Source: Pseudomonadales bacterium
GTDB lineage: Bacteria > Pseudomonadota > Gammaproteobacteria > Pseudomonadales > Azotimanducaceae
Reading direction: 5' to 3'
DNA length: 64,000 nucleotides
Assembly: GCA_022822135.1 (NCBI GenBank)
Contig: JAJECH010000054.1
Coordinates: 1 to 64,000 of the forward strand
The translations under genes and the position numbers were made by a program. The notes beneath the pieces are model-generated. The model was given only the letters and a program-made list of their open reading frames with translations, was not told the origin of the DNA and did not search any database. How positions within the stretch are numbered: the stretch's first letter is position 1; every line of letters starts with the position of its first letter. This document shows, in pieces, positions 1-64,000 of this stretch.

Positions 1-362
1 AATGGTGCGGATACCGGACTGACTCAGGTTCGGCGACGAAAGTCGTGCCCACTTCCGACGGGTCTGCATCGCGAGATGACAGGCACAACCCCTAATAGGA
101 GGACAGCATGAAAGAGCACTCTGTTTCAGAGTGTCTGCGTCCTCCCGCGTCTGGGATCTGTGGTAGCTATTTAATTAGCGCCATGTTGTACGGATCGTGA
201 GGGGCATGCCAGTAGGTATCGCGAAGGTTATGCACCATTAAGTGTGTAACTGGCTTGAATTTTCTTTTTCAAGTTTACGCTAGGCTTGAGCCGTGTGCGG
301 GGAAACTCGCACGCACGGTTCTAAGGGGAGGGGTAGTCAGCAATGGCTACTCCTTACCCGAC
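1..362 (+). mobile_element. 3' part of a group II intron
   Basis: The right end is a group II intron 3' terminus, with domain V at 288-321 and domain VI at 322-362. Bases 1-287 hold no reverse-transcriptase ORF but look structured: a strong hairpin at about 101-155 has arms GGAGGAC and GTCCTCC around an inner CACTCTG/CAGAGTG stem. The window opens inside the element, so I cannot tell whether the intron-encoded protein lies upstream or has been lost. The nearly 290 bases of ORF-free sequence before domain V is more than usual after an intron-encoded protein, which hints at an ORF-less or degenerate copy. The target exon begins at about 363; 363-506 has no convincing gene. Confidence 0.75.
288..362 (+). 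ncRNA. Group II intron domains V and VI
   Basis: Domain V is 34 nt long, the classic length. It starts GAGCCGTGTGCGG, has a GAAA-type tetraloop region near 302-305, and closes with CGCACGCACGGTTC, matching the bacterial group II consensus almost base for base. Domain VI follows directly: GTAGTCA and TGGCTAC pair across a GCAA loop, with an outer G-rich/pyrimidine-rich stem, and the intron ends in ACCCGAC, a normal 3' end. Domain V is the catalytic core that binds the metal ions. The intact fold suggests the RNA is not ancient debris, although splicing also needs domains I-IV. Confidence 0.85.
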
Positions 363-506
363 GAAAATATGGATACGACTTTATAACAGATACCTTCGAC
401 CGTGGTGTTTCGATGGTCGATTGAGTCGTGTTCTTCACGTTGAATCCAGCGAACTCGCCTGAGTTTAACGTGATGGTAGTTTCACACGCGTTGTGACAGT
501 CGCAGA

Positions 507-1205
507 ATGAGAGATTTAGAGCTTCCACCGAATCTGGCCGAACAGTTTGAAATTGCTGGACGCACACTGGGTGATGCATTTGGTATCGAGGTTCGTGAAT
601 CGGTGCGGCTTGGTGGCGGTTCGGTCTTAGCCATCTACTACACGCATAGAGTAAGTACAGATTTGGATTTCTTCGCGAAACTTCCGCCGAATGAAATGAC
701 CGAATTGTTTGCGGCTGCTGAAGAGAAACTCGCCGATGTCGTGCGTGTCACCGATGTAAATGTCGCGTCCGGATTTCTTACATTCAAAGTTGACGAAACG
801 AGCGTTAGCGTTTTCACTTCGTCAAACCTAACTGGTGCAGGATCTTACGCTCGTGAGAGTCTTTTCGATATCGAGTTAGAGCCGGCAGAGGAAATTCTCA
901 CGAAGAAAGCACGAGGCCGGATCATGACGAATGGAGTTTTCGCAATTCGAGATTTCTATGATTTTTGCGTGGCATGGGGTCAAGACCGTCGTGCGTATGA
1001 CGCCTTTCTAACCCATATTTCAAAATCTGATCGTGAAGAGATTGTGGACGAACTTCGACAGTGGCGATCTTCGCCTCTGATATTGGATGCTGACAAAGAA
1101 CCTTTACTACATCCCGTCTATCCCCTTCTAGCGGAGAATGTGTGGGATTATTCCCGCGATCTGTTTTCTGGAAGAGGCATACCGGAGCACGTATTCGCGA
1201 AATGA
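507..1205 (+). CDS. AbiEii/AbiGii-family nucleotidyltransferase toxin
   Basis: This 232-residue protein fits the AbiEii/AbiGii toxin family (type IV toxin-antitoxin systems, minimal nucleotidyltransferases). The family signature is visible: GGGS at residues 36-39, then THR at 46-48, then the catalytic pair in TDLDFF (Asp52 and Asp54). A second conserved block is TKKARGR followed by RDFYDF near residues 132-152. Its length is at the short end for the family. The usual cognate antitoxin AbiEi, a winged-helix protein encoded upstream, is not present: the upstream neighbour is the group II intron end 145 bases away. The next gene (1222) could be a partner but is not AbiEi-like. No strong ribosome binding site precedes the ATG. 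Confidence 0.75.
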   Translation: MRDLELPPNLAEQFEIAGRTLGDAFGIEVRESVRLGGGSVLAIYYTHRVSTDLDFFAKLPPNEMTELFAAAEEKLADVVRVTDVNVASGFLTFKVDETSVSVFTSSNLTGAGSYARESLFDIELEPAEEILTKKARGRIMTNGVFAIRDFYDFCVAWGQDRRAYDAFLTHISKSDREEIVDELRQWRSSPLILDADKEPLLHPVYPLLAENVWDYSRDLFSGRGIPEHVFAK

Positions 1206-1221
1206 GAATGTTGGTTTTTTG

Positions 1222-1626
1222 ATGAGTCTGCGACGTTTTCAGCCTCCACTTCCAATCGATAAATTCACGAATGAGCGTGCATTGAGGAAGGCTGTGTTTG
1301 ACTCGCACATCATTGATTCACTTATGAATAAACATGCTGCTGGGATTCGGCGCGAGTTTCGACCAAGTGCAGGGCAGCTGCGCGATTGGATGAACAATGA
1401 AAGCGACGTACCTGAAAAATACCACATGGCAATATATGACTTTGTTGGAAAATTGAATGGCAGAATGTTGTTGCAGTTCACCCACAACAATGGATCGTCT
1501 ATTCGTGGATTCGTTCATCTGATTCATCAAGTTCATTCATGCGCAGACCGTGCCGTGCATTTCGTTGACCGCTACTCGGACCTAGGGGATCAGCGCGAGG
1601 TATTTGGCCGAGGATATGTGTTTTGA
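1222..1626 (+). CDS. Hypothetical protein after AbiEii-like gene
   Basis: This 134-residue ORF starts with ATG 16 bases after the AbiEii-like stop codon. A start at 1138 is also open but would lie inside the toxin gene, so I prefer 1222. I recognise no family. The protein is basic with many His and Arg residues, has no signal peptide or membrane segment, and its last third looks less protein-like. The sequence just after the stop still reads as coding in another frame (about 1642-1779), so the gene may be a frameshifted or 3'-truncated remnant. Tight spacing suggests co-transcription with the toxin. Confidence 0.4.
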   Translation: MSLRRFQPPLPIDKFTNERALRKAVFDSHIIDSLMNKHAAGIRREFRPSAGQLRDWMNNESDVPEKYHMAIYDFVGKLNGRMLLQFTHNNGSSIRGFVHLIHQVHSCADRAVHFVDRYSDLGDQREVFGRGYVF

Positions 1627-1998
1627 TGGACCATCGATGAACTTCTCAGAAGTGCGATCAACAGTTTGTCGATGGGTATCCCTCTAATCCAGAAAATCTC
1701 GACATTGCTGATGCAAAAGATCTTGGGAACGACCGTTATATCTACTATGCTTCTTCTGCGACCTTGTCATTCTTCTAAGTCCGTCTGCGACCACCGAGTT
1801 GAAAAGCAGCTGCCCACGCGGAACGCGTTAGTGGCGTATTGACCGCTAGTCGAGGGTAGGACACGTCGAGCGACGTGAATGTGGGTTGAAATCCCACATG
1901 GCGAGGCGCTTTTTTATTACTCATTGATTTGAGTCTCCAACACGGTACGTTGTGCGCGTGTTATCGTTGCACATTACATAAACCTCGAGGATTGAGCG
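1627..1998 (+). other. Gap with decayed coding sequence
   Basis: These 372 bases hold no intact gene. Between about 1642 and 1779 one plus-strand frame reads a protein-like stretch containing QQFVDGYPSNPENLD and ending SSATLSFF before a stop, but it lacks a start codon. It could be the displaced C-terminus of the 1222 gene or of a lost neighbour. The second half carries the two hairpins annotated at 1862-1915. The ribosome binding site of the next gene (GAGG at 1987-1990) closes the gap. Confidence 0.4.
1862..1915 (+). ncRNA. tRNA-like double hairpin with T-tract
   Basis: Two adjacent perfect hairpins are visible. The first pairs CACGTC (1862-1867) with GACGTG (1872-1877) over a GAGC loop. 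The second pairs ATGTGGG (1879-1885) with CCCACAT (1893-1899) over a 7-base loop TTGAAAT. Together they resemble the variable arm and T arm of a class II tRNA, except that the T loop has G where C56 is expected. No matching acceptor, D or anticodon arm is found upstream. A T6 run at 1910-1915 follows a GC-rich stretch, so this may instead be a terminator or a degenerate tRNA-derived attachment site. Confidence 0.3.
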
Positions 1999-2484
1999 AT
2001 GCTTACTAGACGACAAACCGTACTTGGAGCTAGTTTGGTTCCCTTCTTGACGGTACTAGGCGAGACTAGCGATTCGACGAAGGAAGCACTTACTAATTCA
2101 CGATTAATTTATCTCACGCCAATAAAGTCTGACGGCAACGAGAGTGAGTGCAAAGGCGAGATTTGGTTTTCGTACGATGGTGACTCGCATGTATACGTCG
2201 TTACCCAATATGACGCTTGGCGAGCTAACGCAATACGGCAGGGATTGACGTCTGCTCGGATTTGGGTTGGCGAGTTTGGTATTTGGACACGGGCAGGAGA
2301 CAGCTATCGGTCTGCGCCAGAACTCATGCTCGAAGGAGCGATCGAGGATGACACCAGTGCACAAGACACCGCGCTCGAGACCATGGGCAAGAAATACTCT
2401 GACGAATGGGGTGTCTGGGGTCCACGATTCCGCGAGGGACTGCGTGACGATAGTCGCGTGATGCTACGCTACGAAATCGTTTAG
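1999..2484 (+). CDS. Tat-signal protein, probable flavin split-barrel fold
   Basis: This 161-residue protein begins with a twin-arginine-like leader (TRRQTVLGAS, residues 3-12, then a hydrophobic stretch to about 20), suggesting folded export. The mature part contains WFSYDGDSHVYVVTQYDAWR and ARIWVGEFG, a pattern I associate with split-barrel flavin/F420-binding (PNPOx- or DUF385-like) proteins, where the barrel strands run through such segments. A cofactor cannot be proved by eye. GAGG lies 8 bases before the ATG. It appears monocistronic, between decayed accessory sequence and the convergent ankyrin gene. Confidence 0.5.
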   Translation: MLTRRQTVLGASLVPFLTVLGETSDSTKEALTNSRLIYLTPIKSDGNESECKGEIWFSYDGDSHVYVVTQYDAWRANAIRQGLTSARIWVGEFGIWTRAGDSYRSAPELMLEGAIEDDTSAQDTALETMGKKYSDEWGVWGPRFREGLRDDSRVMLRYEIV

Positions 2485-2514
2485 ATTCGATCGATTCGAG
2501 GGGATGAAATCGAA

Positions 2515-4128
2515 TTAGCTAAGGATTTCGACTAACTCGTCGTGACCGCGTCGCTTTGCCCAGACGAGTGGTCGTGCCCAATCTGGCATCTCTGAGGGTT
2601 CGTGAACGCTACGATCCGGAAATTTCTCAAGTAGGTATTTCGCGTAGTCCAACGAACCAAACATCGCCGCCCAGCCCAACGGCGTTGTACGGTACTCCTC
2701 GTCGATCAAGCTAGGATCTGCGCCGTACTTCACCATCAACTTCGCGCCGTCCACATTATTTTTCTGCGCCATATGATGAAGCGGACGTATCGATTGCCAA
2801 TTCGGTAGATTCGGGTCCATCTCGTGCTGGAGCAATAGTTCACATAACTCGAGATCCCACCAGAGATAGCTCTGACAGTAGGTCACCACGGGTGGTACAC
2901 GAATCCCGGCGTTGAGCATCATGTGAACCAGTGTTGAGTAGCTATTACTGACGGAGTGAGTAAAGCCTTCTACCGCTAACGAGGTCTGGAAGCGATCTGG
3001 TGAGTTTTGCAACGCTGCCGCAATGACGTCGACGTTATTTTCGTGGAAGAATTGCGCGAAACCGACTGTACCACCGTGTCGATACAACAATTCCCGCATC
3101 TCCCGATTGAATGCGGATTCGGTGGGATTGCCGGACGACTCAACGTAGGCGTTCGGATCCGCTCCTGCGGCGAGCAATTTTTCGGCGACTTCAAAATAAC
3201 CGAAGTGTGACGCTGCCCATAGCGCGAAACCCTTCGGACAGTTTTCACCTTCTTCAAGATTGGGGTTAGCACCTGCTTCAAGCAATATATTGACGATATC
3301 AACGTAATTTCGTTCCGCTGCAGCTGATATTGCGCGTTTTCCGCCAGGCTCTTGATGGTCACATAGCGACCGATTATTAGAAAGTAACTCGAGTACCCGA
3401 TCCTCGTCTCCGAGCGCAGCAGCTACGGTTACCGAATAATCTGCGCCGTTTTTCAGAAGGAGTTGTACGGTTTCATAGTCGTTAGTTTGCGTCCAAACCG
3501 AGTGCTTCCAAAGCGCAGAGGCGATGGGTCTAAAGCCTGACCCACCAATTCGACTATCGCTGGAGAATCCTGGTGTATCAATATCCGCACCGCGTGCTAG
3601 AAGTAGCTCGATCAACTCGTGGTTTTTGCTTTCGACAGCGAAGTGAATCGGCCGTCGACCGAATCCGTCCCCTCGATTCGCGAGCGTGGGGTCGACATCA
3701 AGCAGCTGCGTTACTGAGACTAAATCGCCGTTCTTGCTTGCGGTATGGATCGGATGCGAATCACCTTCAGACGCCAAGTGCTCACGAGCTAGTCCTTGCA
3801 AGTATTCGACGAGTTCGCCGTGACCGCGGTCGGCTGCTACCTGTAGAAAAGTCTCCTGGCCATAAAGTGTTTGCTGAGTTAAGTCGGCTCCCTGTTCAAT
3901 AAGCAGTTTGGCTGCTTCAATATGTCCTTCACGAACTGCGAAGTGGAGGGGCGAGACGTACCAGTACTGGCAATTAACTAGCTCTGGATTACGGTCAAGT
4001 AGCTTCTTTAATCCATCGACGTTACCGGTGCGAGCAGCGATCAGAGTTTCCCATACGTCGGAATGACGTGCACGACCGGTCCAATCGAAATCGTCGTTTT
4101 CGAGTTCTTGTGGTTTGATTAGTTCCAT
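2515..4128 (-). CDS. Ankyrin-repeat protein
   Basis: This 537-residue protein is built largely of ankyrin repeats. Typical repeat phrases are SPLHFAVREGHIEAAKLLIE near residue 58, RPIHFAVESKNHELIELLLA near 158, AISAAAERNYVDIVNILLEAG near 265, and RPLHHMAQKNNVDGAKLMV near 445. There is no signal peptide or catalytic domain, so it is probably a cytoplasmic scaffold that binds an unknown protein. It is the last gene of a minus-strand run, 24 bases after the 132-residue unknown gene, with the ABC exporter further upstream. Ankyrin proteins are common in some environmental proteobacteria, so this alone does not indicate host association. Confidence 0.85.
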   Translation of the reverse strand: MELIKPQELENDDFDWTGRARHSDVWETLIAARTGNVDGLKKLLDRNPELVNCQYWYVSPLHFAVREGHIEAAKLLIEQGADLTQQTLYGQETFLQVAADRGHGELVEYLQGLAREHLASEGDSHPIHTASKNGDLVSVTQLLDVDPTLANRGDGFGRRPIHFAVESKNHELIELLLARGADIDTPGFSSDSRIGGSGFRPIASALWKHSVWTQTNDYETVQLLLKNGADYSVTVAAALGDEDRVLELLSNNRSLCDHQEPGGKRAISAAAERNYVDIVNILLEAGANPNLEEGENCPKGFALWAASHFGYFEVAEKLLAAGADPNAYVESSGNPTESAFNREMRELLYRHGGTVGFAQFFHENNVDVIAAALQNSPDRFQTSLAVEGFTHSVSNSYSTLVHMMLNAGIRVPPVVTYCQSYLWWDLELCELLLQHEMDPNLPNWQSIRPLHHMAQKNNVDGAKLMVKYGADPSLIDEEYRTTPLGWAAMFGSLDYAKYLLEKFPDRSVHEPSEMPDWARPLVWAKRRGHDELVEILS

Positions 4129-4152
4129 ATTTGGTGCAGTTTATGCGGTAGA

Positions 4153-4551
4153 CTAATTCGAATCGCGGATTTCTTCCATGTATTGCTTGTGTCGCTCGGG
4201 ATCAACCATCATCGAAGCGAAGTAAAGCAGCATGTCTTTGTGGCTCTTACGCAGCTTCGCCTTCTCCATACAGCGTTCCCCGTCCTTAGTCGTAAGAAAT
4301 CGAAACGCGTCAACGAGTGCATCTTTCCCGCCTAGCCGGTCTTCCGCTACACCTTCGATGACCTTGTATGCGTCCTCAAGGTCTGCCTCTGTCAATTCCA
4401 GGTTCTCCGGTTCCATCACGAGGTTGCTCCACATCGTGGTTAGAAACAGACGCCATTGATCTTTGTCGATCAAATGGTCAGTCACCATGCATTGCTTGTC
4501 CATTTCCGCGAAGAGCGGTGCTAGACGAAGGGCGATTTCCTTAGATTCCAC
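4153..4551 (-). CDS. Hypothetical acidic helical protein
   Basis: This 132-residue protein is probably all-helical and soluble. It has charged stretches such as ELTEADLEDAYKVIEGVAED in the middle and a C-terminal half rich in Lys, Met and Glu. I recognise no family and see no signal peptide, membrane segment or metal-binding motif. It sits 63 bases downstream of the ABC exporter pair and 24 bases upstream of the ankyrin gene on the same strand, so the genes may be co-transcribed. That context suggests a stand-alone partner protein, but no function can be assigned. Confidence 0.6.
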   Translation of the reverse strand: MESKEIALRLAPLFAEMDKQCMVTDHLIDKDQWRLFLTTMWSNLVMEPENLELTEADLEDAYKVIEGVAEDRLGGKDALVDAFRFLTTKDGERCMEKAKLRKSHKDMLLYFASMMVDPERHKQYMEEIRDSN

Positions 4552-4614
4552 GCGAAACTAATATCTATTAACCGAATGTCCGATAGATGATATGCAGTAG
4601 CGAGCAGATTTCAT

Positions 4615-6495
4615 TTAAGGTGCTGAGAGCGATTCATGCTTCCAAGCGGCGCGGAAAGATTGATCCATGCTCTGCTGCGTGTAAAGATCGAAATATCGCC
4701 CTCGTGACTGCAAGAGTTCTTCGTGGGATCCCGCTTCGACAATACGCCCGTCATCGATAAACACGATTCGATCAGCGTTACGTATCGTCGTCAAACGGTG
4801 CGCGATGATGAAGCTAATTCGACCGCTCAACATGCGTTCGATGCCGTGTTGAATCCTCTGCTCCGTTTCCGTATCGACTGAACTCGTGGCTTCGTCCAAC
4901 ACAAGGATTTGCGGATTAGCCAAAATCGCCCGCGCAAAAGACAACAGTTGTTTTTCACCCGCTGAGAGTCGATTCCCACCTTCACCAACTTCGGTATCGT
5001 AGCCATGCTCGAGTTCAGAGATGAATTCATGGGCTTCAGCTAACTTAGCTGCCGCATCAACTTCCGCGTCTGTCGCTTCGAGTTTGCCGTAGCGAATGTT
5101 GTCTCTAACGCTACCACTGAAAACGTGTGCTTGTTGCAACACGATCCCAAGATTAGAGTGGAGCCAATGTTGACTGCGGTTCCGATAGTCAACGTCATCG
5201 AAGTAGACGCCGCCTCTCGTCGGTTCATAGAAGCGACAGATGACATTGACAAGCGTCGTCTTGCCGCCACCTGTCGGACCGACTAAAGCAATTGTTTGAC
5301 CGCGCTCGATCTTGAGGTTGATGTCACTAAGTACGAGTCGATCGGTTTCATATCCAAAACACAGGTCAGTCAGTTCAATCGTGTCGATCGTGCTCGCACC
5401 GCCGTCGAATGCAACCGCACTCGATGAATCTGCATCGCGATGAACTTCGATAGCTTCCTGTACCGATGTTGAATCTGAGATTTCAGGTTCCGCTTCGATG
5501 ATGTTGAGTAGGCGTTCTGCGCTTGCTTGAGCCATCTGCAGCTCCGCGAACCACGAACCTACGAGCTCGAACGGCTCGAAGAAGTGCGTTACAAGCATCA
5601 TGAAGGTAATCAATGTTGTAACGGCGATACTCCCAGCCAGCATCTCAGATCCACCATACGCAAGCGCCAATCCATACGAGACACTGCTAGCGGTGACGAT
5701 GATCGGAACGTAAATTGCGGCGAGTGTTAAGTTCCGAACCGATGCCTTGAACATCTGACGCGTTTGCGAGCCGAATTTCCGAGCATTGGCGCGTTCCTGG
5801 ACGAAGACCTTGCTGGTTTCCATTCCCATGATGCCTTCGTTGAACGAACCTGTGATTCGAGAGTTTGTCGCTCGAACTTCGCGCGCGGAACCAAGAATCG
5901 AGCGTTGGAACTTTTTGGACACCCAGAAGATGAATGGCATGACCAACAACATAACGAGCGTGATCTTCCAGCTCAACCAAGCCAAAGCGAAGCTTGTGGC
6001 GAGGACCATCGTCATACCCCAAATGATGTCGAGTAGCGCCCAACACAGGATGTTGGTTAACCGCTCGCAATCCGATGTCATTCGCGCGACGAGCCATCCT
6101 ACAGGTCGTTTGTCGAAGTACGCAAACGATTGCTTCTGTAGATTTCGAAATGCGTCGATCCGTAAGTCGTAACTGGCATAGACGCGCAGCTTGTTGGTGA
6201 AGTAGAGAAAGAAACCGACCGATCCTGCTAACGCCAAGACCATGACCACGAAGATCACGCCCCACATCATGATGGAAGCGTCGGCGCCGTTCGCGACGAT
6301 GTCATCAAGAAGCCACTTAGCGATAAGCGCGTATACAGGTTCTAAGACGCCAGTGATGATGGCCGCCACGATCAAGAACACGAGCTCGCGCTTGTACGGC
6401 GTGATGTACCGGAAGAGCTGTCGCCAGAGACCCCAATCAACGGCAGGCGCCGCGGTCGGATCGAATTGATCGTCTTCGAGAAGTAGATCAGGCAT
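4615..6495 (-). CDS. ABC exporter half-transporter, catalytic-site subunit
   Basis: This 626-residue fusion of a six-helix membrane domain (about 30-330) and a nucleotide-binding domain (about 370-605) belongs to the MdlB/TM288-like half of heterodimeric exporters. The Walker A is GPTGGGKT (406-413), the signature is LSAGE (510-514, variant of LSGGQ), the Walker B ends LVLDE with the catalytic Glu at 535, and the H-loop reads IAHRLT. It overlaps the upstream partner gene by 8 bases (6488-6495), so translational coupling is likely. The exported substrate (drug, lipid or peptide) cannot be told from sequence. Confidence 0.9.
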   Translation of the reverse strand: MPDLLLEDDQFDPTAAPAVDWGLWRQLFRYITPYKRELVFLIVAAIITGVLEPVYALIAKWLLDDIVANGADASIMMWGVIFVVMVLALAGSVGFFLYFTNKLRVYASYDLRIDAFRNLQKQSFAYFDKRPVGWLVARMTSDCERLTNILCWALLDIIWGMTMVLATSFALAWLSWKITLVMLLVMPFIFWVSKKFQRSILGSAREVRATNSRITGSFNEGIMGMETSKVFVQERANARKFGSQTRQMFKASVRNLTLAAIYVPIIVTASSVSYGLALAYGGSEMLAGSIAVTTLITFMMLVTHFFEPFELVGSWFAELQMAQASAERLLNIIEAEPEISDSTSVQEAIEVHRDADSSSAVAFDGGASTIDTIELTDLCFGYETDRLVLSDINLKIERGQTIALVGPTGGGKTTLVNVICRFYEPTRGGVYFDDVDYRNRSQHWLHSNLGIVLQQAHVFSGSVRDNIRYGKLEATDAEVDAAAKLAEAHEFISELEHGYDTEVGEGGNRLSAGEKQLLSFARAILANPQILVLDEATSSVDTETEQRIQHGIERMLSGRISFIIAHRLTTIRNADRIVFIDDGRIVEAGSHEELLQSRGRYFDLYTQQSMDQSFRAAWKHESLSAP

Positions 6496-8326
6496 GACCG
6501 AGCGACTCGAGCTTGATGGATTGATCCATTAGATCCTGAAGTTGGCAGAGTTCGTGGTAAGGACCAGGACGGGTTGAAAGTTCGTCGTGTGAACCAACTT
6601 GAACCAGCTGCCCATGTGCAAAGACAAGGATCCGATCTACGCTGCGTAGCGTCGACAATCGATGAGCGACGATCAGGGTGGTGTGTTTTCCGTGTCTTGC
6701 TTCAAGGCTGTCCAATATCTGATTTTCAGTATTCGTATCGACTGCGGATAGAGCGTCGTCGAGGATCAGTATGGGTGGCTCTTTTAGCAGTGCGCGGGCT
6801 AGTGCGAGGCGTTGTCGCTGACCACCAGAGAGTGTCACGCCTCGTTCACCAATCATCGACTCGTAGCCGTCGCTGAAGTCTTCGATTGAACTGTGTAGTG
6901 CAGCTTCATTTGCGGCATCGAAGAGCTCGGCGTCGGTTGCATCCTGTTTGCCGACAAGGAGGTTGTCTCGTACGGAACGCGAGTAGAGGAACGGTTCCTG
7001 CAGGACTACTCCGATGTTATTACGCAACCATTTCCTGTTGATGGAGCCGATCTCAAGACCGTCGACGAGTATGCGACCGTTCGTCAGTTCATGGACTCGA
7101 AGTAAGGCACGAAGCATCGTCGATTTCCCTGAACCCGGCGCACCGACGATCCCGATGGTCTCTCCTGCGTGGATACCTACTGTGACGTTGTCGAGTGCAT
7201 CTTTCTCGCCAGCAAAACGAATCGTGACGTTTTCGAACTCAATCTTCCCGTTCAGTCTGGCGATGCTGGGTTCCGGCTGTTCTTCTTCAGCGGTCGTGTT
7301 CAGGATATGGTTAATACGACGTATTGCGACGACCGCTTTACCGCCGTCTGCGATGAGTCGCCCGACGTGTCTGATCCGCCAGACAACGTGGGAGACATAC
7401 ATCAGAAAGAGGAATAGTTCGCCGATGTTTATCTTCCCTTGAAGATAAAAGTAAGCACCGACAAACAGCACCACACCAACTTGCATCATTGCAAAGACGT
7501 CGGTGCCTCCCCAGTAAATTGCCATGATCTTGTTGAGTCGAACATAGTTGTCACGGAACGCACGATTGCGCTTTTCGAATCGACGCTCCTCGTAGTCATG
7601 GCGTGCGAACGCTCTAACCACTCGGATACCGGTTAGGTTTTCTTGGATGACAGCTGTCAGCGCGCCTTCGGATTCGTCAGTGATTTTGAACAGTTTGGTG
7701 ACGCTCTTAAAAAAGAAGAACGAACTGAAAAACAGTACTGGAATCAATAAGAACGTGAACCAAGCCAGCGACGCGTTGTGCCAAAACAACACCGGGATCA
7801 TGCCTGCTAAAAAGAGCAACATTCGTCCTGCTTCATCCACATCACTGTGCATGAACACTCGAACGGTTTCAATGTCAGAGGAGCAACGTTGCACGAGATC
7901 GCCAGTTTCCGACTCGTCAAAGAACTTCATCGGTATGTGATGCAACCGATCGTAGAGGGTTTCGCGTAGTCGTTGGGAAATCCCTTCCGAAGCAACTGCA
8001 GATAGGCGATCGCGACCGAACTGGCAGGTCATTGAAAGTACGGTAATCGCTACACCCGCGACCGCGGAAACGATTAGGTAAGGCAAGAGCGCTTCCGCTA
8101 TCCCGAACCACGCAGAGACTTTGAGGATCAGTTCATTGGCGAAGGCGAAATCGCGCTGTTCAATGACATTGAGTGCGTGTTTACCGATCAACGGCACAAG
8201 GAGCATGAGCAACGCACCGGTGGTCGACAGCAGAGCCGCTGAGGTATAACGCAGACGGTGTCCGCGTGTAAGCCGGACAATCGTGTGTCGTGCTGGCTGG
8301 TCGCGTGTCGGCACTTCAGCTTTCAT
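6488..8326 (-). CDS. ABC exporter half-transporter, degenerate-site subunit
   Basis: This 612-residue half-transporter is the first gene of the exporter pair and resembles MdlA/TM287. Membrane helices fill about 30-320. Walker A is GAPGSGKS (395-402), the Q-loop Gln is near 443, and the signature is a perfect LSGGQ (499-503). The Walker B reads LILDD, with Asp at 524 where the catalytic Glu normally sits. In known heterodimeric exporters this substitution marks a degenerate ATP site, completed by the partner's signature motif, which here is the variant LSAGE. The pair should therefore have one consensus and one degenerate site. The gene has its own upstream region of 222 bases. Confidence 0.9.
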   Translation of the reverse strand: MKAEVPTRDQPARHTIVRLTRGHRLRYTSAALLSTTGALLMLLVPLIGKHALNVIEQRDFAFANELILKVSAWFGIAEALLPYLIVSAVAGVAITVLSMTCQFGRDRLSAVASEGISQRLRETLYDRLHHIPMKFFDESETGDLVQRCSSDIETVRVFMHSDVDEAGRMLLFLAGMIPVLFWHNASLAWFTFLLIPVLFFSSFFFFKSVTKLFKITDESEGALTAVIQENLTGIRVVRAFARHDYEERRFEKRNRAFRDNYVRLNKIMAIYWGGTDVFAMMQVGVVLFVGAYFYLQGKINIGELFLFLMYVSHVVWRIRHVGRLIADGGKAVVAIRRINHILNTTAEEEQPEPSIARLNGKIEFENVTIRFAGEKDALDNVTVGIHAGETIGIVGAPGSGKSTMLRALLRVHELTNGRILVDGLEIGSINRKWLRNNIGVVLQEPFLYSRSVRDNLLVGKQDATDAELFDAANEAALHSSIEDFSDGYESMIGERGVTLSGGQRQRLALARALLKEPPILILDDALSAVDTNTENQILDSLEARHGKHTTLIVAHRLSTLRSVDRILVFAHGQLVQVGSHDELSTRPGPYHELCQLQDLMDQSIKLESLGHA

Positions 8327-8461
8327 GACGGTTAATCGAGAATCTCTCTACCTAAACGACTCGGGGTCCACACATCACAGAACGGTCCGTGTAGCGAGGA
8401 CTCAGATCGGGACGGGTTGGTCAGATACTGACCTCCCCGGCTAATTTGGCGGCAATCTTAG

Positions 8462-8540
8462 AAAGACTGAGGTAGGACTCTGCGGGTTTCCTGCTAGGCG
8501 GAGTACGCCTGTACGGAAATTTCGCAAAAACTCAGTCTTT
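8462..8540. repeat. Inverted repeat between reductase and ABC genes
   Basis: A perfect 10-bp inverted repeat, AAAGACTGAG at 8462-8471 and CTCAGTCTTT at 8531-8540, brackets 59 bases. The interior contains a smaller hairpin (AGGCG/CGCCT around 8496-8510) and the palindrome GAAATTTC. It lies just past the stop of the minus-strand reductase gene and about 136 bases upstream of the ABC operon start. An RNA from either strand could fold into an 80-nt branched stem, so it may be a processing or termination structure, or a small RNA. No long U-tract follows on either strand. Confidence 0.45.
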
Positions 8541-8548
8541 CGATCCGC

Positions 8549-9547
8549 TCATTCGAGATTTACGATCATCTTTCCTGTATTCGCACCCGTGAACAGACCG
8601 ATGAAAGCCTCGGCCATGTTGTCGATTCCATCAAAGATTGTCTCGCGGTACTTGAGTTGTCCGCTCAACACCCAATCCGTCATGTCGCGCATGAAATCGT
8701 CTCGAAGGTGGTTGTAGTTCGACACGATAAAACCCTTGAGCGTCAGTTGTGAACCGATCGCGATCGCTAGGTTGCGCGGCCCTGGTGCGGGAGCAGTCGC
8801 GTTATATTGCGAGATCGCACCGCAAAGAGGGAGCCGACCATTGGGTCGCATACAGTTCAATGCCGCTTCAAGGTGGTCGCCGCCGACATTGTCGAAATAG
8901 ACATCCAATCCTTGCGGCGCGCACTTCATGATTTGCTGTGTTAGGTTACCTTCGCGATAGTCGATGCCGTGATCGAACCCTAAATCGTCGACTAAGTGGC
9001 TCACTTTCTCTGGTCCACCGGCACTACCGATAGCGGTACAGTTCTTGATCTTGGCGATTTGACCGACCGCACTACCGACGGCACCTGCGGCGCCGGACAC
9101 GAATACGGTTTCACCTTCTTTGAGTTGCCCGACATCTAGCAAGCCCACGTACGCTGTCATGCCTGGCATACCAAGTATTCCAAGATACGCAGACGCGGGT
9201 GCTTTCAACTCGCCGAGTTTTCTGACACCGCGCGTTGAATTGACCCACGCTTCGCGCCAACCCCAGCTTGACTCGACATAGTCCCCAGCCGCAAAGTTAG
9301 GATCGTTTGAAGCTTCTACGCGACCGATGGCGCCACCTGTCAATGTTTCTGACAGGTCGAATCCTGCGACATAGGATTTGCGGTCAACCATGCGTCCGCG
9401 CATGTAAGGATCGACTGTGAGACTGACGTTTTTGACTGCGATTTCGCCTTCGCCTGGTTCAGGCAAATCGATTTCCACAACTGTGAAGTCGTCGGGTTTC
9501 GGCATACCGACAGGACGACTGACGAGGCGTACTTCTCTAGATTTCAT
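8549..9547 (-). CDS. NADP-dependent MDR oxidoreductase (CurA/YncB type)
   Basis: This 332-residue zinc-free medium-chain reductase resembles CurA/YncB, leukotriene B4 12-hydroxydehydrogenase and 2-alkenal reductases. Such enzymes reduce the C=C bond of alpha,beta-unsaturated carbonyls with NADPH. The N-terminal GroES-like part includes DPYMRGRM near residue 47. The Rossmann part has VSGAAGAVGSAVGQIAK near 148, and the family ending AFIGLFTGANTGKMIVNLE is present. The length is normal. The gene is monocistronic, or weakly coupled to the transglutaminase-like gene 51 bases upstream. A detoxification role for reactive aldehydes is inferred from the family. Confidence 0.88.
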   Translation of the reverse strand: MKSREVRLVSRPVGMPKPDDFTVVEIDLPEPGEGEIAVKNVSLTVDPYMRGRMVDRKSYVAGFDLSETLTGGAIGRVEASNDPNFAAGDYVESSWGWREAWVNSTRGVRKLGELKAPASAYLGILGMPGMTAYVGLLDVGQLKEGETVFVSGAAGAVGSAVGQIAKIKNCTAIGSAGGPEKVSHLVDDLGFDHGIDYREGNLTQQIMKCAPQGLDVYFDNVGGDHLEAALNCMRPNGRLPLCGAISQYNATAPAPGPRNLAIAIGSQLTLKGFIVSNYNHLRDDFMRDMTDWVLSGQLKYRETIFDGIDNMAEAFIGLFTGANTGKMIVNLE

Positions 9548-9598
9548 CTTGGGATTCCTTGAACGTATAGTGCAACGATGACCGGTTGCGAGTGTGAC

Positions 9599-10954
9599 TC
9601 AATTCGTTTGATATCGTTGGTCAACAACCTCGAAACGCGTACTCGACGCTTGTGCTAACAAGGCGAGGGTATTTGCGCGTGGGAATGGTACATGGGTCGC
9701 ATCCGCAGGAAATTGTCCCCAGCTCGCATCTGCTGAAATCCAGCGGCCGTCGATGTCGATCTCATTCCAAGAGTGGGGTCGAAAGGACTGCGACGGTGCG
9801 TGGTACGCAAGTCCGGTCCTGATACGTGAATTCCAGCCGAGGTGCGTCGCAACTGCATCGAAAACATCGGCAAACTCCGTGCAGTCTCCCGTCTTTCTCT
9901 CAAGCGTTTCCACGAGCGATGAGGGTTCAGAAATGTCTTCATAGCTGATGCGGTCGTCCAACTCGTCAACCAAACGCTGCACGGCTTCGTAAGTTACCTC
10001 GCGTTCTAGGTTGCTGTCGGTAAGGAACTTCGCGACGAGCGCAAATGCGTTGTCAGACTCACTTAGATTTGAATGTCGAAGTTGCTGTATAGCGACGATC
10101 GGTGGATTTCGACGGTCAATTCGAATCGTGTCGTTGCTGTCGACAATCGCCCCCCATAAACCCTTGGCTTCTCTACTTCCATGAATCTGCAACGTCAATG
10201 ACTCCAAGCGCCGAGGATCATCGATTGATTGATCGACCGGAACACTAACCTCTGTGGAGTCGAAGATAAACGGACCGTCATTCCAAGATTCATCTTCTGC
10301 GTGATCTACGGCCAAAGTGCTTATCCCGCCCGACCCACTCGATTGCACCGACTTACCTGCCGACGAAATGAGATGCGTCGATAAACCATCGTTACTAGTC
10401 AGTCGAAAAGCGACACCGTCTTCAGTTGATACTTTGACTTGCCACGTGTGAGAGATATAACGATTACGAGCAAAGTCGACTGATCTCAATGTGATCCGTT
10501 CATTGTTACCGACGAAATGAGGATGAAACCCGAGGGTTGATAGGTAGGTTAAAGGCGGATAACGTGAGTTCTTTGTAGCCTCAATTGGAAAGACACGACG
10601 GACCGACTTGGAATTTCCGTGATGTGTAACCGTCGTTATTTGTTCAGCGCTTAATAGTTCGTACGGGAACTTACTGGAGAAATGACTCTGCTCGGTTATG
10701 TGCGTAATGCGGTTGCTCATCAAGCTAAACCGGAGCGATCGAGTTACTGCGAATTCGCCCGTCGGCAATTGTGATCGTGTTTCCTTCAGACTACCGATCT
10801 TGTCCTGTTGGAAGTTCACTTGATACCAATGCTCACCAGCTAGATCATCGTGAGCTTGGCGGGTGATTTGATCTAGGGTACGAACCGGATCGCACAGGTT
10901 GCCCGTTAACAAGAACGCGGCACAGAATATCGATGTCGCACTAAGCATGCGCAA
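9599..10954 (-). CDS. Secreted transglutaminase-like protein
   Basis: This 451-residue protein has an N-terminal hydrophobic leader (about 4-20) followed by Cys, so it is probably exported. The C-terminal third carries a transglutaminase/cysteine-protease-like fold. The candidate triad is Cys in KTGDCTEFADVF, His in FRPHSWNEIDIDG and Asp in RWISADASWGQFPAD, near residues 355-415. The middle region is beta-rich and resembles the N-terminal part of similar periplasmic proteins. Substrate is unknown: protein cross-linking, peptidase or peptidoglycan-related roles all occur in the superfamily. It is transcribed divergently from glnS, with 90 bases between the two starts. Confidence 0.75.
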   Translation of the reverse strand: MRMLSATSIFCAAFLLTGNLCDPVRTLDQITRQAHDDLAGEHWYQVNFQQDKIGSLKETRSQLPTGEFAVTRSLRFSLMSNRITHITEQSHFSSKFPYELLSAEQITTVTHHGNSKSVRRVFPIEATKNSRYPPLTYLSTLGFHPHFVGNNERITLRSVDFARNRYISHTWQVKVSTEDGVAFRLTSNDGLSTHLISSAGKSVQSSGSGGISTLAVDHAEDESWNDGPFIFDSTEVSVPVDQSIDDPRRLESLTLQIHGSREAKGLWGAIVDSNDTIRIDRRNPPIVAIQQLRHSNLSESDNAFALVAKFLTDSNLEREVTYEAVQRLVDELDDRISYEDISEPSSLVETLERKTGDCTEFADVFDAVATHLGWNSRIRTGLAYHAPSQSFRPHSWNEIDIDGRWISADASWGQFPADATHVPFPRANTLALLAQASSTRFEVVDQRYQTN

Positions 10955-11044
10955 AGTATCCGCACGCGATGTTGTTCAAAGCAGCAGAATTACTCGCGAC
11001 CGGAGATTCGAGTCAAGAAAATCGCTCCTAAAATTCGCCGCGCC

Positions 11045-12682
11045 ATGTCTTCCGCAGTCTCAGACTTCATTCGTAATCGCATTCGCGACGATATCGAGAA
11101 CGATGTCGTTGATGATTCGATCGTCACGCGGTTCCCACCGGAACCAAATGGGTACCTACATATAGGTCATGCGAAATCAATCTGTCTGAATTTCGGTGTG
11201 GCTGAAGAATTCGGCGGCAAAACTTACCTGCGATTCGATGACACGAACCCTTTAAAAGAGAGCGAGGAATTCGTCGAGTCGATTCAGGAAGACGTCAGGT
11301 GGTTAGGTTTTGACTGGGAAGATCGTCTGACGTTCGCATCGGACTATTTCGACCAACTCTACGGCTTCGCGGAACAGTTAATACAAGAAGGTCGCGCATT
11401 TGTTTGTGACCTTTCAGCGGACGAAATTCGTGCGACGCGGGGAACGTTGACTGAGACGGGTACCAATAGCCCATATCGAGACCGATCAGTTGCCGAAAAC
11501 CTCGACCTGTTCCGCCGTATGCGCGCGGGAGAATTCCCTAACGGATCTCGCGTCTTACGAGCGAAGATCGATATGGCATCGCCTAATCTCAATATGCGCG
11601 ATCCTGTCCTATACCGAATCTTGCATGCGGAACACCACCGAACGGGCGATTCGTGGTGTATTTACCCGATGTACGACTACACCCATTGCATTTGTGATGC
11701 ACTGGAAGGCATCACGCACTCGCTCTGCACGCTTGAGTTTGAAGATCATCGACCCTTGTACGACTGGGTTCTTGACAACATATCGATCAACTTTCATCCG
11801 CCACAGATTGAGTTTTCAAGGCTGGGACTTGAGTTCAATGTCATGTCCAAGCGGATTCTGACCTCGTTGATCAAAGATGGTCACGTCGAAGGGTGGGATG
11901 ACCCGAGGCTGCCGACTCTTTCAGGACTACGCCGTCGGGGTGTACCACCAGAAGCGATTCGCGACTTCTGTTCGCGGGTAGGGGTTACCAAGCAAGCGAA
12001 TCTCGTCGAAACGAGCTTGCTGGACTTTTGTGTTCGTAGTACATTAGAAGACACGTCGCCTAGGGCAATGGCTGTGATTGATCCGCTGCCTGTCGAAGTG
12101 ATCAATTTCGATGACGACGATGTCATGCTTGAAGCGCCTAACCACCCCAAAGTCCCTGAATTAGGTCATCGGCAGCTTAGTTTCGGTCGAAATCTCTTCA
12201 TCGAACGTAGTGATTTCCGTGAAACTGCTTCGAAAAAACAGCGTAAACTGACTCTCAATGGATTGGCACGACTACGCTACGGCTTCATCGTGGAATGCGT
12301 TGAAGTGAAAAAGGACGCTCATGGCGAACCAGTCGAACTGAAGGTTCGGTATGTTCCAGAGTCTCGAAGTGGTCAGGACACGAGCGGTCTCAAGCCACGC
12401 TCAACCTTACACTGGGTCTCGTCGGCGAACGCTGTTTCGGCGAAGTTCCGGCTATTTGAGAACCTCTTCAATGTTCGCGAACCAGGTGGCGACGATCTAG
12501 GCGAAGAGCTAAATCCCTCGTCCAAGATCGAGCAAGATGGTTTGGTCGAGCGGGTTGTTGTCGAGGATGAATGGGACCGATGTCAGTTTGAACGAAACGG
12601 GTATTTCGTAAAGGATTCAGATTCCACTTCAACAGCACCCGTATTTAACCGTATCGTTTCGTTGTCGAGTGGTATCCGATAG
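11045..12682 (+). CDS. glnS: Glutaminyl-tRNA synthetase
   Basis: This enzyme charges tRNA-Gln with glutamine. The 545 residues are close to the E. coli length. The class I signatures are present: the HIGH motif within GYLHIGHAKS (His39-His42), preceded by FPPEPNG, and the KMSKS loop in the form VMSKR near residue 270. The C-terminal two-barrel anticodon-binding region follows, with LHWVSSANA near 458. The presence of GlnRS rather than the GatCAB route fits a gammaproteobacterium. The start ATG lies 90 bases from the divergent transglutaminase-like gene, and no strong Shine-Dalgarno sequence is visible. Confidence 0.97.
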   Translation: MSSAVSDFIRNRIRDDIENDVVDDSIVTRFPPEPNGYLHIGHAKSICLNFGVAEEFGGKTYLRFDDTNPLKESEEFVESIQEDVRWLGFDWEDRLTFASDYFDQLYGFAEQLIQEGRAFVCDLSADEIRATRGTLTETGTNSPYRDRSVAENLDLFRRMRAGEFPNGSRVLRAKIDMASPNLNMRDPVLYRILHAEHHRTGDSWCIYPMYDYTHCICDALEGITHSLCTLEFEDHRPLYDWVLDNISINFHPPQIEFSRLGLEFNVMSKRILTSLIKDGHVEGWDDPRLPTLSGLRRRGVPPEAIRDFCSRVGVTKQANLVETSLLDFCVRSTLEDTSPRAMAVIDPLPVEVINFDDDDVMLEAPNHPKVPELGHRQLSFGRNLFIERSDFRETASKKQRKLTLNGLARLRYGFIVECVEVKKDAHGEPVELKVRYVPESRSGQDTSGLKPRSTLHWVSSANAVSAKFRLFENLFNVREPGGDDLGEELNPSSKIEQDGLVERVVVEDEWDRCQFERNGYFVKDSDSTSTAPVFNRIVSLSSGIR

Positions 12683-12725
12683 CTGATTGGTACTTGCTTA
12701 ACCTGATATTTCAAGGACACATCAA

Positions 12726-13643
12726 CTGACTCCCAACTATGACGACGTTCGGCATGCAGCGGAACGTATCGCTGGATCCGTACATCGTACGCCCGTTTTG
12801 ACTTCCTCAAGCCTCAATGCGATGTTTGGCCGAGAGGTGTACTTCAAGTGCGAGAACTTTCAGAAAGTTGGTGCGTTTAAAGCACGCGGTGCGCTGAATG
12901 CGCTACTGAATCTACCGAGCTCTTCGGGCGATGTTGTCACGCATTCGTCCGGTAACCACGGTGCGGCTCTAGCATGGGCAGCTCGAAAACTTGGTAAGAC
13001 GGCATACGTCATATGCCCGACGAACGCATCTCGATTTAAGCGCGACGCCGTCGAGCGATACGGTGGCATCCTGGTTGACTGTGGACCTGCGATTTCACAG
13101 CGTGAAACCGCGTTACAGAGTTTTCAACATGAACGCGATGCGACATTTGTGCCGCCTTACGACAGTGCTGACATCGTTGCCGGTCAAGGCACAGCAACTT
13201 TGGAACTGCTTGAAGACGTACCGCAGGCGACCGAAGTTTGGGTACCGATTGGCGGCGGTGGATTGGCAAGCGGTGCGGTCGTTGCCTCAAACGGTCATTG
13301 TGACGTCGTCGGGTGTGAACCTGAACTAGCGCGAGACGCGCACGATTCGCTCGCGGAAGGACGGCGATTACCTGCGCTTCCACCGACGTCGATCGCTGAT
13401 GGTCTGCTTTCTTCGTTAGGTCAACTGAATTTCGAGATCCTACATAGAGCTCGCGTACCAATACGGCTTGTAAGTGAAGACGAAATACGCGCCGCGACGA
13501 TCTTGATCTGGCAAACGCTGAAAATCGTGATTGAGCCCTCTTCAGCCGTACCTGTCGCTGCGGCGCTCAAAGAGGATCGTTCAACGAAGGGTGCCATCGC
13601 CATCATCCTCAGCGGCGGGAACATCCAGCCAAATCTCAGCTAA
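12726..13643 (+). CDS. Threonine/serine dehydratase-like PLP enzyme, non-AUG start
   Basis: This is a fold-type II PLP enzyme related to catabolic threonine dehydratase and serine racemase. The Schiff-base lysine lies in the block FQKVGAFKARGA, the phosphate-binding loop is SSGNHGAA, and the glycine-rich loop is GGGGLASG. A conventional TTG start at 12798 would remove the conserved N-terminal segment YDDVRHAAERIAGSVHRTP, which clearly belongs to the family. The frame stays open back to a TAA at 12699, and its only plausible starts are CTG at 12726, with AAGGA 8 bases upstream, or ATT at 12708. With CTG the protein has 305 residues. It lies 43 bases after glnS. Confidence 0.8.
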   Translation: MTPNYDDVRHAAERIAGSVHRTPVLTSSSLNAMFGREVYFKCENFQKVGAFKARGALNALLNLPSSSGDVVTHSSGNHGAALAWAARKLGKTAYVICPTNASRFKRDAVERYGGILVDCGPAISQRETALQSFQHERDATFVPPYDSADIVAGQGTATLELLEDVPQATEVWVPIGGGGLASGAVVASNGHCDVVGCEPELARDAHDSLAEGRRLPALPPTSIADGLLSSLGQLNFEILHRARVPIRLVSEDEIRAATILIWQTLKIVIEPSSAVPVAAALKEDRSTKGAIAIILSGGNIQPNLS

Positions 13644-13767
13644 TCGAGGCTGCGGTCGTTGTTTCTTTGTTTGAGACGCTGAGAATCTAAGAACTCGCTC
13701 TTACAATGGCAACGTCCCGATCAGCGTATCGCGGTCGGTCACGTTACATCGTCGAAATGGGGCACTC

Positions 13768-15327
13768 GTGAGAAGAACGGTCCTAGGTCACCCAGTTGGG
13801 TTAGTCGTACTTTTTATTACCGAGTCGTGCGAGCGATTCAGCTACTACGGTATGCGCGCGATCTTGGTGCTGTACCTGATTGACCATTTCCTCTTCAAGG
13901 AATCGGTTGCATTTGAAATCGTCGCTTCGTATGGCGCAATGGTCTACTTCATGCCGGTCATTGGGGGTTTTATCGCCGATAGGTGGCTCGGTTTTAGGAA
14001 GGCGGTGATATTCGGCGCAGTCTTGTTATGTATCGGCCACGTATTGATGGCATTCGAAGGAACGGGTGGTACCGTGGTGGACGGTGAAATCGTCCAAGAC
14101 CAGTTCGCGCTGGGTGCTACATTCCTTGCGATGTCTTTCATCATCGTTGGTGTCGGTTTCCTCAAGGCATGCATCTCCAACATGGTGGGTCTGTTGTACG
14201 TGGACAACGACGAAAAGCGGGACCAGGGCTTCACGATCTTCTATTTCGGGATCAATCTCGGTGCGATGCTCGCGATTTTGTTGTGTGGTTGGATAGGCCA
14301 AGCATTCGGATGGGGCTATGGTTTCGGCCTAGCTGGTATCCTCATGCTGATTGGTCTAACCGTGTTCCTCGCAGGTCGTGCTTCCCTGCAAGGTGTCGGT
14401 GAACCCCATGATCCAAGCAATCTCGTCTCAACGGTGGTAGGCATCCGTAAGGAGTGGTTGATCTATGCCGGGGGTGTTGTAGCGACGCTGTTTACGGCAT
14501 ACCTATTGCAGTCTCGTGATCTAACGAAGGTCTTGCTCTACTCAGTCGGTTTGATCGCGTTAGTTGGCGTCTTGATCTACGCTCAGCGAACGTGTACCAA
14601 GCAGCAGCTGCGTCGTATGTGGGTGATGCTTTATCTCATCGTCGTCTCAGTGATTTTTTGGGGTTTATTCGAGCAAGCCGCACACAGTCTCAAGGGATTT
14701 GCGTCACGCAATTTAGACCCTGAATTCCTTGGGATTACGTTCAATGCGGCACAGATCGAATCACTTAATCCAGCGTTTATCTTGGCTTTTTCACCAATCT
14801 TCGTTTGGATCTGGTATACGCTCGGTCGAAATCGCATCGAACCATCGCGTCCGATGAAATTCGGCATTGGCATCATCTTATGTGGTGTCGGATACGCGAT
14901 GTTCCTGTTTGGTTGTATGTCGGCGAACGCGGAATTTCAGGTCGCAATGATCTGGGTCGTGCTGGGATTCCTCTTCATTACGTTAGGGGAGCTTTGCTTA
15001 TCGCCTGTCGGTCTTTCCATGATTACTCGCTATTCGCCTGTGGAAATGGTTGGCGTCATGATGGGAATCTGGTTCCTCGCTAGCAGTGTTGCAAGTCTCT
15101 TCGGCGGTCAGCTGGCGCAATTCGCTGCAATTGACGAAGAACTAGGTACGACGATCGCGGCGGTTGATTCGCTCGCTGTCTACGAGAACGCATTCGGGAT
15201 TTTCACTGGTCTGGGGATTGGTGTTGGCGTCCTTGTGGCGCTTTCCGCGCTTTGGCTGAAACGATTCCTCGGTGACGATGACGAGCCAGAAACGACGGAG
15301 CCAATGGCTGCGGCGGCAGTTCAGTAA
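13768..15327 (+). CDS. POT-family proton-coupled peptide transporter
   Basis: This 519-residue inner-membrane protein of the POT/PTR2 (MFS) family imports di- and tripeptides with protons. The N-terminal family signature ESCERFSYYGMRAIL, containing the ExxERFxYYG motif, is at about residues 19-33. About twelve to fourteen hydrophobic segments follow, and the later block FWGLFEQAAHSL corresponds to the conserved helix 7 region. The start is GTG. The gene is probably transcribed on its own, with 124 bases before it and 63 after. Peptide uptake fits the peptidase and C1/N-compound metabolism elsewhere in the window. Confidence 0.92.
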   Translation: MRRTVLGHPVGLVVLFITESCERFSYYGMRAILVLYLIDHFLFKESVAFEIVASYGAMVYFMPVIGGFIADRWLGFRKAVIFGAVLLCIGHVLMAFEGTGGTVVDGEIVQDQFALGATFLAMSFIIVGVGFLKACISNMVGLLYVDNDEKRDQGFTIFYFGINLGAMLAILLCGWIGQAFGWGYGFGLAGILMLIGLTVFLAGRASLQGVGEPHDPSNLVSTVVGIRKEWLIYAGGVVATLFTAYLLQSRDLTKVLLYSVGLIALVGVLIYAQRTCTKQQLRRMWVMLYLIVVSVIFWGLFEQAAHSLKGFASRNLDPEFLGITFNAAQIESLNPAFILAFSPIFVWIWYTLGRNRIEPSRPMKFGIGIILCGVGYAMFLFGCMSANAEFQVAMIWVVLGFLFITLGELCLSPVGLSMITRYSPVEMVGVMMGIWFLASSVASLFGGQLAQFAAIDEELGTTIAAVDSLAVYENAFGIFTGLGIGVGVLVALSALWLKRFLGDDDEPETTEPMAAAAVQ

Positions 15328-15390
15328 CTCATACGGTCTAGACAACGCGAAAAGGCGTCACGCTAACGAGAACGGATAAATGGATCTGCG

Positions 15391-15903
15391 ATGAAGAAGA
15401 TCGTTCTGAGTTTAGCTGCTGGTGTCGCCGTGGGATTCGTAGCTGGCGCGGGTTCGATGTTGATTGCTTTCCCGTATCTGTTTCCCCCGCCGGTTGTGAA
15501 TGAATCGCTTGAGCAACTCGGTGGCGGCGCTTCGGAAACTACCCTTTACTCAGGTGTGTTTCGAGAAGATGCACCAGGGCAGGATTTCGCACACTGGGCG
15601 AAGGGTGGTATCCGTGTCGTGCAAGTTAGCAACGACAATGTTGTGATTCACCTCAAGTCTGATTTTGAGGCGTCGCCCGGGCCAAACTACTGGGTTTATC
15701 TGAATTCTCGAACCGGAATCGACGAGGAAGCCGATTTTCTGGCGGACGAGCAACGAGTTCGCTTGGCAAAATTGAGGAGCTTTCGTGGATCACAGGTTTA
15801 TCCGGTATCGATGAACCAGTTAAGTGATAAGCAAGCGCTGACCGTCTGGTGTGAGACGTTCGATCAGTACATCGGTTCCGCGGATTTTGAAGTTACGAGA
15901 TAA
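15391..15903 (+). CDS. DM13-domain protein with N-terminal anchor
   Basis: This 170-residue protein starts with a hydrophobic signal or anchor (about residues 3-29), followed by a DM13 domain. Characteristic pieces are YSGVFREDAPGQDFAHWAKGG at the domain start, NYWVYLNSRTG in the middle, and the Cys-bearing LTVWCETFDQYIGSADF at the end. DM13 domains are thought to act in redox or electron-transfer reactions, in which that conserved Cys may matter. The protein should sit in the periplasm or be anchored to the inner membrane. It lies between two membrane protein genes with no clear operon partner. Confidence 0.8.
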   Translation: MKKIVLSLAAGVAVGFVAGAGSMLIAFPYLFPPPVVNESLEQLGGGASETTLYSGVFREDAPGQDFAHWAKGGIRVVQVSNDNVVIHLKSDFEASPGPNYWVYLNSRTGIDEEADFLADEQRVRLAKLRSFRGSQVYPVSMNQLSDKQALTVWCETFDQYIGSADFEVTR

Positions 15904-15994
15904 CAAGACTCAGTTCCTATCGCGTTGATGATTGGTTCTTAACGTCTAAGATAAACTAGGTCATGGCAACGTTCCTTGCGAACTCGTAGGTTCG

Positions 15995-17143
15995 GTGAGC
16001 AATATCCTAGCTTGGCTTGTGCCTAAATCGGAAACGGTCGGCAGCTTAATCTGGTTGGCGATTCGAATTACTGTCATGGTCGCGCTCGTTACGGTACCGT
16101 TTGGGTATGCGATCACCGACCTTCACACCGACGTATTGATGGGCGCTGGTTGCGGGGTCGCGATCGGCGTTGGCGTAGGAGTTCGTGGTGGTTCTCGTAG
16201 TGGTCCGTGGACTGGGATCCTAATTGGCTCGATCGTTGGGATTGTTGCTGCGCTACTTGCGGGACTCCTCGCGGGAGACCCGTTTGGTCGCCTCGTTCCA
16301 CCTGTACTCGCGTTAGCGGTCGGGTTAATCGATGGATTACGCGGGTCAGATTTACGCTCTTACGGGGACATGGCGCGGGAATCCTTCGTGCTGGCTGTTC
16401 TTCTCGCGTTGGGGCTTGTCCCCGCATGGATTGTGCAAGGCGCGTTTTCAGATCATTTCGGCGCAACAGGTATTACTCTGATACTTGCCGTCCTTTTGAT
16501 GTCGACGGGTACGGCGTTGGCTGCAGGTCTACTTAGTTTCCGACGGGTAGGCTGGCAGGACGCTCGACCTCCTCTAGTAATTGTTCTTGGTGCTGTATTA
16601 ATCGTTGCATTGATCATAGCTGGGATGTACAGTGGCGGATTCTCCGACGCGGCCGGTTTTTCGGGAGTTGCGCTAGCGTTGGTAACCGGCGGGATCATTC
16701 TTGAAGTTGTGGTGGTGACCATTGGTGCGTTTCTGATCGGACGATGGGTCATGACGTGGATCGAACCCAGACTTCGAGTCTACTTCTACCTTGCAGACTA
16801 CCTAAACGTGATGTGGGTTCCGATTGGAGCGTTTGCTGTCGGGTATGTAACGATCATTCTTCTGTTCGCAGGGTTCTATGGCACGTTAGATCGCTTCCAG
16901 GAGGGAGCGTTTGATTACGCAGGAATTGGGATAACAGACTGGATACTGTTTTCGTTCTATACAGCGCTAGGTCAAGAATTTGGCAATGCTGTCCCTGTTT
17001 CGGTCGCTGCGCGAGTGCTCGTCGGCGTTCACCTGATCCTGTCAGCGGCTTGGGCTGTTGTTTTGTTTGCCGCTGTGATGTCTTCGATCGGACCAAGGTT
17101 GGATCAGATTGCACGACGCCATGAGGAGGAGAACGAAGATTGA
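15995..17143 (+). CDS. Polytopic membrane protein, unknown function
   Basis: This 382-residue protein has roughly eight to ten hydrophobic segments, the first at about 17-40, and a soluble charged tail ending EEENED. Glycine-rich turns such as GAGCGVAIGVGVGVRGG near residue 50 are typical of tightly packed helices. I do not recognise a transporter or enzyme signature. The start is GTG, and no good ribosome binding site is visible. It is separated by 91 bases from the DM13 gene and by 129 bases from the enoyl-CoA hydratase gene, so it may be a single-gene unit. Confidence 0.65.
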   Translation: MSNILAWLVPKSETVGSLIWLAIRITVMVALVTVPFGYAITDLHTDVLMGAGCGVAIGVGVGVRGGSRSGPWTGILIGSIVGIVAALLAGLLAGDPFGRLVPPVLALAVGLIDGLRGSDLRSYGDMARESFVLAVLLALGLVPAWIVQGAFSDHFGATGITLILAVLLMSTGTALAAGLLSFRRVGWQDARPPLVIVLGAVLIVALIIAGMYSGGFSDAAGFSGVALALVTGGIILEVVVVTIGAFLIGRWVMTWIEPRLRVYFYLADYLNVMWVPIGAFAVGYVTIILLFAGFYGTLDRFQEGAFDYAGIGITDWILFSFYTALGQEFGNAVPVSVAARVLVGVHLILSAAWAVVLFAAVMSSIGPRLDQIARRHEEENED

Positions 17144-17272
17144 GGTTCATCCGAATCCTCAGCGTATATCGCTTGACTATGCTCGATCCGTAGACTTCCT
17201 TTGCGAATCCTCTAACGCATGGATACGTTCACTCGGACGACCTTTAAACCGTATAGAAACTAGGAAAACGCT

Positions 17273-18061
17273 ATGGCACAACAATATGAAGACATCCTTG
17301 TCGATATCGCCGACGACGTATGCACCGTTACGCTCAATCGTCCACATCGCCTGAACGCTTGGACGGGGCGGATGTCGGCGGAAATGTACGACGCGATCGA
17401 CGCGGCGAATTCGAACCCAAACGTCGGTGCGATCGTCATTACCGGTGCGGGTAGAGGTTTTTGCGCCGGTGCAGATATCAAGGACAACTTCAAAGCGCGT
17501 CTAGATGATTCTGGTGAAACTGTTGCTATGCGTGGCGATTGGATTGAGTTAGTCCGCTCGTCGAAACCACTGATCGCAGCGGTTAACGGCGCGTGTGTCG
17601 GCGTGGGTGCAACGATGATCCTCCCTATGGACGTGATCGTCGCGTCGGATCAGGCGAGATTCGGCATGGCATTCGTCAAGATGGGTGTGACGCCTGAATT
17701 GGGTAGCTCGCACTTCCTGGTCGCCCGCGTTGGCTTTGGTCGCGCCAGTGAAATGTGTCTAACCGGCAAGCTGTACTCAGGCGAAGAAGCGTTTAAGCTA
17801 GGTTTGGCAGATCGTCTCGTGTCGCATGATCAGTTGTTAACCGAAGCGACAGAACTGGCACGTGAGATTGCCGGTAATCCCGCTCCTCATCTAAGGTGGG
17901 TGAAGGAATTGCTGACTTCGAACGGTTTCGAGACCGACATCAAGGCGGTTCAGAAGCTCGAGGGTGAGGTATTGGCGAAGGCGTATCAGTCCCAAGAACA
18001 CCGCGAAGCAGTTGATGCGTTTGTCGAGAAACGAACGCCAAACTTCAAGTCACTTCGCTAA
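17273..18061 (+). CDS. Enoyl-CoA hydratase/isomerase family protein
   Basis: This 262-residue crotonase-family enzyme is of normal length. The N-terminal LNRPHRLNAWTG block is the CoA-binding start. The oxyanion-hole segment ITGAGRGFCAGADIKD lies near residues 56-71, and the second block NGACVGVGATM near 105. In the catalytic helix MGVTPELGSSHFLVARVG, a Glu is at the position expected for a hydratase or isomerase. It probably hydrates 2-enoyl-CoA in beta-oxidation. The exact acyl chain cannot be inferred, and the two acyl-CoA dehydrogenases at 47-49 kb are possible pathway partners. Confidence 0.88.
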   Translation: MAQQYEDILVDIADDVCTVTLNRPHRLNAWTGRMSAEMYDAIDAANSNPNVGAIVITGAGRGFCAGADIKDNFKARLDDSGETVAMRGDWIELVRSSKPLIAAVNGACVGVGATMILPMDVIVASDQARFGMAFVKMGVTPELGSSHFLVARVGFGRASEMCLTGKLYSGEEAFKLGLADRLVSHDQLLTEATELAREIAGNPAPHLRWVKELLTSNGFETDIKAVQKLEGEVLAKAYQSQEHREAVDAFVEKRTPNFKSLR

Positions 18062-18206
18062 AACCGAATTGCTGAGCAACTAGGCGTCATCGAGACCAAT
18101 TACGCGGCTTGTTAGAACCCCGGGTTTTAGAATTCAGAAAGAGAAGTGGCGACACGGAGTGAGTCGTTTACACCGCCGAAATTAGGCTGAGTGAATTTGC
18201 CGTTGT

Positions 18207-18854
18207 GTGCGCCATCACTCGTTCATACGAACCAGATTTAGGATTGTTGCGCTTGTGACATTCGTTCCAATCGACGTATTGGTACAAGGTGGCCAGCTCT
18301 TCGCGCGACTTGAGCAAGCAACGGCTTCGGCAAGCGTCGTGGTGTTCAAGGATATTCTGCCGTTGGCGTTGATACCGCCGATCTTTCTATATCTTGGTTC
18401 GCTGCAATTCGGGTGGCAAATTGGCGCGGAAGACGTCATCCGCTTGAACCAAGCGACTCTATTAATGATCTCGGTTTGTTATTTCCTGGCGTTGTTGCTC
18501 GGATTCATCGGCTTGGCAATCCTGCTTCGATGGATGGCACCTACTTACGCTGCGACGCTCGAAATGAGTCGACACTTGACGCTGGTTGCAACGGTCGCAA
18601 CACCCATGGTGGTGGGCAGCATCGCGCACCTGTATCCACACGTATTCGTGAATATGCTCGCGATCATCCCGGTGCTCATTTGGAGTATGTTCCTGCTTTA
18701 CCGCGGTCTTCCGATTGTGTTGCGAACAACGCCGCAACAGGGCATGTTGATGGCCTCTTCACTCATCGGCATTGTGTTGGTCGCTGCCGTAACTCTGTTG
18801 GGGATCACGGTCGTGTTGTGGACACACGGATTCGGACCATCGCTTGGCCTTTAG
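18207..18854 (+). CDS. Yip1-family membrane protein
   Basis: This 215-residue integral membrane protein has about five hydrophobic helices and a general Yip1/DUF1282-like pattern (an N-terminal amphipathic segment, then DILPLALIPPIFLYLGSLQFGW). Function in bacteria is unknown. It begins with GTG and ends only 14 bases before the ccoN start, so it is likely to be read with the cytochrome oxidase genes. An assembly role for the oxidase is conceivable but is only a guess from position. No FNR-type inverted repeat was noticed in the upstream 145 bases. Confidence 0.6.
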   Translation: MRHHSFIRTRFRIVALVTFVPIDVLVQGGQLFARLEQATASASVVVFKDILPLALIPPIFLYLGSLQFGWQIGAEDVIRLNQATLLMISVCYFLALLLGFIGLAILLRWMAPTYAATLEMSRHLTLVATVATPMVVGSIAHLYPHVFVNMLAIIPVLIWSMFLLYRGLPIVLRTTPQQGMLMASSLIGIVLVAAVTLLGITVVLWTHGFGPSLGL

Positions 18855-18868
18855 TTGCTAGATCGTTG

Positions 18869-20311
18869 ATGCCAGACCCTAACGTATACAACGACCGCGT
18901 CGTTACCGTGCTGGTCGTGTTATCGCTCGTTTGGGCGATTGCTGGAATGGGCGCGGGTGTGTTCATCGCCGCTGAGTTGGTCTGGCCAACGATCGATCTA
19001 GGGCAAGAGTGGTTGAGCTACGGGCGGTTAAGAACCCTGCATACCAACGGCGTGATATTCGGGTTTGGCGTATCCGCATTGATGGCAACGGCGTTTTACA
19101 GCGTACAACGCACATCACATGTCCCGTTGTTTGCACCAAAACTTGCATGGTTTTGCTGTATCGCCTGGAATCTGGCGGTACTTTTGGGCGGCATTTCCTT
19201 ACTCGCCGGTTGGACTTCGGGTAAGGAATACGCTGAGCTTGAATGGCCGTTCGACATCGGCATCACGATCGTATGGCTCGCTTTCGCGGTCGTGTTCTTC
19301 GGCACGATCGCAAATCGCAAAGTGAAGGCGATTTACGTCTCGAACTGGTTCTACGGTGCGCTGATCATCGTGATTGCCATGCTCCACGTTGTAAACAGTA
19401 TGGCGATCCCGATCACGATCGGCAAGTCGTATTCCCTCTTTGCTGGCGCTCAAGACGCCATTGTGCAATGGTGGTATGGACACAATGCCGTCGGTTTCCT
19501 ACTGACGGGTGGATTCCTCGGAATGCTCTACTACTTTCTCCCGAAGCATGCCGATCGACCGATTTGGAGCTATCGCCTATCCATCGTCGCGTTTTGGGCA
19601 TTCACGTACAGCTACATCTGGGCGGGACCACACCATCTGCACTACAACGCGATTCCCGAATGGGTACAGTCACTAGGCATGGTGATGAGCATCATCCTGC
19701 TCGCGCCTTCCTGGGCGACGATGGTCAACGGTGTCATGACGGTAGCGGGAGCGTGGGAGAAACTTAAAACGGATCCCGCCTTGAAATTCATTGTCTTGGC
19801 GCTCGCGTTCTACGGGTTGGCGACGTTTGAAGGGCCGATGTTGTCGATCAAGAGCGTCAATGTGGTGAGTCATTTCACCGATTGGACGGTTGGTCACGTA
19901 CATTCAGGCGCGTTGGGTTGGAATGCGATGATCACGTTTGGCACGTTCTATTTCCTCGTACCGAGGTTGGTCGGCGCAGCGCTATACAGCGTTCGTCTTG
20001 CGAATATCCATTTCTGGTTAGCGCTAGCGGGCACCATGCTCTATGTCTTGTCGATGTGGGGCGCTGGCGTATCACAAGGATTGCTATGGCTGTCACTCGA
20101 TGAGCTGGGTGAACTGAGTTACGGATTCCGTGACATCATGGCAAGCATGACGCCGTATTACGCACTTAGGTTCGTTGCCGGTGCGATCTTCCTGAGTGGT
20201 GCGATCTTGATGTTCTACAACTTTGTCAAGACGATGGAGAATCGCACCACGGTCGTAAGACGGATACCCGACGTGACGACAGCGCGTAGCGCTGTGGAGG
20301 CCGTCGCGTGA
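18869..20311 (+). CDS. ccoN: cbb3 cytochrome oxidase catalytic subunit I
   Basis: CcoN is the heme-copper core of the high-affinity cbb3 terminal oxidase, reducing oxygen at heme b3-CuB and pumping protons in the inner membrane. The protein has 480 residues from the ATG at 18869; an upstream reading frame is open but out of family. Visible ligand regions are RTLHTNGVIFGF (low-spin heme), WWYGHNAVGF, the CuB pair in AGPHHLHYNA, and HFTDWTVGHVHSGALG near the C-terminal side. Twelve or so helices fit. Its stop overlaps the ccoO GTG by four bases. Confidence 0.95.
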   Translation: MPDPNVYNDRVVTVLVVLSLVWAIAGMGAGVFIAAELVWPTIDLGQEWLSYGRLRTLHTNGVIFGFGVSALMATAFYSVQRTSHVPLFAPKLAWFCCIAWNLAVLLGGISLLAGWTSGKEYAELEWPFDIGITIVWLAFAVVFFGTIANRKVKAIYVSNWFYGALIIVIAMLHVVNSMAIPITIGKSYSLFAGAQDAIVQWWYGHNAVGFLLTGGFLGMLYYFLPKHADRPIWSYRLSIVAFWAFTYSYIWAGPHHLHYNAIPEWVQSLGMVMSIILLAPSWATMVNGVMTVAGAWEKLKTDPALKFIVLALAFYGLATFEGPMLSIKSVNVVSHFTDWTVGHVHSGALGWNAMITFGTFYFLVPRLVGAALYSVRLANIHFWLALAGTMLYVLSMWGAGVSQGLLWLSLDELGELSYGFRDIMASMTPYYALRFVAGAIFLSGAILMFYNFVKTMENRTTVVRRIPDVTTARSAVEAVA

Positions 20312-20943
20312 GTGTCTTAGGTCTGCACAGAAAACTGGAAGAGAACGCCGGTCTTTTGATTTTTGGTATTTTGTTTGTCTCTGCCATTGGCGGTTTGGTG
20401 CAGGTTTTGCCGAGTGTATTCCAGGACGAATTGGTGGCGCCAACCACGGAGACCAAGCCCTACGGTGCGCTCGAGCTTCTTGGTAGGGACATTTACATCC
20501 GTGAAGGTTGCAGTACGTGTCACTCGCAACAGGTTCGACCACTGCTTGCAGAAGTCAAGCGTTACGGACCGTTCTCGCGTGCGGGTGAGTCGGCGTATGA
20601 CCGACCGTTTCTATGGGGCTCCAAGCGAACAGGGCCGGACCTGCATCGTGTCGGCGCCAAATACAGCGATGCTTGGCAACGAATACACCTGATTGATCCG
20701 CGAAGTGTTGTACCGAAGTCGATCATGCCAGCGTACCCATGGCTGGCAGAAAAGGAGGCGGATCCGCGCAATACGATCCAGACCCGAATGAAGCGTCTGC
20801 GATTGCTCGGTCACCCTTACACGGACGACGAGATATCGAACGCTCCTGATCTTGTCTCGGGTAAGACTGAGTTAGACGCAGTTGTCGCGTATTTAGCGGT
20901 GCTCGGTGAAGCTGCCGGGTCTGGCGAGGGTATGGCACATTGA
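20308..20943 (+). CDS. ccoO: cbb3 oxidase monoheme cytochrome c subunit II
   Basis: CcoO carries one c-type heme and passes electrons from CcoP to CcoN. The 211-residue protein has one N-terminal membrane anchor (about 15-35) and the CSTCH heme motif at residues 68-72 followed by SQQVRP, a family hallmark. A later methionine in the KSIMPAYPWL block is the expected sixth ligand. The start is GTG, overlapping the ccoN stop by four bases, and its TGA overlaps a TTG start for ccoQ, so translation of the whole operon appears coupled. Confidence 0.95.
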   Translation: MSVLGLHRKLEENAGLLIFGILFVSAIGGLVQVLPSVFQDELVAPTTETKPYGALELLGRDIYIREGCSTCHSQQVRPLLAEVKRYGPFSRAGESAYDRPFLWGSKRTGPDLHRVGAKYSDAWQRIHLIDPRSVVPKSIMPAYPWLAEKEADPRNTIQTRMKRLRLLGHPYTDDEISNAPDLVSGKTELDAVVAYLAVLGEAAGSGEGMAH

Positions 20944-21098
20944 CCTACTTTATCTTTGCGGGCGACATGCTTGTGATGTTGTTTATGGTGATCGTAGCGA
21001 CTTGGGTGTTCGTATGGTCGTCGGACCACGACATTAAAGAGACGGCGGAAATTCCGTTGAACGACGAAGAACCCGACGAGAGAGACCATGCCAATTGA
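20940..21098 (+). CDS. ccoQ: cbb3 oxidase small subunit
   Basis: A 52-residue reading frame begins with TTG overlapping the ccoO stop (TTGA) and ends 11 bases inside ccoP. It encodes MTYFIFAGDMLVMLFMVIVA as the first part, i.e. a single transmembrane helix, then a hydrophilic acidic tail ending DEERDHAN-like residues (EEPDERDHAN). Size, one helix, and position between ccoO and ccoP all match CcoQ, which helps stabilise the oxidase and CcoP binding. Sequence conservation of CcoQ is low, so position is the main argument. Confidence 0.85.
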   Translation: MTYFIFAGDMLVMLFMVIVATWVFVWSSDHDIKETAEIPLNDEEPDERDHAN

Positions 21099-21966
21099 CT
21101 TTTGGACAGGTTGGGTCGCGGTTTTAACCATCGCGTCTCTCGTCGGTTTAGCGTGGGTGAGCTATGGCGTCTACTTTAGCGGAAAAAAAGCGGGGTTTGA
21201 CGAGGAATCGCCGACAATCTGGGACGAGAACCTTCGGGAAGGGGCACACCCGCCACCTATGTGGTGGTTCTGGACAATGCTCGCATCGTTGGTTTTCACA
21301 CTAATCTATCTCATTCTTTACCCAAGCTTTGGGAGTCTTTCAGGTACGTTCCAATGGTCGCAAGGTGGTGAGCTTGACGAACGCTTGGTAGCGCATGAAA
21401 GCACATTCGGTACGAGACGTACCGAGATCGCTCAAATGGATTTAGCGGCAATTCAAGAAGATGAATTGCTTATGCGTGCGGCCAAGCGCGTGTTCGATCG
21501 GCAATGTGCCGCATGTCATGGTCTTGAAGCGAAAGGGCAGGCTGACACATTTCCAAATCTACGCGACGATTTATGGCAATGGGGAAACTCAGCAGAAGCG
21601 ATTGAGAAATCGATCAGAGACGGTCGTCAAGGGATCATGGTAGGTTGGAGTTCTGTGTTGAATCGCGCGGAAGCCTCGTATTTAGCTCAGTATACGGTCG
21701 CACTTGCGGAAGCCCCACCTGGTTCGCATCCAGGCAAAGCTAAATACGACGAGTTGTGTGTAGCGTGTCACGGCTCTGATGGTACCGGAATGGAAGCACT
21801 GGGGGCACCTGACTTAACCAAAGGAATCTATACCTACGGTGGTAATACACTGACAATCAAGGAAACCATCCTCTACGGTCGCGAAGGTGTGATGCCAGCG
21901 TTCGGTGATGTACTAGACGACATGCAGATACGCCTCTTGGTTGCGTGGTTAACCGATGGCTCGTGA
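21088..21966 (+). CDS. ccoP: cbb3 oxidase diheme cytochrome c subunit III
   Basis: CcoP is the membrane-anchored diheme cytochrome c that accepts electrons from soluble cytochrome c. The 292-residue protein has two hydrophobic segments (about 8-30 and 58-80), so it is the two-helix type. The two heme motifs are CAACH at 140-144 and CVACH at 224-228. A conserved MPAFGDVLDD block near 270 supplies a Met ligand. It overlaps ccoQ by 11 bases and is the last gene of the operon. No ccoG, ccoH, ccoI or ccoS assembly genes follow within the window. Confidence 0.93.
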   Translation: MPIDFWTGWVAVLTIASLVGLAWVSYGVYFSGKKAGFDEESPTIWDENLREGAHPPPMWWFWTMLASLVFTLIYLILYPSFGSLSGTFQWSQGGELDERLVAHESTFGTRRTEIAQMDLAAIQEDELLMRAAKRVFDRQCAACHGLEAKGQADTFPNLRDDLWQWGNSAEAIEKSIRDGRQGIMVGWSSVLNRAEASYLAQYTVALAEAPPGSHPGKAKYDELCVACHGSDGTGMEALGAPDLTKGIYTYGGNTLTIKETILYGREGVMPAFGDVLDDMQIRLLVAWLTDGS

Positions 21967-22141
21967 GAACCCCAGCGATCATATAAAGGACTCATTAGGC
22001 GGTCGTTTGGATAGCTTTTTGGTTCCCGAATTAGCCTTTGTGTATCTTGAGTCTTAAGAGCTTCAGCATTTCAAATTGCAACCGTCGAATCTCTACAGAG
22101 AAGCTCGTCGTGATTGACCTACAGCAGAGCAAGTCGTGAGC

Positions 22142-23620
22142 ATGTCTAATCAGCCAAAAGGTGCATCTAAGCGAACGGAGCAATTTTTCTCTGAACTAAC
22201 CGACGCCATTGATCAAAGTTACGAAGAGATAGGACAATCCCTTGCACGGTTTTTCAACGGGTTAACGCCTCGATTTGAAGCATCGCGATATATCGATAAA
22301 GAACTAAATCGCGAACTTGCTCACCACTTTAATATCTTCGATTACTTGCGAAACGACGAACTCGGATTATCGGCGATTATTGCTGATCTACTAAACCCCA
22401 ATGCGAAACACGGGCAAGGACCGATCTTTCTCAAACTGTTTCTCGAACGGTTGGAATTTGATGAGATTTGGAAATCTGCTGACTTGCATAACGCGCGAAT
22501 CGCAACGGAGGAGACGATTGAGAGCAGTAGGCGAATTGACATATACGTCCGAATACCGTGTTCGTTGGGTCCTTTATGCCTGGTAATTGAGAACAAACCA
22601 TTTGCTGGTGACCAAAGTGGTCAAGTTCAGGACTATCTCGCTCACCTCAGAAACCGCTACGGGAAAGGACGATTTCGTCTAATTTTCCTATCTGGTGACG
22701 GACGACCGCCGTCCAACGATAGCCTCAATCGTAAGGAACTTATGAAGTTCGTTGACAATAGCGAGTTCTTGATAATGGCCTACAACGAAATCAGCTCTAT
22801 TGACGAGGGTGATGGGGATGAATTTGAGAGATTTCGCACAAGCTTCACGCTTGTAAATTGGTTCGAGTCATGCCGTATTTCTTGTCGTCCGGATAAACTG
22901 CGACTTCTCTTGCGGGAAGCTGAGTCATATTGCAGACGCAAATTTGGGGACCATAAGGTGATGTCAAACAGAGAGATCGAAACCGTAGACGAGTTTCTGC
23001 GGGAGAACCCGCAAAATCTGAATGTTGCCTTAGCCGTGTTTGAAGCATGGCCAAGCGTTCGACATTCCATCTGTAAAAGATTTCTTGAACATCTTCGAGA
23101 CAGAGTTGAGCGAGAAATTCGAGATGCAGGAATTGCTGACGCCGAGAGCATTTGCGTTAAGACAATGCATCCGAACGAGAAAGCGGGTCAAAACAAACTC
23201 CTGTTTTACAGTACGAATTGGCGTCAGCACGAGGGCAGTGTTGCGGAAGAAACGAACGGACGCACTTCCGTGATGTTTGAAAACTACGGAAATTGGCTTG
23301 GGAATTGGATAATCGGTGTACGTTCGCCGAGTCCGGAAATTGGCAAGGATGAGGAACCAAAACGCAGACAACTCGAAGCGGAACTCACTGTGATACTCGG
23401 TGAGGGAAAAAAGGATGAGTGGTGGCTTTGGAGAAAATTCATTGATCCTCAATATGCAAATTGGCAATCATCTCGCGTCCAAGATCTCGCAACGGAGCTA
23501 ATGAACATTGAACGTGGAGAACCATTACAAAGTGAGGTTTCAGAATACGTAACCCGTGAATTTGTTGAACTTGCAAGAAAGACATTTGAAGTCATAAGTG
23601 AGGCTGAAGGGGTACGCTAG
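22142..23620 (+). CDS. PD-(D/E)XK nuclease superfamily protein
   Basis: This 492-residue protein matches the PD-(D/E)XK nuclease family found in many accessory islands (the group with NIFDYLRNDELGLSAIIADLLNP-like N-terminal region). The nuclease core has RRIDIYVRI (Asp near 133) and LVIENKPFAGDQSGQ (Glu near 150, Lys near 152), with a following Gln-rich helix QVQDYL. GTG at 22136 is an alternative start two codons earlier. The C-terminal half is of unknown function. It stands alone, 175 bases after ccoP, and marks the left end of the accessory island. A defence role is inferred from family and context. Confidence 0.8.
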   Translation: MSNQPKGASKRTEQFFSELTDAIDQSYEEIGQSLARFFNGLTPRFEASRYIDKELNRELAHHFNIFDYLRNDELGLSAIIADLLNPNAKHGQGPIFLKLFLERLEFDEIWKSADLHNARIATEETIESSRRIDIYVRIPCSLGPLCLVIENKPFAGDQSGQVQDYLAHLRNRYGKGRFRLIFLSGDGRPPSNDSLNRKELMKFVDNSEFLIMAYNEISSIDEGDGDEFERFRTSFTLVNWFESCRISCRPDKLRLLLREAESYCRRKFGDHKVMSNREIETVDEFLRENPQNLNVALAVFEAWPSVRHSICKRFLEHLRDRVEREIRDAGIADAESICVKTMHPNEKAGQNKLLFYSTNWRQHEGSVAEETNGRTSVMFENYGNWLGNWIIGVRSPSPEIGKDEEPKRRQLEAELTVILGEGKKDEWWLWRKFIDPQYANWQSSRVQDLATELMNIERGEPLQSEVSEYVTREFVELARKTFEVISEAEGVR

Positions 23621-23765
23621 TCGGTTTAGTCGAATCAATTCGAGGCCTGATGTTCTGGTTTATTGGCTAGACGTTGCGAATTGAATTGCGATCTACCTGT
23701 GATTCGATAGTCGTAGATGGCGTGACATGCTCAAGTTATGTATTTGCTGGCGCATTGGAGTCGCT

Positions 23766-23786
23766 TTGACTTAACAGTAGAGTCAA
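23766..23786. promoter_or_regulatory. Possible operator upstream of antitoxin gene
   Basis: A 6-bp inverted repeat, TTGACT at 23766-23771 and AGTCAA at 23781-23786, lies about 50 bases before the antitoxin-like gene. Antitoxins of this class often bind such repeats at their own promoters. The left arm also resembles a -35 box. A short repeat like this can occur by chance, so this is only a suggestion. Confidence 0.3.
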
Positions 23787-23834
23787 CTAGAGGATAAGAT
23801 TGATTGACATTTATCGTACAGTCGAATTGTCCCA

Positions 23835-24089
23835 TTGATAAAACTGACCATCAATAATCTGCCAGCAGAACTCGGAGTCGCGCTTGAGAATGAGAGCAAG
23901 CGCATCGGTAAGTCCATAGACGACACCGCAATCATCCTCTTACGTGAATCACTCGGCATTCCCGATCGACCTGAAAAATGGACAAACGGATTGGAAAGAT
24001 TGGCCGGTGGTTGGACAGAGGAAGATTTTCAGGAATTTGAGCGGAATACTGCTGAAACTCGAGCGATCGACGAAGAATTGTGGCGATGA
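23835..24089 (+). CDS. VapB-like antitoxin, orphan
   Basis: This 84-residue protein looks like a VapB-type antitoxin. The N-terminal half (IKLTINNLPAELGVALENES, then GKSIDDTAIILLRESL) fits a ribbon-helix-helix DNA-binding domain. The C-terminal part (LAGGWTEEDFQEFERN then IDEELWR) fits the toxin-binding tail of antitoxins paired with PIN-domain toxins. The start codon is TTG. The toxin gene normally follows with an ATGA overlap. Here ATGAGAATCGTG at 24086 encodes the expected MRI start, but the frame stops after 18 residues, so the toxin appears destroyed. Confidence 0.6.
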   Translation: MIKLTINNLPAELGVALENESKRIGKSIDDTAIILLRESLGIPDRPEKWTNGLERLAGGWTEEDFQEFERNTAETRAIDEELWR

Positions 24090-24395
24090 GAATCGTGCGG
24101 TCTGCTATTTCCCGGTTCGTGCGTTTCTATCTCGAAACATAGTTAACACTTGCATCCTTAGTATGCTATCAACGATCTCGACTTGTTAAAAGTCGACTAC
24201 ACGCGGTTGAGGCAAAATTAATCAACCTATATCAATAAGTTAAATCAATTTTCTACCGAAGTTGACGCTAGAAGATCGGAAGATCGTTTTCCGTTACCTA
24301 GAGTAAATTCATGTCAGAATCCTAGTGACTACGACCGCTTTTGTCGCACTTTATCTCTAAACTTCATCTTCAGCTGACTTGATTGAGGATTCGCA
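24086..24395 (+). pseudogene. Decayed toxin remnant and gap before AAA+ gene
   Basis: This 300-base stretch has no intact gene. At 24086 an ATG overlapping the antitoxin stop begins MRIVRSAISRFVRFYLET and then terminates. VapC proteins paired with this antitoxin type often start MRI, so this is probably the stub of a deleted PIN toxin. A downstream stretch at about 24165-24218 reads INDLDLLKVDYTR, which resembles a PIN C-terminus, but the similarity is weak. The remainder is AT-rich and probably holds the promoter of the AAA+ gene. Confidence 0.35.
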
Positions 24396-26489
24396 TTGCT
24401 GAAAGGGTACAAACGTCACTTAGTACTTAGTAATTTATCAAATATCGCGTCAAAGATTCGGCCATATCGGAATGACGCGAATCGGTTTCTTAGGTCATTA
24501 GTTGAGATCGCGGACGAGTTGAATATGCGACGTGTCCTCGCGAATGAAGCACTTCAGCACGCGTGTGACAATGATGTCAGGCTGTCCGATGCGGACTGGA
24601 CTCACGTATGCAATCTGATCGATAAATTCAGAGAGAAGCCGGTTTCGCGTGATACCTTGGCGGAACGGATTCGCGAATTAGCGAAGCAAATGAAATTCGC
24701 TAAGTCAGATGCTGCGATTCTCGAACTTTTACTCTACTACGAAACAGATTCGATTGTCGAGCATCTTGTTGATGAAATGCTGGATTACCGACGTCCGCAT
24801 GGATCACGTTATTCGCGATTTTCCGTATTGAACCCCGATCTTGCAGATTTGCTGGGGGTCACAAAGGGGCAGATTCGTGAACGTCTCACTGTTGACTCGC
24901 CGTTAGTCCAAACCGGGATCGTTTCTGTGGACGAAGATGGCGAGTTGGAAGTACTGTCTCGACTTAAGTGCTTAGCATATGAACCGACGAACAGCACTCG
25001 CCAAATTCAACAGATGCTGTTTGAAGAAGCTCCGGCGTCTGAACTTGAATGGCAGGACTTCGATCACGTGTCGTCCGGTCGCGATCACATCGAGCAACTC
25101 ATTGTTGGTGCTTTGAAAACCGGTGTGAAAGGTGTGAACGTCTTGATTCATGGTCCGCCAGGAACCGGTAAGACCGAGTTTTGTAGAACGCTTGCGCAAC
25201 GACTAGGTATTAATTTGTTCAGCGTTGGTGAGTCAGACGAACACGGTCGCGAACCAAGTCGAAGTGAACGACTCCGCGAACTTCGACTGGCTGAACGCCT
25301 ACTAGGGCAGTCTCATAACTCAATACTGCTCTTCGACGAAATGGAAGATCTTTTGTCTGAGTCAGACTTGGATTTAGGATGGCAGTTGACGGGATTCCAT
25401 CGTCAGACTCGGACTCGCGGGACCGGAGGCTCGAGAGTTTTCATGCATCGACTGCTAGAACAGAACTCGGTTCCGACCTTGTGGACATCGAATTCGGCAC
25501 GCCAAACCAACCCTACGTTGCTGCGACGCATGATGTATGCGTTTGAATTGAGGCAACCATCATCGCGGATTAGATCGCGAATTTGGCGACGCCAACTAGC
25601 TCGTCACGGGGTTCCATCAGCGGACGAGGATGCGGAAATACTTGCGAACGACTTTGATGTAACTCCTGGTGTCGTCGATCGTGCTGTCGCGGCGGCGCGC
25701 CTCGTTAAAGGTGGCGACATCTCAACGGTCCATAAAGGAGTTGAGAGCTTGTCACGAGTGATTCATGGACCAAAGCCGCCTAAAACGAAGTTCGCAAATT
25801 TCGATCCGACACTGGTTTGTGCGAACTCTGACCCGGTTGAGTTGGCGGATCGACTCGCTGGACTTGAGAGTCGCCGATTCTCTGTTTCCCTACAAGGTCC
25901 ACCTGGCACTGGCAAGAGCGCGTACGTTAGGTACCTGGCGGAACGAGTTGGGTTGGAAGTTATGCAAAAACGGGCATCGGACCTTCTATCCATGTGGGTT
26001 GGCGGAACTGAAGCCAATATCGCGGACGCATTTGCCGAAGCGCGTGATAAGGAACAGTTCCTGGTTTTCGACGAAGCCGACTCCCTATTGGCTGACCGAC
26101 GATTTGCGCATCGAAACTGGGAAGTGAGTCAGGTCAATGAGATGCTCACTTGGATGGAAACCCATCCGTTTCCATTCGCGTGTACGACGAATTACGACGA
26201 GCGACTTGATCCCGCGACATTGCGACGCTTCGACTTCAAGTTACGGCTTGACTATCTTTCTCGCGAAAAATTGAGAACAGCGTTCATGGTGTTCTTCGGA
26301 GTGACGGCTCCGATGGAGATTGATCCACTGACCAACCTAACCCCCGGCGACTTCGCCGTTGTTCAACGACGAGCAGAAGTGCTCGGAAAGATGAAGGATG
26401 TGAAAGCCATTGTGTTGATGCTTAAGGAAGAGAGCGAGGTCAAGCCTGAACAAGCGAGTCCCATGGGATTTAGGGCTAACGACACCTGA
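24396..26489 (+). CDS. Tandem AAA+ ATPase
   Basis: This 697-residue cytoplasmic protein carries two AAA+ modules. Module 1 has Walker A GPPGTGKT (253-260) and Walker B LLFDEME (about 311-317). Module 2 has Walker A GPPGTGKS (501-508), the pore-like block DLLSMWVGGTEANIADAF, Walker B LVFDEAD (about 556-562), and an arginine-finger-like PATLRRFDFKLR near 610. The first 200 residues are helical and unassigned. The second module looks like FtsH/proteasomal ATPases, suggesting substrate unfolding or remodelling. The TTG start lacks a good ribosome binding site. A WYL regulator follows after 31 bases, so the two probably form an operon. Confidence 0.85.
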   Translation: MLKGYKRHLVLSNLSNIASKIRPYRNDANRFLRSLVEIADELNMRRVLANEALQHACDNDVRLSDADWTHVCNLIDKFREKPVSRDTLAERIRELAKQMKFAKSDAAILELLLYYETDSIVEHLVDEMLDYRRPHGSRYSRFSVLNPDLADLLGVTKGQIRERLTVDSPLVQTGIVSVDEDGELEVLSRLKCLAYEPTNSTRQIQQMLFEEAPASELEWQDFDHVSSGRDHIEQLIVGALKTGVKGVNVLIHGPPGTGKTEFCRTLAQRLGINLFSVGESDEHGREPSRSERLRELRLAERLLGQSHNSILLFDEMEDLLSESDLDLGWQLTGFHRQTRTRGTGGSRVFMHRLLEQNSVPTLWTSNSARQTNPTLLRRMMYAFELRQPSSRIRSRIWRRQLARHGVPSADEDAEILANDFDVTPGVVDRAVAAARLVKGGDISTVHKGVESLSRVIHGPKPPKTKFANFDPTLVCANSDPVELADRLAGLESRRFSVSLQGPPGTGKSAYVRYLAERVGLEVMQKRASDLLSMWVGGTEANIADAFAEARDKEQFLVFDEADSLLADRRFAHRNWEVSQVNEMLTWMETHPFPFACTTNYDERLDPATLRRFDFKLRLDYLSREKLRTAFMVFFGVTAPMEIDPLTNLTPGDFAVVQRRAEVLGKMKDVKAIVLMLKEESEVKPEQASPMGFRANDT

Positions 26490-26520
26490 ATCGAACCGCG
26501 ACTATCTATGGATTAGCAAT

Positions 26521-27516
26521 ATGCGTTACGAACAAGCAGCAAACCTCGTAAGGTTGGCGATTCTTCTTCAGGGATCCGTCGGTGGCTTGACCATCAGCGA
26601 GATTGCTAGCGAGTTTACGACCAGTCGACGAACCGCAGAAAGGATGCGTAACGCCATCGAAGATACGTTCGGACCGCTTCTGCTCGTCAATACCGGAGAT
26701 CGACAAAATCATTGGCGACTGCAATCTCGGAGTCTACGCGGTCTCATACAGATTTCTCCGGAGGAACTGGTTGAACTCGAGTCTGCTGCAGACCAACTTG
26801 AACATACCGGACTAATAGAACGGGCTAAATCTCTGCGCGAGCTTGGGACCAAAGTTCGTGCCGCACAACAAATGACCGATGTCACCGAATTCGAATCGGA
26901 CTATGAGATGTTGTTGCATGCCGAGGGATTGGCAATGCGACCAGGGCCGCGCATTGATATCGAACCAGGTCTGCTCAGGTTGATTAGAACCGCGATTAAG
27001 AGCACTCGTCAGTTAGCGTTCCAATATAACGCAAGGCTCTCTGGGCGAGAGAGCGAACAACTCGTCAAGCCTTACGGTATCCTATATGGCAACCGCCCGT
27101 ACTTGGTCGGAACGCCAGAACATGAGGATCTTCCCCATCTATGGCTACTTCCAAACATGAGCAACGTTCAAGTTACTGAGCACTCGTTTGAGTGGGACGA
27201 CGAATTTGACCTTCAAACTTATGCAGAGCGTTCGTTCGGCGTGTTTCAGGAAGAACCGTTTCAGGTTGTCCTTCGATTTGAACCAGATGCTGCTGAGGAC
27301 GCGGCGAATTTTCGGTTCCATCCGACTCAGACTTTGCACAAAGACAAAGATGGTTCGTTAACAGTGAAATTCACCGCGGGTGGCTTAGTTGAAATGTGTT
27401 GGCACTTAGTTACGTGGGGAACGAGCGTTCAAGTTGAACAGCCGAGAAATCTCCGCGAATACATCGCTCGTGCATGCGAAGAACTTGCCGAGCATCATTC
27501 GGTGTCTTCAGATTGA
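26521..27516 (+). CDS. WYL-domain transcriptional regulator
   Basis: This 331-residue regulator has an N-terminal DeoR-like helix-turn-helix (GLTISEIASEFTTSRRTAERMRN, about residues 22-44) and a WYL domain. The WYL-type core is seen in ALVKPYGILYGNRPYLVG-like text (QLVKPYGILYGNRPYLVG, near 180-197), followed by a C-terminal extension domain. WYL proteins bind nucleotide-like or nucleic-acid ligands and often control defence genes. It is 31 bases after the tandem AAA+ gene and overlaps the convergent DUF2779 gene by 22 bases at the 3' ends, so it may control both sides of the island. Its own operator was not identified. Confidence 0.85.
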   Translation: MRYEQAANLVRLAILLQGSVGGLTISEIASEFTTSRRTAERMRNAIEDTFGPLLLVNTGDRQNHWRLQSRSLRGLIQISPEELVELESAADQLEHTGLIERAKSLRELGTKVRAAQQMTDVTEFESDYEMLLHAEGLAMRPGPRIDIEPGLLRLIRTAIKSTRQLAFQYNARLSGRESEQLVKPYGILYGNRPYLVGTPEHEDLPHLWLLPNMSNVQVTEHSFEWDDEFDLQTYAERSFGVFQEEPFQVVLRFEPDAAEDAANFRFHPTQTLHKDKDGSLTVKFTAGGLVEMCWHLVTWGTSVQVEQPRNLREYIARACEELAEHHSVSSD

Positions 27517-29006
27517 GCGATGCGAGACAACGCTTGACGCACCTTGAACGTAGCAAGTGTGTCGCGCTCGCAATATTCTCGAAGTTGGCTGAATATTTGC
27601 TTTCGTCGTTTAGAGTCTTCGCTATCGATCGCGTTCATGTATTGGACCGCAGCGAATTGACCATCTGCGATATCGAGATCGTCATAGCCGGAATCCGGGC
27701 AAAGTACAGGAAACACGCTCTTGAGCGAAAATGAACCGTGAAGATCTGGATGGTAATAGGCGCGCCGTATGACTTTGAGCATGTCAAAGAGTCGGTCAGA
27801 AATCTCACCGAGCTTCTTAGCCCGTTTCGGCACTGCTTCGATCAGGTCTGACAAAATCCGTTGCTCGTATGCACCGTAAGTACAGATAGCGCCGCTCTCC
27901 CCGACAGCTTCAATTAACGCATCGGCGATTTTTATTCGCGGATCGTCGTTACTCTCGTGGAGATAGTCAGTGTGTGAAGGTAGTTGCCCCTCTCGCTCAG
28001 TGTGCACGGAGAAGAGAAACGGGATCGCATCAAATGGGCTCGTTCCTTTAAATCGAGGGATCGCTGGTGCGAACGTTTCGAAGTCGAGATGTCGTATAGG
28101 TCTTTCGATCGAATCCACAGCGCTTAATACCTCGTGATTAACGATTACTCGTTCCTCAAGTATTGCGCGGCGAATGATCTGTTGTCGCTCGGACAACGGG
28201 AAGTCCTCTGGGATTTCGTGGACTCTAATGATGTTTTCAGCATCCAGTTCTTCACGGCGCTTCTTTGACAGATTTGGCAGCTCGCCAATTGGATACTCTG
28301 GGAACTCGACTCCATACGAACAATCGGTGTAGTAAGGACAGTCATATGGGTGGAAGCAGTGATCGCCGATTTCTACATCCGGTGCTTCTTCACTCTTGAT
28401 CAATTCCTGCATTTCACGCGCTTGTTCAGCCGTGATGTCAATGGATTCAACAGCTTGTTCAAATCGGTCGTGAAATCGGAATAGCTCATTCAAGTCAAGT
28501 TTTTTACCGTCGTACACGTACTCTCGATTGAGTGTAAGAATGCCAGCCTCACGAAGGTCAAGCCCCGATTTGCTCGCAATGTAGAGTTGAAACGCAAGGT
28601 CAAGTTCGTGGACAGGTTTAACTCTGGTAGTGGATTTCACCTCGATCACGCGCCAACCACCCGCTGGTAAACGCTCGAGAATGTCCACGCGCGCGATCAA
28701 TCCTTCATGCTCAATCGCCGGTTCGAATAGCGCGGGTACGTTGCTACCTTCTAAGACCATATTGGTCTCCGTCAGCGCTTCATCGAAATGAAGGTGGTCG
28801 TGCTCGATGAGGTGCCCGCCTGGGTACCGTTCGCACGCTAGTTCGCCTACTTCATGACCAGATTTGAAGACCGCGAGTTGTGAGTCACTGGCCGTGTCCG
28901 CTAGTTTTGCGGCATGAAAGTCGTTCCAGAGCCGCAAGTGACACTGCGACCCAGACAAGAATTTGGACTTTGATAGTCGATGAGTCTCGTTCATATTAGG
29001 ACACAC
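27495..29006 (-). CDS. Cas4-like nuclease fused to DEDD-type exonuclease (DUF2779)
   Basis: This 503-residue protein has two putative nuclease parts. The N-terminal RecB/Cas4-like domain carries Asp108 in LIARVDILER and Glu122-x-Lys124 in VIEVKST, with Cys22 in QCHLRLW and a Cys cluster HCFHPYDCPYYTDC near 218-232 that may hold an iron-sulfur cluster. The C-terminal DUF2779 domain begins with RHLDFETFAPA, a DEDD-like exonuclease motif I, and continues with TYGAYEQRIL and SDRLFDML. A start at MNETHRLSKSKF four residues in is possible. No CRISPR genes are nearby. It overlaps the upstream small gene by 16 bases and is convergent with the WYL gene. Confidence 0.82.
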   Translation of the reverse strand: MCPNMNETHRLSKSKFLSGSQCHLRLWNDFHAAKLADTASDSQLAVFKSGHEVGELACERYPGGHLIEHDHLHFDEALTETNMVLEGSNVPALFEPAIEHEGLIARVDILERLPAGGWRVIEVKSTTRVKPVHELDLAFQLYIASKSGLDLREAGILTLNREYVYDGKKLDLNELFRFHDRFEQAVESIDITAEQAREMQELIKSEEAPDVEIGDHCFHPYDCPYYTDCSYGVEFPEYPIGELPNLSKKRREELDAENIIRVHEIPEDFPLSERQQIIRRAILEERVIVNHEVLSAVDSIERPIRHLDFETFAPAIPRFKGTSPFDAIPFLFSVHTEREGQLPSHTDYLHESNDDPRIKIADALIEAVGESGAICTYGAYEQRILSDLIEAVPKRAKKLGEISDRLFDMLKVIRRAYYHPDLHGSFSLKSVFPVLCPDSGYDDLDIADGQFAAVQYMNAIDSEDSKRRKQIFSQLREYCERDTLATFKVRQALSRIAQSEDTE

Positions 29007-29326
29007 TCGGCTTCCATGAACCGGCTGGTTCCTTCAAGCGCAGTAGTTCGGTCTTCAGAAACCGCGACGAAATCAACATTTTTCGAAGCATTCTTGTCTC
29101 GGTGTTTTGCATAGATATCACCCAGTGAACCTCTTCGAAGAGGGAGTTCATGAATCAGGACGTTTTGTACTCTCTTCGCGATGTTCTCAATAGCGTTGAG
29201 AATGTCAGGCAGAAGGAGTGCGAAAAATGGTGCAAAGTAAGGATCGAGTCTGAATCCAGGCAGATGTCGTGATTGGTCTACGTAATTGAATATTGCTTTG
29301 AGATCTACGAGATTATTGTCCGGCAT
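28991..29326 (-). CDS. Small protein upstream of DUF2779 gene, possibly truncated nuclease
   Basis: This 111-residue protein begins MPDNNLVDLKAIFNYVDQ and overlaps the DUF2779 start by 16 bases, so the two are translationally coupled. Its second half (ELPLRRGSLGDIYAKHRDKNASKNVDFVAVSEDRTTALEG) resembles the first part of a PD-(D/E)XK nuclease core: an Asp in NVDFVAVSEDR that would usually be followed by a strand carrying an ExK motif. Here the ExK strand is missing or degenerate, and the protein stops after ECVLI. It may be an internal-deletion remnant or an accessory subunit. No family was recognised with confidence. Confidence 0.5.
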   Translation of the reverse strand: MPDNNLVDLKAIFNYVDQSRHLPGFRLDPYFAPFFALLLPDILNAIENIAKRVQNVLIHELPLRRGSLGDIYAKHRDKNASKNVDFVAVSEDRTTALEGTSRFMEAECVLI

Positions 29327-29412
29327 AGTGATCGAGATAGCTTAGCTAAAGGAGAATCAGCTTAGCACCCAACTCCGACAAATCCGGTTGTATAGGAAGA
29401 GGTTAGTTATCC

Positions 29413-29456
29413 ATTCATGAGGTGAATGATTATCATTCATGCCATGAATAAATATC
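29413..29456. promoter_or_regulatory. Two 22-bp operator-like repeats before AAA_14 gene
   Basis: Two copies of a 22-bp unit lie head to tail at 29413-29434 and 29435-29456. Each starts with a pseudo-palindrome, ATTCATGAGGTGAAT and ATTCATGCCATGAAT, and each ends TATC. The junction forms another perfect repeat, TGAATGA/TCATTCA. A 22-bp period places both on one face of the helix. They overlap the possible start codons (29426 and 29444) of the ATPase gene, suggesting autorepression by that protein's winged-helix region. Confidence 0.6.
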
Positions 29457-30679
29457 ATAAACGAATCGTTGAAGGTGCGCTTACGCAACACCTTAACACG
29501 ATGCCTGTCGTGGTAGTTCTCGGAGCACGACAAACAGGCAAGAGTACCTTAGTTCAGTTTGCGGAGGATCAAGAACGACGCTACGAAACGCTAGATGATC
29601 CCGCGACTCTGTCAGTGCTTACGGAACAACCTCTTGATCTCTTATCGATTGAACAATATCTAACGTTGGATGAGGTGCAGCGGCTCCCACAAGTGCTCCT
29701 CGACATCAAGCGTCTAGTCGATCAAGACCGTAATCATGGACGGTACCTTCTTACTGGTTCTGCAAATCTGCTCGTCATGCGTGATGTCTCGGAATCTCTA
29801 GCCGGTCGCGCTAGCTATCTAACGCTATGGCCTATGTCGAGACGGGAGCAGTTGGGTCTAGGAACCTGCGGTATGTGGGACGAACTGGTATCGAACCGTG
29901 AAAAAGACTGGGTTGATCTCATCATTGAAGAATCGATTGACGAAATAGCCGCCGACAACAATCAAGATTGGCGAACTTTAGTTAAACGCGGCGGTTATCC
30001 GATCCCCGCTCTTGAGTTGGAAGACGAAGGAAAACGCAGCATATGGTTCGATGGCTACGTACGAACCTACCTTGAACGAGACGTACTCCAGTTAGCCAAT
30101 ATCTCAAACTTGATTGATTTTCGTCGACTAATCTTGATGGCGTGTCAGCGAATCGGGCAGGTCGTTAATCAAACAGAACTAGGACGATCAACCTCGATAC
30201 CACAACCCACTGTTAACCGGTATCTAAACCTGCTCGAAACGTCGTATCAGTTGGTTCGTGTTCCGGCGTACGTCAGTAAACGCTCCAAGCGATTGATCAA
30301 ATCGCCAAAACTCTATTGGAGCGACACGGGTTTGGCATTGCACATGGCTGGTGCGGAACCTACGGGTGCGCATTTTGAAAACCTGATTCTCGGCGATCTC
30401 CTCGTTTGGCGAGACTCAAGTCTGGCACGCTGCGACATCTTTCATTGGCGAACGACCGACGGAATTGAAGTGGATTTTGTTCTAGAGACTAGCTCAGGTT
30501 TGATACCGATCGAAGTCAAGGCCACGACCAATCCAAGACTACGAGACACGACAAGCCTACGCGCGTTCCAACGAGAATACGAAGGAGCCTCACGAGCAGG
30601 TTTGTTGCTGCACAGTGGCAGCGAAACTACGTGGCTAACTAACAACGTTCTTGCGGTACCGTGGTGGCGAATCCTTTAG
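29426..30679 (+). CDS. AAA_14/DUF4143 ATPase
   Basis: This 417-residue protein has an N-terminal AAA-type ATPase with Walker A in LGARQTGKST (about 35-44) and a Walker B-like region ending LDEVQ near 85. Then comes a helix-turn-helix-like segment (VNQTELGRSTSIPQPTVNRY) and a C-terminal DUF4143 domain with a degenerate nuclease-like ending (WRTTDGIEVDFVLETS, then IPIEVKATT), where Asp, Glu and Lys sit in PD-(D/E)XK spacing. An alternative start is ATG at 29444. It is a distant paralogue of the gene at 62191-63450. Families of this type are widespread in mobile regions but poorly understood. Confidence 0.8.
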   Translation: MIIIHAMNKYHKRIVEGALTQHLNTMPVVVVLGARQTGKSTLVQFAEDQERRYETLDDPATLSVLTEQPLDLLSIEQYLTLDEVQRLPQVLLDIKRLVDQDRNHGRYLLTGSANLLVMRDVSESLAGRASYLTLWPMSRREQLGLGTCGMWDELVSNREKDWVDLIIEESIDEIAADNNQDWRTLVKRGGYPIPALELEDEGKRSIWFDGYVRTYLERDVLQLANISNLIDFRRLILMACQRIGQVVNQTELGRSTSIPQPTVNRYLNLLETSYQLVRVPAYVSKRSKRLIKSPKLYWSDTGLALHMAGAEPTGAHFENLILGDLLVWRDSSLARCDIFHWRTTDGIEVDFVLETSSGLIPIEVKATTNPRLRDTTSLRAFQREYEGASRAGLLLHSGSETTWLTNNVLAVPWWRIL

Positions 30680-30782
30680 CAGACCATGGGCATGAGGATG
30701 AGGTTAGAAGACGAGCAGAAAACCTACCAGTCCTAATGAATCAGCGGCGTCTTAAACTCTAAAAAATCGTCATAAAAGCCCT

Positions 30783-30821
30783 TGCGCACGCATGGTTTTT
30801 TGACTATTGTTGCCGTGCGCA
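30783..30821. promoter_or_regulatory. Inverted repeat upstream of C1 operon
   Basis: A perfect 8-bp inverted repeat, TGCGCACG at 30783-30790 and CGTGCGCA at 30814-30821, is centred about 75 bases before the first gene of the demethylase/sarcosine oxidase operon. The half-sites are 31 bp apart, about three helical turns. A -35-like TTGACT sits between the arms at about 30800-30805. This arrangement suits a dimeric repressor or activator of the operon. The regulator itself is not obvious in the window. Confidence 0.45.
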
Positions 30822-30876
30822 CGAATTAGGACGGCGCGGGTTTCGCCACCCCCGGCGACATCGGAGTTGTGTAGCA

Positions 30877-32226
30877 ATGGGTTCGATGAACTACGCGAGT
30901 CAACAGACTCGCGACGTTGACTTAGGTCAAAATCTTGAGGTTGATCAGACTGATCGTCATGTCCCGATCAACCTACGACAATCAGGTCCTACTCAGGTAG
31001 AACTCTTAATTTCCACGCGTGTTCGCAAGTCCCCCTATTGGCATTTGTCCATGGAGGCGGGATGCTGGCGTGCGACGGTATACAACCGAATATATCACCC
31101 GAGAGGTTATGTTCGACCGGAAGCCGGCGGCGCGATGGTGGAATACGATGCGCTAGTCAATCATGTGACCATGTGGAACGTCGCCGTCGAGCGACAGATC
31201 ATGGTCAAAGGACCAGACGCAGTACGTTTCGTTGACTACGTGATCACACGTAGCGCGTCACTGATCAAACCGATGCACGGTAAGTACGTGATCCTGTGTA
31301 ACGACGACGGGTGCGTCTTGAATGATCCTGTGCTTCTTCGCGTTGCGGAGGATGAATTTTGGTTCTCGCTTTCTGATAGCGATCTTGAATTCTGGTTGCG
31401 CGGCGTGAATCATGATCGGAGGTTCGACGTGTCAATTGCTGAAATCGATGTGTCGCCCGTTCAGATTCAAGGTCCAAAGTCCGAAGCACTTATGGTCGAC
31501 ATGTTCGGCGAAGCGGTCAGAGACATTCCGTTTTACGGATTGATGAACGGAACCGTCATGGGTCACGATGTCGTCATTTCGCAAACCGGTTTTACCGGCG
31601 AAAAAGGCTATGAGATCTATCTCAAGGACGCGACGATCCACGCAGAGGACCTTTGGTACTCCGTGCTCGATGCCGGCGAGAAACACAATCTAATGGTGAT
31701 TGCACCAGCACATCATCGACGCATTGCGGCGGGGATCCTCTCGTACGGCCAAGACATGGATTGTGAGACCTCACCGTTTCAATGCAATCTCGGATATCAA
31801 GTTCCGCGAAGGAAAGCTGGGGACTACATCGGCAAAGCTCGACTCGAAGAGCTTCGTGCGCAGATCGATGCGGGTAAAGCACCTTTCAAACTAGGCATGG
31901 TAGGGCTAGCGTTTGACGGCGAGCCGGTAACGGATTACGCGAATGACTTCTGGCTAGTCAAGAAGGAAGCGGCGGATGAAGCGGTTGGCTATGTGACGTC
32001 GCCTTGGTATTCGCCGGAACTCAATACCAACATCGCGCTGGCATATGTACCCTGGACAGGTCGTGAACTTGGCACGCGATATGGCATTACGTTGCCTGAT
32101 GAGTATGCGGGAAGTGCTCCGGGTAATACCGTGAGTGCACGGGTCGTTGAAGTGCCTTTTCGCCCGTCGGTGAATCCAAATGTCCGTGAGGTCGTTCACG
32201 GCAGAGGTAAGGATCACGCAGATTGA
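30877..32226 (+). CDS. Folate-dependent demethylase, GcvT/DmdA-like
   Basis: This 449-residue protein belongs to the GcvT/DmdA superfamily, whose members transfer a methyl or methylene group from a substrate to tetrahydrofolate. The N-terminal folate-binding part includes YHPRGYVRPEAGGAMVEYDA and VERQIMVKGPDAVRFVDYV, and the middle shows SPVQIQGPKSEALM and ERGYEIYL-like text (EKGYEIYLKDA). It is longer than GcvT because of a 45-residue N-terminal extension. It is the first gene of a unit with a MetF-like gene 12 bases downstream. The substrate could be DMSP or another methylated compound; family resemblance does not settle it. Confidence 0.75.
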   Translation: MGSMNYASQQTRDVDLGQNLEVDQTDRHVPINLRQSGPTQVELLISTRVRKSPYWHLSMEAGCWRATVYNRIYHPRGYVRPEAGGAMVEYDALVNHVTMWNVAVERQIMVKGPDAVRFVDYVITRSASLIKPMHGKYVILCNDDGCVLNDPVLLRVAEDEFWFSLSDSDLEFWLRGVNHDRRFDVSIAEIDVSPVQIQGPKSEALMVDMFGEAVRDIPFYGLMNGTVMGHDVVISQTGFTGEKGYEIYLKDATIHAEDLWYSVLDAGEKHNLMVIAPAHHRRIAAGILSYGQDMDCETSPFQCNLGYQVPRRKAGDYIGKARLEELRAQIDAGKAPFKLGMVGLAFDGEPVTDYANDFWLVKKEAADEAVGYVTSPWYSPELNTNIALAYVPWTGRELGTRYGITLPDEYAGSAPGNTVSARVVEVPFRPSVNPNVREVVHGRGKDHAD

Positions 32227-32238
32227 AGGGGTCATGCG

Positions 32239-33165
32239 GTGAGTGTTGAACACTTGAAACCACTGCGTCGAGCGCCTTCTTCGATTACTCAGGAGACGAA
32301 GATGCTTCACCACTTGGTGAACGCTTCGTCGTTCGAAGTGCTTGCGCACGACATCGTACGTCGGCCGGCAATACTCCAGCTGCTCAACAAAGGTACCGAG
32401 GTGTTTATCCCGTTTCCACCGAATGGAACCTGGAATGAAACGCTTGACGCCTGCAGATTACTAATCGCTAACGGTTGTCGGCCGGTACCCCATATGCCCG
32501 CTAGGCGTGTGCAGGACCGTGCTCAGTTGATCGAATGGATTGCGTCACTTAATGTATTGAACGTATCCTCGGTGTTGCTCATCGCCGGAGACGTTCCAAA
32601 GCAGAATCTCGCATTCGAGGACGCTCTAGGCGTACTTGAGACAGGATTGCTGGCGGAGTACGGTATCGACCAAGTCGCTGTTGCGGCTTATCCGGATGGA
32701 CATCCCAGTATCCCAGCGAAAGTGTTAGAGGATGCATTGAATCGAAAACTAGATCTTGCAGCCCGCAATGGCGTGACGTTGCGAGTGGTAACTCAATTTG
32801 GATTCGATGCAGCCCCACTACTAGATTGGTTCGCCAAGATGAATGCATGGGGTGTGAGAGTTCCTGTGTCGGTTGGTATCGCGGGACCTTCAAAGATGAG
32901 GACGCTACTTACCTATGCGGCCAAGTGCGGTGTTCGGCATTCGATTAAGGGTCTTCTGGCAAAACCTAGCATTGTTCGAATGCTGGGTCAATGGGATCCA
33001 CTCGAAGTGCTTTCGCCTATTACAGAATACGTGGTGTCGGATACAGCTACTTCCGTTGAAAAGGTGCACATCTTTACGTTTGGCGGATTGCGACGAACGA
33101 TCGAGTGGCGCGATGAACTATTGATTCAGCGGCATGTTGCGAATACATCTATCCCCGATGAGTGA
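32239..33165 (+). CDS. Methylenetetrahydrofolate reductase-like protein (MetF)
   Basis: This 308-residue protein has the MetF (beta/alpha)8 barrel pattern: EVFIPFPPNGTWNETLDACRLL at the start, HMPARRV near 85, and VVTQFGFDAAPLLDWFAKM near residue 195, with GIAGPSKMRTLLTYAAKCGV near 214. MetF interconverts 5-methyl- and 5,10-methylene-tetrahydrofolate with flavin. In this operon it likely runs in the oxidative direction, recovering C1 units made by the demethylase. Start is GTG; the gap to the previous gene is 12 bases and to the next 25, so one transcript is likely. The C-terminus is divergent. Confidence 0.78.
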   Translation: MSVEHLKPLRRAPSSITQETKMLHHLVNASSFEVLAHDIVRRPAILQLLNKGTEVFIPFPPNGTWNETLDACRLLIANGCRPVPHMPARRVQDRAQLIEWIASLNVLNVSSVLLIAGDVPKQNLAFEDALGVLETGLLAEYGIDQVAVAAYPDGHPSIPAKVLEDALNRKLDLAARNGVTLRVVTQFGFDAAPLLDWFAKMNAWGVRVPVSVGIAGPSKMRTLLTYAAKCGVRHSIKGLLAKPSIVRMLGQWDPLEVLSPITEYVVSDTATSVEKVHIFTFGGLRRTIEWRDELLIQRHVANTSIPDE

Positions 33166-33190
33166 GTTTCGCCGAAGAAGGTAGATCTGC

Positions 33191-35626
33191 ATGCGTAGAC
33201 ACGCACGCGTCGTAGTAATTGGTGGAGGCGTTGTCGGCGTTTCGACCTTGTACCATCTTGCGAAGAAAGGCTGGTCGGACGTCAGTCTCTTCGAACGCCA
33301 TGAGTTGACTTCGGGGTCAACCTGGCATGCAGCGGGACTGTTACCACTCTTCAACATGAGTTATTCGGTTGGACAGATCCACAAATACTCCGTCCGTCTT
33401 TACAAGGAACTCGAAGCAGAAACGGGACAGGATGTCGGTTTAAGAGCGGTTGGAAATATCCGTCTCGCGATGACACGAGACCGCCTGGACGAATACCACC
33501 AATACGCAAGCGTCGCGCAGACGATCGGCGTCAACGTGGAGTTTCTTACGGCTGATCAGGTAACGGATATTTGGCCGCTTGCAGTGAAAGATGGTCTCAT
33601 TGGCGCGATCAGACATCCAGACGACGGGTACATCCAACCTGCGGATCTCACGCAAGCGTTGGCACGCGGCGCGCGCAGCTTAGGCGCAGAAATTAACCAG
33701 CAGACTGCTGTGCATTCAATCGAGCAACGCTCGAACGGTGAATGGCGCGTTACGACCAATCAAGGTATCACTGATTGCGAACACGTCGTGTGTGCGACAG
33801 GTAATTTCGCGAGAAATACTGGTGCAATGGTGGGTCTCGACATTCCCGTATTACCCGTGCAACATCAGTACATCGTGACCGAACCGCATGAGAGCATCCA
33901 ATCACGCCATAGAGATGGTCTTCCTGAAATGGGTGTGTTACGTGAATCAGACGGTTCGTGGTACATGCGCGAAGAAGCCGGTGGCTTGCTTTTAGGTCCT
34001 TATGAGAAAGGGGCACCCGCTTGCTACATCGACGGACCGTCGACTGAGAGTAGGTACGAACTGTTCGAAAGTGATATTGACCGTCTTGCTCCACACATTG
34101 AGTCTGCTATTCATCGAGTACCGATTTTTGGTGAGCTCGGTGTCAAACGCATCTACAACGGTGCGATCGCGTACACGCCGGATGGTAATCCGATCGTCGG
34201 TCCAGCGTGGGGTCTACGCAATTTCTGGTTAAACGAAGGTCATACCTTTGGTATCACGGCGGCAGGTGGCGCAGGATGGCAGCTTGCCGAGTGGATCGTT
34301 GAAGGCGAACCGACGATCGACATGCTCGGCGTGGAACCACGTCGATTCGGTGACTATGCGTCAGGTTCCTACCTTAAAGAGAAAAACGAAGAAGCCTACT
34401 CGAACGTGTTCACGATTCACTATCCGGACGAAGAGCGTCCTGCGGCTCGACCACATCGTACGGCGCCATGTTTTGAACGGATGAGAGATTTAGGCGCGGT
34501 GTTCGGACAAAAATTTGGTTGGGAACGCCCGAATTGGTTTGCTACGAATGGCGTAGAACAAGAAGATCACTGGTCGTTTCGTCGGTCTCGTTGGTTTGAA
34601 CATGTAGGAAATGAATGTCGCAATGTGATGGAAAATGCTGGTATTCTCGATATGACCGCGTTTGCGAAAGCGCGTATTTCGGGACCTGGTGCAGAAGATT
34701 TCCTAAACGGATTTGTCGCGAATCGACTACCGACAAGAGCAGGTCGAATGAGCCTGTGTCATGTGCTTAACTCACTAGGTGGCGTACACAGCGAGTTTAC
34801 GGTATTACGCGAGTCGAGCGATAGTTTCTATCTCGTTTCCGCAGGAGCCTTTCAGCGACTAGATCATGACTTTCTTCTGCGTCAGATGCCACCAGACCGG
34901 TCTGTGACATTTGAGAACTTAACGAGAAATATCGGCGTTTTGGTCATCGCAGGCCCAAAATCTAGACAGCTGTTAGATCGGGTCTGCAATGTTGATCTCA
35001 GCAACGAGTCTTTTCCCTGGCTTACGGGGTGCGATGGTACCGTCGGCTTGTCGCCGACAAAGCTCTTGCGTGTGAACTATGTCGGTGAGTTAGGTTGGGA
35101 ATTGCACCATCCAATCGAGTACCAGAACGCGATATTCGATACCTTGATGGAAGCCGGCAAGGACCTCGGTTTGGCTCCATTTGGCATTCGTGCGATGGAC
35201 TCGATGCGCGTTGAAAAATCCTATCGCATGATCGGTACAGAAATGTCCATTGAATACGCTGCGTTTGAATCAGGTCTTGACCGCTTTGTGAAACTAGACA
35301 AAGGCGAATTCATGGGTCGTGAAGGTTTGCTACGCTGGCAAGAAAGAGGTTTCAATAACGCGTTCGTGACACTTGCGGTTGATGGTCCTGATGACGCCGA
35401 CGCCATTGGTAACAACCCGCTGTTTTCGGATGGCGAAATGGTCGGACGCGCGACGAGTGGTAATTACGGCTTCCGATTGGAACAGTCACTAGCGCTTGGG
35501 ATGGTTCAACCGTCGTTGGCTAACGAGGGTCAGGAGCTCGACATCAATATCTTGGGTACGCGGTACCGGTGTCGCGTCATTGCGGAAAGTCCGTACGACC
35601 CGCAAAATCAGCGGTTACGTGCATAG
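33191..35626 (+). CDS. Dimethylglycine/sarcosine dehydrogenase-like flavoenzyme
   Basis: This 811-residue enzyme has an N-terminal FAD domain and a C-terminal GcvT-like tetrahydrofolate domain, the architecture of dimethylglycine and sarcosine dehydrogenases. It oxidises an N-methyl group and passes the carbon to folate as 5,10-methylene-THF. The nucleotide-binding motif VVVIGGGVVGVS is at 7-18. His46 in SGSTWHAAGLL is the expected covalent FAD site. The folate part follows near 420-800 (GELGWELHHPIEYQNA near 633). Substrate preference between dimethylglycine and sarcosine cannot be told. It is in the same operon as the MetF-like gene. Confidence 0.85.
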   Translation: MRRHARVVVIGGGVVGVSTLYHLAKKGWSDVSLFERHELTSGSTWHAAGLLPLFNMSYSVGQIHKYSVRLYKELEAETGQDVGLRAVGNIRLAMTRDRLDEYHQYASVAQTIGVNVEFLTADQVTDIWPLAVKDGLIGAIRHPDDGYIQPADLTQALARGARSLGAEINQQTAVHSIEQRSNGEWRVTTNQGITDCEHVVCATGNFARNTGAMVGLDIPVLPVQHQYIVTEPHESIQSRHRDGLPEMGVLRESDGSWYMREEAGGLLLGPYEKGAPACYIDGPSTESRYELFESDIDRLAPHIESAIHRVPIFGELGVKRIYNGAIAYTPDGNPIVGPAWGLRNFWLNEGHTFGITAAGGAGWQLAEWIVEGEPTIDMLGVEPRRFGDYASGSYLKEKNEEAYSNVFTIHYPDEERPAARPHRTAPCFERMRDLGAVFGQKFGWERPNWFATNGVEQEDHWSFRRSRWFEHVGNECRNVMENAGILDMTAFAKARISGPGAEDFLNGFVANRLPTRAGRMSLCHVLNSLGGVHSEFTVLRESSDSFYLVSAGAFQRLDHDFLLRQMPPDRSVTFENLTRNIGVLVIAGPKSRQLLDRVCNVDLSNESFPWLTGCDGTVGLSPTKLLRVNYVGELGWELHHPIEYQNAIFDTLMEAGKDLGLAPFGIRAMDSMRVEKSYRMIGTEMSIEYAAFESGLDRFVKLDKGEFMGREGLLRWQERGFNNAFVTLAVDGPDDADAIGNNPLFSDGEMVGRATSGNYGFRLEQSLALGMVQPSLANEGQELDINILGTRYRCRVIAESPYDPQNQRLRA

Positions 35627-35691
35627 CGACAAGGATGAATTGAGATAGATTGCGCGCTTGCGACCAATCTGCCTAAGCGCTTCCGTTCATC

Positions 35692-36963
35692 ATGACTCAA
35701 CATTACTCGTTTCTGCAGTTAATCCGGCAAGCGTTCAAACACCATGAGGGTTGGAAACCGGCCTGGAATTCAGTAGAGCCGCGAGACGAATACGACATCG
35801 TCGTAGTCGGGGGTGGGGGACACGGACTCGCAACGGCCTATTACCTTGCGAAGAATCACGGACTCACGAACGTAGCCGTACTTGAGAAGGGTTGGATCGG
35901 TGGCGGCAATACGGGCCGCAACACAACAATCGTTCGCTCAAACTACCTGCGAGATGAAGCGGCGCACCTTTATGAATTTGCCTTAGAGCTTTGGGAAGGA
36001 CTAAGCGCAGATCTGAACTTCAACGTGATGTTCAGTCAACGCGGCGTTCTAAACCTCGGGCACTCGCTACAGGACATGCGGGATATCGAGCGGCGCGTCA
36101 ACGCAAATCGGCTAAATGGCATTGATGGCGAAGTGCTTAGTCCCGCAGAGATCCAAAAGATCGTCCCGATACTCGACTGTTCTCCAAACAATCGTTATCC
36201 GGTCTTGGGCGCGTCGTGGCAACCGCGTGGCGGGATTGCTCGACATGATGCCGTTGCATGGGGATACGCGAGAGCCGCAGATCGTCTAGGTGTCGACATC
36301 GTCGAGCACGCAGCCGTCGTAGACATCCCATTGAATCGAAACACCGGCGCTGTTGACGGCGTTGTGATCGAACATGCAGGCGAACGAAAGTTCATTCGAG
36401 CTCGTAAGGTCGCGTGTGTCACGGCTGGAAATTCGGGTGTCGTTGCCGCACTTGCTGGTTTAAAGCTGCCGATCGAGTCACGCCCTCTACAGGCATTCGT
36501 TTCGGAACCGCTTAAACCTTGTCTTGACACTGTGGTAATGTCGAATGCTGTTCATGGTTATCTCAGCCAGTCTGATAAGGGCGATTTGGTGATTGGCGCA
36601 GGTACGGACGGTTACAACGGCTACGGTCAGCGAGGCTCGTTCGAGATCATTGAAGAGACTGCTCGCGCGATTTGCGAACTCTTTCCGGTCTTTAGCCGCG
36701 TGCGCATGAATCGACAGTGGGGAGGGATCGTCGACATTTGTCCGGACGCGTGTCCCATCATCGGTCGAATGTCAGTCCCCGGTCTCTACTTCAACTGTGG
36801 TTGGGGTACAGGCGGCTTCAAAGCCACACCTGGATCGGGATTTGTATTCGCACACACGGTTGCGGAAGACCATCCGCACCCGTTAGCCGCACCGTTTAGC
36901 GTCGAACGGTTCCACACGGGAGCGGTAATCGACGAGCATGGCGCAGCCGGAGTCGCACATTAA
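35692..36963 (+). CDS. soxB: Sarcosine oxidase beta subunit
   Basis: This 423-residue flavoprotein subunit oxidises sarcosine at the FAD site of the heterotetrameric oxidase. The FAD-binding motif is YDIVVVGGGGHGLATAYYLA (34-53). The region ARHDAVAWGYARAAD, with His near 185, is the usual covalent FMN attachment site at the alpha-beta interface. A C-terminal FNCGWGTGGFKATPGSG block is typical of SoxB. It is about 20 residues longer at the N-terminus than some homologues. The gene starts 65 bases after the dehydrogenase and its stop overlaps the soxD ATG by one base. Confidence 0.93.
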   Translation: MTQHYSFLQLIRQAFKHHEGWKPAWNSVEPRDEYDIVVVGGGGHGLATAYYLAKNHGLTNVAVLEKGWIGGGNTGRNTTIVRSNYLRDEAAHLYEFALELWEGLSADLNFNVMFSQRGVLNLGHSLQDMRDIERRVNANRLNGIDGEVLSPAEIQKIVPILDCSPNNRYPVLGASWQPRGGIARHDAVAWGYARAADRLGVDIVEHAAVVDIPLNRNTGAVDGVVIEHAGERKFIRARKVACVTAGNSGVVAALAGLKLPIESRPLQAFVSEPLKPCLDTVVMSNAVHGYLSQSDKGDLVIGAGTDGYNGYGQRGSFEIIEETARAICELFPVFSRVRMNRQWGGIVDICPDACPIIGRMSVPGLYFNCGWGTGGFKATPGSGFVFAHTVAEDHPHPLAAPFSVERFHTGAVIDEHGAAGVAH

Positions 36964-37256
36964 TGTTGCGGATCTACTGCCCTTACTGTGAATCCGTCCG
37001 CGACGAGGATGAGTTTCATTGTGTCGGTGAGGCTCACATCAAGCGACCCGAACGACCTGACGATCTCAACGATCAAGAATGGGGTGAATACCTTCATTTC
37101 CGGACCAATCCAAGAGGCGAACATCGGGAAATCTGGCACCACGCAGTCGGTTGTCGACAACACTTCAATGTCGTGCGGGACACAGAGACCTACGAAATCA
37201 GGCACGTCTATCGCATCGGAGAAGAACCGCCACATGAGGCGGTTCTCGACGAGTGA
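36963..37256 (+). CDS. soxD: Sarcosine oxidase delta subunit
   Basis: SoxD is the small zinc-binding subunit of heterotetrameric sarcosine oxidase. The 97-residue protein has the Cys pair CPYC (6-9), a later Cys in GCRQHFNV, and the conserved His-rich phrase EIWHHAVGC (56-64). Length and position between soxB and soxA are as expected. It overlaps soxB by one base and the soxA GTG start by four bases, so the three subunits are translationally coupled. Confidence 0.9.
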   Translation: MLRIYCPYCESVRDEDEFHCVGEAHIKRPERPDDLNDQEWGEYLHFRTNPRGEHREIWHHAVGCRQHFNVVRDTETYEIRHVYRIGEEPPHEAVLDE

Positions 37257-40200
37257 ATCAACAGCGACGTCTTAACACGGGCGGACGCATTGACCGTACG
37301 AAACCGCTTGAGTTCACGTTTAACGGCAAGTCGTATTCGGGATATCAAGGGGATACGCTCGCAAGTGCACTTATCGCAAATGGCGTTACCGAAGTCGGTC
37401 GAAGCTTCAAGTATTTTCGCAGGCGCGGAATCGTCGGTGCCGGTGTCGAAGAACCGAATGCGATTGTGCAACTTGATTCCAATGAGACTTCGACCCCGAA
37501 TCTGCGCGCGACGGAGATTGAGCTCGTAGATGGCTTAAGCGCGAAGAGCGCGACCACGACAGATCGTTTGGGTTTGCGACGTCTAAGTAGTCGTCTCTCA
37601 TCGTTGATGCCTGTAGGTTTCTACTACAAGACCCTGATCCGTCCCAAAATCGTCTGGGATCTAGGCGAAAAACTCATAAGGGATACTGCCGGATTTGGAT
37701 CGGTACCGAACGATCGCGATCCGGACATCTATGACAAATATCACCACCATTGCGACGTTCTAATCGTCGGGGGTGGAGCGGCTGGGTTGTGCGCTGCACT
37801 TGCGGCGGCCGAACTCGGCATACGCGTGATGGTCGCCGACGAACAGGCGGAGTTCGGTGGGTGGCTGCTCTCGAGTTCGACGACGATTGAGGATCGTGCT
37901 TCTACCGAGTGGGTAGACCGTGCTGTCACCGCACTTCGTGCGCATCCTAACGTGATGCTTCTGCCGCGAACAACAATCTTCGGCTTGTACGACCATAACC
38001 TCGTGATGGGTTGCGAACGCTTGGTCCATCAGCAATCCTCGGCACCTGGATTCGCACGTGAATGCCTTCACCAGATACGAGCAGAGCAAGTGGTTCTAGC
38101 GACTGGAGCGCTCGAACGACCGCTAACTTTCGCAAACAATGATTTGCCTGGGATCATGTTGTCGTCCGCTGTGTTGACCTATCTCAATCGTTACGCCGTT
38201 ACGCCTGGCAACGATCTTGTTCTAGCGACCACAAACGACTTGGCGTATGAAACTGCGTTTGCATGGCACGACGTAGGGAAGAGGGTCGTAGCGGTATGTG
38301 ATACCCGTGCAGATTTAGCCGCTGACTTAATCAACGGTTGTGAAGCGCGCAATATTCCAATACTCCGCGAGCACGTGGTAACTGAAGCTCACGGCAAGAA
38401 ATGCTTAAAGCGCGCGGTCGTAGCACTACTCTCTAATGACAAGCGAGGCTTAGTCGGCAAGTCGCAAACACTTAACTGTGATGTGCTTGCGACTTCGAGC
38501 GGCTGGAATCCCGTCATTCATTTAAATGCACATACGCGCACGATGGCTCGTTGGAGTGAGGAAGATGTCTCGTTCTTGCTTGACGCAACATCGCCAAGCA
38601 TCGCAACCGCTGGCGCAATCAATGGCGTGCGGAGGCTGGCAACGTGCATGAGCGAAGGAGTGGACTCGATTCGCCGACTACGTTCTTTGTCCGATGACGA
38701 ACTCGTCCTACCGCTACCTCGTGTTGACGAGATACCGCCATCGAGAGCCGACGAGGTCTTCAAAGCACCTCATTGGCGAGTTGATAGCCGAGCACCGAAA
38801 CAATTTGTGGATTTCCAACTCGACGTGACGGTCTCCGATATTCAATTGGCGGCTCGCGAAGGCTATAGAACGATTGAACACGTTAAGCGCTATACGGCGT
38901 TGGGTTTTGGAACCGATCAAGGCAAACTAGGCAACGTTAATGGCATCGCTGTGTTGGGGGACACCCTCGGGCTGTCGATGTCGGAAATTGGTACGACGGT
39001 GTTTCGACCGCCCTACACGCCTGTCACGTTTGGTGCGATCGCGGGTCGAAGCGTCGGTGCGTTGTTCGACCCCGAGCGTCATACTCCAATGCACTCTTGG
39101 CACGTTCAACATGGTGCGATGTGGGAGAACGTAGGTCAGTGGAAGCGTCCCTGGTATTACCCACAATCTAGTGAGTCAATGCATGAGGCTGTCAATCGTG
39201 AGGTTCTTGCAGCACGAAACGGTGTCGCGGTCCTCGATGCGTCGACCTTAGGGAAGATCGACGTGCAGGGAAAAGACGCTGCAATGTTTGTCGACCGTAT
39301 ATACAGCAACGGGTTCGCAAAACTACGGGTCGGGCGATGTCGCTATGGCTTGATGTTGCGTGACACGGGGATGATCTTTGATGACGGTGTAACCGCTCGT
39401 CTGGGAGAAGACCACTTCCTCATCCATACAACGACCGGAAACGCTGACGCTGTATTGTCATGGTTGGAACTATGGCACCAGACCGAATGGCCGGACCTTG
39501 ATGTTCGGTTAACGTCGGTCACGGATCAATGGGCAACCGCAGCTGTCGTAGGTCCCAAATCAAGAATGGTCGTCGCCGCGCTGTGTCCCGACCTTGATCT
39601 ATCGAACGCGCGTTTTCCTTTCATGTCGGTGCAGTCCTTAGAGATCGGTGGCATTGAAGCGAGGATTTTTCGCGTCAGCTTCAGCGGCGAGTTGTCGTAT
39701 GAGATCAACGTACCGGCGCAATTCGGTCTGTCGCTGTGGGAGCAGATCATGGCGGCCGGCGAGCCCTACGGCATCACGCCCTACGGTACCGAAACCATGC
39801 ACGTATTACGAGCGGAAAAAGGTTTCATCATTGCTGGCCAGGACACAGACGGCTCGATGACATCAGCGGACATGAACATGAATTGGTGCGTCCGAAAGTC
39901 GAATGACGTTGATTTCGTAGGACGACGTTCATTAGCGCTTGAAGACTATCAACGACCGGACCGCTTGCAGTTTGTCGGCCTCGAAACCACTGATCCTTCG
40001 CAAGTACTGCCAGAAGGCGGGCAGTTGTTGAAAGAACCTACGAAGAAAACGCCAGCGGCAATGCAGGGGTACGTAACTTCGAGTTATTTCAGTGCAACAC
40101 TCGGTAGATCGATTGCGCTCGCGATGGTAAAAGGTGGACACAACCGGTTAGGCGAAACGCTTCATTGCTCGTTACGAGGCGGTGGTTTCAGTCAAGCCAG

Positions 40201-40873
40201 GGTAGTTGAACCTTCGTTTTACGACCTCAACAACGAAGCTCAGAAAGTCAATGTTGTAGACCACGATGCTGACCAAGCGATTGCTCCGATTACTGGACTG
40301 CAAAGGTCTACTGGAGTTACCTTAAAGACTGAGGAAGTTGAAAGTCAAACTGCTGGCGTTTCGCTACGACAGTGGCGAAACTTCCGTCTGCTGACTCTTG
40401 TAGGTTCGACGGGCGAAAATCGGAAACAAGGTAATTCGCCGCCGCTGCTAGAAACCTTACCCGTGGAACCTTGTACTTGGTCGTCAGAGGATGGTGTGCA
40501 AGTCTGTTGGCTAGGACCAAATCGTTGGATGTCGCTTGAGCTAATAGACGATGAGAGAAGCGAATCTTCAGAATTCTTCGCTAGTCAACTAGGCGATATC
40601 AGTGTCATCGATACGACTGGTGCTTATTCAGTTTTTTCATTGACTGGTCCGTCTGTGAATGAACTGCTACTGAAATCGTGTACCTACGATTTCCATGAAT
40701 CCGTCTTTCGTGCGAATTCATGTGTACGAACGACGTTCGCTAAGACGCAGGCACTCGTGATCAATCAGCAGAACAATCGCATTGATTTGGTCGTTCGTCG
40801 CAGCTATTCAGATTACGTATATCGATGGATTGCGGATGCGTCTCGCGAATTTGGCATTCGCCTAGTCAATTAA
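37253..40873 (+). CDS. soxA: Sarcosine oxidase alpha subunit fused to gamma subunit
   Basis: This 1206-residue protein is longer than usual SoxA (about 960-1000). The alpha part has an N-terminal 2Fe-2S-like folded domain (residues 20-75), an NAD/FAD motif DVLIVGGGAAGLCAAL (168-183), and a GcvT-like folate-binding domain (about 600-1000) that receives methylene from sarcosine. From about residue 1015 onward the sequence changes to SoxG-like text: LGPNRWMSLELI near 1084, then DTTGAYSVFSLTGPSVNELL, CTYDFHESVF, and RRSYSDYVYRWI at the end. No separate soxG follows. Start is GTG. Confidence 0.85.
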   Translation: MNQQRRLNTGGRIDRTKPLEFTFNGKSYSGYQGDTLASALIANGVTEVGRSFKYFRRRGIVGAGVEEPNAIVQLDSNETSTPNLRATEIELVDGLSAKSATTTDRLGLRRLSSRLSSLMPVGFYYKTLIRPKIVWDLGEKLIRDTAGFGSVPNDRDPDIYDKYHHHCDVLIVGGGAAGLCAALAAAELGIRVMVADEQAEFGGWLLSSSTTIEDRASTEWVDRAVTALRAHPNVMLLPRTTIFGLYDHNLVMGCERLVHQQSSAPGFARECLHQIRAEQVVLATGALERPLTFANNDLPGIMLSSAVLTYLNRYAVTPGNDLVLATTNDLAYETAFAWHDVGKRVVAVCDTRADLAADLINGCEARNIPILREHVVTEAHGKKCLKRAVVALLSNDKRGLVGKSQTLNCDVLATSSGWNPVIHLNAHTRTMARWSEEDVSFLLDATSPSIATAGAINGVRRLATCMSEGVDSIRRLRSLSDDELVLPLPRVDEIPPSRADEVFKAPHWRVDSRAPKQFVDFQLDVTVSDIQLAAREGYRTIEHVKRYTALGFGTDQGKLGNVNGIAVLGDTLGLSMSEIGTTVFRPPYTPVTFGAIAGRSVGALFDPERHTPMHSWHVQHGAMWENVGQWKRPWYYPQSSESMHEAVNREVLAARNGVAVLDASTLGKIDVQGKDAAMFVDRIYSNGFAKLRVGRCRYGLMLRDTGMIFDDGVTARLGEDHFLIHTTTGNADAVLSWLELWHQTEWPDLDVRLTSVTDQWATAAVVGPKSRMVVAALCPDLDLSNARFPFMSVQSLEIGGIEARIFRVSFSGELSYEINVPAQFGLSLWEQIMAAGEPYGITPYGTETMHVLRAEKGFIIAGQDTDGSMTSADMNMNWCVRKSNDVDFVGRRSLALEDYQRPDRLQFVGLETTDPSQVLPEGGQLLKEPTKKTPAAMQGYVTSSYFSATLGRSIALAMVKGGHNRLGETLHCSLRGGGFSQARVVEPSFYDLNNEAQKVNVVDHDADQAIAPITGLQRSTGVTLKTEEVESQTAGVSLRQWRNFRLLTLVGSTGENRKQGNSPPLLETLPVEPCTWSSEDGVQVCWLGPNRWMSLELIDDERSESSEFFASQLGDISVIDTTGAYSVFSLTGPSVNELLLKSCTYDFHESVFRANSCVRTTFAKTQALVINQQNNRIDLVVRRSYSDYVYRWIADASREFGIRLVN

Positions 40874-40983
40874 TCGATACTAGCTCCGGAATGCCTTAAA
40901 GGGAAACCCTTCAGGTACTCCTCTAAAGGCCGAGGATTGCCCTCGTATGGAACCCGGCTGGTTTCTATATTTCCTTGGTTCTT

Positions 40984-41760
40984 CTAAGCCGCCTTTAAAT
41001 TCCAGCGCGTACCACAGAGCATAACTTGATCGTCTGAAACGTACGCGCCGCGCTCTTTTGCACGCTTAAGTATGCCAGCCTTGTCTACTACGGATATATC
41101 TAAACCCCCTAATCCGGCACCTCGACCATCCGTCGCCTCGACGAAGCGGATGTCAACGTTATTTAGTCTCATGCTCAGAACGTCACCGTCGCGACTGACG
41201 GGCAATCCGGCAACCTTACCCCAGCGATCCGCGAGTTCCACTGGATCTGGACCTTGGAGTTCGACCCCTACGAAGTCAACAGTTGTTGACTGGTCGACCT
41301 TGTCCTCCCACCCAAGTCCTCCGGCAGGCATCCAATTGCCTTCAAAGTCGTTCGGTGGAACCCATTCGATTTCGAAAAACGATGCGATCATGTCACCAGG
41401 ATGGATTTGACAGATGTTCCAGTTTTCGCGGTCGGATTCATGGGCGATTCGAATCCCATTGTCTAGCGCTCTTTGGCGAACTGCTTGTTGGTTTTCCTTA
41501 CTGTCGGCCTGGCAAATCACCATGTAGCCGCCGTCGCCGTTTCGTTTGTCGAGGTACCGACCACCGGCGGTGTTCTCTTCAACAGGCGCGACCACCTCAA
41601 GGAAGTTTCGACCGACGCACATCAACGTGTTTTCTAAACCAAAAGCTCCGACACCGGGATCAACGAAACAAGCCTTAATTCCGAGAACATTCGTGAGGTC
41701 GTCGATTACTGGTCGCAACTCGCGAGCAACGAGACAGATTTGACGTAGCTGGATGGTCAT
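40984..41760 (-). CDS. VOC-superfamily (glyoxalase-like) protein
   Basis: This 258-residue protein has two halves with VOC-like betaalphabetabetabeta patterns, the first opening TIQLRQICLVARELRPVIDDL and the second TTVDFVGVELQGPDPVELADRW near 159. VOC proteins bind a metal through His/Glu side chains and include glyoxalases, dioxygenases and resistance proteins. Substrate is unknown. It is convergent with soxA, 110 bases away, and is followed downstream on the minus strand by no gene. The gene upstream on the same strand is a GST, with 52 bases between, so the two may be co-transcribed in a detoxification unit. Confidence 0.75.
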   Translation of the reverse strand: MTIQLRQICLVARELRPVIDDLTNVLGIKACFVDPGVGAFGLENTLMCVGRNFLEVVAPVEENTAGGRYLDKRNGDGGYMVICQADSKENQQAVRQRALDNGIRIAHESDRENWNICQIHPGDMIASFFEIEWVPPNDFEGNWMPAGGLGWEDKVDQSTTVDFVGVELQGPDPVELADRWGKVAGLPVSRDGDVLSMRLNNVDIRFVEATDGRGAGLGGLDISVVDKAGILKRAKERGAYVSDDQVMLCGTRWNLKAA

Positions 41761-41812
41761 GGTTTTTCTCCGAAGCTCGTACGCTGGACGTTAAGCAAGA
41801 GCACGTGATTAA

Positions 41813-42799
41813 TTAAGACTCGAGATAGGGGAGGCAACCTGTTTTCTCGGTCAATTCTCGTACCGTAGGATCGTTCGATACCGCATTGAACTTTTCGCGA
41901 AGCGCTGCAAGTGAACGTGCGTGGTACTTTTGAGGTCTTTGCGCCCAGGTCTTTCCGGCGAGTTCGACTTCAAATGTCTCCGCACCATCCGCGATCGCTT
42001 GACTGTTCGCCACGCTCCAAGGCAGGAATATAGCTCCAATTTGGTCTCGTAGCAACGGAACGAGTGTGTCCTTCACTGCGTCCCAAGATTCAAACTCACC
42101 TTCGTTGATAGGTGCAAGCATGCGGCGAGTCCATGCATGTACATTGGGGTGGGCTCGCACGAGTTTTGCGGGCGTTGGATCCCGATTTGCGTTGTAGATC
42201 TGACCCCACATACCGAAGTCGCCAAAGCTTGGACGTGCTCCGAATAGGTACGGTCTGGAGCTTAGATGCGTTTCAAGCTGATCGAGCGCATCAGCAAGGG
42301 ACTGCTCAATCTGATCCGCAGTTTGGTCGTTGGACCCGACAAACCAGACCCGGTCGACCATGCGCGATTGGATTTGCTTGGTGATCGCTCTGATCTCTTC
42401 GTCTGACGCGAATGGATTAGACCATTCGGCAAGGCGACGTCCGCAAGCTAACTGATCAATCTCCCGACGCCATCGAAAGTGAAACATCCACTTGTTCCCC
42501 CACTCATCACCAAACTCTTCAAGTAGGCAAGACGCGAACGCGGCAGCGGTTTCTGGCGGGTGAATGGAAGGATCAGGGTATTCAGATTCCATCGCTTCAA
42601 TGATCGGTGTCGAATCTTGAATCGCTCCGCCCTCGGGTTTCACGACTAACGGAATAAGAGGCAATCGTGCGTGTTGCGTATAGGTCTCGTTGTCCTCGTT
42701 ACGGAATACCCAATCGTGAGGAATGCCTTTGTATCTGAAGTACGACCGTACCTTAACGGAATACGGTGATTCCTCAATACCAAACACTGTGTACGCCAC
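41813..42799 (-). CDS. Glutathione S-transferase family protein
   Basis: This 328-residue protein has a thioredoxin-like N-terminal domain with the glutathione-binding pattern YTVFGIEESPYSVKVRSYF and GAIQDSTPIIEAME (Asp-Ser motif near 59-60). An all-helical C-terminal domain follows with RPYLFGARPSFGDFGMWGQ near 189. It is longer than the average GST because of a C-terminal extension of about 80 residues. The specific activity is unknown. It is co-directional with the VOC gene. A 159-base spacer separates it from the small beta protein gene, including an imperfect stem (CCCGTCC 42917-42923 with GGACGGG 42940-42946). Confidence 0.75.
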   Translation of the reverse strand: MAYTVFGIEESPYSVKVRSYFRYKGIPHDWVFRNEDNETYTQHARLPLIPLVVKPEGGAIQDSTPIIEAMESEYPDPSIHPPETAAAFASCLLEEFGDEWGNKWMFHFRWRREIDQLACGRRLAEWSNPFASDEEIRAITKQIQSRMVDRVWFVGSNDQTADQIEQSLADALDQLETHLSSRPYLFGARPSFGDFGMWGQIYNANRDPTPAKLVRAHPNVHAWTRRMLAPINEGEFESWDAVKDTLVPLLRDQIGAIFLPWSVANSQAIADGAETFEVELAGKTWAQRPQKYHARSLAALREKFNAVSNDPTVRELTEKTGCLPYLES

Positions 42800-42958
42800 G
42801 TCTATCTCCTAACTGAAGTACTAGATTACCCCTGAGCGATAAATGGTCACAATAGGGTCTTATGCAACTTGACAGAACCTGCTGCTCACACAGATTCGAT
42901 GTCTTCTTGTCTTGTCCCCGTCCACACCGTTGAAGCGCGGGACGGGTCACAAAGAGGG

Positions 42959-43261
42959 TTAAGCGATTCGCGATCCTTCGAAGCTTGCGCTGCCGAATGC
43001 ACCGAGTTTGACTGATCCGCTAATCGAGTCTCCATCTACTTTCGCGGAGAACTCGAGCTTCATAGGCATCGGTGATGTGATGTTCGCAGTCCATGTCAGG
43101 TCATCGCCATTGACTGCACCGTCAGCGAGATCGATTGAACCTTGATCGCCCGATAGGGTACCTGTCAATGAATCGCCGTCCGTTGCCAGCGTGAGCGTGC
43201 CTTTCTGATCACCCATCGGGGTCTTTGTGGTGACGTCGTACTTTCCGTCGATTTGACTCAC
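42959..43261 (-). CDS. Small all-beta hypothetical protein
   Basis: This 100-residue protein is predicted beta-sheet only, with regular strands: KYDVTTKTPMGDQKGTLTLA, LTGTLSGDQG, DLTWTANITSPMPMKLEFSA, and ISGSVKLGAFGSASFEGSR. I know this pattern from conserved small cytoplasmic proteins in actinobacteria and proteobacteria, but no function is known. It has no signal peptide. The start is ATG. Upstream on its own strand is the 411-base AT-rich region that carries an operator array, so its promoter lies there. Confidence 0.6.
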   Translation of the reverse strand: MSQIDGKYDVTTKTPMGDQKGTLTLATDGDSLTGTLSGDQGSIDLADGAVNGDDLTWTANITSPMPMKLEFSAKVDGDSISGSVKLGAFGSASFEGSRIA

Positions 43262-43672
43262 AGTTGGTCCGTCCTTTGTTGATTAGTTGAAACAGTATCG
43301 CATTGTAAGCGTGCTAGATTGTGTTTATACGACCTCGCGAAACGTCTAACAACCAAGCTGAGAAAATTAGAAGCAAGCTAGAATACATATGTACTTCCTA
43401 GGTTTTTGTATAGGTCTAATACAAAGGTACGTGACGCCGTAAACACGATTTATGCGACATAAAACGAGTTTTACGTCACATAGAACGAATTAAGTGTCGT
43501 AAAAACTTTTTTTACGACATAAAGGCTACATTGTGCCGAAGTAAATCCGTGCTAAAGATCGTGTCCCGTTATACGAGTCAAATCGCGTTGAACGATGGCG
43601 CGATGTGATCTTTTGGGTACGCAAATGTTCCATCGCCCACGTTCGTTTGTGACAAGCTGAATACGATGCTTA
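43262..43672. other. AT-rich intergenic region with repeat array
   Basis: These 411 bases separate two divergently transcribed genes and hold no ORF of note. The most regular part is the repeat array at 43449-43522, annotated separately. The flanks are AT-rich and contain possible promoter elements but no clear pair I would defend. The region probably controls both neighbours. Confidence 0.6.
43449..43522. promoter_or_regulatory. Cluster of operator-like repeats
   Basis: Related copies of a 13-bp element, best form TTTACGACATAAA, occur in about 75 bases: TTTATGCGACATAAA near 43449, TTTTACGTCACATAG near 43469, reverse GTGTCGTAAAAA near 43494, and TTTACGACATAAA near 43511. The last two form an 11-bp perfect inverted repeat, TGTCGTAAAAA (43495-43505) and TTTTTACGACA (43509-43519). 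The first two are 21 bp apart. The pattern suggests cooperative binding of a regulator, possibly the protein encoded at 43673. Confidence 0.55.
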
Positions 43673-44473
43673 GTGCCAAGAATAGCGCGAATCGTGACGA
43701 CTGAATCACATTCGAAGATACCGAGTGTCGCGGGAAAATGCCGCCATACAGACAATACACATCTAGTGTCTTGCGAACTCGATAATCGACTGGCTTTACA
43801 AAGCGACCGGATCGGTACCTTGCGCGAAAGCGCGTTGCACCGCGATCTCAAATCAATCTATGCTGCGCACGGCGCTCAAACTGAGCAGCTCATCGGCAAG
43901 TACGTGGTTGATGTTCTTGACGGTGACCACGTTACAGAGATTCAGACAGCTAATTTCGGCGCCCTCAATAGCAAACTAAACGGGCTTCTAGAGACCCATT
44001 CAGTCACGGTTGTTTATCCGATCGCGGTCAGAAAAACGCTTGTCAAGCACACGGAGGCTGGCGAGCAGAGACGCAAATCTCCAAGAGTCGGATCGACACT
44101 GGATTTATTCGACGAGCTCGTCTATATGCCGACGTTGCTAGATCACGTAAACCTTGACCTTGAATTAGCGTATGTGAGCATCGAAGAACATCGTGAGTTT
44201 GATGCGAAACGGGCGTGGCGACGTAGGCATTGGGTTATCACGGAACGTCGCCTTGATGAGATCATGCAGCAGGAACGATTCGACAGTATGTCAGAGTTGT
44301 TCGGTAAGTTCGGTGAAGATCTACCTCACCAGTTCACCACCGCTACGATCGCAAGCTCGCTTGGCACTACGCGGAACAAGGCGCAGAAATTCGCTTATTG
44401 TTTTCGGCAGGCGAACGTCATCCAAGCGTGCGGAAAAGACGGAAACGCCATCATTTATCAGCGACGAGAGTAG
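43673..44473 (+). CDS. Hypothetical nuclease-like protein with winged-helix end
   Basis: This protein resembles an unnamed family that I know from Chloroflexi, cyanobacteria and other bacteria. Its core runs TLRESALHRDLKSIY, then an E near 71, GKYVVDVLDGDHVTEIQTANF (Asp80, Glu89, Gln91, a PD-(D/E)XK-like arrangement), and VVYPIAVRKTL. After a RRKSPRVGSTLDLF block and an LEVAYVSIEEHREFD-like stretch, the end (FTTATIASSLGTTRNKAQKFAYC) looks like a winged helix. The first 49 residues (GTG at 43673) do not match the family, and TTG at 43820 is a better start, giving 217 residues. Function is unknown. Confidence 0.6.
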   Translation: MPRIARIVTTESHSKIPSVAGKCRHTDNTHLVSCELDNRLALQSDRIGTLRESALHRDLKSIYAAHGAQTEQLIGKYVVDVLDGDHVTEIQTANFGALNSKLNGLLETHSVTVVYPIAVRKTLVKHTEAGEQRRKSPRVGSTLDLFDELVYMPTLLDHVNLDLELAYVSIEEHREFDAKRAWRRRHWVITERRLDEIMQQERFDSMSELFGKFGEDLPHQFTTATIASSLGTTRNKAQKFAYCFRQANVIQACGKDGNAIIYQRRE

Positions 44474-44510
44474 ATGACGGGTACCAGCGCGATTGAGGTA
44501 CCCGTCTATG

Positions 44511-46868
44511 TCAGTGTTTTTTCTGCGCGTGCGCCTCGCGATCCTTTAAATCGGGGATCGCGATCTCAACGACATCGGCAAGGGTGTTCACAAGCGAGAA
44601 CTTCATATCGTCTCGAACGGTATCCGGCAGTTTTGAGAGTTCTGCCTCGTTGTCTTTCGGCAGGATCACGTGTCGAATTCCGGTTCGATGCGCTGCAAGT
44701 ACTTTCTCTCGGATACCCCCGACGGGGAGGACCAAGCCAGATAGTGTGATCTCCCCAGTCATCGCGACGTCATCGCGTACCGCTTTTTGACTGTATGCAC
44801 TTGCTAGTGCGGTCGCCATTGTCACGCCGGCTGACGGTCCGTCTTTCGGAACCGCGCCTTCGGGTACATGAATGTGAACGCCCGTACCTTCAATAGACTC
44901 GCGGTCGATGTGGAGGTCCCTTGCGGCTTTCCAAATGTAGGATCTAGCCGCCTTCGCAGATTCCTGCATCACTTGGCCGATTTGACCCGTGATCGTGACC
45001 TTTTCTTCCTTCGGTGCAAGCGACGCTTCGATATAGAGCACGTCACCGCCGGCCGCCGTCCAGGCTAAGCCCGTCGCTACGCCGTCTCCGGTGTTCTCTC
45101 GAACCCGATCTGCTTTGAATTTTTCTGGGCCGAGCAGACTAGAAATGATGGGTGCGGTCACCGTCTTGGACAACGACATGTTCATTAGGCTCTCTTTCGC
45201 ACGTTTCCGTGCAACCCGCTCGATGGTTCGCTCTAATTCACGAACACCCGCTTCGCGCGTGTAGCGCTGGATGCAGTGCTTGATGCCAGCGGCCGTAAAT
45301 TTGAGCTGAGCAGATTTGAGTCCCGTATTTTCAATCTGTCGTGGGATCAGGTACTTCTTCGCGATTTCGACTTTTTCCAGTTCGCTGTAACCCGTCAATT
45401 CGAGAATCTCAAGACGATCGAGCAGCGGTGCTGGAATCGTGTGGGTCGTGTTCGCGGTCGTAATGAAGAAGACCTTCGATAGATCGAAAGGTAGGTTCAG
45501 ATAGTTATCGCGAAATTCTTTGTTTTGTGCTGGATCGAGAATCTCCATGAGCGCGCCTGACGGGTCGCCCCTATAGTCACGTCCGAGTTTGTCTAGTTCA
45601 TCGAGCATCAGAACCGGATTACGAACGCCGCTGCGGCGAACGGCTTGCAATACCCGGCCCGGCATTGCGCCGATGTAAGTTCGGCGATGCCCTCGAAGTT
45701 CGGCCTCGTCATGCAAGCCGCCGAGACTCATGCGTTCAAACTTGCGACCCATCGCGCGTGCGATTGACTGTCCAAGCGAGGTTTTACCGACGCCTGGCGG
45801 TCCGACGAAACACAGGATCGACGATTTCGCGTCAGGGTTCAGCTGAAGAACGGCTAACGCTTCGAGAATTCGTTCCTTGACATCCTCAAGTCCGTAATGG
45901 TCTTCGTCGAGAACCACCTTCGCATGACTTAAGTCGAGGTTGTCCTCTGTGATGATGTTCCAAGGAAGTTCTGAAACGAGTTCGAGATAGCTACGGGCGA
46001 CTTGATATTCCGCAGCTTGGGGCGACATTTTCTGTAGACGCTTTAGCTCTCGATCGATTTCTGCTCGCACAACCTCGGGGAAATTGATCTGCTTGATCTG
46101 TTCCTTTAGTTGCTGAATCTCATCGTCTGTGTCGCCTTCACCCAAAGCCTCTTCGATCGCACGTTTTTGTTGACGAAGGAAGACTTCCCGTTGACCACTT
46201 TCGTTGATCTTATGAGCCTTCGACTGAATCTCAAGCTGTACTTCAGCGACACTGATATCCTGCCTGAGTAGGTCACCAACGGTCGTTAGCAACGTTCGAA
46301 CATCGGGAATTTCTAGTAACTCTTGGTGCTTAGTGAAATCGACGTTCTGCGACTTTGTTGCAAACCGATATGCCTGTAAGACAGGCTTTGTGTTGTTCGC
46401 CACGAACTGCTTGAAGATTTGGTCGCCTTTATCCGGATTTATCAGGTTGGCAACCTTGCGAGCGAGTTCTAAGTTGTCGTTCTGTAACGCACGAATTTCG
46501 ACCGTCGCGGGTTGGTCTTGATCGACCTCATCGTTAAGAGGTTCGAATGCAAGCTCCATGAAGTCGTTGTTCTCGGCTTGACCCAAGAGTTTGACTCGTC
46601 GAACTCCTTCGAGAATGACTTGTGCGCCGCTTTCGCGTTCTTCAATGCGGCGTACTGCACACATCATGCCAACGTCGTAAAGATCGCCGAGAACTGGTTC
46701 CTCGTTTTCAATATCGTGCTGTAGCACGGCGAGAATGTTCGAATTTGTGTCGCTGAGCGCGTGCTCTACAGCTGCTAGAGACTTGCGCCGACCAACCGAA
46801 ATCGGAAAGATCAGACTCGGAAAAATGACGATGTTTTTAAGAGGTATGCAGGGAAGCGTGTGCGCCAT
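44511..46868 (-). CDS. lon: Lon protease
   Basis: This is the ATP-dependent serine protease that degrades misfolded and regulatory proteins in the cytoplasm. The 785-residue length is normal. The N-terminal substrate-binding domain starts LPCIPLKNIVIFPSLIFP. The AAA module has Walker A GPPGVGKT (356-363) and LMLDELDKLG. The protease domain holds KDGPSAGVTMATA with the catalytic Ser, and GGIREKVLAA with the catalytic Lys. It is transcribed toward the unknown gene at 43673 and ends 38 bases from it. A heat-shock promoter was not identified. Confidence 0.96.
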   Translation of the reverse strand: MAHTLPCIPLKNIVIFPSLIFPISVGRRKSLAAVEHALSDTNSNILAVLQHDIENEEPVLGDLYDVGMMCAVRRIEERESGAQVILEGVRRVKLLGQAENNDFMELAFEPLNDEVDQDQPATVEIRALQNDNLELARKVANLINPDKGDQIFKQFVANNTKPVLQAYRFATKSQNVDFTKHQELLEIPDVRTLLTTVGDLLRQDISVAEVQLEIQSKAHKINESGQREVFLRQQKRAIEEALGEGDTDDEIQQLKEQIKQINFPEVVRAEIDRELKRLQKMSPQAAEYQVARSYLELVSELPWNIITEDNLDLSHAKVVLDEDHYGLEDVKERILEALAVLQLNPDAKSSILCFVGPPGVGKTSLGQSIARAMGRKFERMSLGGLHDEAELRGHRRTYIGAMPGRVLQAVRRSGVRNPVLMLDELDKLGRDYRGDPSGALMEILDPAQNKEFRDNYLNLPFDLSKVFFITTANTTHTIPAPLLDRLEILELTGYSELEKVEIAKKYLIPRQIENTGLKSAQLKFTAAGIKHCIQRYTREAGVRELERTIERVARKRAKESLMNMSLSKTVTAPIISSLLGPEKFKADRVRENTGDGVATGLAWTAAGGDVLYIEASLAPKEEKVTITGQIGQVMQESAKAARSYIWKAARDLHIDRESIEGTGVHIHVPEGAVPKDGPSAGVTMATALASAYSQKAVRDDVAMTGEITLSGLVLPVGGIREKVLAAHRTGIRHVILPKDNEAELSKLPDTVRDDMKFSLVNTLADVVEIAIPDLKDREAHAQKKH

Positions 46869-46949
46869 GTCTTACGTGTTCATGTGATATTTCAATTTTA
46901 GCGAGCGTTTTTGCGAGTAAGGTCCAGACCACGCTCGCGGTCTTGGTCA

Positions 46950-48032
46950 TTAAGCCGCTAAGTTCTGAGCGATAGCAGCCTGTTCGCGAAGCCACTCCGG
47001 TCCCCCAAGGAACTGTCGATTAAAACCGATCCGCTTGAACCAGTAGTGCAACCCAAGCAAATCGGTAAATCCCATACCGCCGTGCACTACCGTCGCAGTC
47101 TTTCCGACGAACGTTCCAACTTCCGCCATGTGTGCCTTTGCGTGGCAGGCATGTAGATGGGCGTCGTCAGATGCTTCATCTAGGGCATATCCCGCGTACC
47201 AAAGCAATGCGCGCGATGGTTCGATTTCTGCCGCCATTTCAGCACACATGTGCTTGACCGCTTGAAACGATGCGATCACGCGGTTGAACTGCTCGCGATT
47301 CATTGCATATTCGACCGCTTGATCAAGCATTGATTGCGCGGAACCTAGTGTGTCGAATGCAAGTGTCGTCCATGCGACATCGAGTACATGCCGGAGCACC
47401 TCAGGGCTACTGTTCGGTAGAGAGTCACAAGGGGTGTTCGAAAGCGTTAGCTCACATAGTGGTCGCGTGCGATCGATTTGTGGCATTACCTTGATCTCTA
47501 GGTTCGGAGCACCGTTTGCAATGACGTGGAGCTTTGCATCTCGATCGGCTATCAACCAGTGATCTGCGTGGGGATCCGAGACAAAACTGGCCGTACCGGT
47601 CAGTGCACCGTCCCGAAACGTAACGCCTGATTTTCCGCGCGGAGCACATGCTTCTGAGAGTGCTAAGCCGATCGTTGCGCTGCCATCAGCGATTTTTGAG
47701 AGGTATTCATCCTTCTGCGCATCTGAACCCGACAGCGCTATCGCACGAGGCGCTACGACGCATGTTGATAAATACGGCACTGGCGTGACATGATGTCCGA
47801 GACATTCGCCGATGACTGCCGCGTCCATTGCGGATAGCCCGAGTCCACCGTGTTCCTCAGGGACGAGGATTCCAACGACCCCAAGGTTCACCAACCCACG
47901 CCAAATATCTTCTGCGAGAGAATGATCGGTGGTAGCGAATTCCCGCACCCGATCCAAGGAGGCTTCTTCTTCGAGAAAACGATTGACGTTTTCCTGCATG
48001 CTCAGCTGAAGTTCTGAGAGTCCAAAGTCCAT
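46950..48032 (-). CDS. Acyl-CoA dehydrogenase, smaller subunit type
   Basis: This 360-residue flavoprotein is an acyl-CoA dehydrogenase family member. The preferred start, MDFGLSELQLSMQENV, lies at 48032, one base after the stop of the upstream acyl-CoA dehydrogenase gene; an upstream start at 48092 would overlap that gene. Visible segments are GLGLSAMDAAVIGECLG near 64, GLALSEACAPRG near 130 and HGGMGFTDLLGLHYWFKR near 319. I do not see the usual Glu of catalytic acyl-CoA dehydrogenases at a clear position. The tight pair suggests an alpha2beta2-type heteromeric enzyme like those in steroid side-chain breakdown. Confidence 0.82.
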   Translation of the reverse strand: MDFGLSELQLSMQENVNRFLEEEASLDRVREFATTDHSLAEDIWRGLVNLGVVGILVPEEHGGLGLSAMDAAVIGECLGHHVTPVPYLSTCVVAPRAIALSGSDAQKDEYLSKIADGSATIGLALSEACAPRGKSGVTFRDGALTGTASFVSDPHADHWLIADRDAKLHVIANGAPNLEIKVMPQIDRTRPLCELTLSNTPCDSLPNSSPEVLRHVLDVAWTTLAFDTLGSAQSMLDQAVEYAMNREQFNRVIASFQAVKHMCAEMAAEIEPSRALLWYAGYALDEASDDAHLHACHAKAHMAEVGTFVGKTATVVHGGMGFTDLLGLHYWFKRIGFNRQFLGGPEWLREQAAIAQNLAA

Positions 48033-48033
48033 G

Positions 48034-49236
48034 TCAGGAAGCCTTCGCCGTCGATTGTTCGAACTTAGGCTCTTTAGGCATGCCGAGTCCACGCTCGCTG
48101 ATGATGTTCTTTTGTATCTGCGACGTGCCGCCGCCGATGATGAGCCCTAAGAAGTACATGTACTGGTTCTGCCAGGATCCACCGTCTCGTAAGAACTCAC
48201 TCGCACCGTACATGAGGCCCGTCTCTCCCATGGCATCGATCGCCAGTCCTTCAAGCTCGTGTCGAAGCTCGGTGCCTTGTAGCTTGCTAATCATTCGTGG
48301 AAGCCGGGCATCGGTGTTGTTCAGACGTGAAGACAGGACACGCAGATCATTGAAACGCAACGACATCACGCGTGCCTGTAGCTTCATCAGTCGATCTCGG
48401 TAGACTGGGTTATCGATGATGCGTTCGTTACCGATCGTCTCTTCTTTCATCAACTCAATCAAACGCGTCATTCGAGACAACGTGGCGTTCGGATCACCGA
48501 GAGAATCGCGTTCGTGACCTAGTATCGCGTTGGCGACATACCAACCTTCTCCGCGTTTACCAACGATTTGATCTTTGGGTACGCGGACGTCGGTGAAAAA
48601 CACCTCATTGAAATTGGGTGCAAGTGTCATGTCGACCAGTGGGCGTATTTCGATTCCCGGTGTGTCCATCCGGAACAGAAGAAAACTGATACCTTGGTGC
48701 TTTGGCGCGTCGGGTTCAGTGCGAACCAGACAAAAGATCCAGTCTGCTAAGTGTGCTGTCGATGTCCAGATCTTCGAACCGTTGATGACCCACTCGTCGC
48801 CGTCCAGCGTAGCGGACGTTCGAAGACTCGCAAGGTCGCTACCCGCATTGGGTTCTGAATACCCCTGACACCACACCATTTCACCGGCGAGAGTCGGCGG
48901 GATGAACTGACGTTTCTGCTCTTCCGTGCCGAGTTCAAGGAGTGTTGGCACCAACATGGAGATGCCTTGACCGCCTAATCCGCTAGGTACTTGTGCTTGC
49001 GCAAACTCCTCGCCAATGATCCGACCCTTGATGAGGTCAGGCTCGCCGCCATGTCCGCCGTATTCCTTGGGAATCGTCCGAGCGGCATACCCGTTTTCGA
49101 TCAACAGTTTCTGCCAGCTCTTGAGCGGGTCGGACTTTAGTGGTGCATTACGCGGCGCTTGGTCGCGGTGTTTCTCAATGAATTCGCGGAGTTCCTGTCG
49201 ATACGTGTCGTATTGCGGACCGTACGATAAATCCAT
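48034..49236 (-). CDS. Acyl-CoA dehydrogenase
   Basis: This 400-residue acyl-CoA dehydrogenase oxidises an acyl-CoA at the alpha-beta carbons, passing electrons to ETF. The FAD-binding region WCQGYSEPNAGSDLASLRTSA (about 121-141) and the block VINGSKIWTSTAHLADWIFCL are both present, as is the C-terminal YMYFLGLIIGGGTSQIQKNIISERGLG near 357. It is the first gene of the pair, one base from the next acyl-CoA dehydrogenase. It is divergent from the dUTPase gene, 109 bases away. Confidence 0.88.
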   Translation of the reverse strand: MDLSYGPQYDTYRQELREFIEKHRDQAPRNAPLKSDPLKSWQKLLIENGYAARTIPKEYGGHGGEPDLIKGRIIGEEFAQAQVPSGLGGQGISMLVPTLLELGTEEQKRQFIPPTLAGEMVWCQGYSEPNAGSDLASLRTSATLDGDEWVINGSKIWTSTAHLADWIFCLVRTEPDAPKHQGISFLLFRMDTPGIEIRPLVDMTLAPNFNEVFFTDVRVPKDQIVGKRGEGWYVANAILGHERDSLGDPNATLSRMTRLIELMKEETIGNERIIDNPVYRDRLMKLQARVMSLRFNDLRVLSSRLNNTDARLPRMISKLQGTELRHELEGLAIDAMGETGLMYGASEFLRDGGSWQNQYMYFLGLIIGGGTSQIQKNIISERGLGMPKEPKFEQSTAKAS

Positions 49237-49345
49237 GCTGTGCCCTCAAATGAGTGTGCGTAGTCTACGCACGCGTTTTTCACAATGTGATTGGTTAAAT
49301 TCGTTCGACGCTACGTCTGTAGATAAATTCCCAGAGACTCTCAGT

Positions 49346-49999
49346 ATGACCCTCTCAAGTGCTCAACAGTTGCGGCATTGGTTACAGACGATGGTCGAGC
49401 TGCAGCGTAGTCACAACGAGAAAGTTCATCCAGAGTGGGATCAGCAAGGTTATCCGTTCACGCGTGCGATATGGATCGAATGTGCGGAGCTGATGGATCA
49501 TTTTGGGTGGAAATGGTGGAAGCATCAGCAAGCAGACCTTGATCAAGTCAAGTTGGAGCTGGTGGATATCTGGCATTTTGGATTGAGCGCCTTGATGATC
49601 CAACATGGAAGCCAGGTTGTCGAAGTCGTGGCAAATGAGGTCAATGGCGCGCGCGAGTCGCGCGAGCCGTCTGAGTTCCGTGAATCTGTTGAGACGCTCG
49701 CGAGTACGGCGCTCCAGGGTGAGTTTTCGGTTGCGGCGTTTGCAGGCGCAATGGACGCGTTGCCGATGTCGTTCGAAAACCTCTACACGATCTATGTAGC
49801 AAAGAACGTGCTGAATGTCTTCCGACAAGAGAACGGTTACAAGGAAGGGACGTATCGTAAGTCGTGGGCGGGTCGAGAGGACAATGAGCATCTTGCCGAG
49901 CTAGCACAGACCTTAAACATAGATAGTGCGACGTACATCGAAGATTTGCAGCGCCTCCTAACGGATCGATACGCGGAGGTATTTAGTGACTCGCGATAG
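49346..49999 (+). CDS. Dimeric-type dUTP diphosphatase
   Basis: This 217-residue all-helical protein fits the dimeric dUTPase (DUTPase_2, MazG-related) family, which hydrolyses dUTP to dUMP. The metal-binding signature is IECAELMDHFGWKWWK (about 52-67) followed by ELVDIWHFGLSALM near 78. A second block SFENLYTIYVAKNVLNVFRQENGYKEG near 145-171 is also typical. The start MTLSSAQQ at 49346 fits family length; the frame is open further upstream but that part overlaps the divergent gene. Dimeric dUTPases are rarer in gammaproteobacteria than the trimeric type. Confidence 0.85.
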   Translation: MTLSSAQQLRHWLQTMVELQRSHNEKVHPEWDQQGYPFTRAIWIECAELMDHFGWKWWKHQQADLDQVKLELVDIWHFGLSALMIQHGSQVVEVVANEVNGARESREPSEFRESVETLASTALQGEFSVAAFAGAMDALPMSFENLYTIYVAKNVLNVFRQENGYKEGTYRKSWAGREDNEHLAELAQTLNIDSATYIEDLQRLLTDRYAEVFSDSR

Positions 50000-50041
50000 C
50001 TGAGCGACTCCATTCACGCTTCTAAACTAGAGAAACAGACC

Positions 50042-51088
50042 ATGACTGACAAGCAACTACCACTGTCCACACCACTGGACGTGCGTCGTGAACTGACGGA
50101 TCCAAAAGATACGGCGTTCCCGTTACGTTGGGGCATCCTCGGTGCAGGTAACGTCTCGCGCCAGTGGGCGTTGAGTTTGAAAGGCGTTCCAGGTGCAACG
50201 ATCAAGGCAGTTGCGGCGCGTGAACAAGCCCGTGCAGATGCTTTTGCTGCTAATGTGGGAATTGACAAATCGTTCGACAACTACGAAGCGATGGTGTCCG
50301 ATCCGGAGGTCGATATCGTTTACGTGGGCACGAAAACGTGGCTGCACAATGAACACAGCATCCTCGGTTTAGACGCCGGTAAGCACGTCCTTTGTGAAAA
50401 ACCGTTGGCGTCGAACTCCGCTGAAGCCGCTGAAATGTATGCGGTTGCAAAGGCACAAGGTGTCATGCTTCAGGACGGCATGTGGACTCGCTTTTTCCCG
50501 GCCGTTGAACATGCACGCACGCTCATCGAACAAGGTGCGATCGGCGAACCACTCATGGTGCATGCGGATTTCTTTGATCCCATATACGTGATACAAGCTG
50601 CACCGCTAGCATTCGGTATCGAAACTCCGCCCACAGCCATTACCACGGCGGGACGCGCAGCAAGTGCCGCGGTATTGGATTACGACGGTAAACGCGCAGC
50701 ACTGTTGTCGTTTCCGCCGTTCAACAGTGAACTACCTGAAGTGACCGAGATATTTGGCACGCAAGGCCGCATCACACTCGGTCGACCTGGTCATTGCCCC
50801 ACTGATATCACGCTGCATTCGCCACCGGTTGGACAAGTACCTTCGCAATACCGCACAGGAAATGTGCCTGCGCCCGCTCAGAGGTCCCACTATCCACTTC
50901 CTGCGAACGTGAGCATCCCTAATCCGTTTCCTAATCAGCACGGATTCTTGTACATGGCAGAAGCTGTGCATCGTTGTCTTGCGGCAGGTCTGAAAGAATG
51001 CCCGCAATACGGTGAAGCAGAATCCATGCACTGCATGGATATATTGACGGAGGTTATGCGACAGAAGGCCGCCGCTGCGAAGAGCTAA
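50042..51088 (+). CDS. Gfo/Idh/MocA-family oxidoreductase
   Basis: This 348-residue NAD(P)-dependent oxidoreductase has a Rossmann start WGILGAGNVSRQWA near residue 36 and the diagnostic EKPLASN block (about 120) with its catalytic Lys. The sequence resembles dihydrodiol dehydrogenase-like members that act on sugars or diols. Substrate is unknown. It lies 42 bases after the dUTPase on the same strand, so the two may share a transcript, but no functional link is obvious. A second member is at 56604. Confidence 0.85.
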   Translation: MTDKQLPLSTPLDVRRELTDPKDTAFPLRWGILGAGNVSRQWALSLKGVPGATIKAVAAREQARADAFAANVGIDKSFDNYEAMVSDPEVDIVYVGTKTWLHNEHSILGLDAGKHVLCEKPLASNSAEAAEMYAVAKAQGVMLQDGMWTRFFPAVEHARTLIEQGAIGEPLMVHADFFDPIYVIQAAPLAFGIETPPTAITTAGRAASAAVLDYDGKRAALLSFPPFNSELPEVTEIFGTQGRITLGRPGHCPTDITLHSPPVGQVPSQYRTGNVPAPAQRSHYPLPANVSIPNPFPNQHGFLYMAEAVHRCLAAGLKECPQYGEAESMHCMDILTEVMRQKAAAAKS

Positions 51089-51116
51089 AGTACTAGGAAG
51101 ATTTCTCGCCCGCGAC

Positions 51117-51983
51117 TTAGGCGGCTATTGCGGCCCTAGGCTTTTCGGTGGCTCGCACTTGTGTTCGGCGCATCAGGCGTCGCTCAGTGTTTGGGAATGA
51201 CGCGCGCCGATGCATTACGACCCGATTGTCCCACACCACTAGATCGCCGGTTTTCCAGCGTTGTGTCCAACATTGGTGCGTACGGGCAACATGAGCCCAT
51301 ATCTCCTCAAGCGTCTGTTCGCTTTCGTCGATTGAGCAATCTTTGACATAAGCGTATTGGCGTCTACCCAGGTATAACGCCGGTTCTTTCGTCTCTGGAT
51401 GAGCGATCAGCGCCGGATGGTATACGCCGGGCGCATCCTTCGCTGTGTCGAATGGCTGGTGACCGCGTCGCAACTTTCCGATGCTGTCGTGTGCTGCGTC
51501 ATGCTTGATTTGGAGTTTAGTGCAGCGCGCTCTTAACTCATCCGGCATCTCGGCGAGGACCGTACGCATACAGCAGAATGCGGTTTCGCCGCCATGCTGA
51601 GGTACTTCAATCGCATAGAGCAAGCTCGCAGTCGGCGGTTGCTCAATGTAAGACATATCGGTATGCCAGGAGGTCTCGAGATTCGAAAGCCCTCCAATCG
51701 GCTTGCCGTTCTCGACGATATTCGAAATCGTTGCGACGTACGGATTGGGGATCTTGGCGAGTTCTTCGGCCGTTACCTTGCCGTGAGGTGCATATTCCAA
51801 TTCACCAAATCGAGCACTGAACGTCTTCAGTTCGTCGTCGCTGAGTTTCTGATCTCGAAATCGCAAGACGCCAAATCTCAACCAAGCTTGATATAGCTCA
51901 TCGAATTCAGAATCGGAAATCTCCGCAATCCGAACATCGAGTACGTCCGCTCCTATAGGTGCTTCAAATGGTTGTACTAGCAT
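51117..51983 (-). CDS. TauD/TfdA-family 2-oxoglutarate dioxygenase
   Basis: This 288-residue Fe(II)/2-oxoglutarate-dependent dioxygenase has the facial triad partners His107 and Asp109 in TSWHTDMSYIE and the distal His in VVMHRRASF near 257. A C-terminal Arg in RRLMRRTQV is suited for 2-oxoglutarate binding. The family includes taurine and 2,4-D dioxygenases. The substrate is unknown. It is divergent from the Nudix gene (147 bases between) and convergent with the oxidoreductase gene at 50042. Confidence 0.88.
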   Translation of the reverse strand: MLVQPFEAPIGADVLDVRIAEISDSEFDELYQAWLRFGVLRFRDQKLSDDELKTFSARFGELEYAPHGKVTAEELAKIPNPYVATISNIVENGKPIGGLSNLETSWHTDMSYIEQPPTASLLYAIEVPQHGGETAFCCMRTVLAEMPDELRARCTKLQIKHDAAHDSIGKLRRGHQPFDTAKDAPGVYHPALIAHPETKEPALYLGRRQYAYVKDCSIDESEQTLEEIWAHVARTHQCWTQRWKTGDLVVWDNRVVMHRRASFPNTERRLMRRTQVRATEKPRAAIAA

Positions 51984-52130
51984 TGAATTGTGAGTTTGTG
52001 CGTAAGGTTCAGAAGGGTGGAATTTTGCCTGTCTTATGTAATCGCGAACTCACGAACCGCGCCTTCGGTGTACGTTCGAGGGATTCACGATACGGTCGTC
52101 CTTATTCTATGTTCGTGCGTGTATGGCACC

Positions 52131-52652
52131 ATGAAGCAATCCCCCATGACCGATCAACCCGATAAGACAACTAACTCCATACTCCCTGTCGACTGGCGTC
52201 CGGATCGATTTGCGACGCTCATCTACCTAATTCGCGATGACGAGGTCCTGCTGATCGAAAAACTCCGCGGGCATGGGGCAGGGAAGGTCAATGCGCCCGG
52301 TGGCCATATTGAAGTCGGTGAAACGCCTGAGGAATGTGCGATACGTGAAGCCTTCGAGGAAGTTGGTATCGCGGTATTGAACGCGGACCTGTGTGCGACA
52401 CTGAAATTTCACGATACCGAAAATGGATTCAACATGCTCGGGTACGCACTAACCTCGACGACGTTTACGGGTCAACCGAAATCAACGCCAGAAGCCATTC
52501 CGTTCTGGTCAAAGATTGGTGAGATTCCGTTCGACAGAATGTGGGAAGATGATCGGCACTGGGTGCCGAGAATCCTCGGGGGCGAACGGTTGGACTGTGA
52601 GTTCGTGTTTGCGAACGACGTACTTCAGACGTTCAACATTGAGAGGATTTGA
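52131..52652 (+). CDS. Nudix hydrolase, MutT-like
   Basis: This 173-residue enzyme has a complete Nudix box at residues 58-80 (GHIEVGETPEECAIREAFEE, then VGI), fitting GX5EX7REUXEEXGU. The preceding RGHGAGKVNAPGG and the following FHDTENGF resemble 8-oxo-dGTP diphosphatases of the MTH1/MutT type, so a nucleotide-sanitising role is likely. The start is ATG at 52131; an upstream frame is open but lacks family similarity. The gene is transcribed alone, convergent with the aminotransferase, 25 bases between them. Confidence 0.88.
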   Translation: MKQSPMTDQPDKTTNSILPVDWRPDRFATLIYLIRDDEVLLIEKLRGHGAGKVNAPGGHIEVGETPEECAIREAFEEVGIAVLNADLCATLKFHDTENGFNMLGYALTSTTFTGQPKSTPEAIPFWSKIGEIPFDRMWEDDRHWVPRILGGERLDCEFVFANDVLQTFNIERI

Positions 52653-52677
52653 CTCTAACTATTTGATATAGAATGAT

Positions 52678-53973
52678 TTAATTCAATGTCACTTCGTCAA
52701 CTGCTTCAGATAATGTACGAACGATGTCTCCGATCTGTTCCTCGTTGATCGTGTATGGCGGCCCAATAACGAGCACATCTTTTACGATGCCGTTACCGCC
52801 AGGATAGAAACAGACGCCTTTTTCCAATGCAAGGTTTGCGACCTTTCCGCCGATTCTCTCGTGCGAATCGTACGCGTCAAGGGTGTCGCGATTGGCGACT
52901 AGCTCGATCGCTTGCAAGAGTCCTTTCCCGCGAATTTCACCAACGTGCGGATGATTCGAAAATGCGCCTTCAAGTTGCTTCATTAGGATCTCGCCTTTAG
53001 GCGCGACTTGAGCGACTAAGTCCTCTTCCTCGAGAATTTGTAGCACCTTGTCGGCTGCTGCGCACGCTGCGGGATGAGCTGAGAACGTGTGAAACATCAC
53101 ATCAAATCCCGCACTTGCGAGTTGGTCTGCGACTCTATCAGTACTACCTACCGCGGTGATTGGAGCGTACCCACCCGCAAGACCTTTGCCGCCGACCATG
53201 ATGTCCGGCGTGAAATCCCAATGTTGATATCCGAATCGCGTACCCGTTCGACCATAGCCAGTCATTACTTCGTCGCTGATGATCAGGATATCGTGTTCCT
53301 TACAGTAAGCGGATACCCGTTCCCAGTAATCGTCGGGTGGAACTAACGCACCGCCGCTTGCGCCGGTAATTGGTTCGGCTATCAGCGCCGCAACGGTTGT
53401 GGGATCTTCTTTTTCAACGCCGTCAATGAATTGCTGAACGTAGTGATCAGTCGGATCCGATGCTTCGCACCTTAGCATGTAAGGTGCTTCGACAGAAGGA
53501 TGAATCTGCAAGGCGTGCTTGAGACCAGTTTTACGGGATTCGTGTCCGCCGACCGCCAAGGTCGTGATGGTGGTGCCGTGATACGACACGTTGCGACCAA
53601 CGATCTTGCATTTTTCAGGCTTACCTTGTGCGGCGTGATATTGGACCGCGATTTTCATCGCGGCTTCGTTACCTTCCGAACCGCCGCACGTCGTGTGGAT
53701 GTGGGACATTTCGGGCGGAAACCAATCGCGGGTTAATCTCTCAACAAGCGCCGCGCGCTCTGGTGTTAACCAAGGCGGTATGACGTAGCCTGTATTTAGT
53801 GTTGATTCAGCGACGACTTCGGCGACCTCTCGACGACCGTGCCCAATATTCGTGACGATGGCACCCCCACACGCATCCAGAAGGCGTTTACCGTCGTCTT
53901 GATACAGGTAGCAACCATCACTACGAACGATGGTTTTAACGTGCTGATTGTGTATGTATGGCCAAGCGGACAT
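52678..53973 (-). CDS. Class III aminotransferase
   Basis: This 431-residue PLP-dependent aminotransferase is of the omega-amino acid type. Visible segments are GGAIVTNIGHG near 37, TCGGSEGNEAAMKIAVQYH near 95, DEVMTGYGRTG and the Schiff-base lysine in MVGGKGLAGGYAPI (about 245-275). Substrate may be an amine, beta-alanine, ornithine or similar; it cannot be told. It is transcribed away from a 355-base spacer, so its promoter lies there. Confidence 0.88.
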   Translation of the reverse strand: MSAWPYIHNQHVKTIVRSDGCYLYQDDGKRLLDACGGAIVTNIGHGRREVAEVVAESTLNTGYVIPPWLTPERAALVERLTRDWFPPEMSHIHTTCGGSEGNEAAMKIAVQYHAAQGKPEKCKIVGRNVSYHGTTITTLAVGGHESRKTGLKHALQIHPSVEAPYMLRCEASDPTDHYVQQFIDGVEKEDPTTVAALIAEPITGASGGALVPPDDYWERVSAYCKEHDILIISDEVMTGYGRTGTRFGYQHWDFTPDIMVGGKGLAGGYAPITAVGSTDRVADQLASAGFDVMFHTFSAHPAACAAADKVLQILEEEDLVAQVAPKGEILMKQLEGAFSNHPHVGEIRGKGLLQAIELVANRDTLDAYDSHERIGGKVANLALEKGVCFYPGGNGIVKDVLVIGPPYTINEEQIGDIVRTLSEAVDEVTLN

Positions 53974-54328
53974 GAATGGTTTCCGTCAGTGCGTGAGTGG
54001 ATTGGACCTTATGATCGAAGGAATCTCAGGCCGGTTTTCGATTGAATCGAATCGGCTGCAAAGTGGTGTATATGAGACCCACAATTGTCCAAAAAATCAG
54101 TTAGGATGCCACTACTAGACACAGAAAGTATCGACTTCATTTCACTCGCACTGCGAAAGCGATCAAAGCCGCATTCATGACCAAACAGTTAGGTCGTCCG
54201 TGTGGTCTACAGTTGGAGGTGAGGGTATCTTCGCTGTATTCGCATCAACGTGAATGGCGAAGCGCTTCAAATTCGTGTTCTTATCAGCCCAATGTTTCTT
54301 TTTTCAATTTATCACGCTGAGTCGACGA
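53974..54328. other. Spacer without recognised gene
   Basis: This 355-base stretch separates the aminotransferase (reading left) from the PPOX flavoprotein gene (ending at 54329). I find no convincing ORF, hairpin terminator or RNA gene. It presumably contains the aminotransferase promoter and the 3' end of the neighbouring transcript. Confidence 0.5.
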
Positions 54329-54940
54329 TCAGAGATTGTGCTCGTAGTCTGCTTCGATCGCCTTATCGAATGCTTCTTGAACCTCTTTGCTTTGGTTCTT
54401 GCGCTTAGCGTACATCTCGCCGAACGACACCTTGTGCGGAGTTCCCCAGTCATCAGGTTGCCAGAGTTTTGAGCGGATAAACGCTTTTCCGCAATGGAAG
54501 AAACACTCTTCAACAGACACACGGATCGCTAACACTGCGTTCTTTCCTCGCGCGCTCAATTCCTCAAGCAATTCGGTGGTCGAGTCTAGCTCGGCTGACC
54601 CGTTTACACGGAGCGTCTCACGGGTCCCGGGAATGCAAAACAAGAGCCCGATCTTTCCGTTGCTCAGAATGTTGTTGTGTCCGTAAGCGAGCTTGTTCCC
54701 AGGTCGATCCGGTATGACTAACGTCTTGGAATCAAGTACGTGTACGAATCCTGGTTCGTCGCCTTTCGGAGAAGCATCACAGCGCCCGTCCTGGTCTGCC
54801 GTTGCCATCACGAGAAATGGGCTTCTATTAATGTAATCCGCGGCAAATTCATCGATGTAGTCGATGACCTTTTCCTCTAGCCCAGGAAATTTCGGACCAA
54901 TAACTGACCGCAAATCTTCATTCGTTTCCAAGATAGACAT
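54329..54940 (-). CDS. PPOX-class FMN-dependent flavoprotein
   Basis: This 203-residue protein belongs to the pyridoxamine 5'-phosphate oxidase-like split-barrel flavoproteins of the MSMEG_1061 type. Typical text is SPFLVMATADQDGRCDASPKG (about 39-60), TLVIPDRPGNKLAYGHNNIL near 75 and IGLLFCIPGTRETLRVNG near 100. The reaction is unknown. It is divergent from apaG, and the gap holds the two promoters. Confidence 0.85.
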   Translation of the reverse strand: MSILETNEDLRSVIGPKFPGLEEKVIDYIDEFAADYINRSPFLVMATADQDGRCDASPKGDEPGFVHVLDSKTLVIPDRPGNKLAYGHNNILSNGKIGLLFCIPGTRETLRVNGSAELDSTTELLEELSARGKNAVLAIRVSVEECFFHCGKAFIRSKLWQPDDWGTPHKVSFGEMYAKRKNQSKEVQEAFDKAIEADYEHNL

Positions 54941-55150
54941 CGAAGCACCTTTTGTCGTTCTTCACAATGTTACGGTTTGAATCCGCTCCTAGAACCCAAT
55001 CGGGATCGCGACGTGCTCGTAGAAATCGTCGAAGCTTTAGTTGTGCGGATCTGTGGTAATTCGCTTCGTTGCCGCGTAGGAATGAACTTTGGGAATACTC
55101 GCGGGAAGCAAAGTCCTAGAATAAATCGCTTACTCAATTCGCTTCGCTCT

Positions 55151-55546
55151 GTGGCTGAAAACGTTCGCATCTATCGAGATATATCCGTAACGGTGAAGGT
55201 GCACTATCTACGACACGAATCGAACCCAAGTGATCTTCGTTGGGTGTTCGCGTACACGATCACGATTCGCAACAACGGCTCAACGACCATGCAGTTAATC
55301 GACCGACATTGGGAAATCACCTCAGGTGTCGAAAACGATGTCGAAATCGTTGACGGAGATGGGGTTGTAGGTAAACAGCCTCGCTTGGAACCAGGCGATG
55401 CATTTCAATATACGAGCGCAGCGGTGCTTGAATCGTCATTTGGGACGATGGAAGGTCATTACAACTTTCGCGATGACGTGGGTGAGTGGTATCGAGTTCC
55501 AATCGATCCATTTATCCTCTCGATTCCCGCTGAAACGATGAATTGA
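55151..55546 (+). CDS. apaG: ApaG domain protein
   Basis: The 131-residue form starts with GTG at 55151. ApaG proteins are small beta-sandwich (fibronectin-III-like) domains linked to nucleotide-phosphate hydrolysis genes in gammaproteobacteria. The conserved blocks are present: YTITIRNNGSTTMQLIDRHW, VDGDGVVGKQPRLEPGDAFQYTS, and FGTMEGHYNF. A longer frame opens at 54977 and would add 58 residues with no family similarity, so I use the shorter start, which matches usual length. The neighbour genes do not include apaH or ksgA. Confidence 0.8.
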   Translation: MAENVRIYRDISVTVKVHYLRHESNPSDLRWVFAYTITIRNNGSTTMQLIDRHWEITSGVENDVEIVDGDGVVGKQPRLEPGDAFQYTSAAVLESSFGTMEGHYNFRDDVGEWYRVPIDPFILSIPAETMN

Positions 55547-55592
55547 TTGAAGAAGAAAGTCGAGCTTAACCGAAGGTAATAAGGACGCTAAG

Positions 55593-56597
55593 ATGGTTGA
55601 AGGTATCCGCGAAGAGGCTGTCAGTAATTGGCTTGCAAATGAGATTGAAGATCTTGCGCTACCACTTGAATTCGAATTAATCGCGGGCGGACATTCGAAT
55701 CTAACCTATCGATTCGTTGACCAAAACGGCCGAGCCCTCGTACTACGAAGACCACCCCTCGGACACATTCTTGAGAGCGCTCACGACATGAGTCGTGAAC
55801 ACCGCATCATCTCGGCAGTTGGAAAATCAAACGTGCCGGTACCAAAAACACATGCGTTGTGTGAAGACAAGTCGATTAACGATCAACCGTTCTACGTAAT
55901 GGAGTTCATCGAAGGCATCGTTCCTCACACACCGGAGGTACTCGAACAATTGAGCGATGAAGATCGTCGCTCGTTCGGTTTGCATGTGATCGAGGTCTTG
56001 GCCGATTTGCATACGACCGATATCGAAGCGATCGGTCTTGGTCAATTGGCGAAGAAAGAGGACTACCTTGGGCGGCAGCTAAAGCGTTGGACGCAGCAGT
56101 GGCTTGCAACGAAGACTGACGAGATTCCGGATATGGATCGGAGTCTCGAACTGTTACACGAAAAGCAACCTGATCAGATCGGCGCTACGATCGTCCACGG
56201 CGACTATCGGGTTGGCAACATGCTCATAAAAGACGGGAAGATGTCTGCGCTACTGGATTGGGAGCTATGTACGTTGGGAGATCCGCTTGCAGACGTGGGA
56301 TATTTGCTAAACACGTGGGCTGAGCCAGGCGACCCTTCGTCAGATACGGCGCCAACAGGGATCGGTGGCTTCCCAACGCGGCAGGAACTTTGTGATATCT
56401 ACGAGGAGAGGACAGGTCGTTCGTTGGCTGAAATCAACTACTACCGCGCTTTCTCACACTGGCGCTTGGCTGCCATCTCGCAGGGCGTCTACAAACGTTA
56501 TTCCGTCGGCGCGATGGGTCATCAAGAATTTGACCTAGACAAGTACATGGCAAGCATCTTGTCCAAGGCTAAAGCCGCTGTGAAACTGCTTTCCTAG
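55593..56597 (+). CDS. APH-fold phosphotransferase (ACAD10/11-like)
   Basis: This 334-residue protein has the aminoglycoside phosphotransferase/choline kinase-like fold. The ATP-binding Lys is replaced by the LRRPPLGHI block near 50 typical of the group resembling the kinase domain of human ACAD10/11. The catalytic loop is HGDYRVGNMLI near 203, followed by LLDWELCTLGDPLADVGYLLNTW. In that family it phosphorylates hydroxy-acyl-CoA compounds in beta-oxidation. This fits the acyl-CoA dehydrogenase pair at 47-49 kb. It lies 46 bases after apaG. Confidence 0.82.
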   Translation: MVEGIREEAVSNWLANEIEDLALPLEFELIAGGHSNLTYRFVDQNGRALVLRRPPLGHILESAHDMSREHRIISAVGKSNVPVPKTHALCEDKSINDQPFYVMEFIEGIVPHTPEVLEQLSDEDRRSFGLHVIEVLADLHTTDIEAIGLGQLAKKEDYLGRQLKRWTQQWLATKTDEIPDMDRSLELLHEKQPDQIGATIVHGDYRVGNMLIKDGKMSALLDWELCTLGDPLADVGYLLNTWAEPGDPSSDTAPTGIGGFPTRQELCDIYEERTGRSLAEINYYRAFSHWRLAAISQGVYKRYSVGAMGHQEFDLDKYMASILSKAKAAVKLLS

Positions 56598-56603
56598 TAG
56601 TCA

Positions 56604-57590
56604 CTAAGTACCTCTAGGTTTTAGTCCGGCGGCTGTGTATGCCGCGTCGATCACTTCCATCTGCTTGATGGCGTCGTGTGCGTCGGTCGGGAGCGACGTG
56701 CCATTTCGAACCGCGTCTACGAATGCTTCTAACTGGTATTCGTAGGTCGGACGCCGAGTCAGTTCTTCGTCAAATTTCGTCTCGCCGTCAACGGTAAGTG
56801 TCACTTGGTTGCCGTGTTGAGGCACAAGTGGATTTCGGACGAAGAGCTCACCTCTAGAGCCTGTTACCGTCATATCCGAGACGAACCTACGCTGATTCAT
56901 TGCACCGGTTGTCCTTGCGGTGACACCGTCTTCAAACTCATACTCGACCTGAAGACTTAGGTCGATCTGCGGATCGCCTTCCTCCGCGGTCGCGCTTGTC
57001 ACGGTAGGTTCTCGACGCGTGATATGTCGAATCCACGAAATCGGATAACAACCCATATCCATTGTTGCACCTCCGCCTGTTTCGTAGATCATGCGGATGT
57101 TTTCTCTATTAGGTGTTCCAACAATAAACTGCGCTTCAATGTGTTGAAGCTCACCTAGAACACCGCTGTCAACGATCTCAAGTGCTTTCTGAAAGACAGG
57201 GTGATAGCGGTAGTGAAACGCTTCGATGAGTACCAGCCCGGTCTCGTCTCCAACTGCGGCCATCTCACGAGCTTCTGCAGCGTTGAGCGAGAAGGACTTT
57301 TCGCACAACACGTGCTTGCCAGCTCGAAGCGCTTTGATCGAATACTCTTTGTGGTGGCTGATCGGTAACGGGTTGTAGATCACGTCCAGTGACGAATCTG
57401 CGATCACGTCGTCGTAACTGTCGTATACAGTTTCGATACCGTGTTGTGAAGCGAACTTTTCAGCCCTCGAACGATCACGTGCCGCGACGGCGGCGACGAC
57501 AACATCGTCGTTCTTAGACGCTGGATCGGTTAGAGCACCAGGCGTGATCATTGCGGCTCCGAGCGTTCCGATGCGAAGAGGCTGTGCCAT
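56604..57590 (-). CDS. Gfo/Idh/MocA-family oxidoreductase
   Basis: This 328-residue NAD(P)-dependent oxidoreductase begins MAQPLRIGTLGAAMITPGAL; an upstream start at 57614 adds 8 residues. It has the Rossmann N-terminus and the EKSFSLNAAEAREMA block in place of the usual EKP motif. Substrate is unknown. It is convergent with the phosphotransferase gene, whose stop is 7 bases away. It is divergent from pepN and shares its upstream region. Confidence 0.85.
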   Translation of the reverse strand: MAQPLRIGTLGAAMITPGALTDPASKNDDVVVAAVAARDRSRAEKFASQHGIETVYDSYDDVIADSSLDVIYNPLPISHHKEYSIKALRAGKHVLCEKSFSLNAAEAREMAAVGDETGLVLIEAFHYRYHPVFQKALEIVDSGVLGELQHIEAQFIVGTPNRENIRMIYETGGGATMDMGCYPISWIRHITRREPTVTSATAEEGDPQIDLSLQVEYEFEDGVTARTTGAMNQRRFVSDMTVTGSRGELFVRNPLVPQHGNQVTLTVDGETKFDEELTRRPTYEYQLEAFVDAVRNGTSLPTDAHDAIKQMEVIDAAYTAAGLKPRGT

Positions 57591-57773
57591 GGTTAAAGGT
57601 CCGTTCGAGCGCAAGGAAGCGAGGGATTTTACAGTCGAGTTTTGCCCTGAAAATACTGGAAAACCGGCGCGTTGATCGCGGATTTCTTGGTCGATTGAAA
57701 CTTCAGATACCTTACAGCTTGACGCTCTGCTTACACTTATGTGATTCCCACAACTAGCTCGCGTAGGCGGAAT

Positions 57774-60497
57774 ATGCCCTCATTAGACGACTGGACACCT
57801 TATGACTACGAAGTGCCGACCACACACCTAGACATACAAATCCAGGACGATCACTTGATCATCGAGTCGACGCTCGATGTTCAACGTAAAAACGATGTAG
57901 AGACGAAATCGATCTTTCTTAATGGATCTGACGTGGAACAGGATGGATTCGGGCTCACATTGAAGGAAGTGCAGGTCGACGGGGTCGAGCTCGCGAATAA
58001 CGAATATCAATGCGACGGCTTAGGTTTAACGATTCACGACGTTCCGGACTCCTGCGAGCTTCGAATCCGACAGGAGCTTCGCATTCCAGATCACGCGGTC
58101 GATGGCTTGTATCGAAGCGGCGACACACTGGTGACTCAGTGTGAGGATGAATCGTTTAGAAAAATCGCCTTTTATCCTGATCGACCGGACGTGTTGTCAA
58201 AATGGACCGTTCGAATCGAAGCGGACAAAGAGCGCTATCCGGTGCTATTGTCCAACGGCGACGAGGTCGAATCCGATGAAATTTCTGACACACGCCATGC
58301 TAAGACGTTTAACGATCCTTGGGCGAAACCGTGTTATTTATTCGCGCTTGCGGCCGGTAAATTAGCGTCGTTAAACTCGGAATTCCGAACGCGTGACGGC
58401 AAAACCGTCGATCTGACCATCTATTCCGATCCCAAGTCGATTCGATACTGCAGCTGGGCTATGACCTGTCTGAAGGACGCGATGAAGTGGGATGAACTTG
58501 CGTACGATCGCGTGTATGACTTGGATCGCTTCGGCATCGTTGCGGTTGAACGCTTCGTGTTCGGCGCGATGGAGAACAAATCACTGAATGTGTTTAACAA
58601 CTTGGTGTTATTGGCTGATCCAGAAATCGCGACGGACGAAACGTACGAACGCATCCAAGGTGTTGTGGGACACGAGTACTTCCATAACTATTCCGGCAAC
58701 CGTGTCACTGTTCGAGACTGGTTCCAACTTTCCTTAAAGGAGGGATTCACGGTTCTTCGCGATCAGACGTTCTCACGCTTCATGAACGGGTTCGACGTCA
58801 ATCGAATTCAGGACGCTGCGATGTTACGACGAGAGCAATTTCCCGAAGCTCAGAGCGGGTTAGGACATCCGGTTCGTCCAGCCGAGATGGAAGTTCCTGC
58901 TAACTACTACACGCGCACGATTTACGAAGGCGGGGCTGAAGTTGGATACATGCTTGCCAACATGTTGGGAGCGGGTGAATGGCGACAGGGTACTAATCAC
59001 TACTTCGAGAAACACGACGGTGCGGCTGTCACGATCGACGATTTCGTCGAGGCAATCGCAGAGACCTCCGAACGAGATCTTTCTCAATTCAAACGTTGGT
59101 ATTCGACCGCAGGAACGCCCGTTGTTGACATCATTGAATCTCGAGATAACGGAACGGCCAGTTTGACGCTCAAGCAGTCCATCTCGTCGCTTGTGGAAAG
59201 TACCGAAGAAACGGTACTTGAGATCCCACTAGGTATCGGTCTTTTGAGTGAAAGTGGGGAAGATCTCTTGGGAGCGATCAGCACAAAAGGCGATGATGAT
59301 GAAGCAGAAGTTCAGGTCACCACCGACCTTGAATACGGCAATCCTCAGCTTGACGGAACTTTAGTGTTTCAACTAAACACGACCGAAGCCTCAATCCAAT
59401 TTGACGACGTTCCAGAAGGAGCTGAATTCAGCTTTTTGAGAGATTTTTCGGCACCAGTCGAGATCCGTTATACAAACACGTCTGACGAATTCGACGAAGT
59501 CGAGCGTCTTGCCCAACTGGCGATCCTCGATGTAAATCCATTTAGCCGTTACGACGCATGCGAACAGCTTTTTACTCGCGCGATCCTAGACAACGAAGCA
59601 CCCTACGACGCACTTTTCAACTCGATTGGAAGTCGATTGGATGCTTTGATGGATGGTACTGAGGACGCGGAAAGTCGGCGCATCATCGCGATCGAGTTAG
59701 CGGGTCCGCACGAAAGTCGTGTGCTTGATCTAAATAAAGGCACGCCGGTCGAAACGATCATTAGCGGAAAGAATGAGCTCGTCCGTAAATTAGGTCACGA
59801 ATTTGCGGAGAGATGGCGCTATATCGTTGAATCCAATACCGTGTCTGAACCTTATGAGCCAAGTTCCGGCCAAATCGCGGCGCGGCAGCTCCGAGCGGTG
59901 GCATACCGATATCTACTCGAACAAACTGCTGACGAAGACCTGCCGAGTTTCGCCGAAGAATTAGCGGCGCTCACGAGAGATGCCGACAACTTGACCGATC
60001 GCTTGGCTTACTTCAAGCTGCTTCTTCGTATTGAAGGACATGACGAACTAAAGGATGCGGTTTCGAACGAGATCTATGAACGTTTCAAGGACGAATCGCT
60101 CGTCGTAGAGAAGTGGATTACCGCGCTGGTTGGCGCGCCGACATTGGACGCACAACAACGCATCGCGAAGATCGCGGACATGGGATTGCTTGAATCTCCA
60201 ACGCCGAATCGATGGCGTGCAGTGTTCCACACGTTCTCTGAGAATTGGGAGAACTTCCATGCAAGCGATGGCAGCGGTTATCGCTTCTACACTGATCGAC
60301 TAATCGCGGATGCTGTTGAACATGGCTCAGTCGTTCGTCGCGGGATTCAGTCATTTGCGTACTTGAACCGTCACGACGAGAATCGCCGAGAACTGATGCG
60401 AGGATGCTTGGAGCGTCTACGGGACGAACTACCAACAAACAGCGTTGCAGCTCTTGACATGGTCAATCGTTCCTTGGGACCGGTTGTTAATTCGTAA
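57774..60497 (+). CDS. pepN: Aminopeptidase N, M1 family
   Basis: This zinc metallopeptidase removes N-terminal residues from peptides. From the preferred ATG at 57774, with GGCGG upstream, it has 907 residues; GTG at 57741 would add 11. The exopeptidase signature GAMENKSLN is near residue 264. The zinc ligands are in HEYFHN (His300, His304; catalytic Glu301) and Glu323 in [12 protein letters not shown]. The C-terminal half is the large helical domain (DUF3458-type) of bacterial PepN. Works with imported peptides, such as those from the POT transporter. Confidence 0.94.
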
Positions 60498-60532
60498 CGA
60501 CGCGAACCTTTAAGACTCTATCAACCGCTGAA

Positions 60533-62134
60533 ATGTCAGAACTGAGTTCGTTCGAACACGAGATCGCGTCACGCCGAACGTTCGCCATCATCTCGCACCC
60601 GGACGCAGGAAAGACCACCGTAACAGAGAAGCTGCTGTTACTCGGCAACGCGATTCAACTCGCTGGCGACGTTCGAGCTAAGAAGACGGGGCGACAGGCG
60701 CGATCAGACTGGATGGCGATGGAAGCCGAAAGGGGTATCTCAGTGACGACCTCGGTGATGCAGTTTGAATATCAAGATCGTGTCATCAACCTTCTTGATA
60801 CCCCGGGACACGAGGATTTTTCGGAAGACACGTATCGAACGTTAACGGCGGTCGACTCAGCGATCATGGTGATCGATGCTGCCAAAGGAGTAGAAGATCG
60901 CACCAGAAAGCTGCTCGAGATATGTCGATCGCGAGATATGCCCATTCTGGCATTTATCAACAAACTCGACCGTGAAGCACTTCATCCTATCGAGCTCATC
61001 GATCACATCGAAAGTGAACTAGCGATCGAATGTGCGCCGATGACTTGGCCAGTCGGGTCAGGGAGGTCGTTTCGAGGAACCTATCACTTAGAAGAAGACG
61101 CGTTTACTGAGTACGAGCATGGGTTTGGCTCTTTGTTGCATGAATATCCGAGGCACGGATCGTTAGATTCGGAAGATAGCCGTGATTGGTTAGGCTCAGA
61201 CTACGATGAATTCGCGGAAGAGCTTGAGCTGGTAAGGGGAGCAAGTCATGAATTCGATGTTGATGCGTACCTATCGGGCGCACGAGCGCCAGTTTATTTC
61301 GGATCTGCGTTACAGAACTTTGGAATTGATCACTTGCTTGATCAGTTCGTTTCAATTGCACCGCCACCAAAACAACGATTGACGCTAAGCGACGCGGTCA
61401 AACCAACGAATCCTGATTTTTCTGGGTTCGTCTTCAAGATTCAAGCGAACATGAATCCAAAACATCGCGATCGCATTGCGTTTTTAAGGGTGTGTTCGGG
61501 TCAGTATCGGAAAGGCATGCGCATGCGACATGTTCGTCTAGGTCGCGATGTAAAGATCGCGAATGCGCTGACGTTCATGGCCGGTGAGCGTAAACAGACC
61601 GAAGAGGCGTTTCCAGGCGACATCATCGGGCTTCATAATCACGGCACGATTCGAATTGGTGATTCGTTCACTGAAGGTGAGCCGATCTCGTTCCGCGGCA
61701 TACCAAACTTCGCACCTGAGCTCTTTCGTCGTGTTCGCGTCAAAGATCCAACCAAGGTAAAGCGTCTTACGCAAGGTGTACGCCAGTTGTCCGAGGAGGG
61801 TGCGACACAGGTATTCGTTCCGCTGAACCGGAATGAGATCATCATCGGTGCGATCGGTACGCTTCAATTCGATGTCGTCGCGTTCCGCTTAGAGCAAGAG
61901 TACGGCGCGGAGTGTGTCTACGACAACAGCGATGTCTACACGGTACGCTGGGTTTATGCTGATGACGAAAGTCGTCTAGATGAATTCAGATCGAAAGCAA
62001 ACGCGCAGTTAGCACTTGATGGCGATGATCAATTGGTGTTGTTGGCTACTTCCCGCGCCAATCTTCAACTCACACAAGAACGCTGGGAAGATATCACGTT
62101 TCGAGATACTCGCGAACATGCGCTCGCGGGGTAA
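60533..62134 (+). CDS. prfC: Peptide chain release factor 3
   Basis: RF3 is the GTPase that recycles RF1 and RF2 after peptide release. The 533-residue length fits. The G1 motif is [15 protein letters not shown] (21-35), switch II is [14 protein letters not shown], and NKLDREA is the G4 motif. The RF3-specific [20 protein letters not shown] segment is present near 54-73. It follows pepN after 35 bases on the same strand. Confidence 0.96.
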
Positions 62135-62190
62135 TTCCTTTCACAATCCCTAGATCAAATTGCCTATCGTGGTTGCCTTACTAGGCGCGA

Positions 62191-63450
62191 CTAGGCTGTC
62201 CAGAGAGTATTGAATGGCATGGCGTAGAACTTCGGCGCGAATTGCTGGATTCGGATACCGTTATGTAGCAGGATACCGCACGCGAAGCGCTGTCCTGTTC
62301 TACTCGCCAAGTCATGCAAACCCTTGAAGTCTTGTGGATGAACAGTTGCGCCTGCTTTGACTTCGATTCCGACAATTGAATCAGAGGGGCGTTCCAATAC
62401 GAAATCGACCTTGGCACCTCCTTTTATTTGAAAGTGAAAGACGTTGATATCGTCGTCGTTGCATGAAATAGCTTTCGCGAGTTCGCTGTAGACGAAACTC
62501 TCTAAGAGAGGACCGAGTCTCTTTCGATTCGCTGCGATTTCTTCGGTATCAACTCGCTGCAACGCTGCGAGTAAACCAGAATCCAAGAAATGCAATTTCG
62601 GGGTTTTAATAAGTCGTTTCAGATCATTCCGATGCCAGGCTGGAACCCGTCTGAGTAAGAACATGTGCTCGAACAGGTCTAACCAACGTTCAGCCGTGTG
62701 CGGATCGACGCCGGTCTGCGAACCTAGTCTTGCGAAATTCAGCAACTCACCGGATGTGAAGGCAGCGTACGTCAGCAATCTAGCCATCTCGTTGGGTTTG
62801 TTTATGTTCGCAATGTCAGAAATGTCTCGGTTCATCATTACCCGTACGTATTCGCGTAGCCACGAACGTCGTCTCGCAGGATCTTCCTGGGAAAGCGCCA
62901 TCGGAAAGCCGCCTCCGATAACTCTTTCGATCAAATCAGATGTATGGCCTGCTGATTCAAGCCTTGGAAATTCACAGTTAAACGCACGTTCAAGAAATCG
63001 TCGTTCAGGTACTTGCGACAATTCGGCTTGTGAGAGTGGCAAGAGCTCTACTGTTTCCACTCGTCCCGCGAGCGAATCCGGCGAAATCGAGGCGTGAAGT
63101 AAATCGACTGAACTGGTGATCAAAAAACGTCCAGGTTCTGGGTGTTCGTCGACTTCCCGCTTTATTTCTAGTATGAGATTTGGCGCACGTTGGATCTCAT
63201 CAATGACGACACTCGACAGACCTCGTAGGAATCCGATGGGATCCTCCTGAGCAAATTCGCTTGTCTTTGGATCGTCTAAGGAGATTAATTGACGTTGATC
63301 AGCTGTCGCTAGTCGGCGAGCTAGAGTCGTCTTCCCCGCACGTTTTGGACCGACGAGTGCGACGATGCGCGTATCGGAAAGCGCTCTTCTGAGACGTGCC
63401 TCCGCGTGCCGTGGAACGTATGCCTCGTTCAATGTTGTCCAATCTGACAT
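62191..63450 (-). CDS. AAA_14/DUF4143 ATPase, second paralogue
   Basis: This 419-residue protein has the same layout as the gene at 29426: Walker A ALVGPKRAGKTTL (about 30-42), SLDDP and IDEIQRAPNL, a helix-turn-helix-like LNFARLGSQTGVDPHTAERW near 250, and a DUF4143 end with VDFVLERP and VGIEVKAGA in PD-(D/E)XK-like spacing. The start is ATG MSDWTTLNE at 63450, since the earlier in-frame TTG at 63486 would lie inside the repeat array. Three 22-bp repeats end exactly at the base before the ATG. Function is unknown; it is not clearly part of an operon. Confidence 0.8.
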   Translation of the reverse strand: MSDWTTLNEAYVPRHAEARLRRALSDTRIVALVGPKRAGKTTLARRLATADQRQLISLDDPKTSEFAQEDPIGFLRGLSSVVIDEIQRAPNLILEIKREVDEHPEPGRFLITSSVDLLHASISPDSLAGRVETVELLPLSQAELSQVPERRFLERAFNCEFPRLESAGHTSDLIERVIGGGFPMALSQEDPARRRSWLREYVRVMMNRDISDIANINKPNEMARLLTYAAFTSGELLNFARLGSQTGVDPHTAERWLDLFEHMFLLRRVPAWHRNDLKRLIKTPKLHFLDSGLLAALQRVDTEEIAANRKRLGPLLESFVYSELAKAISCNDDDINVFHFQIKGGAKVDFVLERPSDSIVGIEVKAGATVHPQDFKGLHDLASRTGQRFACGILLHNGIRIQQFAPKFYAMPFNTLWTA

Positions 63451-63516
63451 GGGTGTCTGTCTAATTCGGAATAGATCAGTGACCAATCAGGAATAAGACT
63501 AAGTCTAATATGGAAT
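63451..63516. promoter_or_regulatory. Three 22-bp direct repeats before AAA_14 gene
   Basis: Read on the minus strand, three contiguous 22-bp units begin at 63516, 63494 and 63472. Their first 14 bases are ATTCCATATTAGAC, ATTCCTGATTGGTC and ATTCCGAATTAGAC, consensus ATTCCNNATTRGWC. The last unit ends one base before the ATG at 63450. A strict 22-bp period indicates binding on one helix face by an array-forming protein, probably the ATPase itself, since its paralogue at 29426 has a pair of repeats with the same period but different sequence. Confidence 0.6.
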
Positions 63517-63664
63517 CAGGTCTTAATCGCCGGCATCTAAATCCGTAATATAGAACGAAACAGGGATGTCCGTTGGTACGCATCCCAAGCGTAAGTTCGC
63601 GAACCGCGTAGTGGATCGGTTTTTCGTGGAATCTGCCTCATTTACGACAGTGCGACGCGTTGCT

Positions 63665-64000
63665 CTAGTTCTCTCTTAGAAGTACGCGCGCGTCACCGCG
63701 CCGCTGCGTTAATCGAACACGATCGAAATACTCGAGTACGTCGATAACCGTGTTTCTACCTAAACCGCTGGAGTCGCGGAACTCTCGTACCGTAAATGGC
63801 TTCTCAAATGCAAGCTCTGAAGCGATATGCTGCAACTCGTGAATTCTGTTGGGTGTTAGGTATCGGTTCTTGTTGATTTGAACGAGAACATTTGCCGCGA
63901 CCATAGGTCGCATGGCTTTTTCGACATCAATGAATGTCATCTGAAGTCGCTTCGCGACATCGCCAAGTGAAACAGGTTGTTCTGCGTCGAACATGGGTTC
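63665..64000 (-). CDS. selB: SelB C-terminal fragment (selenocysteine-specific elongation factor)
   Basis: The last 111 residues of this protein lie in the window and the rest continues beyond base 64000. They form two winged-helix domains like those that bind the SECIS hairpin of selenoprotein mRNAs. The last domain, FTVREFRDSSGLGRNTVIDVLEYFDRVRL, carries the family pattern (fTvr.fRD..G.gR...i..LEyFDr) and ends TQRRGDARVLLREN. The frame has no stop up to the window edge, consistent with a full SelB of about 600 residues. The organism should therefore make selenoproteins; selA, selC and selD are not in the window. Confidence 0.82.
   Translation of the reverse strand, partial: EPMFDAEQPVSLGDVAKRLQMTFIDVEKAMRPMVAANVLVQINKNRYLTPNRIHELQHIASELAFEKPFTVREFRDSSGLGRNTVIDVLEYFDRVRLTQRRGDARVLLREN

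Follow-up and report, generated by a model that had tools for sequence, protein, structure and literature searches.

Does a tandem AAA+ ATPase gene that is directly followed by a WYL regulator and faces a convergent nuclease gene belong to one functional unit, and if so, how fixed is it? The question arose from a 64,000-nucleotide stretch of DNA (the window), for which a first-pass annotation had proposed an ATP-driven motor, a regulator, a nuclease and a coupled small protein acting together as a sense-and-cut system. All four open reading frames were recovered at the positions assigned there (Table 1). The WYL gene begins 31 bp downstream of the AAA+ gene, and the nuclease gene overlaps the end of the WYL gene by 22 bp. 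The nuclease reading frame spans 27495–29006 on the minus strand, with an ATG at 28994 as the likely start. Conclusions about homologous loci were based on HMM and tblastn placement; automatic gene calls contained errors in high-GC loci.

Table 1 Genes and promoter elements of the locus (window coordinates)
Feature	Position	Strand	Basis
Tandem (type II) AAA+ ATPase, 697 aa, TTG start	24396–26489	+	Pfam, alignment, AF2, Foldseek
DriD-like WYL/WCX transcription regulator, 331 aa	26521–27516	+	phmmer to Caulobacter DriD structures
DUF2779 nuclease: Cas4/RecB-like domain with 4 Cys and DEDD-type RNase H-fold domain	27495–28994	-	PF11074, invariant catalytic residues
Truncated copy (111 aa) of a ~260-aa PD-(D/E)XK-like partner	28991–29326	-	Longer homologues in L032, L033, L053
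DriD-type operator of AAA+ promoter, CTACGAC-CGCTTTT-GTCGCAC	24329–24349	+	PWM 14.6, best operator match of the 64 kb
-10 box TAAACT of AAA+ promoter	24358–24363	+	Offset conserved in homologous promoters
Second DriD-type operator, ATACAAC-CGGATTT-GTCGGAG, nuclease operon	29373–29393	-	PWM 12.1
-10 box TAAGCT of nuclease operon, same offset as in AAA+ promoter	29359–29364	-	

The ATPase and the nuclease

The AAA+ protein consists of an N-terminal helical domain (about residues 1–220) and two AAA modules, and it matched PF00004 in two stretches (E = 8.5e-35). Alignment of 47 homologues showed that the Walker A/B pairs of both modules and the LRR/RRF arginines are invariant, and module 2 contains an aromatic-hydrophobic-Gly pore-loop motif (SMWVG). 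The AF2 model (mean pLDDT 84.5) retrieved Rix7/Afg2/Cdc48 in Foldseek. The protein thus has the hallmarks of a classic double-ring remodeller (two AAA modules in tandem, both with their Walker sites intact, and a pore loop of aromatic type), and sequence and model together identify the protein as a predicted tandem ATPase of the Cdc48/Rix7/Afg2 protein-remodelling type. It resembles a protein unfoldase or remodeller rather than a DNA motor feeding a nuclease. The FtsH-like character previously ascribed to module 2 had to be given up, since this module is closer to Cdc48/NVL/Afg2 than to FtsH, and an FtsH-like DNA or membrane role was discarded on the same ground. The second module also resembles IetA (87 bits) of IetAS, an AAA+ ATPase paired with a subtilisin protease, but the window protein has tandem modules and no subtilisin-like gene adjoins it. 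Its score against the IetA model NF042959 (87.5 bits) lies far below the cut-off of 510, and Pfam detected neither a protease domain nor an IetS-like subtilisin in the seven genes from 22136 to 30679; identity with IetAS was therefore rejected. PHROG 10401, an ATPase family with no recorded function, matches nearly the whole protein (E = 2.8e-69) and is the phage-borne side of this ATPase family.

The nuclease is a clear member of the DUF2779/COG2251 (TM0106-type) family (PF11074, E = 1.6e-34, 119 bits versus a cut-off of 23.3) with additional weak RNase_H_2 and Cas4 matches. The RecB-type residues E95, D108, E122/K124 and Q140, the cysteines 22, 217, 223 and 229, and the DEDD-side residues D308, E310, E381 and D482 are invariant in 19 relatives, thus confirming that the gene convergent to the WYL regulator encodes both a RecB-type and a DEDD-type site. 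The DUF2779 protein (Cas4-like and DEDD) is therefore intact. This double active site is already known for the family as a DUF83/Cas4-like plus DEDD architecture (PMC3985635); in the literature searched, no such nuclease was described as having an AAA+ partner and being controlled through a WYL/DriD-type operator. The score against the TM0106 nuclease model TIGR03491 was 43.5 bits, below the curated cut-off of 97.45, and identity with CRISPR Cas4 was rejected (18.4 bits versus a cut-off of 22.7). A profile of the nuclease found no match among PDB sequences. The small protein is indeed coupled to the nuclease, the two genes overlapping as ATGA, but it proved to be the truncated remnant of a longer protein: its full homologues comprise 240–263 aa and carry a VD...ELK motif, and the match of the window ORF to them stops just before ELK. 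The longer PD-(D/E)XK-like partner had no Pfam match; its AF2 model (pLDDT 70.6) gave weak Foldseek matches, none below 0.001, mostly to PD-(D/E)XK enzymes.

A DriD-type regulator and its operators

The regulator contains WYL and WCX domains (Pfam) and matched Caulobacter DriD structures over its full length (residues 1–326, E about 2e-56), with the DriD-type layout of wHTH, helical linker, WYL and WCX complete. Profile comparison placed DriD (1e-90) far ahead of CapW (1.5e-6) and BrxR (1.3e-3), and a BrxR/CapW-type regulator was rejected on these values. CapW and BrxR likewise stand beside suspected defence operons (CBASS, BREX), but they are far more distant in sequence and are repressors with other partners. 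The earlier view of the gene as a sensor-type regulator thus held, and by homology the protein is related over its whole length to DriD, an SOS-independent activator that senses ssDNA and switches on a DNA-damage regulon (PMC4211646, PMC12340889). The recognition helix RRTAERMR is identical in the window protein, and R36, R41 and R43 are kept in 47–48 of 48 family members. We assessed the ligand residues via PafBC and alignment, the ssDNA-binding role of DriD positions 204/207/210 being taken from the PafB pair R211/R214 (PMC11804915). These arginines of DriD/PafB are only partly kept in the AAA+-linked proteins (R204 in 38/48, R207 in 37/48, R210 replaced by N in 38/48). The window regulator has H, L and N at these positions; since all three are altered, ssDNA may not be its ligand. 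Among the 70 WYL partners of AAA+ genes, 22 are not close to DriD.

A DriD-like operator with the consensus ATRCGWC-CGNATCT-GACGYAT was found de novo in the AAA+ promoters of 44 of 45 DriD-type loci besides the window, about 45 bp before the AAA+ start and at a fixed spacing from a -10 box. Leave-one-out analysis recovered it in 43/45 AAA+ promoters versus 21/431 other upstream regions (Fisher p = 1e-42), and an unbiased scan peaked at a half-site spacing of 7. The -10 element TAnnnT occupies positions +9 to +14 after the operator (T9 in 42/45, A10 in 44/45, T14 in 39/45). These promoters thus have the DriD-type arrangement of an operator ATACGAC-N7-GTCGTAT over the -35 region at a fixed distance from the -10 box. 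A profile built solely from AAA+ promoters picked out the published DriD promoters of didA (23.3) and driD/CCNA_03891 (20.8), with 0/2000 shuffles; the bapE promoter was not recognised by it. The motif is nearly private to the AAA+-WYL locus, with 24 matches in 20 genomes versus one for the reversed control. When wider DriD-like regulons were sought, a single strong extra operator site emerged, in the own genome of locus L205 upstream of an orphan gene. The regulator and its operators hence resemble the Caulobacter regulon in homology, operator type and operator to -10 spacing. They differ in reach: DriD controls scattered genes (didA, bapE, recJ, dnaG), whereas the window-type regulator would act locally, mainly on its own AAA+ operon and linked nucleases.

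The two best operator sites of the window belong to the AAA+ gene and the nuclease operon, the first ending exactly 46 bp before the TTG start and the second exactly 46 bp before the truncated gene that opens the nuclease operon. Because of this correspondence, the two operons are predicted to form a shared regulon. The second site has the highest joint operator and -10 score (21.3) in the whole 64 kb; shuffling produced one window in 15 with a score of 19.2. The AAA+ operator of the window is the weakest apart from some distant loci (14.6 compared with typically 28–34). A nuclease-operon operator is also present in L032, L110 and L034 and, unlinked, in G378/L281. The linked loci L033, L035 and L036 had no good operator before the nuclease; of eight extra or unlinked DUF2779 loci examined, six had none in at least 2–10 kb, and one more was limited by its contig end.

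Linkage of the genes across genomes

Of the 108 homologous loci, 70 have the AAA+ and WYL genes side by side, so the pair is real and widely conserved. The first-pass annotation had suggested a co-occurrence search and named a pair usually found without the nuclease as the outcome that would speak against the unit. Since the nuclease lies within 6 kb in only 15 of the 70 AAA+-WYL loci (55/70 without DUF2779 nearby), a fixed trio was abandoned; in the tree, too, AAA+ loci that have the nuclease are scattered among those that lack it. Among all 108 loci, just 16 have DUF2779 close to AAA+, and 13 of the 35 DUF2779 genes that were analysed lack an AAA+ gene in their vicinity. Linkage as such stood on three independent signs, namely recurrence of the nuclease near AAA+-WYL in different gene orders, co-divergence and the operator in common. 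Both genes co-occur in seven genomes versus 1.6 expected (p = 3e-4), lying within 10 kb in five of the six others besides the window's. Where both are present, they strongly co-diverge (Mantel r = 0.91, n = 16). Two other island genes were rejected as members, the PDDEXK_4 gene at 22136–23620 (no operator upstream, weak co-divergence, r = 0.43) and the AAA_14/DUF4143 gene at 29426–30679 (no -10 in register by eye in its direction, lower co-divergence, r = 0.64). Between the start of the latter and the far edge of the second palindrome are 32 bp.

The module is patchy, occurring in 26/369 genomes of the class and in 3/18 of the same genus, counting the window's own. It was found on plasmids, and AAA+-WYL with operator on six viral-database contigs. 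Many AAA+-WYL pairs stand among housekeeping genes, often alone beside SurA, TrpE, NuoG or LolA-type genes. In the window, the neighbours include the phage-defence candidates PDC-S26 and PDC-S01.

A proposed mechanism and its alternatives

We read the locus, with a probability of roughly 60%, as a mobile, locally regulated AAA+ module that is activated by WYL, includes nucleases only in some cases and is induced by DNA damage or invading DNA. The regulator would bind operators overlapping the -35 region and recruit RNA polymerase to the weak promoters of its own operon and of the convergent nuclease operon. The trigger would most likely be ssDNA or a related nucleic-acid signal from DNA damage, phage replication or incoming plasmid DNA. 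Once induced, the Cdc48-like double-ring remodeller would probably act on DNA-bound protein complexes or invader proteins, while in some lineages the Cas4-like/DEDD nuclease with its PD-(D/E)XK partner may degrade or process DNA. Sensing is thus most likely transcriptional, and the proposed sense-and-cut complex gives way to WYL-dependent promoters and a remodeller. Alternatively, the regulator could be a local repressor of BrxR/CapW type that silences a costly AAA+ defence operon until a ligand relieves it. WYL regulators of BREX and CBASS repress (PMC9122589, PMC9122588), a repressor could also act at an operator overlapping the -35 region, and one WYL subfamily of AAA+ loci is far from DriD. 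Yet the closest match by far is an activator, and the operator replaces the -35 element, leaving the -10 box, with its fixed spacing, as the one conserved promoter element, just as in promoters that DriD activates (PMC12340889), which makes repression unlikely. That the nuclease is an unrelated island neighbour with an operator-like site by chance is more doubtful still: defence genes cluster, linkage is infrequent and one shuffled window scored nearly as high, but the distance of 46 bp and the register of the -10 box agree with those of the AAA+ promoter, the site recurs upstream of nuclease operons in other loci, and co-divergence is strong.

An endogenous repair or checkpoint role, with the ATPase clearing stalled proteins from DNA and the nuclease trimming ends, would fit the DNA-damage regulon of DriD and the solitary pairs beside housekeeping genes. 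The patchy distribution, the plasmid and viral-database copies and the defence candidates nearby argue against it, and we consider it rather unlikely. The prospect that the window holds no more than the decaying and non-functional remains of an active module deserves more weight, without being our favoured view. The truncated partner, weak AAA+ operator, long terminal branches, lost ligand-pocket arginines and a deletion relic in a congener point to decay, whereas none of the three main ORFs (AAA+, WYL, nuclease) is shortened, every invariant catalytic residue is kept and the -10 spacing is intact. Weak operators, truncated partner and lost arginines suggest that the window copy, with ATPase and nuclease intact but diverged, may be partly decayed or rewired.

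Returning to the WYL-activated module, the same switch sequence stands before the motor gene and the neighbouring nuclease gene, and the cluster therefore looks like a small, mobile, alarm-triggered unit, undescribed so far. More tentatively, it might be a mobile module for immunity or DNA damage that works independently of SOS: a nucleic-acid sensor of DriD type, dedicated to the module, would switch on the Cdc48-like AAA+ remodeller as the invariant core, and operator-linked add-ons would be either exchangeable nucleases (DUF2779 with its PD-(D/E)XK partner, HNH) or an ADP-ribosylglycohydrolase. The module would tie an alarm of ssDNA type to a candidate defence system in a concrete and testable way, with an operator defined to the base and relatives of that operator in Caulobacter. 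By implication, DriD-type WYL proteins would be chromosomal DNA-damage regulators and, on plasmids and viral-database contigs, dedicated local switches as well, and a DriD-switched module might have a Cdc48-like AAA+ protein as its core effector. The operator itself offers a cheap handle for tracing additional members, among them orphan genes at other places in a genome.

The AAA+-WYL locus and its ATPase

The genes for a tandem ATPase (AAA+, 697 aa) and a WYL regulator (331 aa) lie in an island bordered by cytochrome oxidase-type and sarcosine dehydrogenase/GcvT-type genes, as judged from translations. An 84-aa ribbon-helix-helix ORF at 23835-24089 was FitA-like below the cut-off, with no recognisable toxin gene adjoining.

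Features of the locus and its surroundings
Feature	Position	Remarks
PDDEXK_4 gene	22136-23620	PADLOC defence candidate PDC-S26; same island
Operator, AAA+ promoter	24329-24349 (+)	ends 46 bp ahead of AAA+ start
AAA+ gene	24396-26489	same direction as WYL gene
WYL gene	26521-27516	same direction as AAA+ gene
DUF2779 nuclease	27495-29006 (likely start 28994)	operon with 111-aa ORF, convergent to AAA+/WYL
111-aa ORF	28991-29326	operon with DUF2779 nuclease, convergent to AAA+/WYL
Operator, nuclease operon	29373-29393 (-)	ends 46 bp ahead of operon start
AAA_14/DUF4143 ATPase gene	29426-30679	PDC-S01, 360 bits; same island

Both AAA+ modules kept the Walker A (G253, G256, G258, K259; G501, G504, G506, K507) and Walker B residues (D314, E315; D559, E560), a sensor Asn and paired arginines, all of which were invariant among 47 homologues with identities down to 25%. 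The pore loop of module 2, SDLLSMWVGGTE, is of the classic aromatic-hydrophobic-glycine type found in Cdc48/Vps4-like translocases. A profile search and Foldseek on the AF2 model (pLDDT 84.5) returned NVL, Rix7, Afg2 and Cdc48/p97. By family, these matches point to protein remodelling as the most likely activity, rather than to the ATP-driven motor of a sense-and-cut unit that the first-pass annotation had envisaged. Judged against the curated cut-off, the protein is not an IetA.

The regulator and its operator

Along its entire length the WYL protein shows homology to Caulobacter DriD (E 2e-56 in a single-sequence search, 1e-90 in a profile search). DriD is an SOS-independent activator switched on by ssDNA, with the consensus ATACGAC-N7-GTCGTAT over the -35 and a -10 at fixed distance (PMC12340889, PMC4211646). 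Of 45 further loci whose WYL is of the DriD type, 44 carried ATRCGWC-CGNATCT-GACGYAT in the AAA+ promoter, mostly 38-50 bp ahead of the start, with a -10 (TAnnnT) at +9 to +14 after the operator. Leave-one-out scoring recovered 43/45 AAA+ promoters versus 21/431 other upstream regions of the same loci, some of the latter belonging to real co-regulated genes. The profile, built solely from AAA+ promoters, recovered the didA and driD/CCNA_03891 sites, both known from experiment, and missed that of bapE. Loci of another WYL subfamily had ATGCGAC-N7-GTCGCAT instead, and in an unbiased scan the 7-bp spacing was the peak for both operator types. Across 20 genomes the motif gave 24 matches versus 1 with a reversed control, usually at the AAA+-WYL locus alone.

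The recognition helix was nearly invariant across the AAA+-linked WYL family, and the positions of DriD R204/R207/R210 hold R, R, N in most members, the window protein having H, L, N. Mutation of the equivalent arginines in PafB abolished ssDNA binding (PMC11804915). With the helix kept and the pocket arginines partly replaced, DriD-type DNA recognition is well supported by sequence, while ssDNA would be an uncertain ligand, above all for the window's own protein; that protein shares DriD's DNA-side features but not the ligand-side features examined here.

Elsewhere, CTGCGAC-N7-GTCGCAC recurred within each of three islands (L044, L046, L066), several copies preceding various genes, a pattern that would fit control of an entire island by a single WYL protein. 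A second site in the window's own genome (contig C3:93163-93181; locus L205, 1486-1520, minus strand) combined a strong DriD-type operator and a -10 at a joint score of 33.0, far exceeding the window's own sites; downstream of it is the gene for an orphan protein of 345 aa, which matches nothing in Pfam or PADLOC and has a 31% relative in the genome of locus L054.

A probable regulatory link to the nuclease

The two operators in the table are the best matches of the 64 kb. Scored jointly with the -10, the nuclease site ranked first (21.3) and the AAA+ site second (12.6); in 15 shuffled windows one maximum reached 19.2 and the others were <=12.0. A similar operator preceded the nuclease operon at three loci (L032, L110, L034), the PD-(D/E)XK-like gene at L053 and the unlinked partner/nuclease locus of genome G378, and was absent or poor at L033, L035, L036 and most extra or unlinked DUF2779 loci examined. 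Distances of AAA+ correlated with those of DUF2779 at r 0.91 (n 16), of WYL at 0.66 (n 70) and of two other island genes at 0.64 (n 9) and 0.43 (n 5), all uncorrected for common species descent. Simple retained synteny does not account for the AAA+/nuclease link, because gene order varied between convergent, co-directional and divergent. The nuclease itself belongs to the DUF2779 family, whose architecture is already known (PMC3985635).

Nearby genes gave further observations. The AAA_14/DUF4143 gene, divergent from the nuclease operon, starts 32 bp past the second operator. The region upstream of the PDDEXK_4 gene had no operator; at L075 and L089 such a gene lies downstream of an operator-bearing DUF1643 gene. 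At L032, an HNH endonuclease gene (13590-14051) with an operator directly upstream comes first in an operon that also encodes DUF2779 and the PD-(D/E)XK-like partner.

Distribution, mobility and state of the window copy

Among 369 genomes of the class, AAA+ occurred in 26, DUF2779 in 22 and both in 7 (expected 1.6, p 3e-4), the window's own included; in 6 of these 7 they lay <=10 kb apart. Within 6 kb of AAA+, a WYL gene was present at 70/108 loci and DUF2779 at 16/108, and 19 of 50 genomes with AAA+ had DUF2779 anywhere. The earlier proposal that regulator, ATPase and nuclease belong together holds here, as a regulon with an optional nuclease and not as a fixed unit. ADP-ribosylglycohydrolases were further recurrent partners: at L111, L112 and L114 their gene adjoins AAA+-WYL with a DriD-type operator upstream, followed at L111 and L112 by PD-(D/E)XK and UvrD genes.

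AAA+ homologues were found in 26 plasmid records and on six viral-database contigs, all six also bearing WYL and operator. In the window's genus, the AAA+ gene was present in only 3 of 18 genomes (its own counted), reduced in one of them to a deletion relic (L271, 8610-8644 and 8890-9870) that retains the -10 and an operator facing a nearby AAA+ fragment (74% identity, ending at residue 434), compatible with loss of WYL and nuclease by deletion.

The window copy has intact catalytic residues, the weakest operators of the close set, a PD-(D/E)XK-like partner truncated at its ELK motif, long tree branches and a WYL pocket that has lost its arginines; it may be decaying or rewired. None of the open-licence papers searched describes a DriD-type operator governing an AAA+-WYL gene pair, which leaves absence unproven. 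The parts are already known and the novelty lies in their combination: we regard the locus as a mobile AAA+ module that is activated by WYL, may or may not include nucleases and is so far undescribed.
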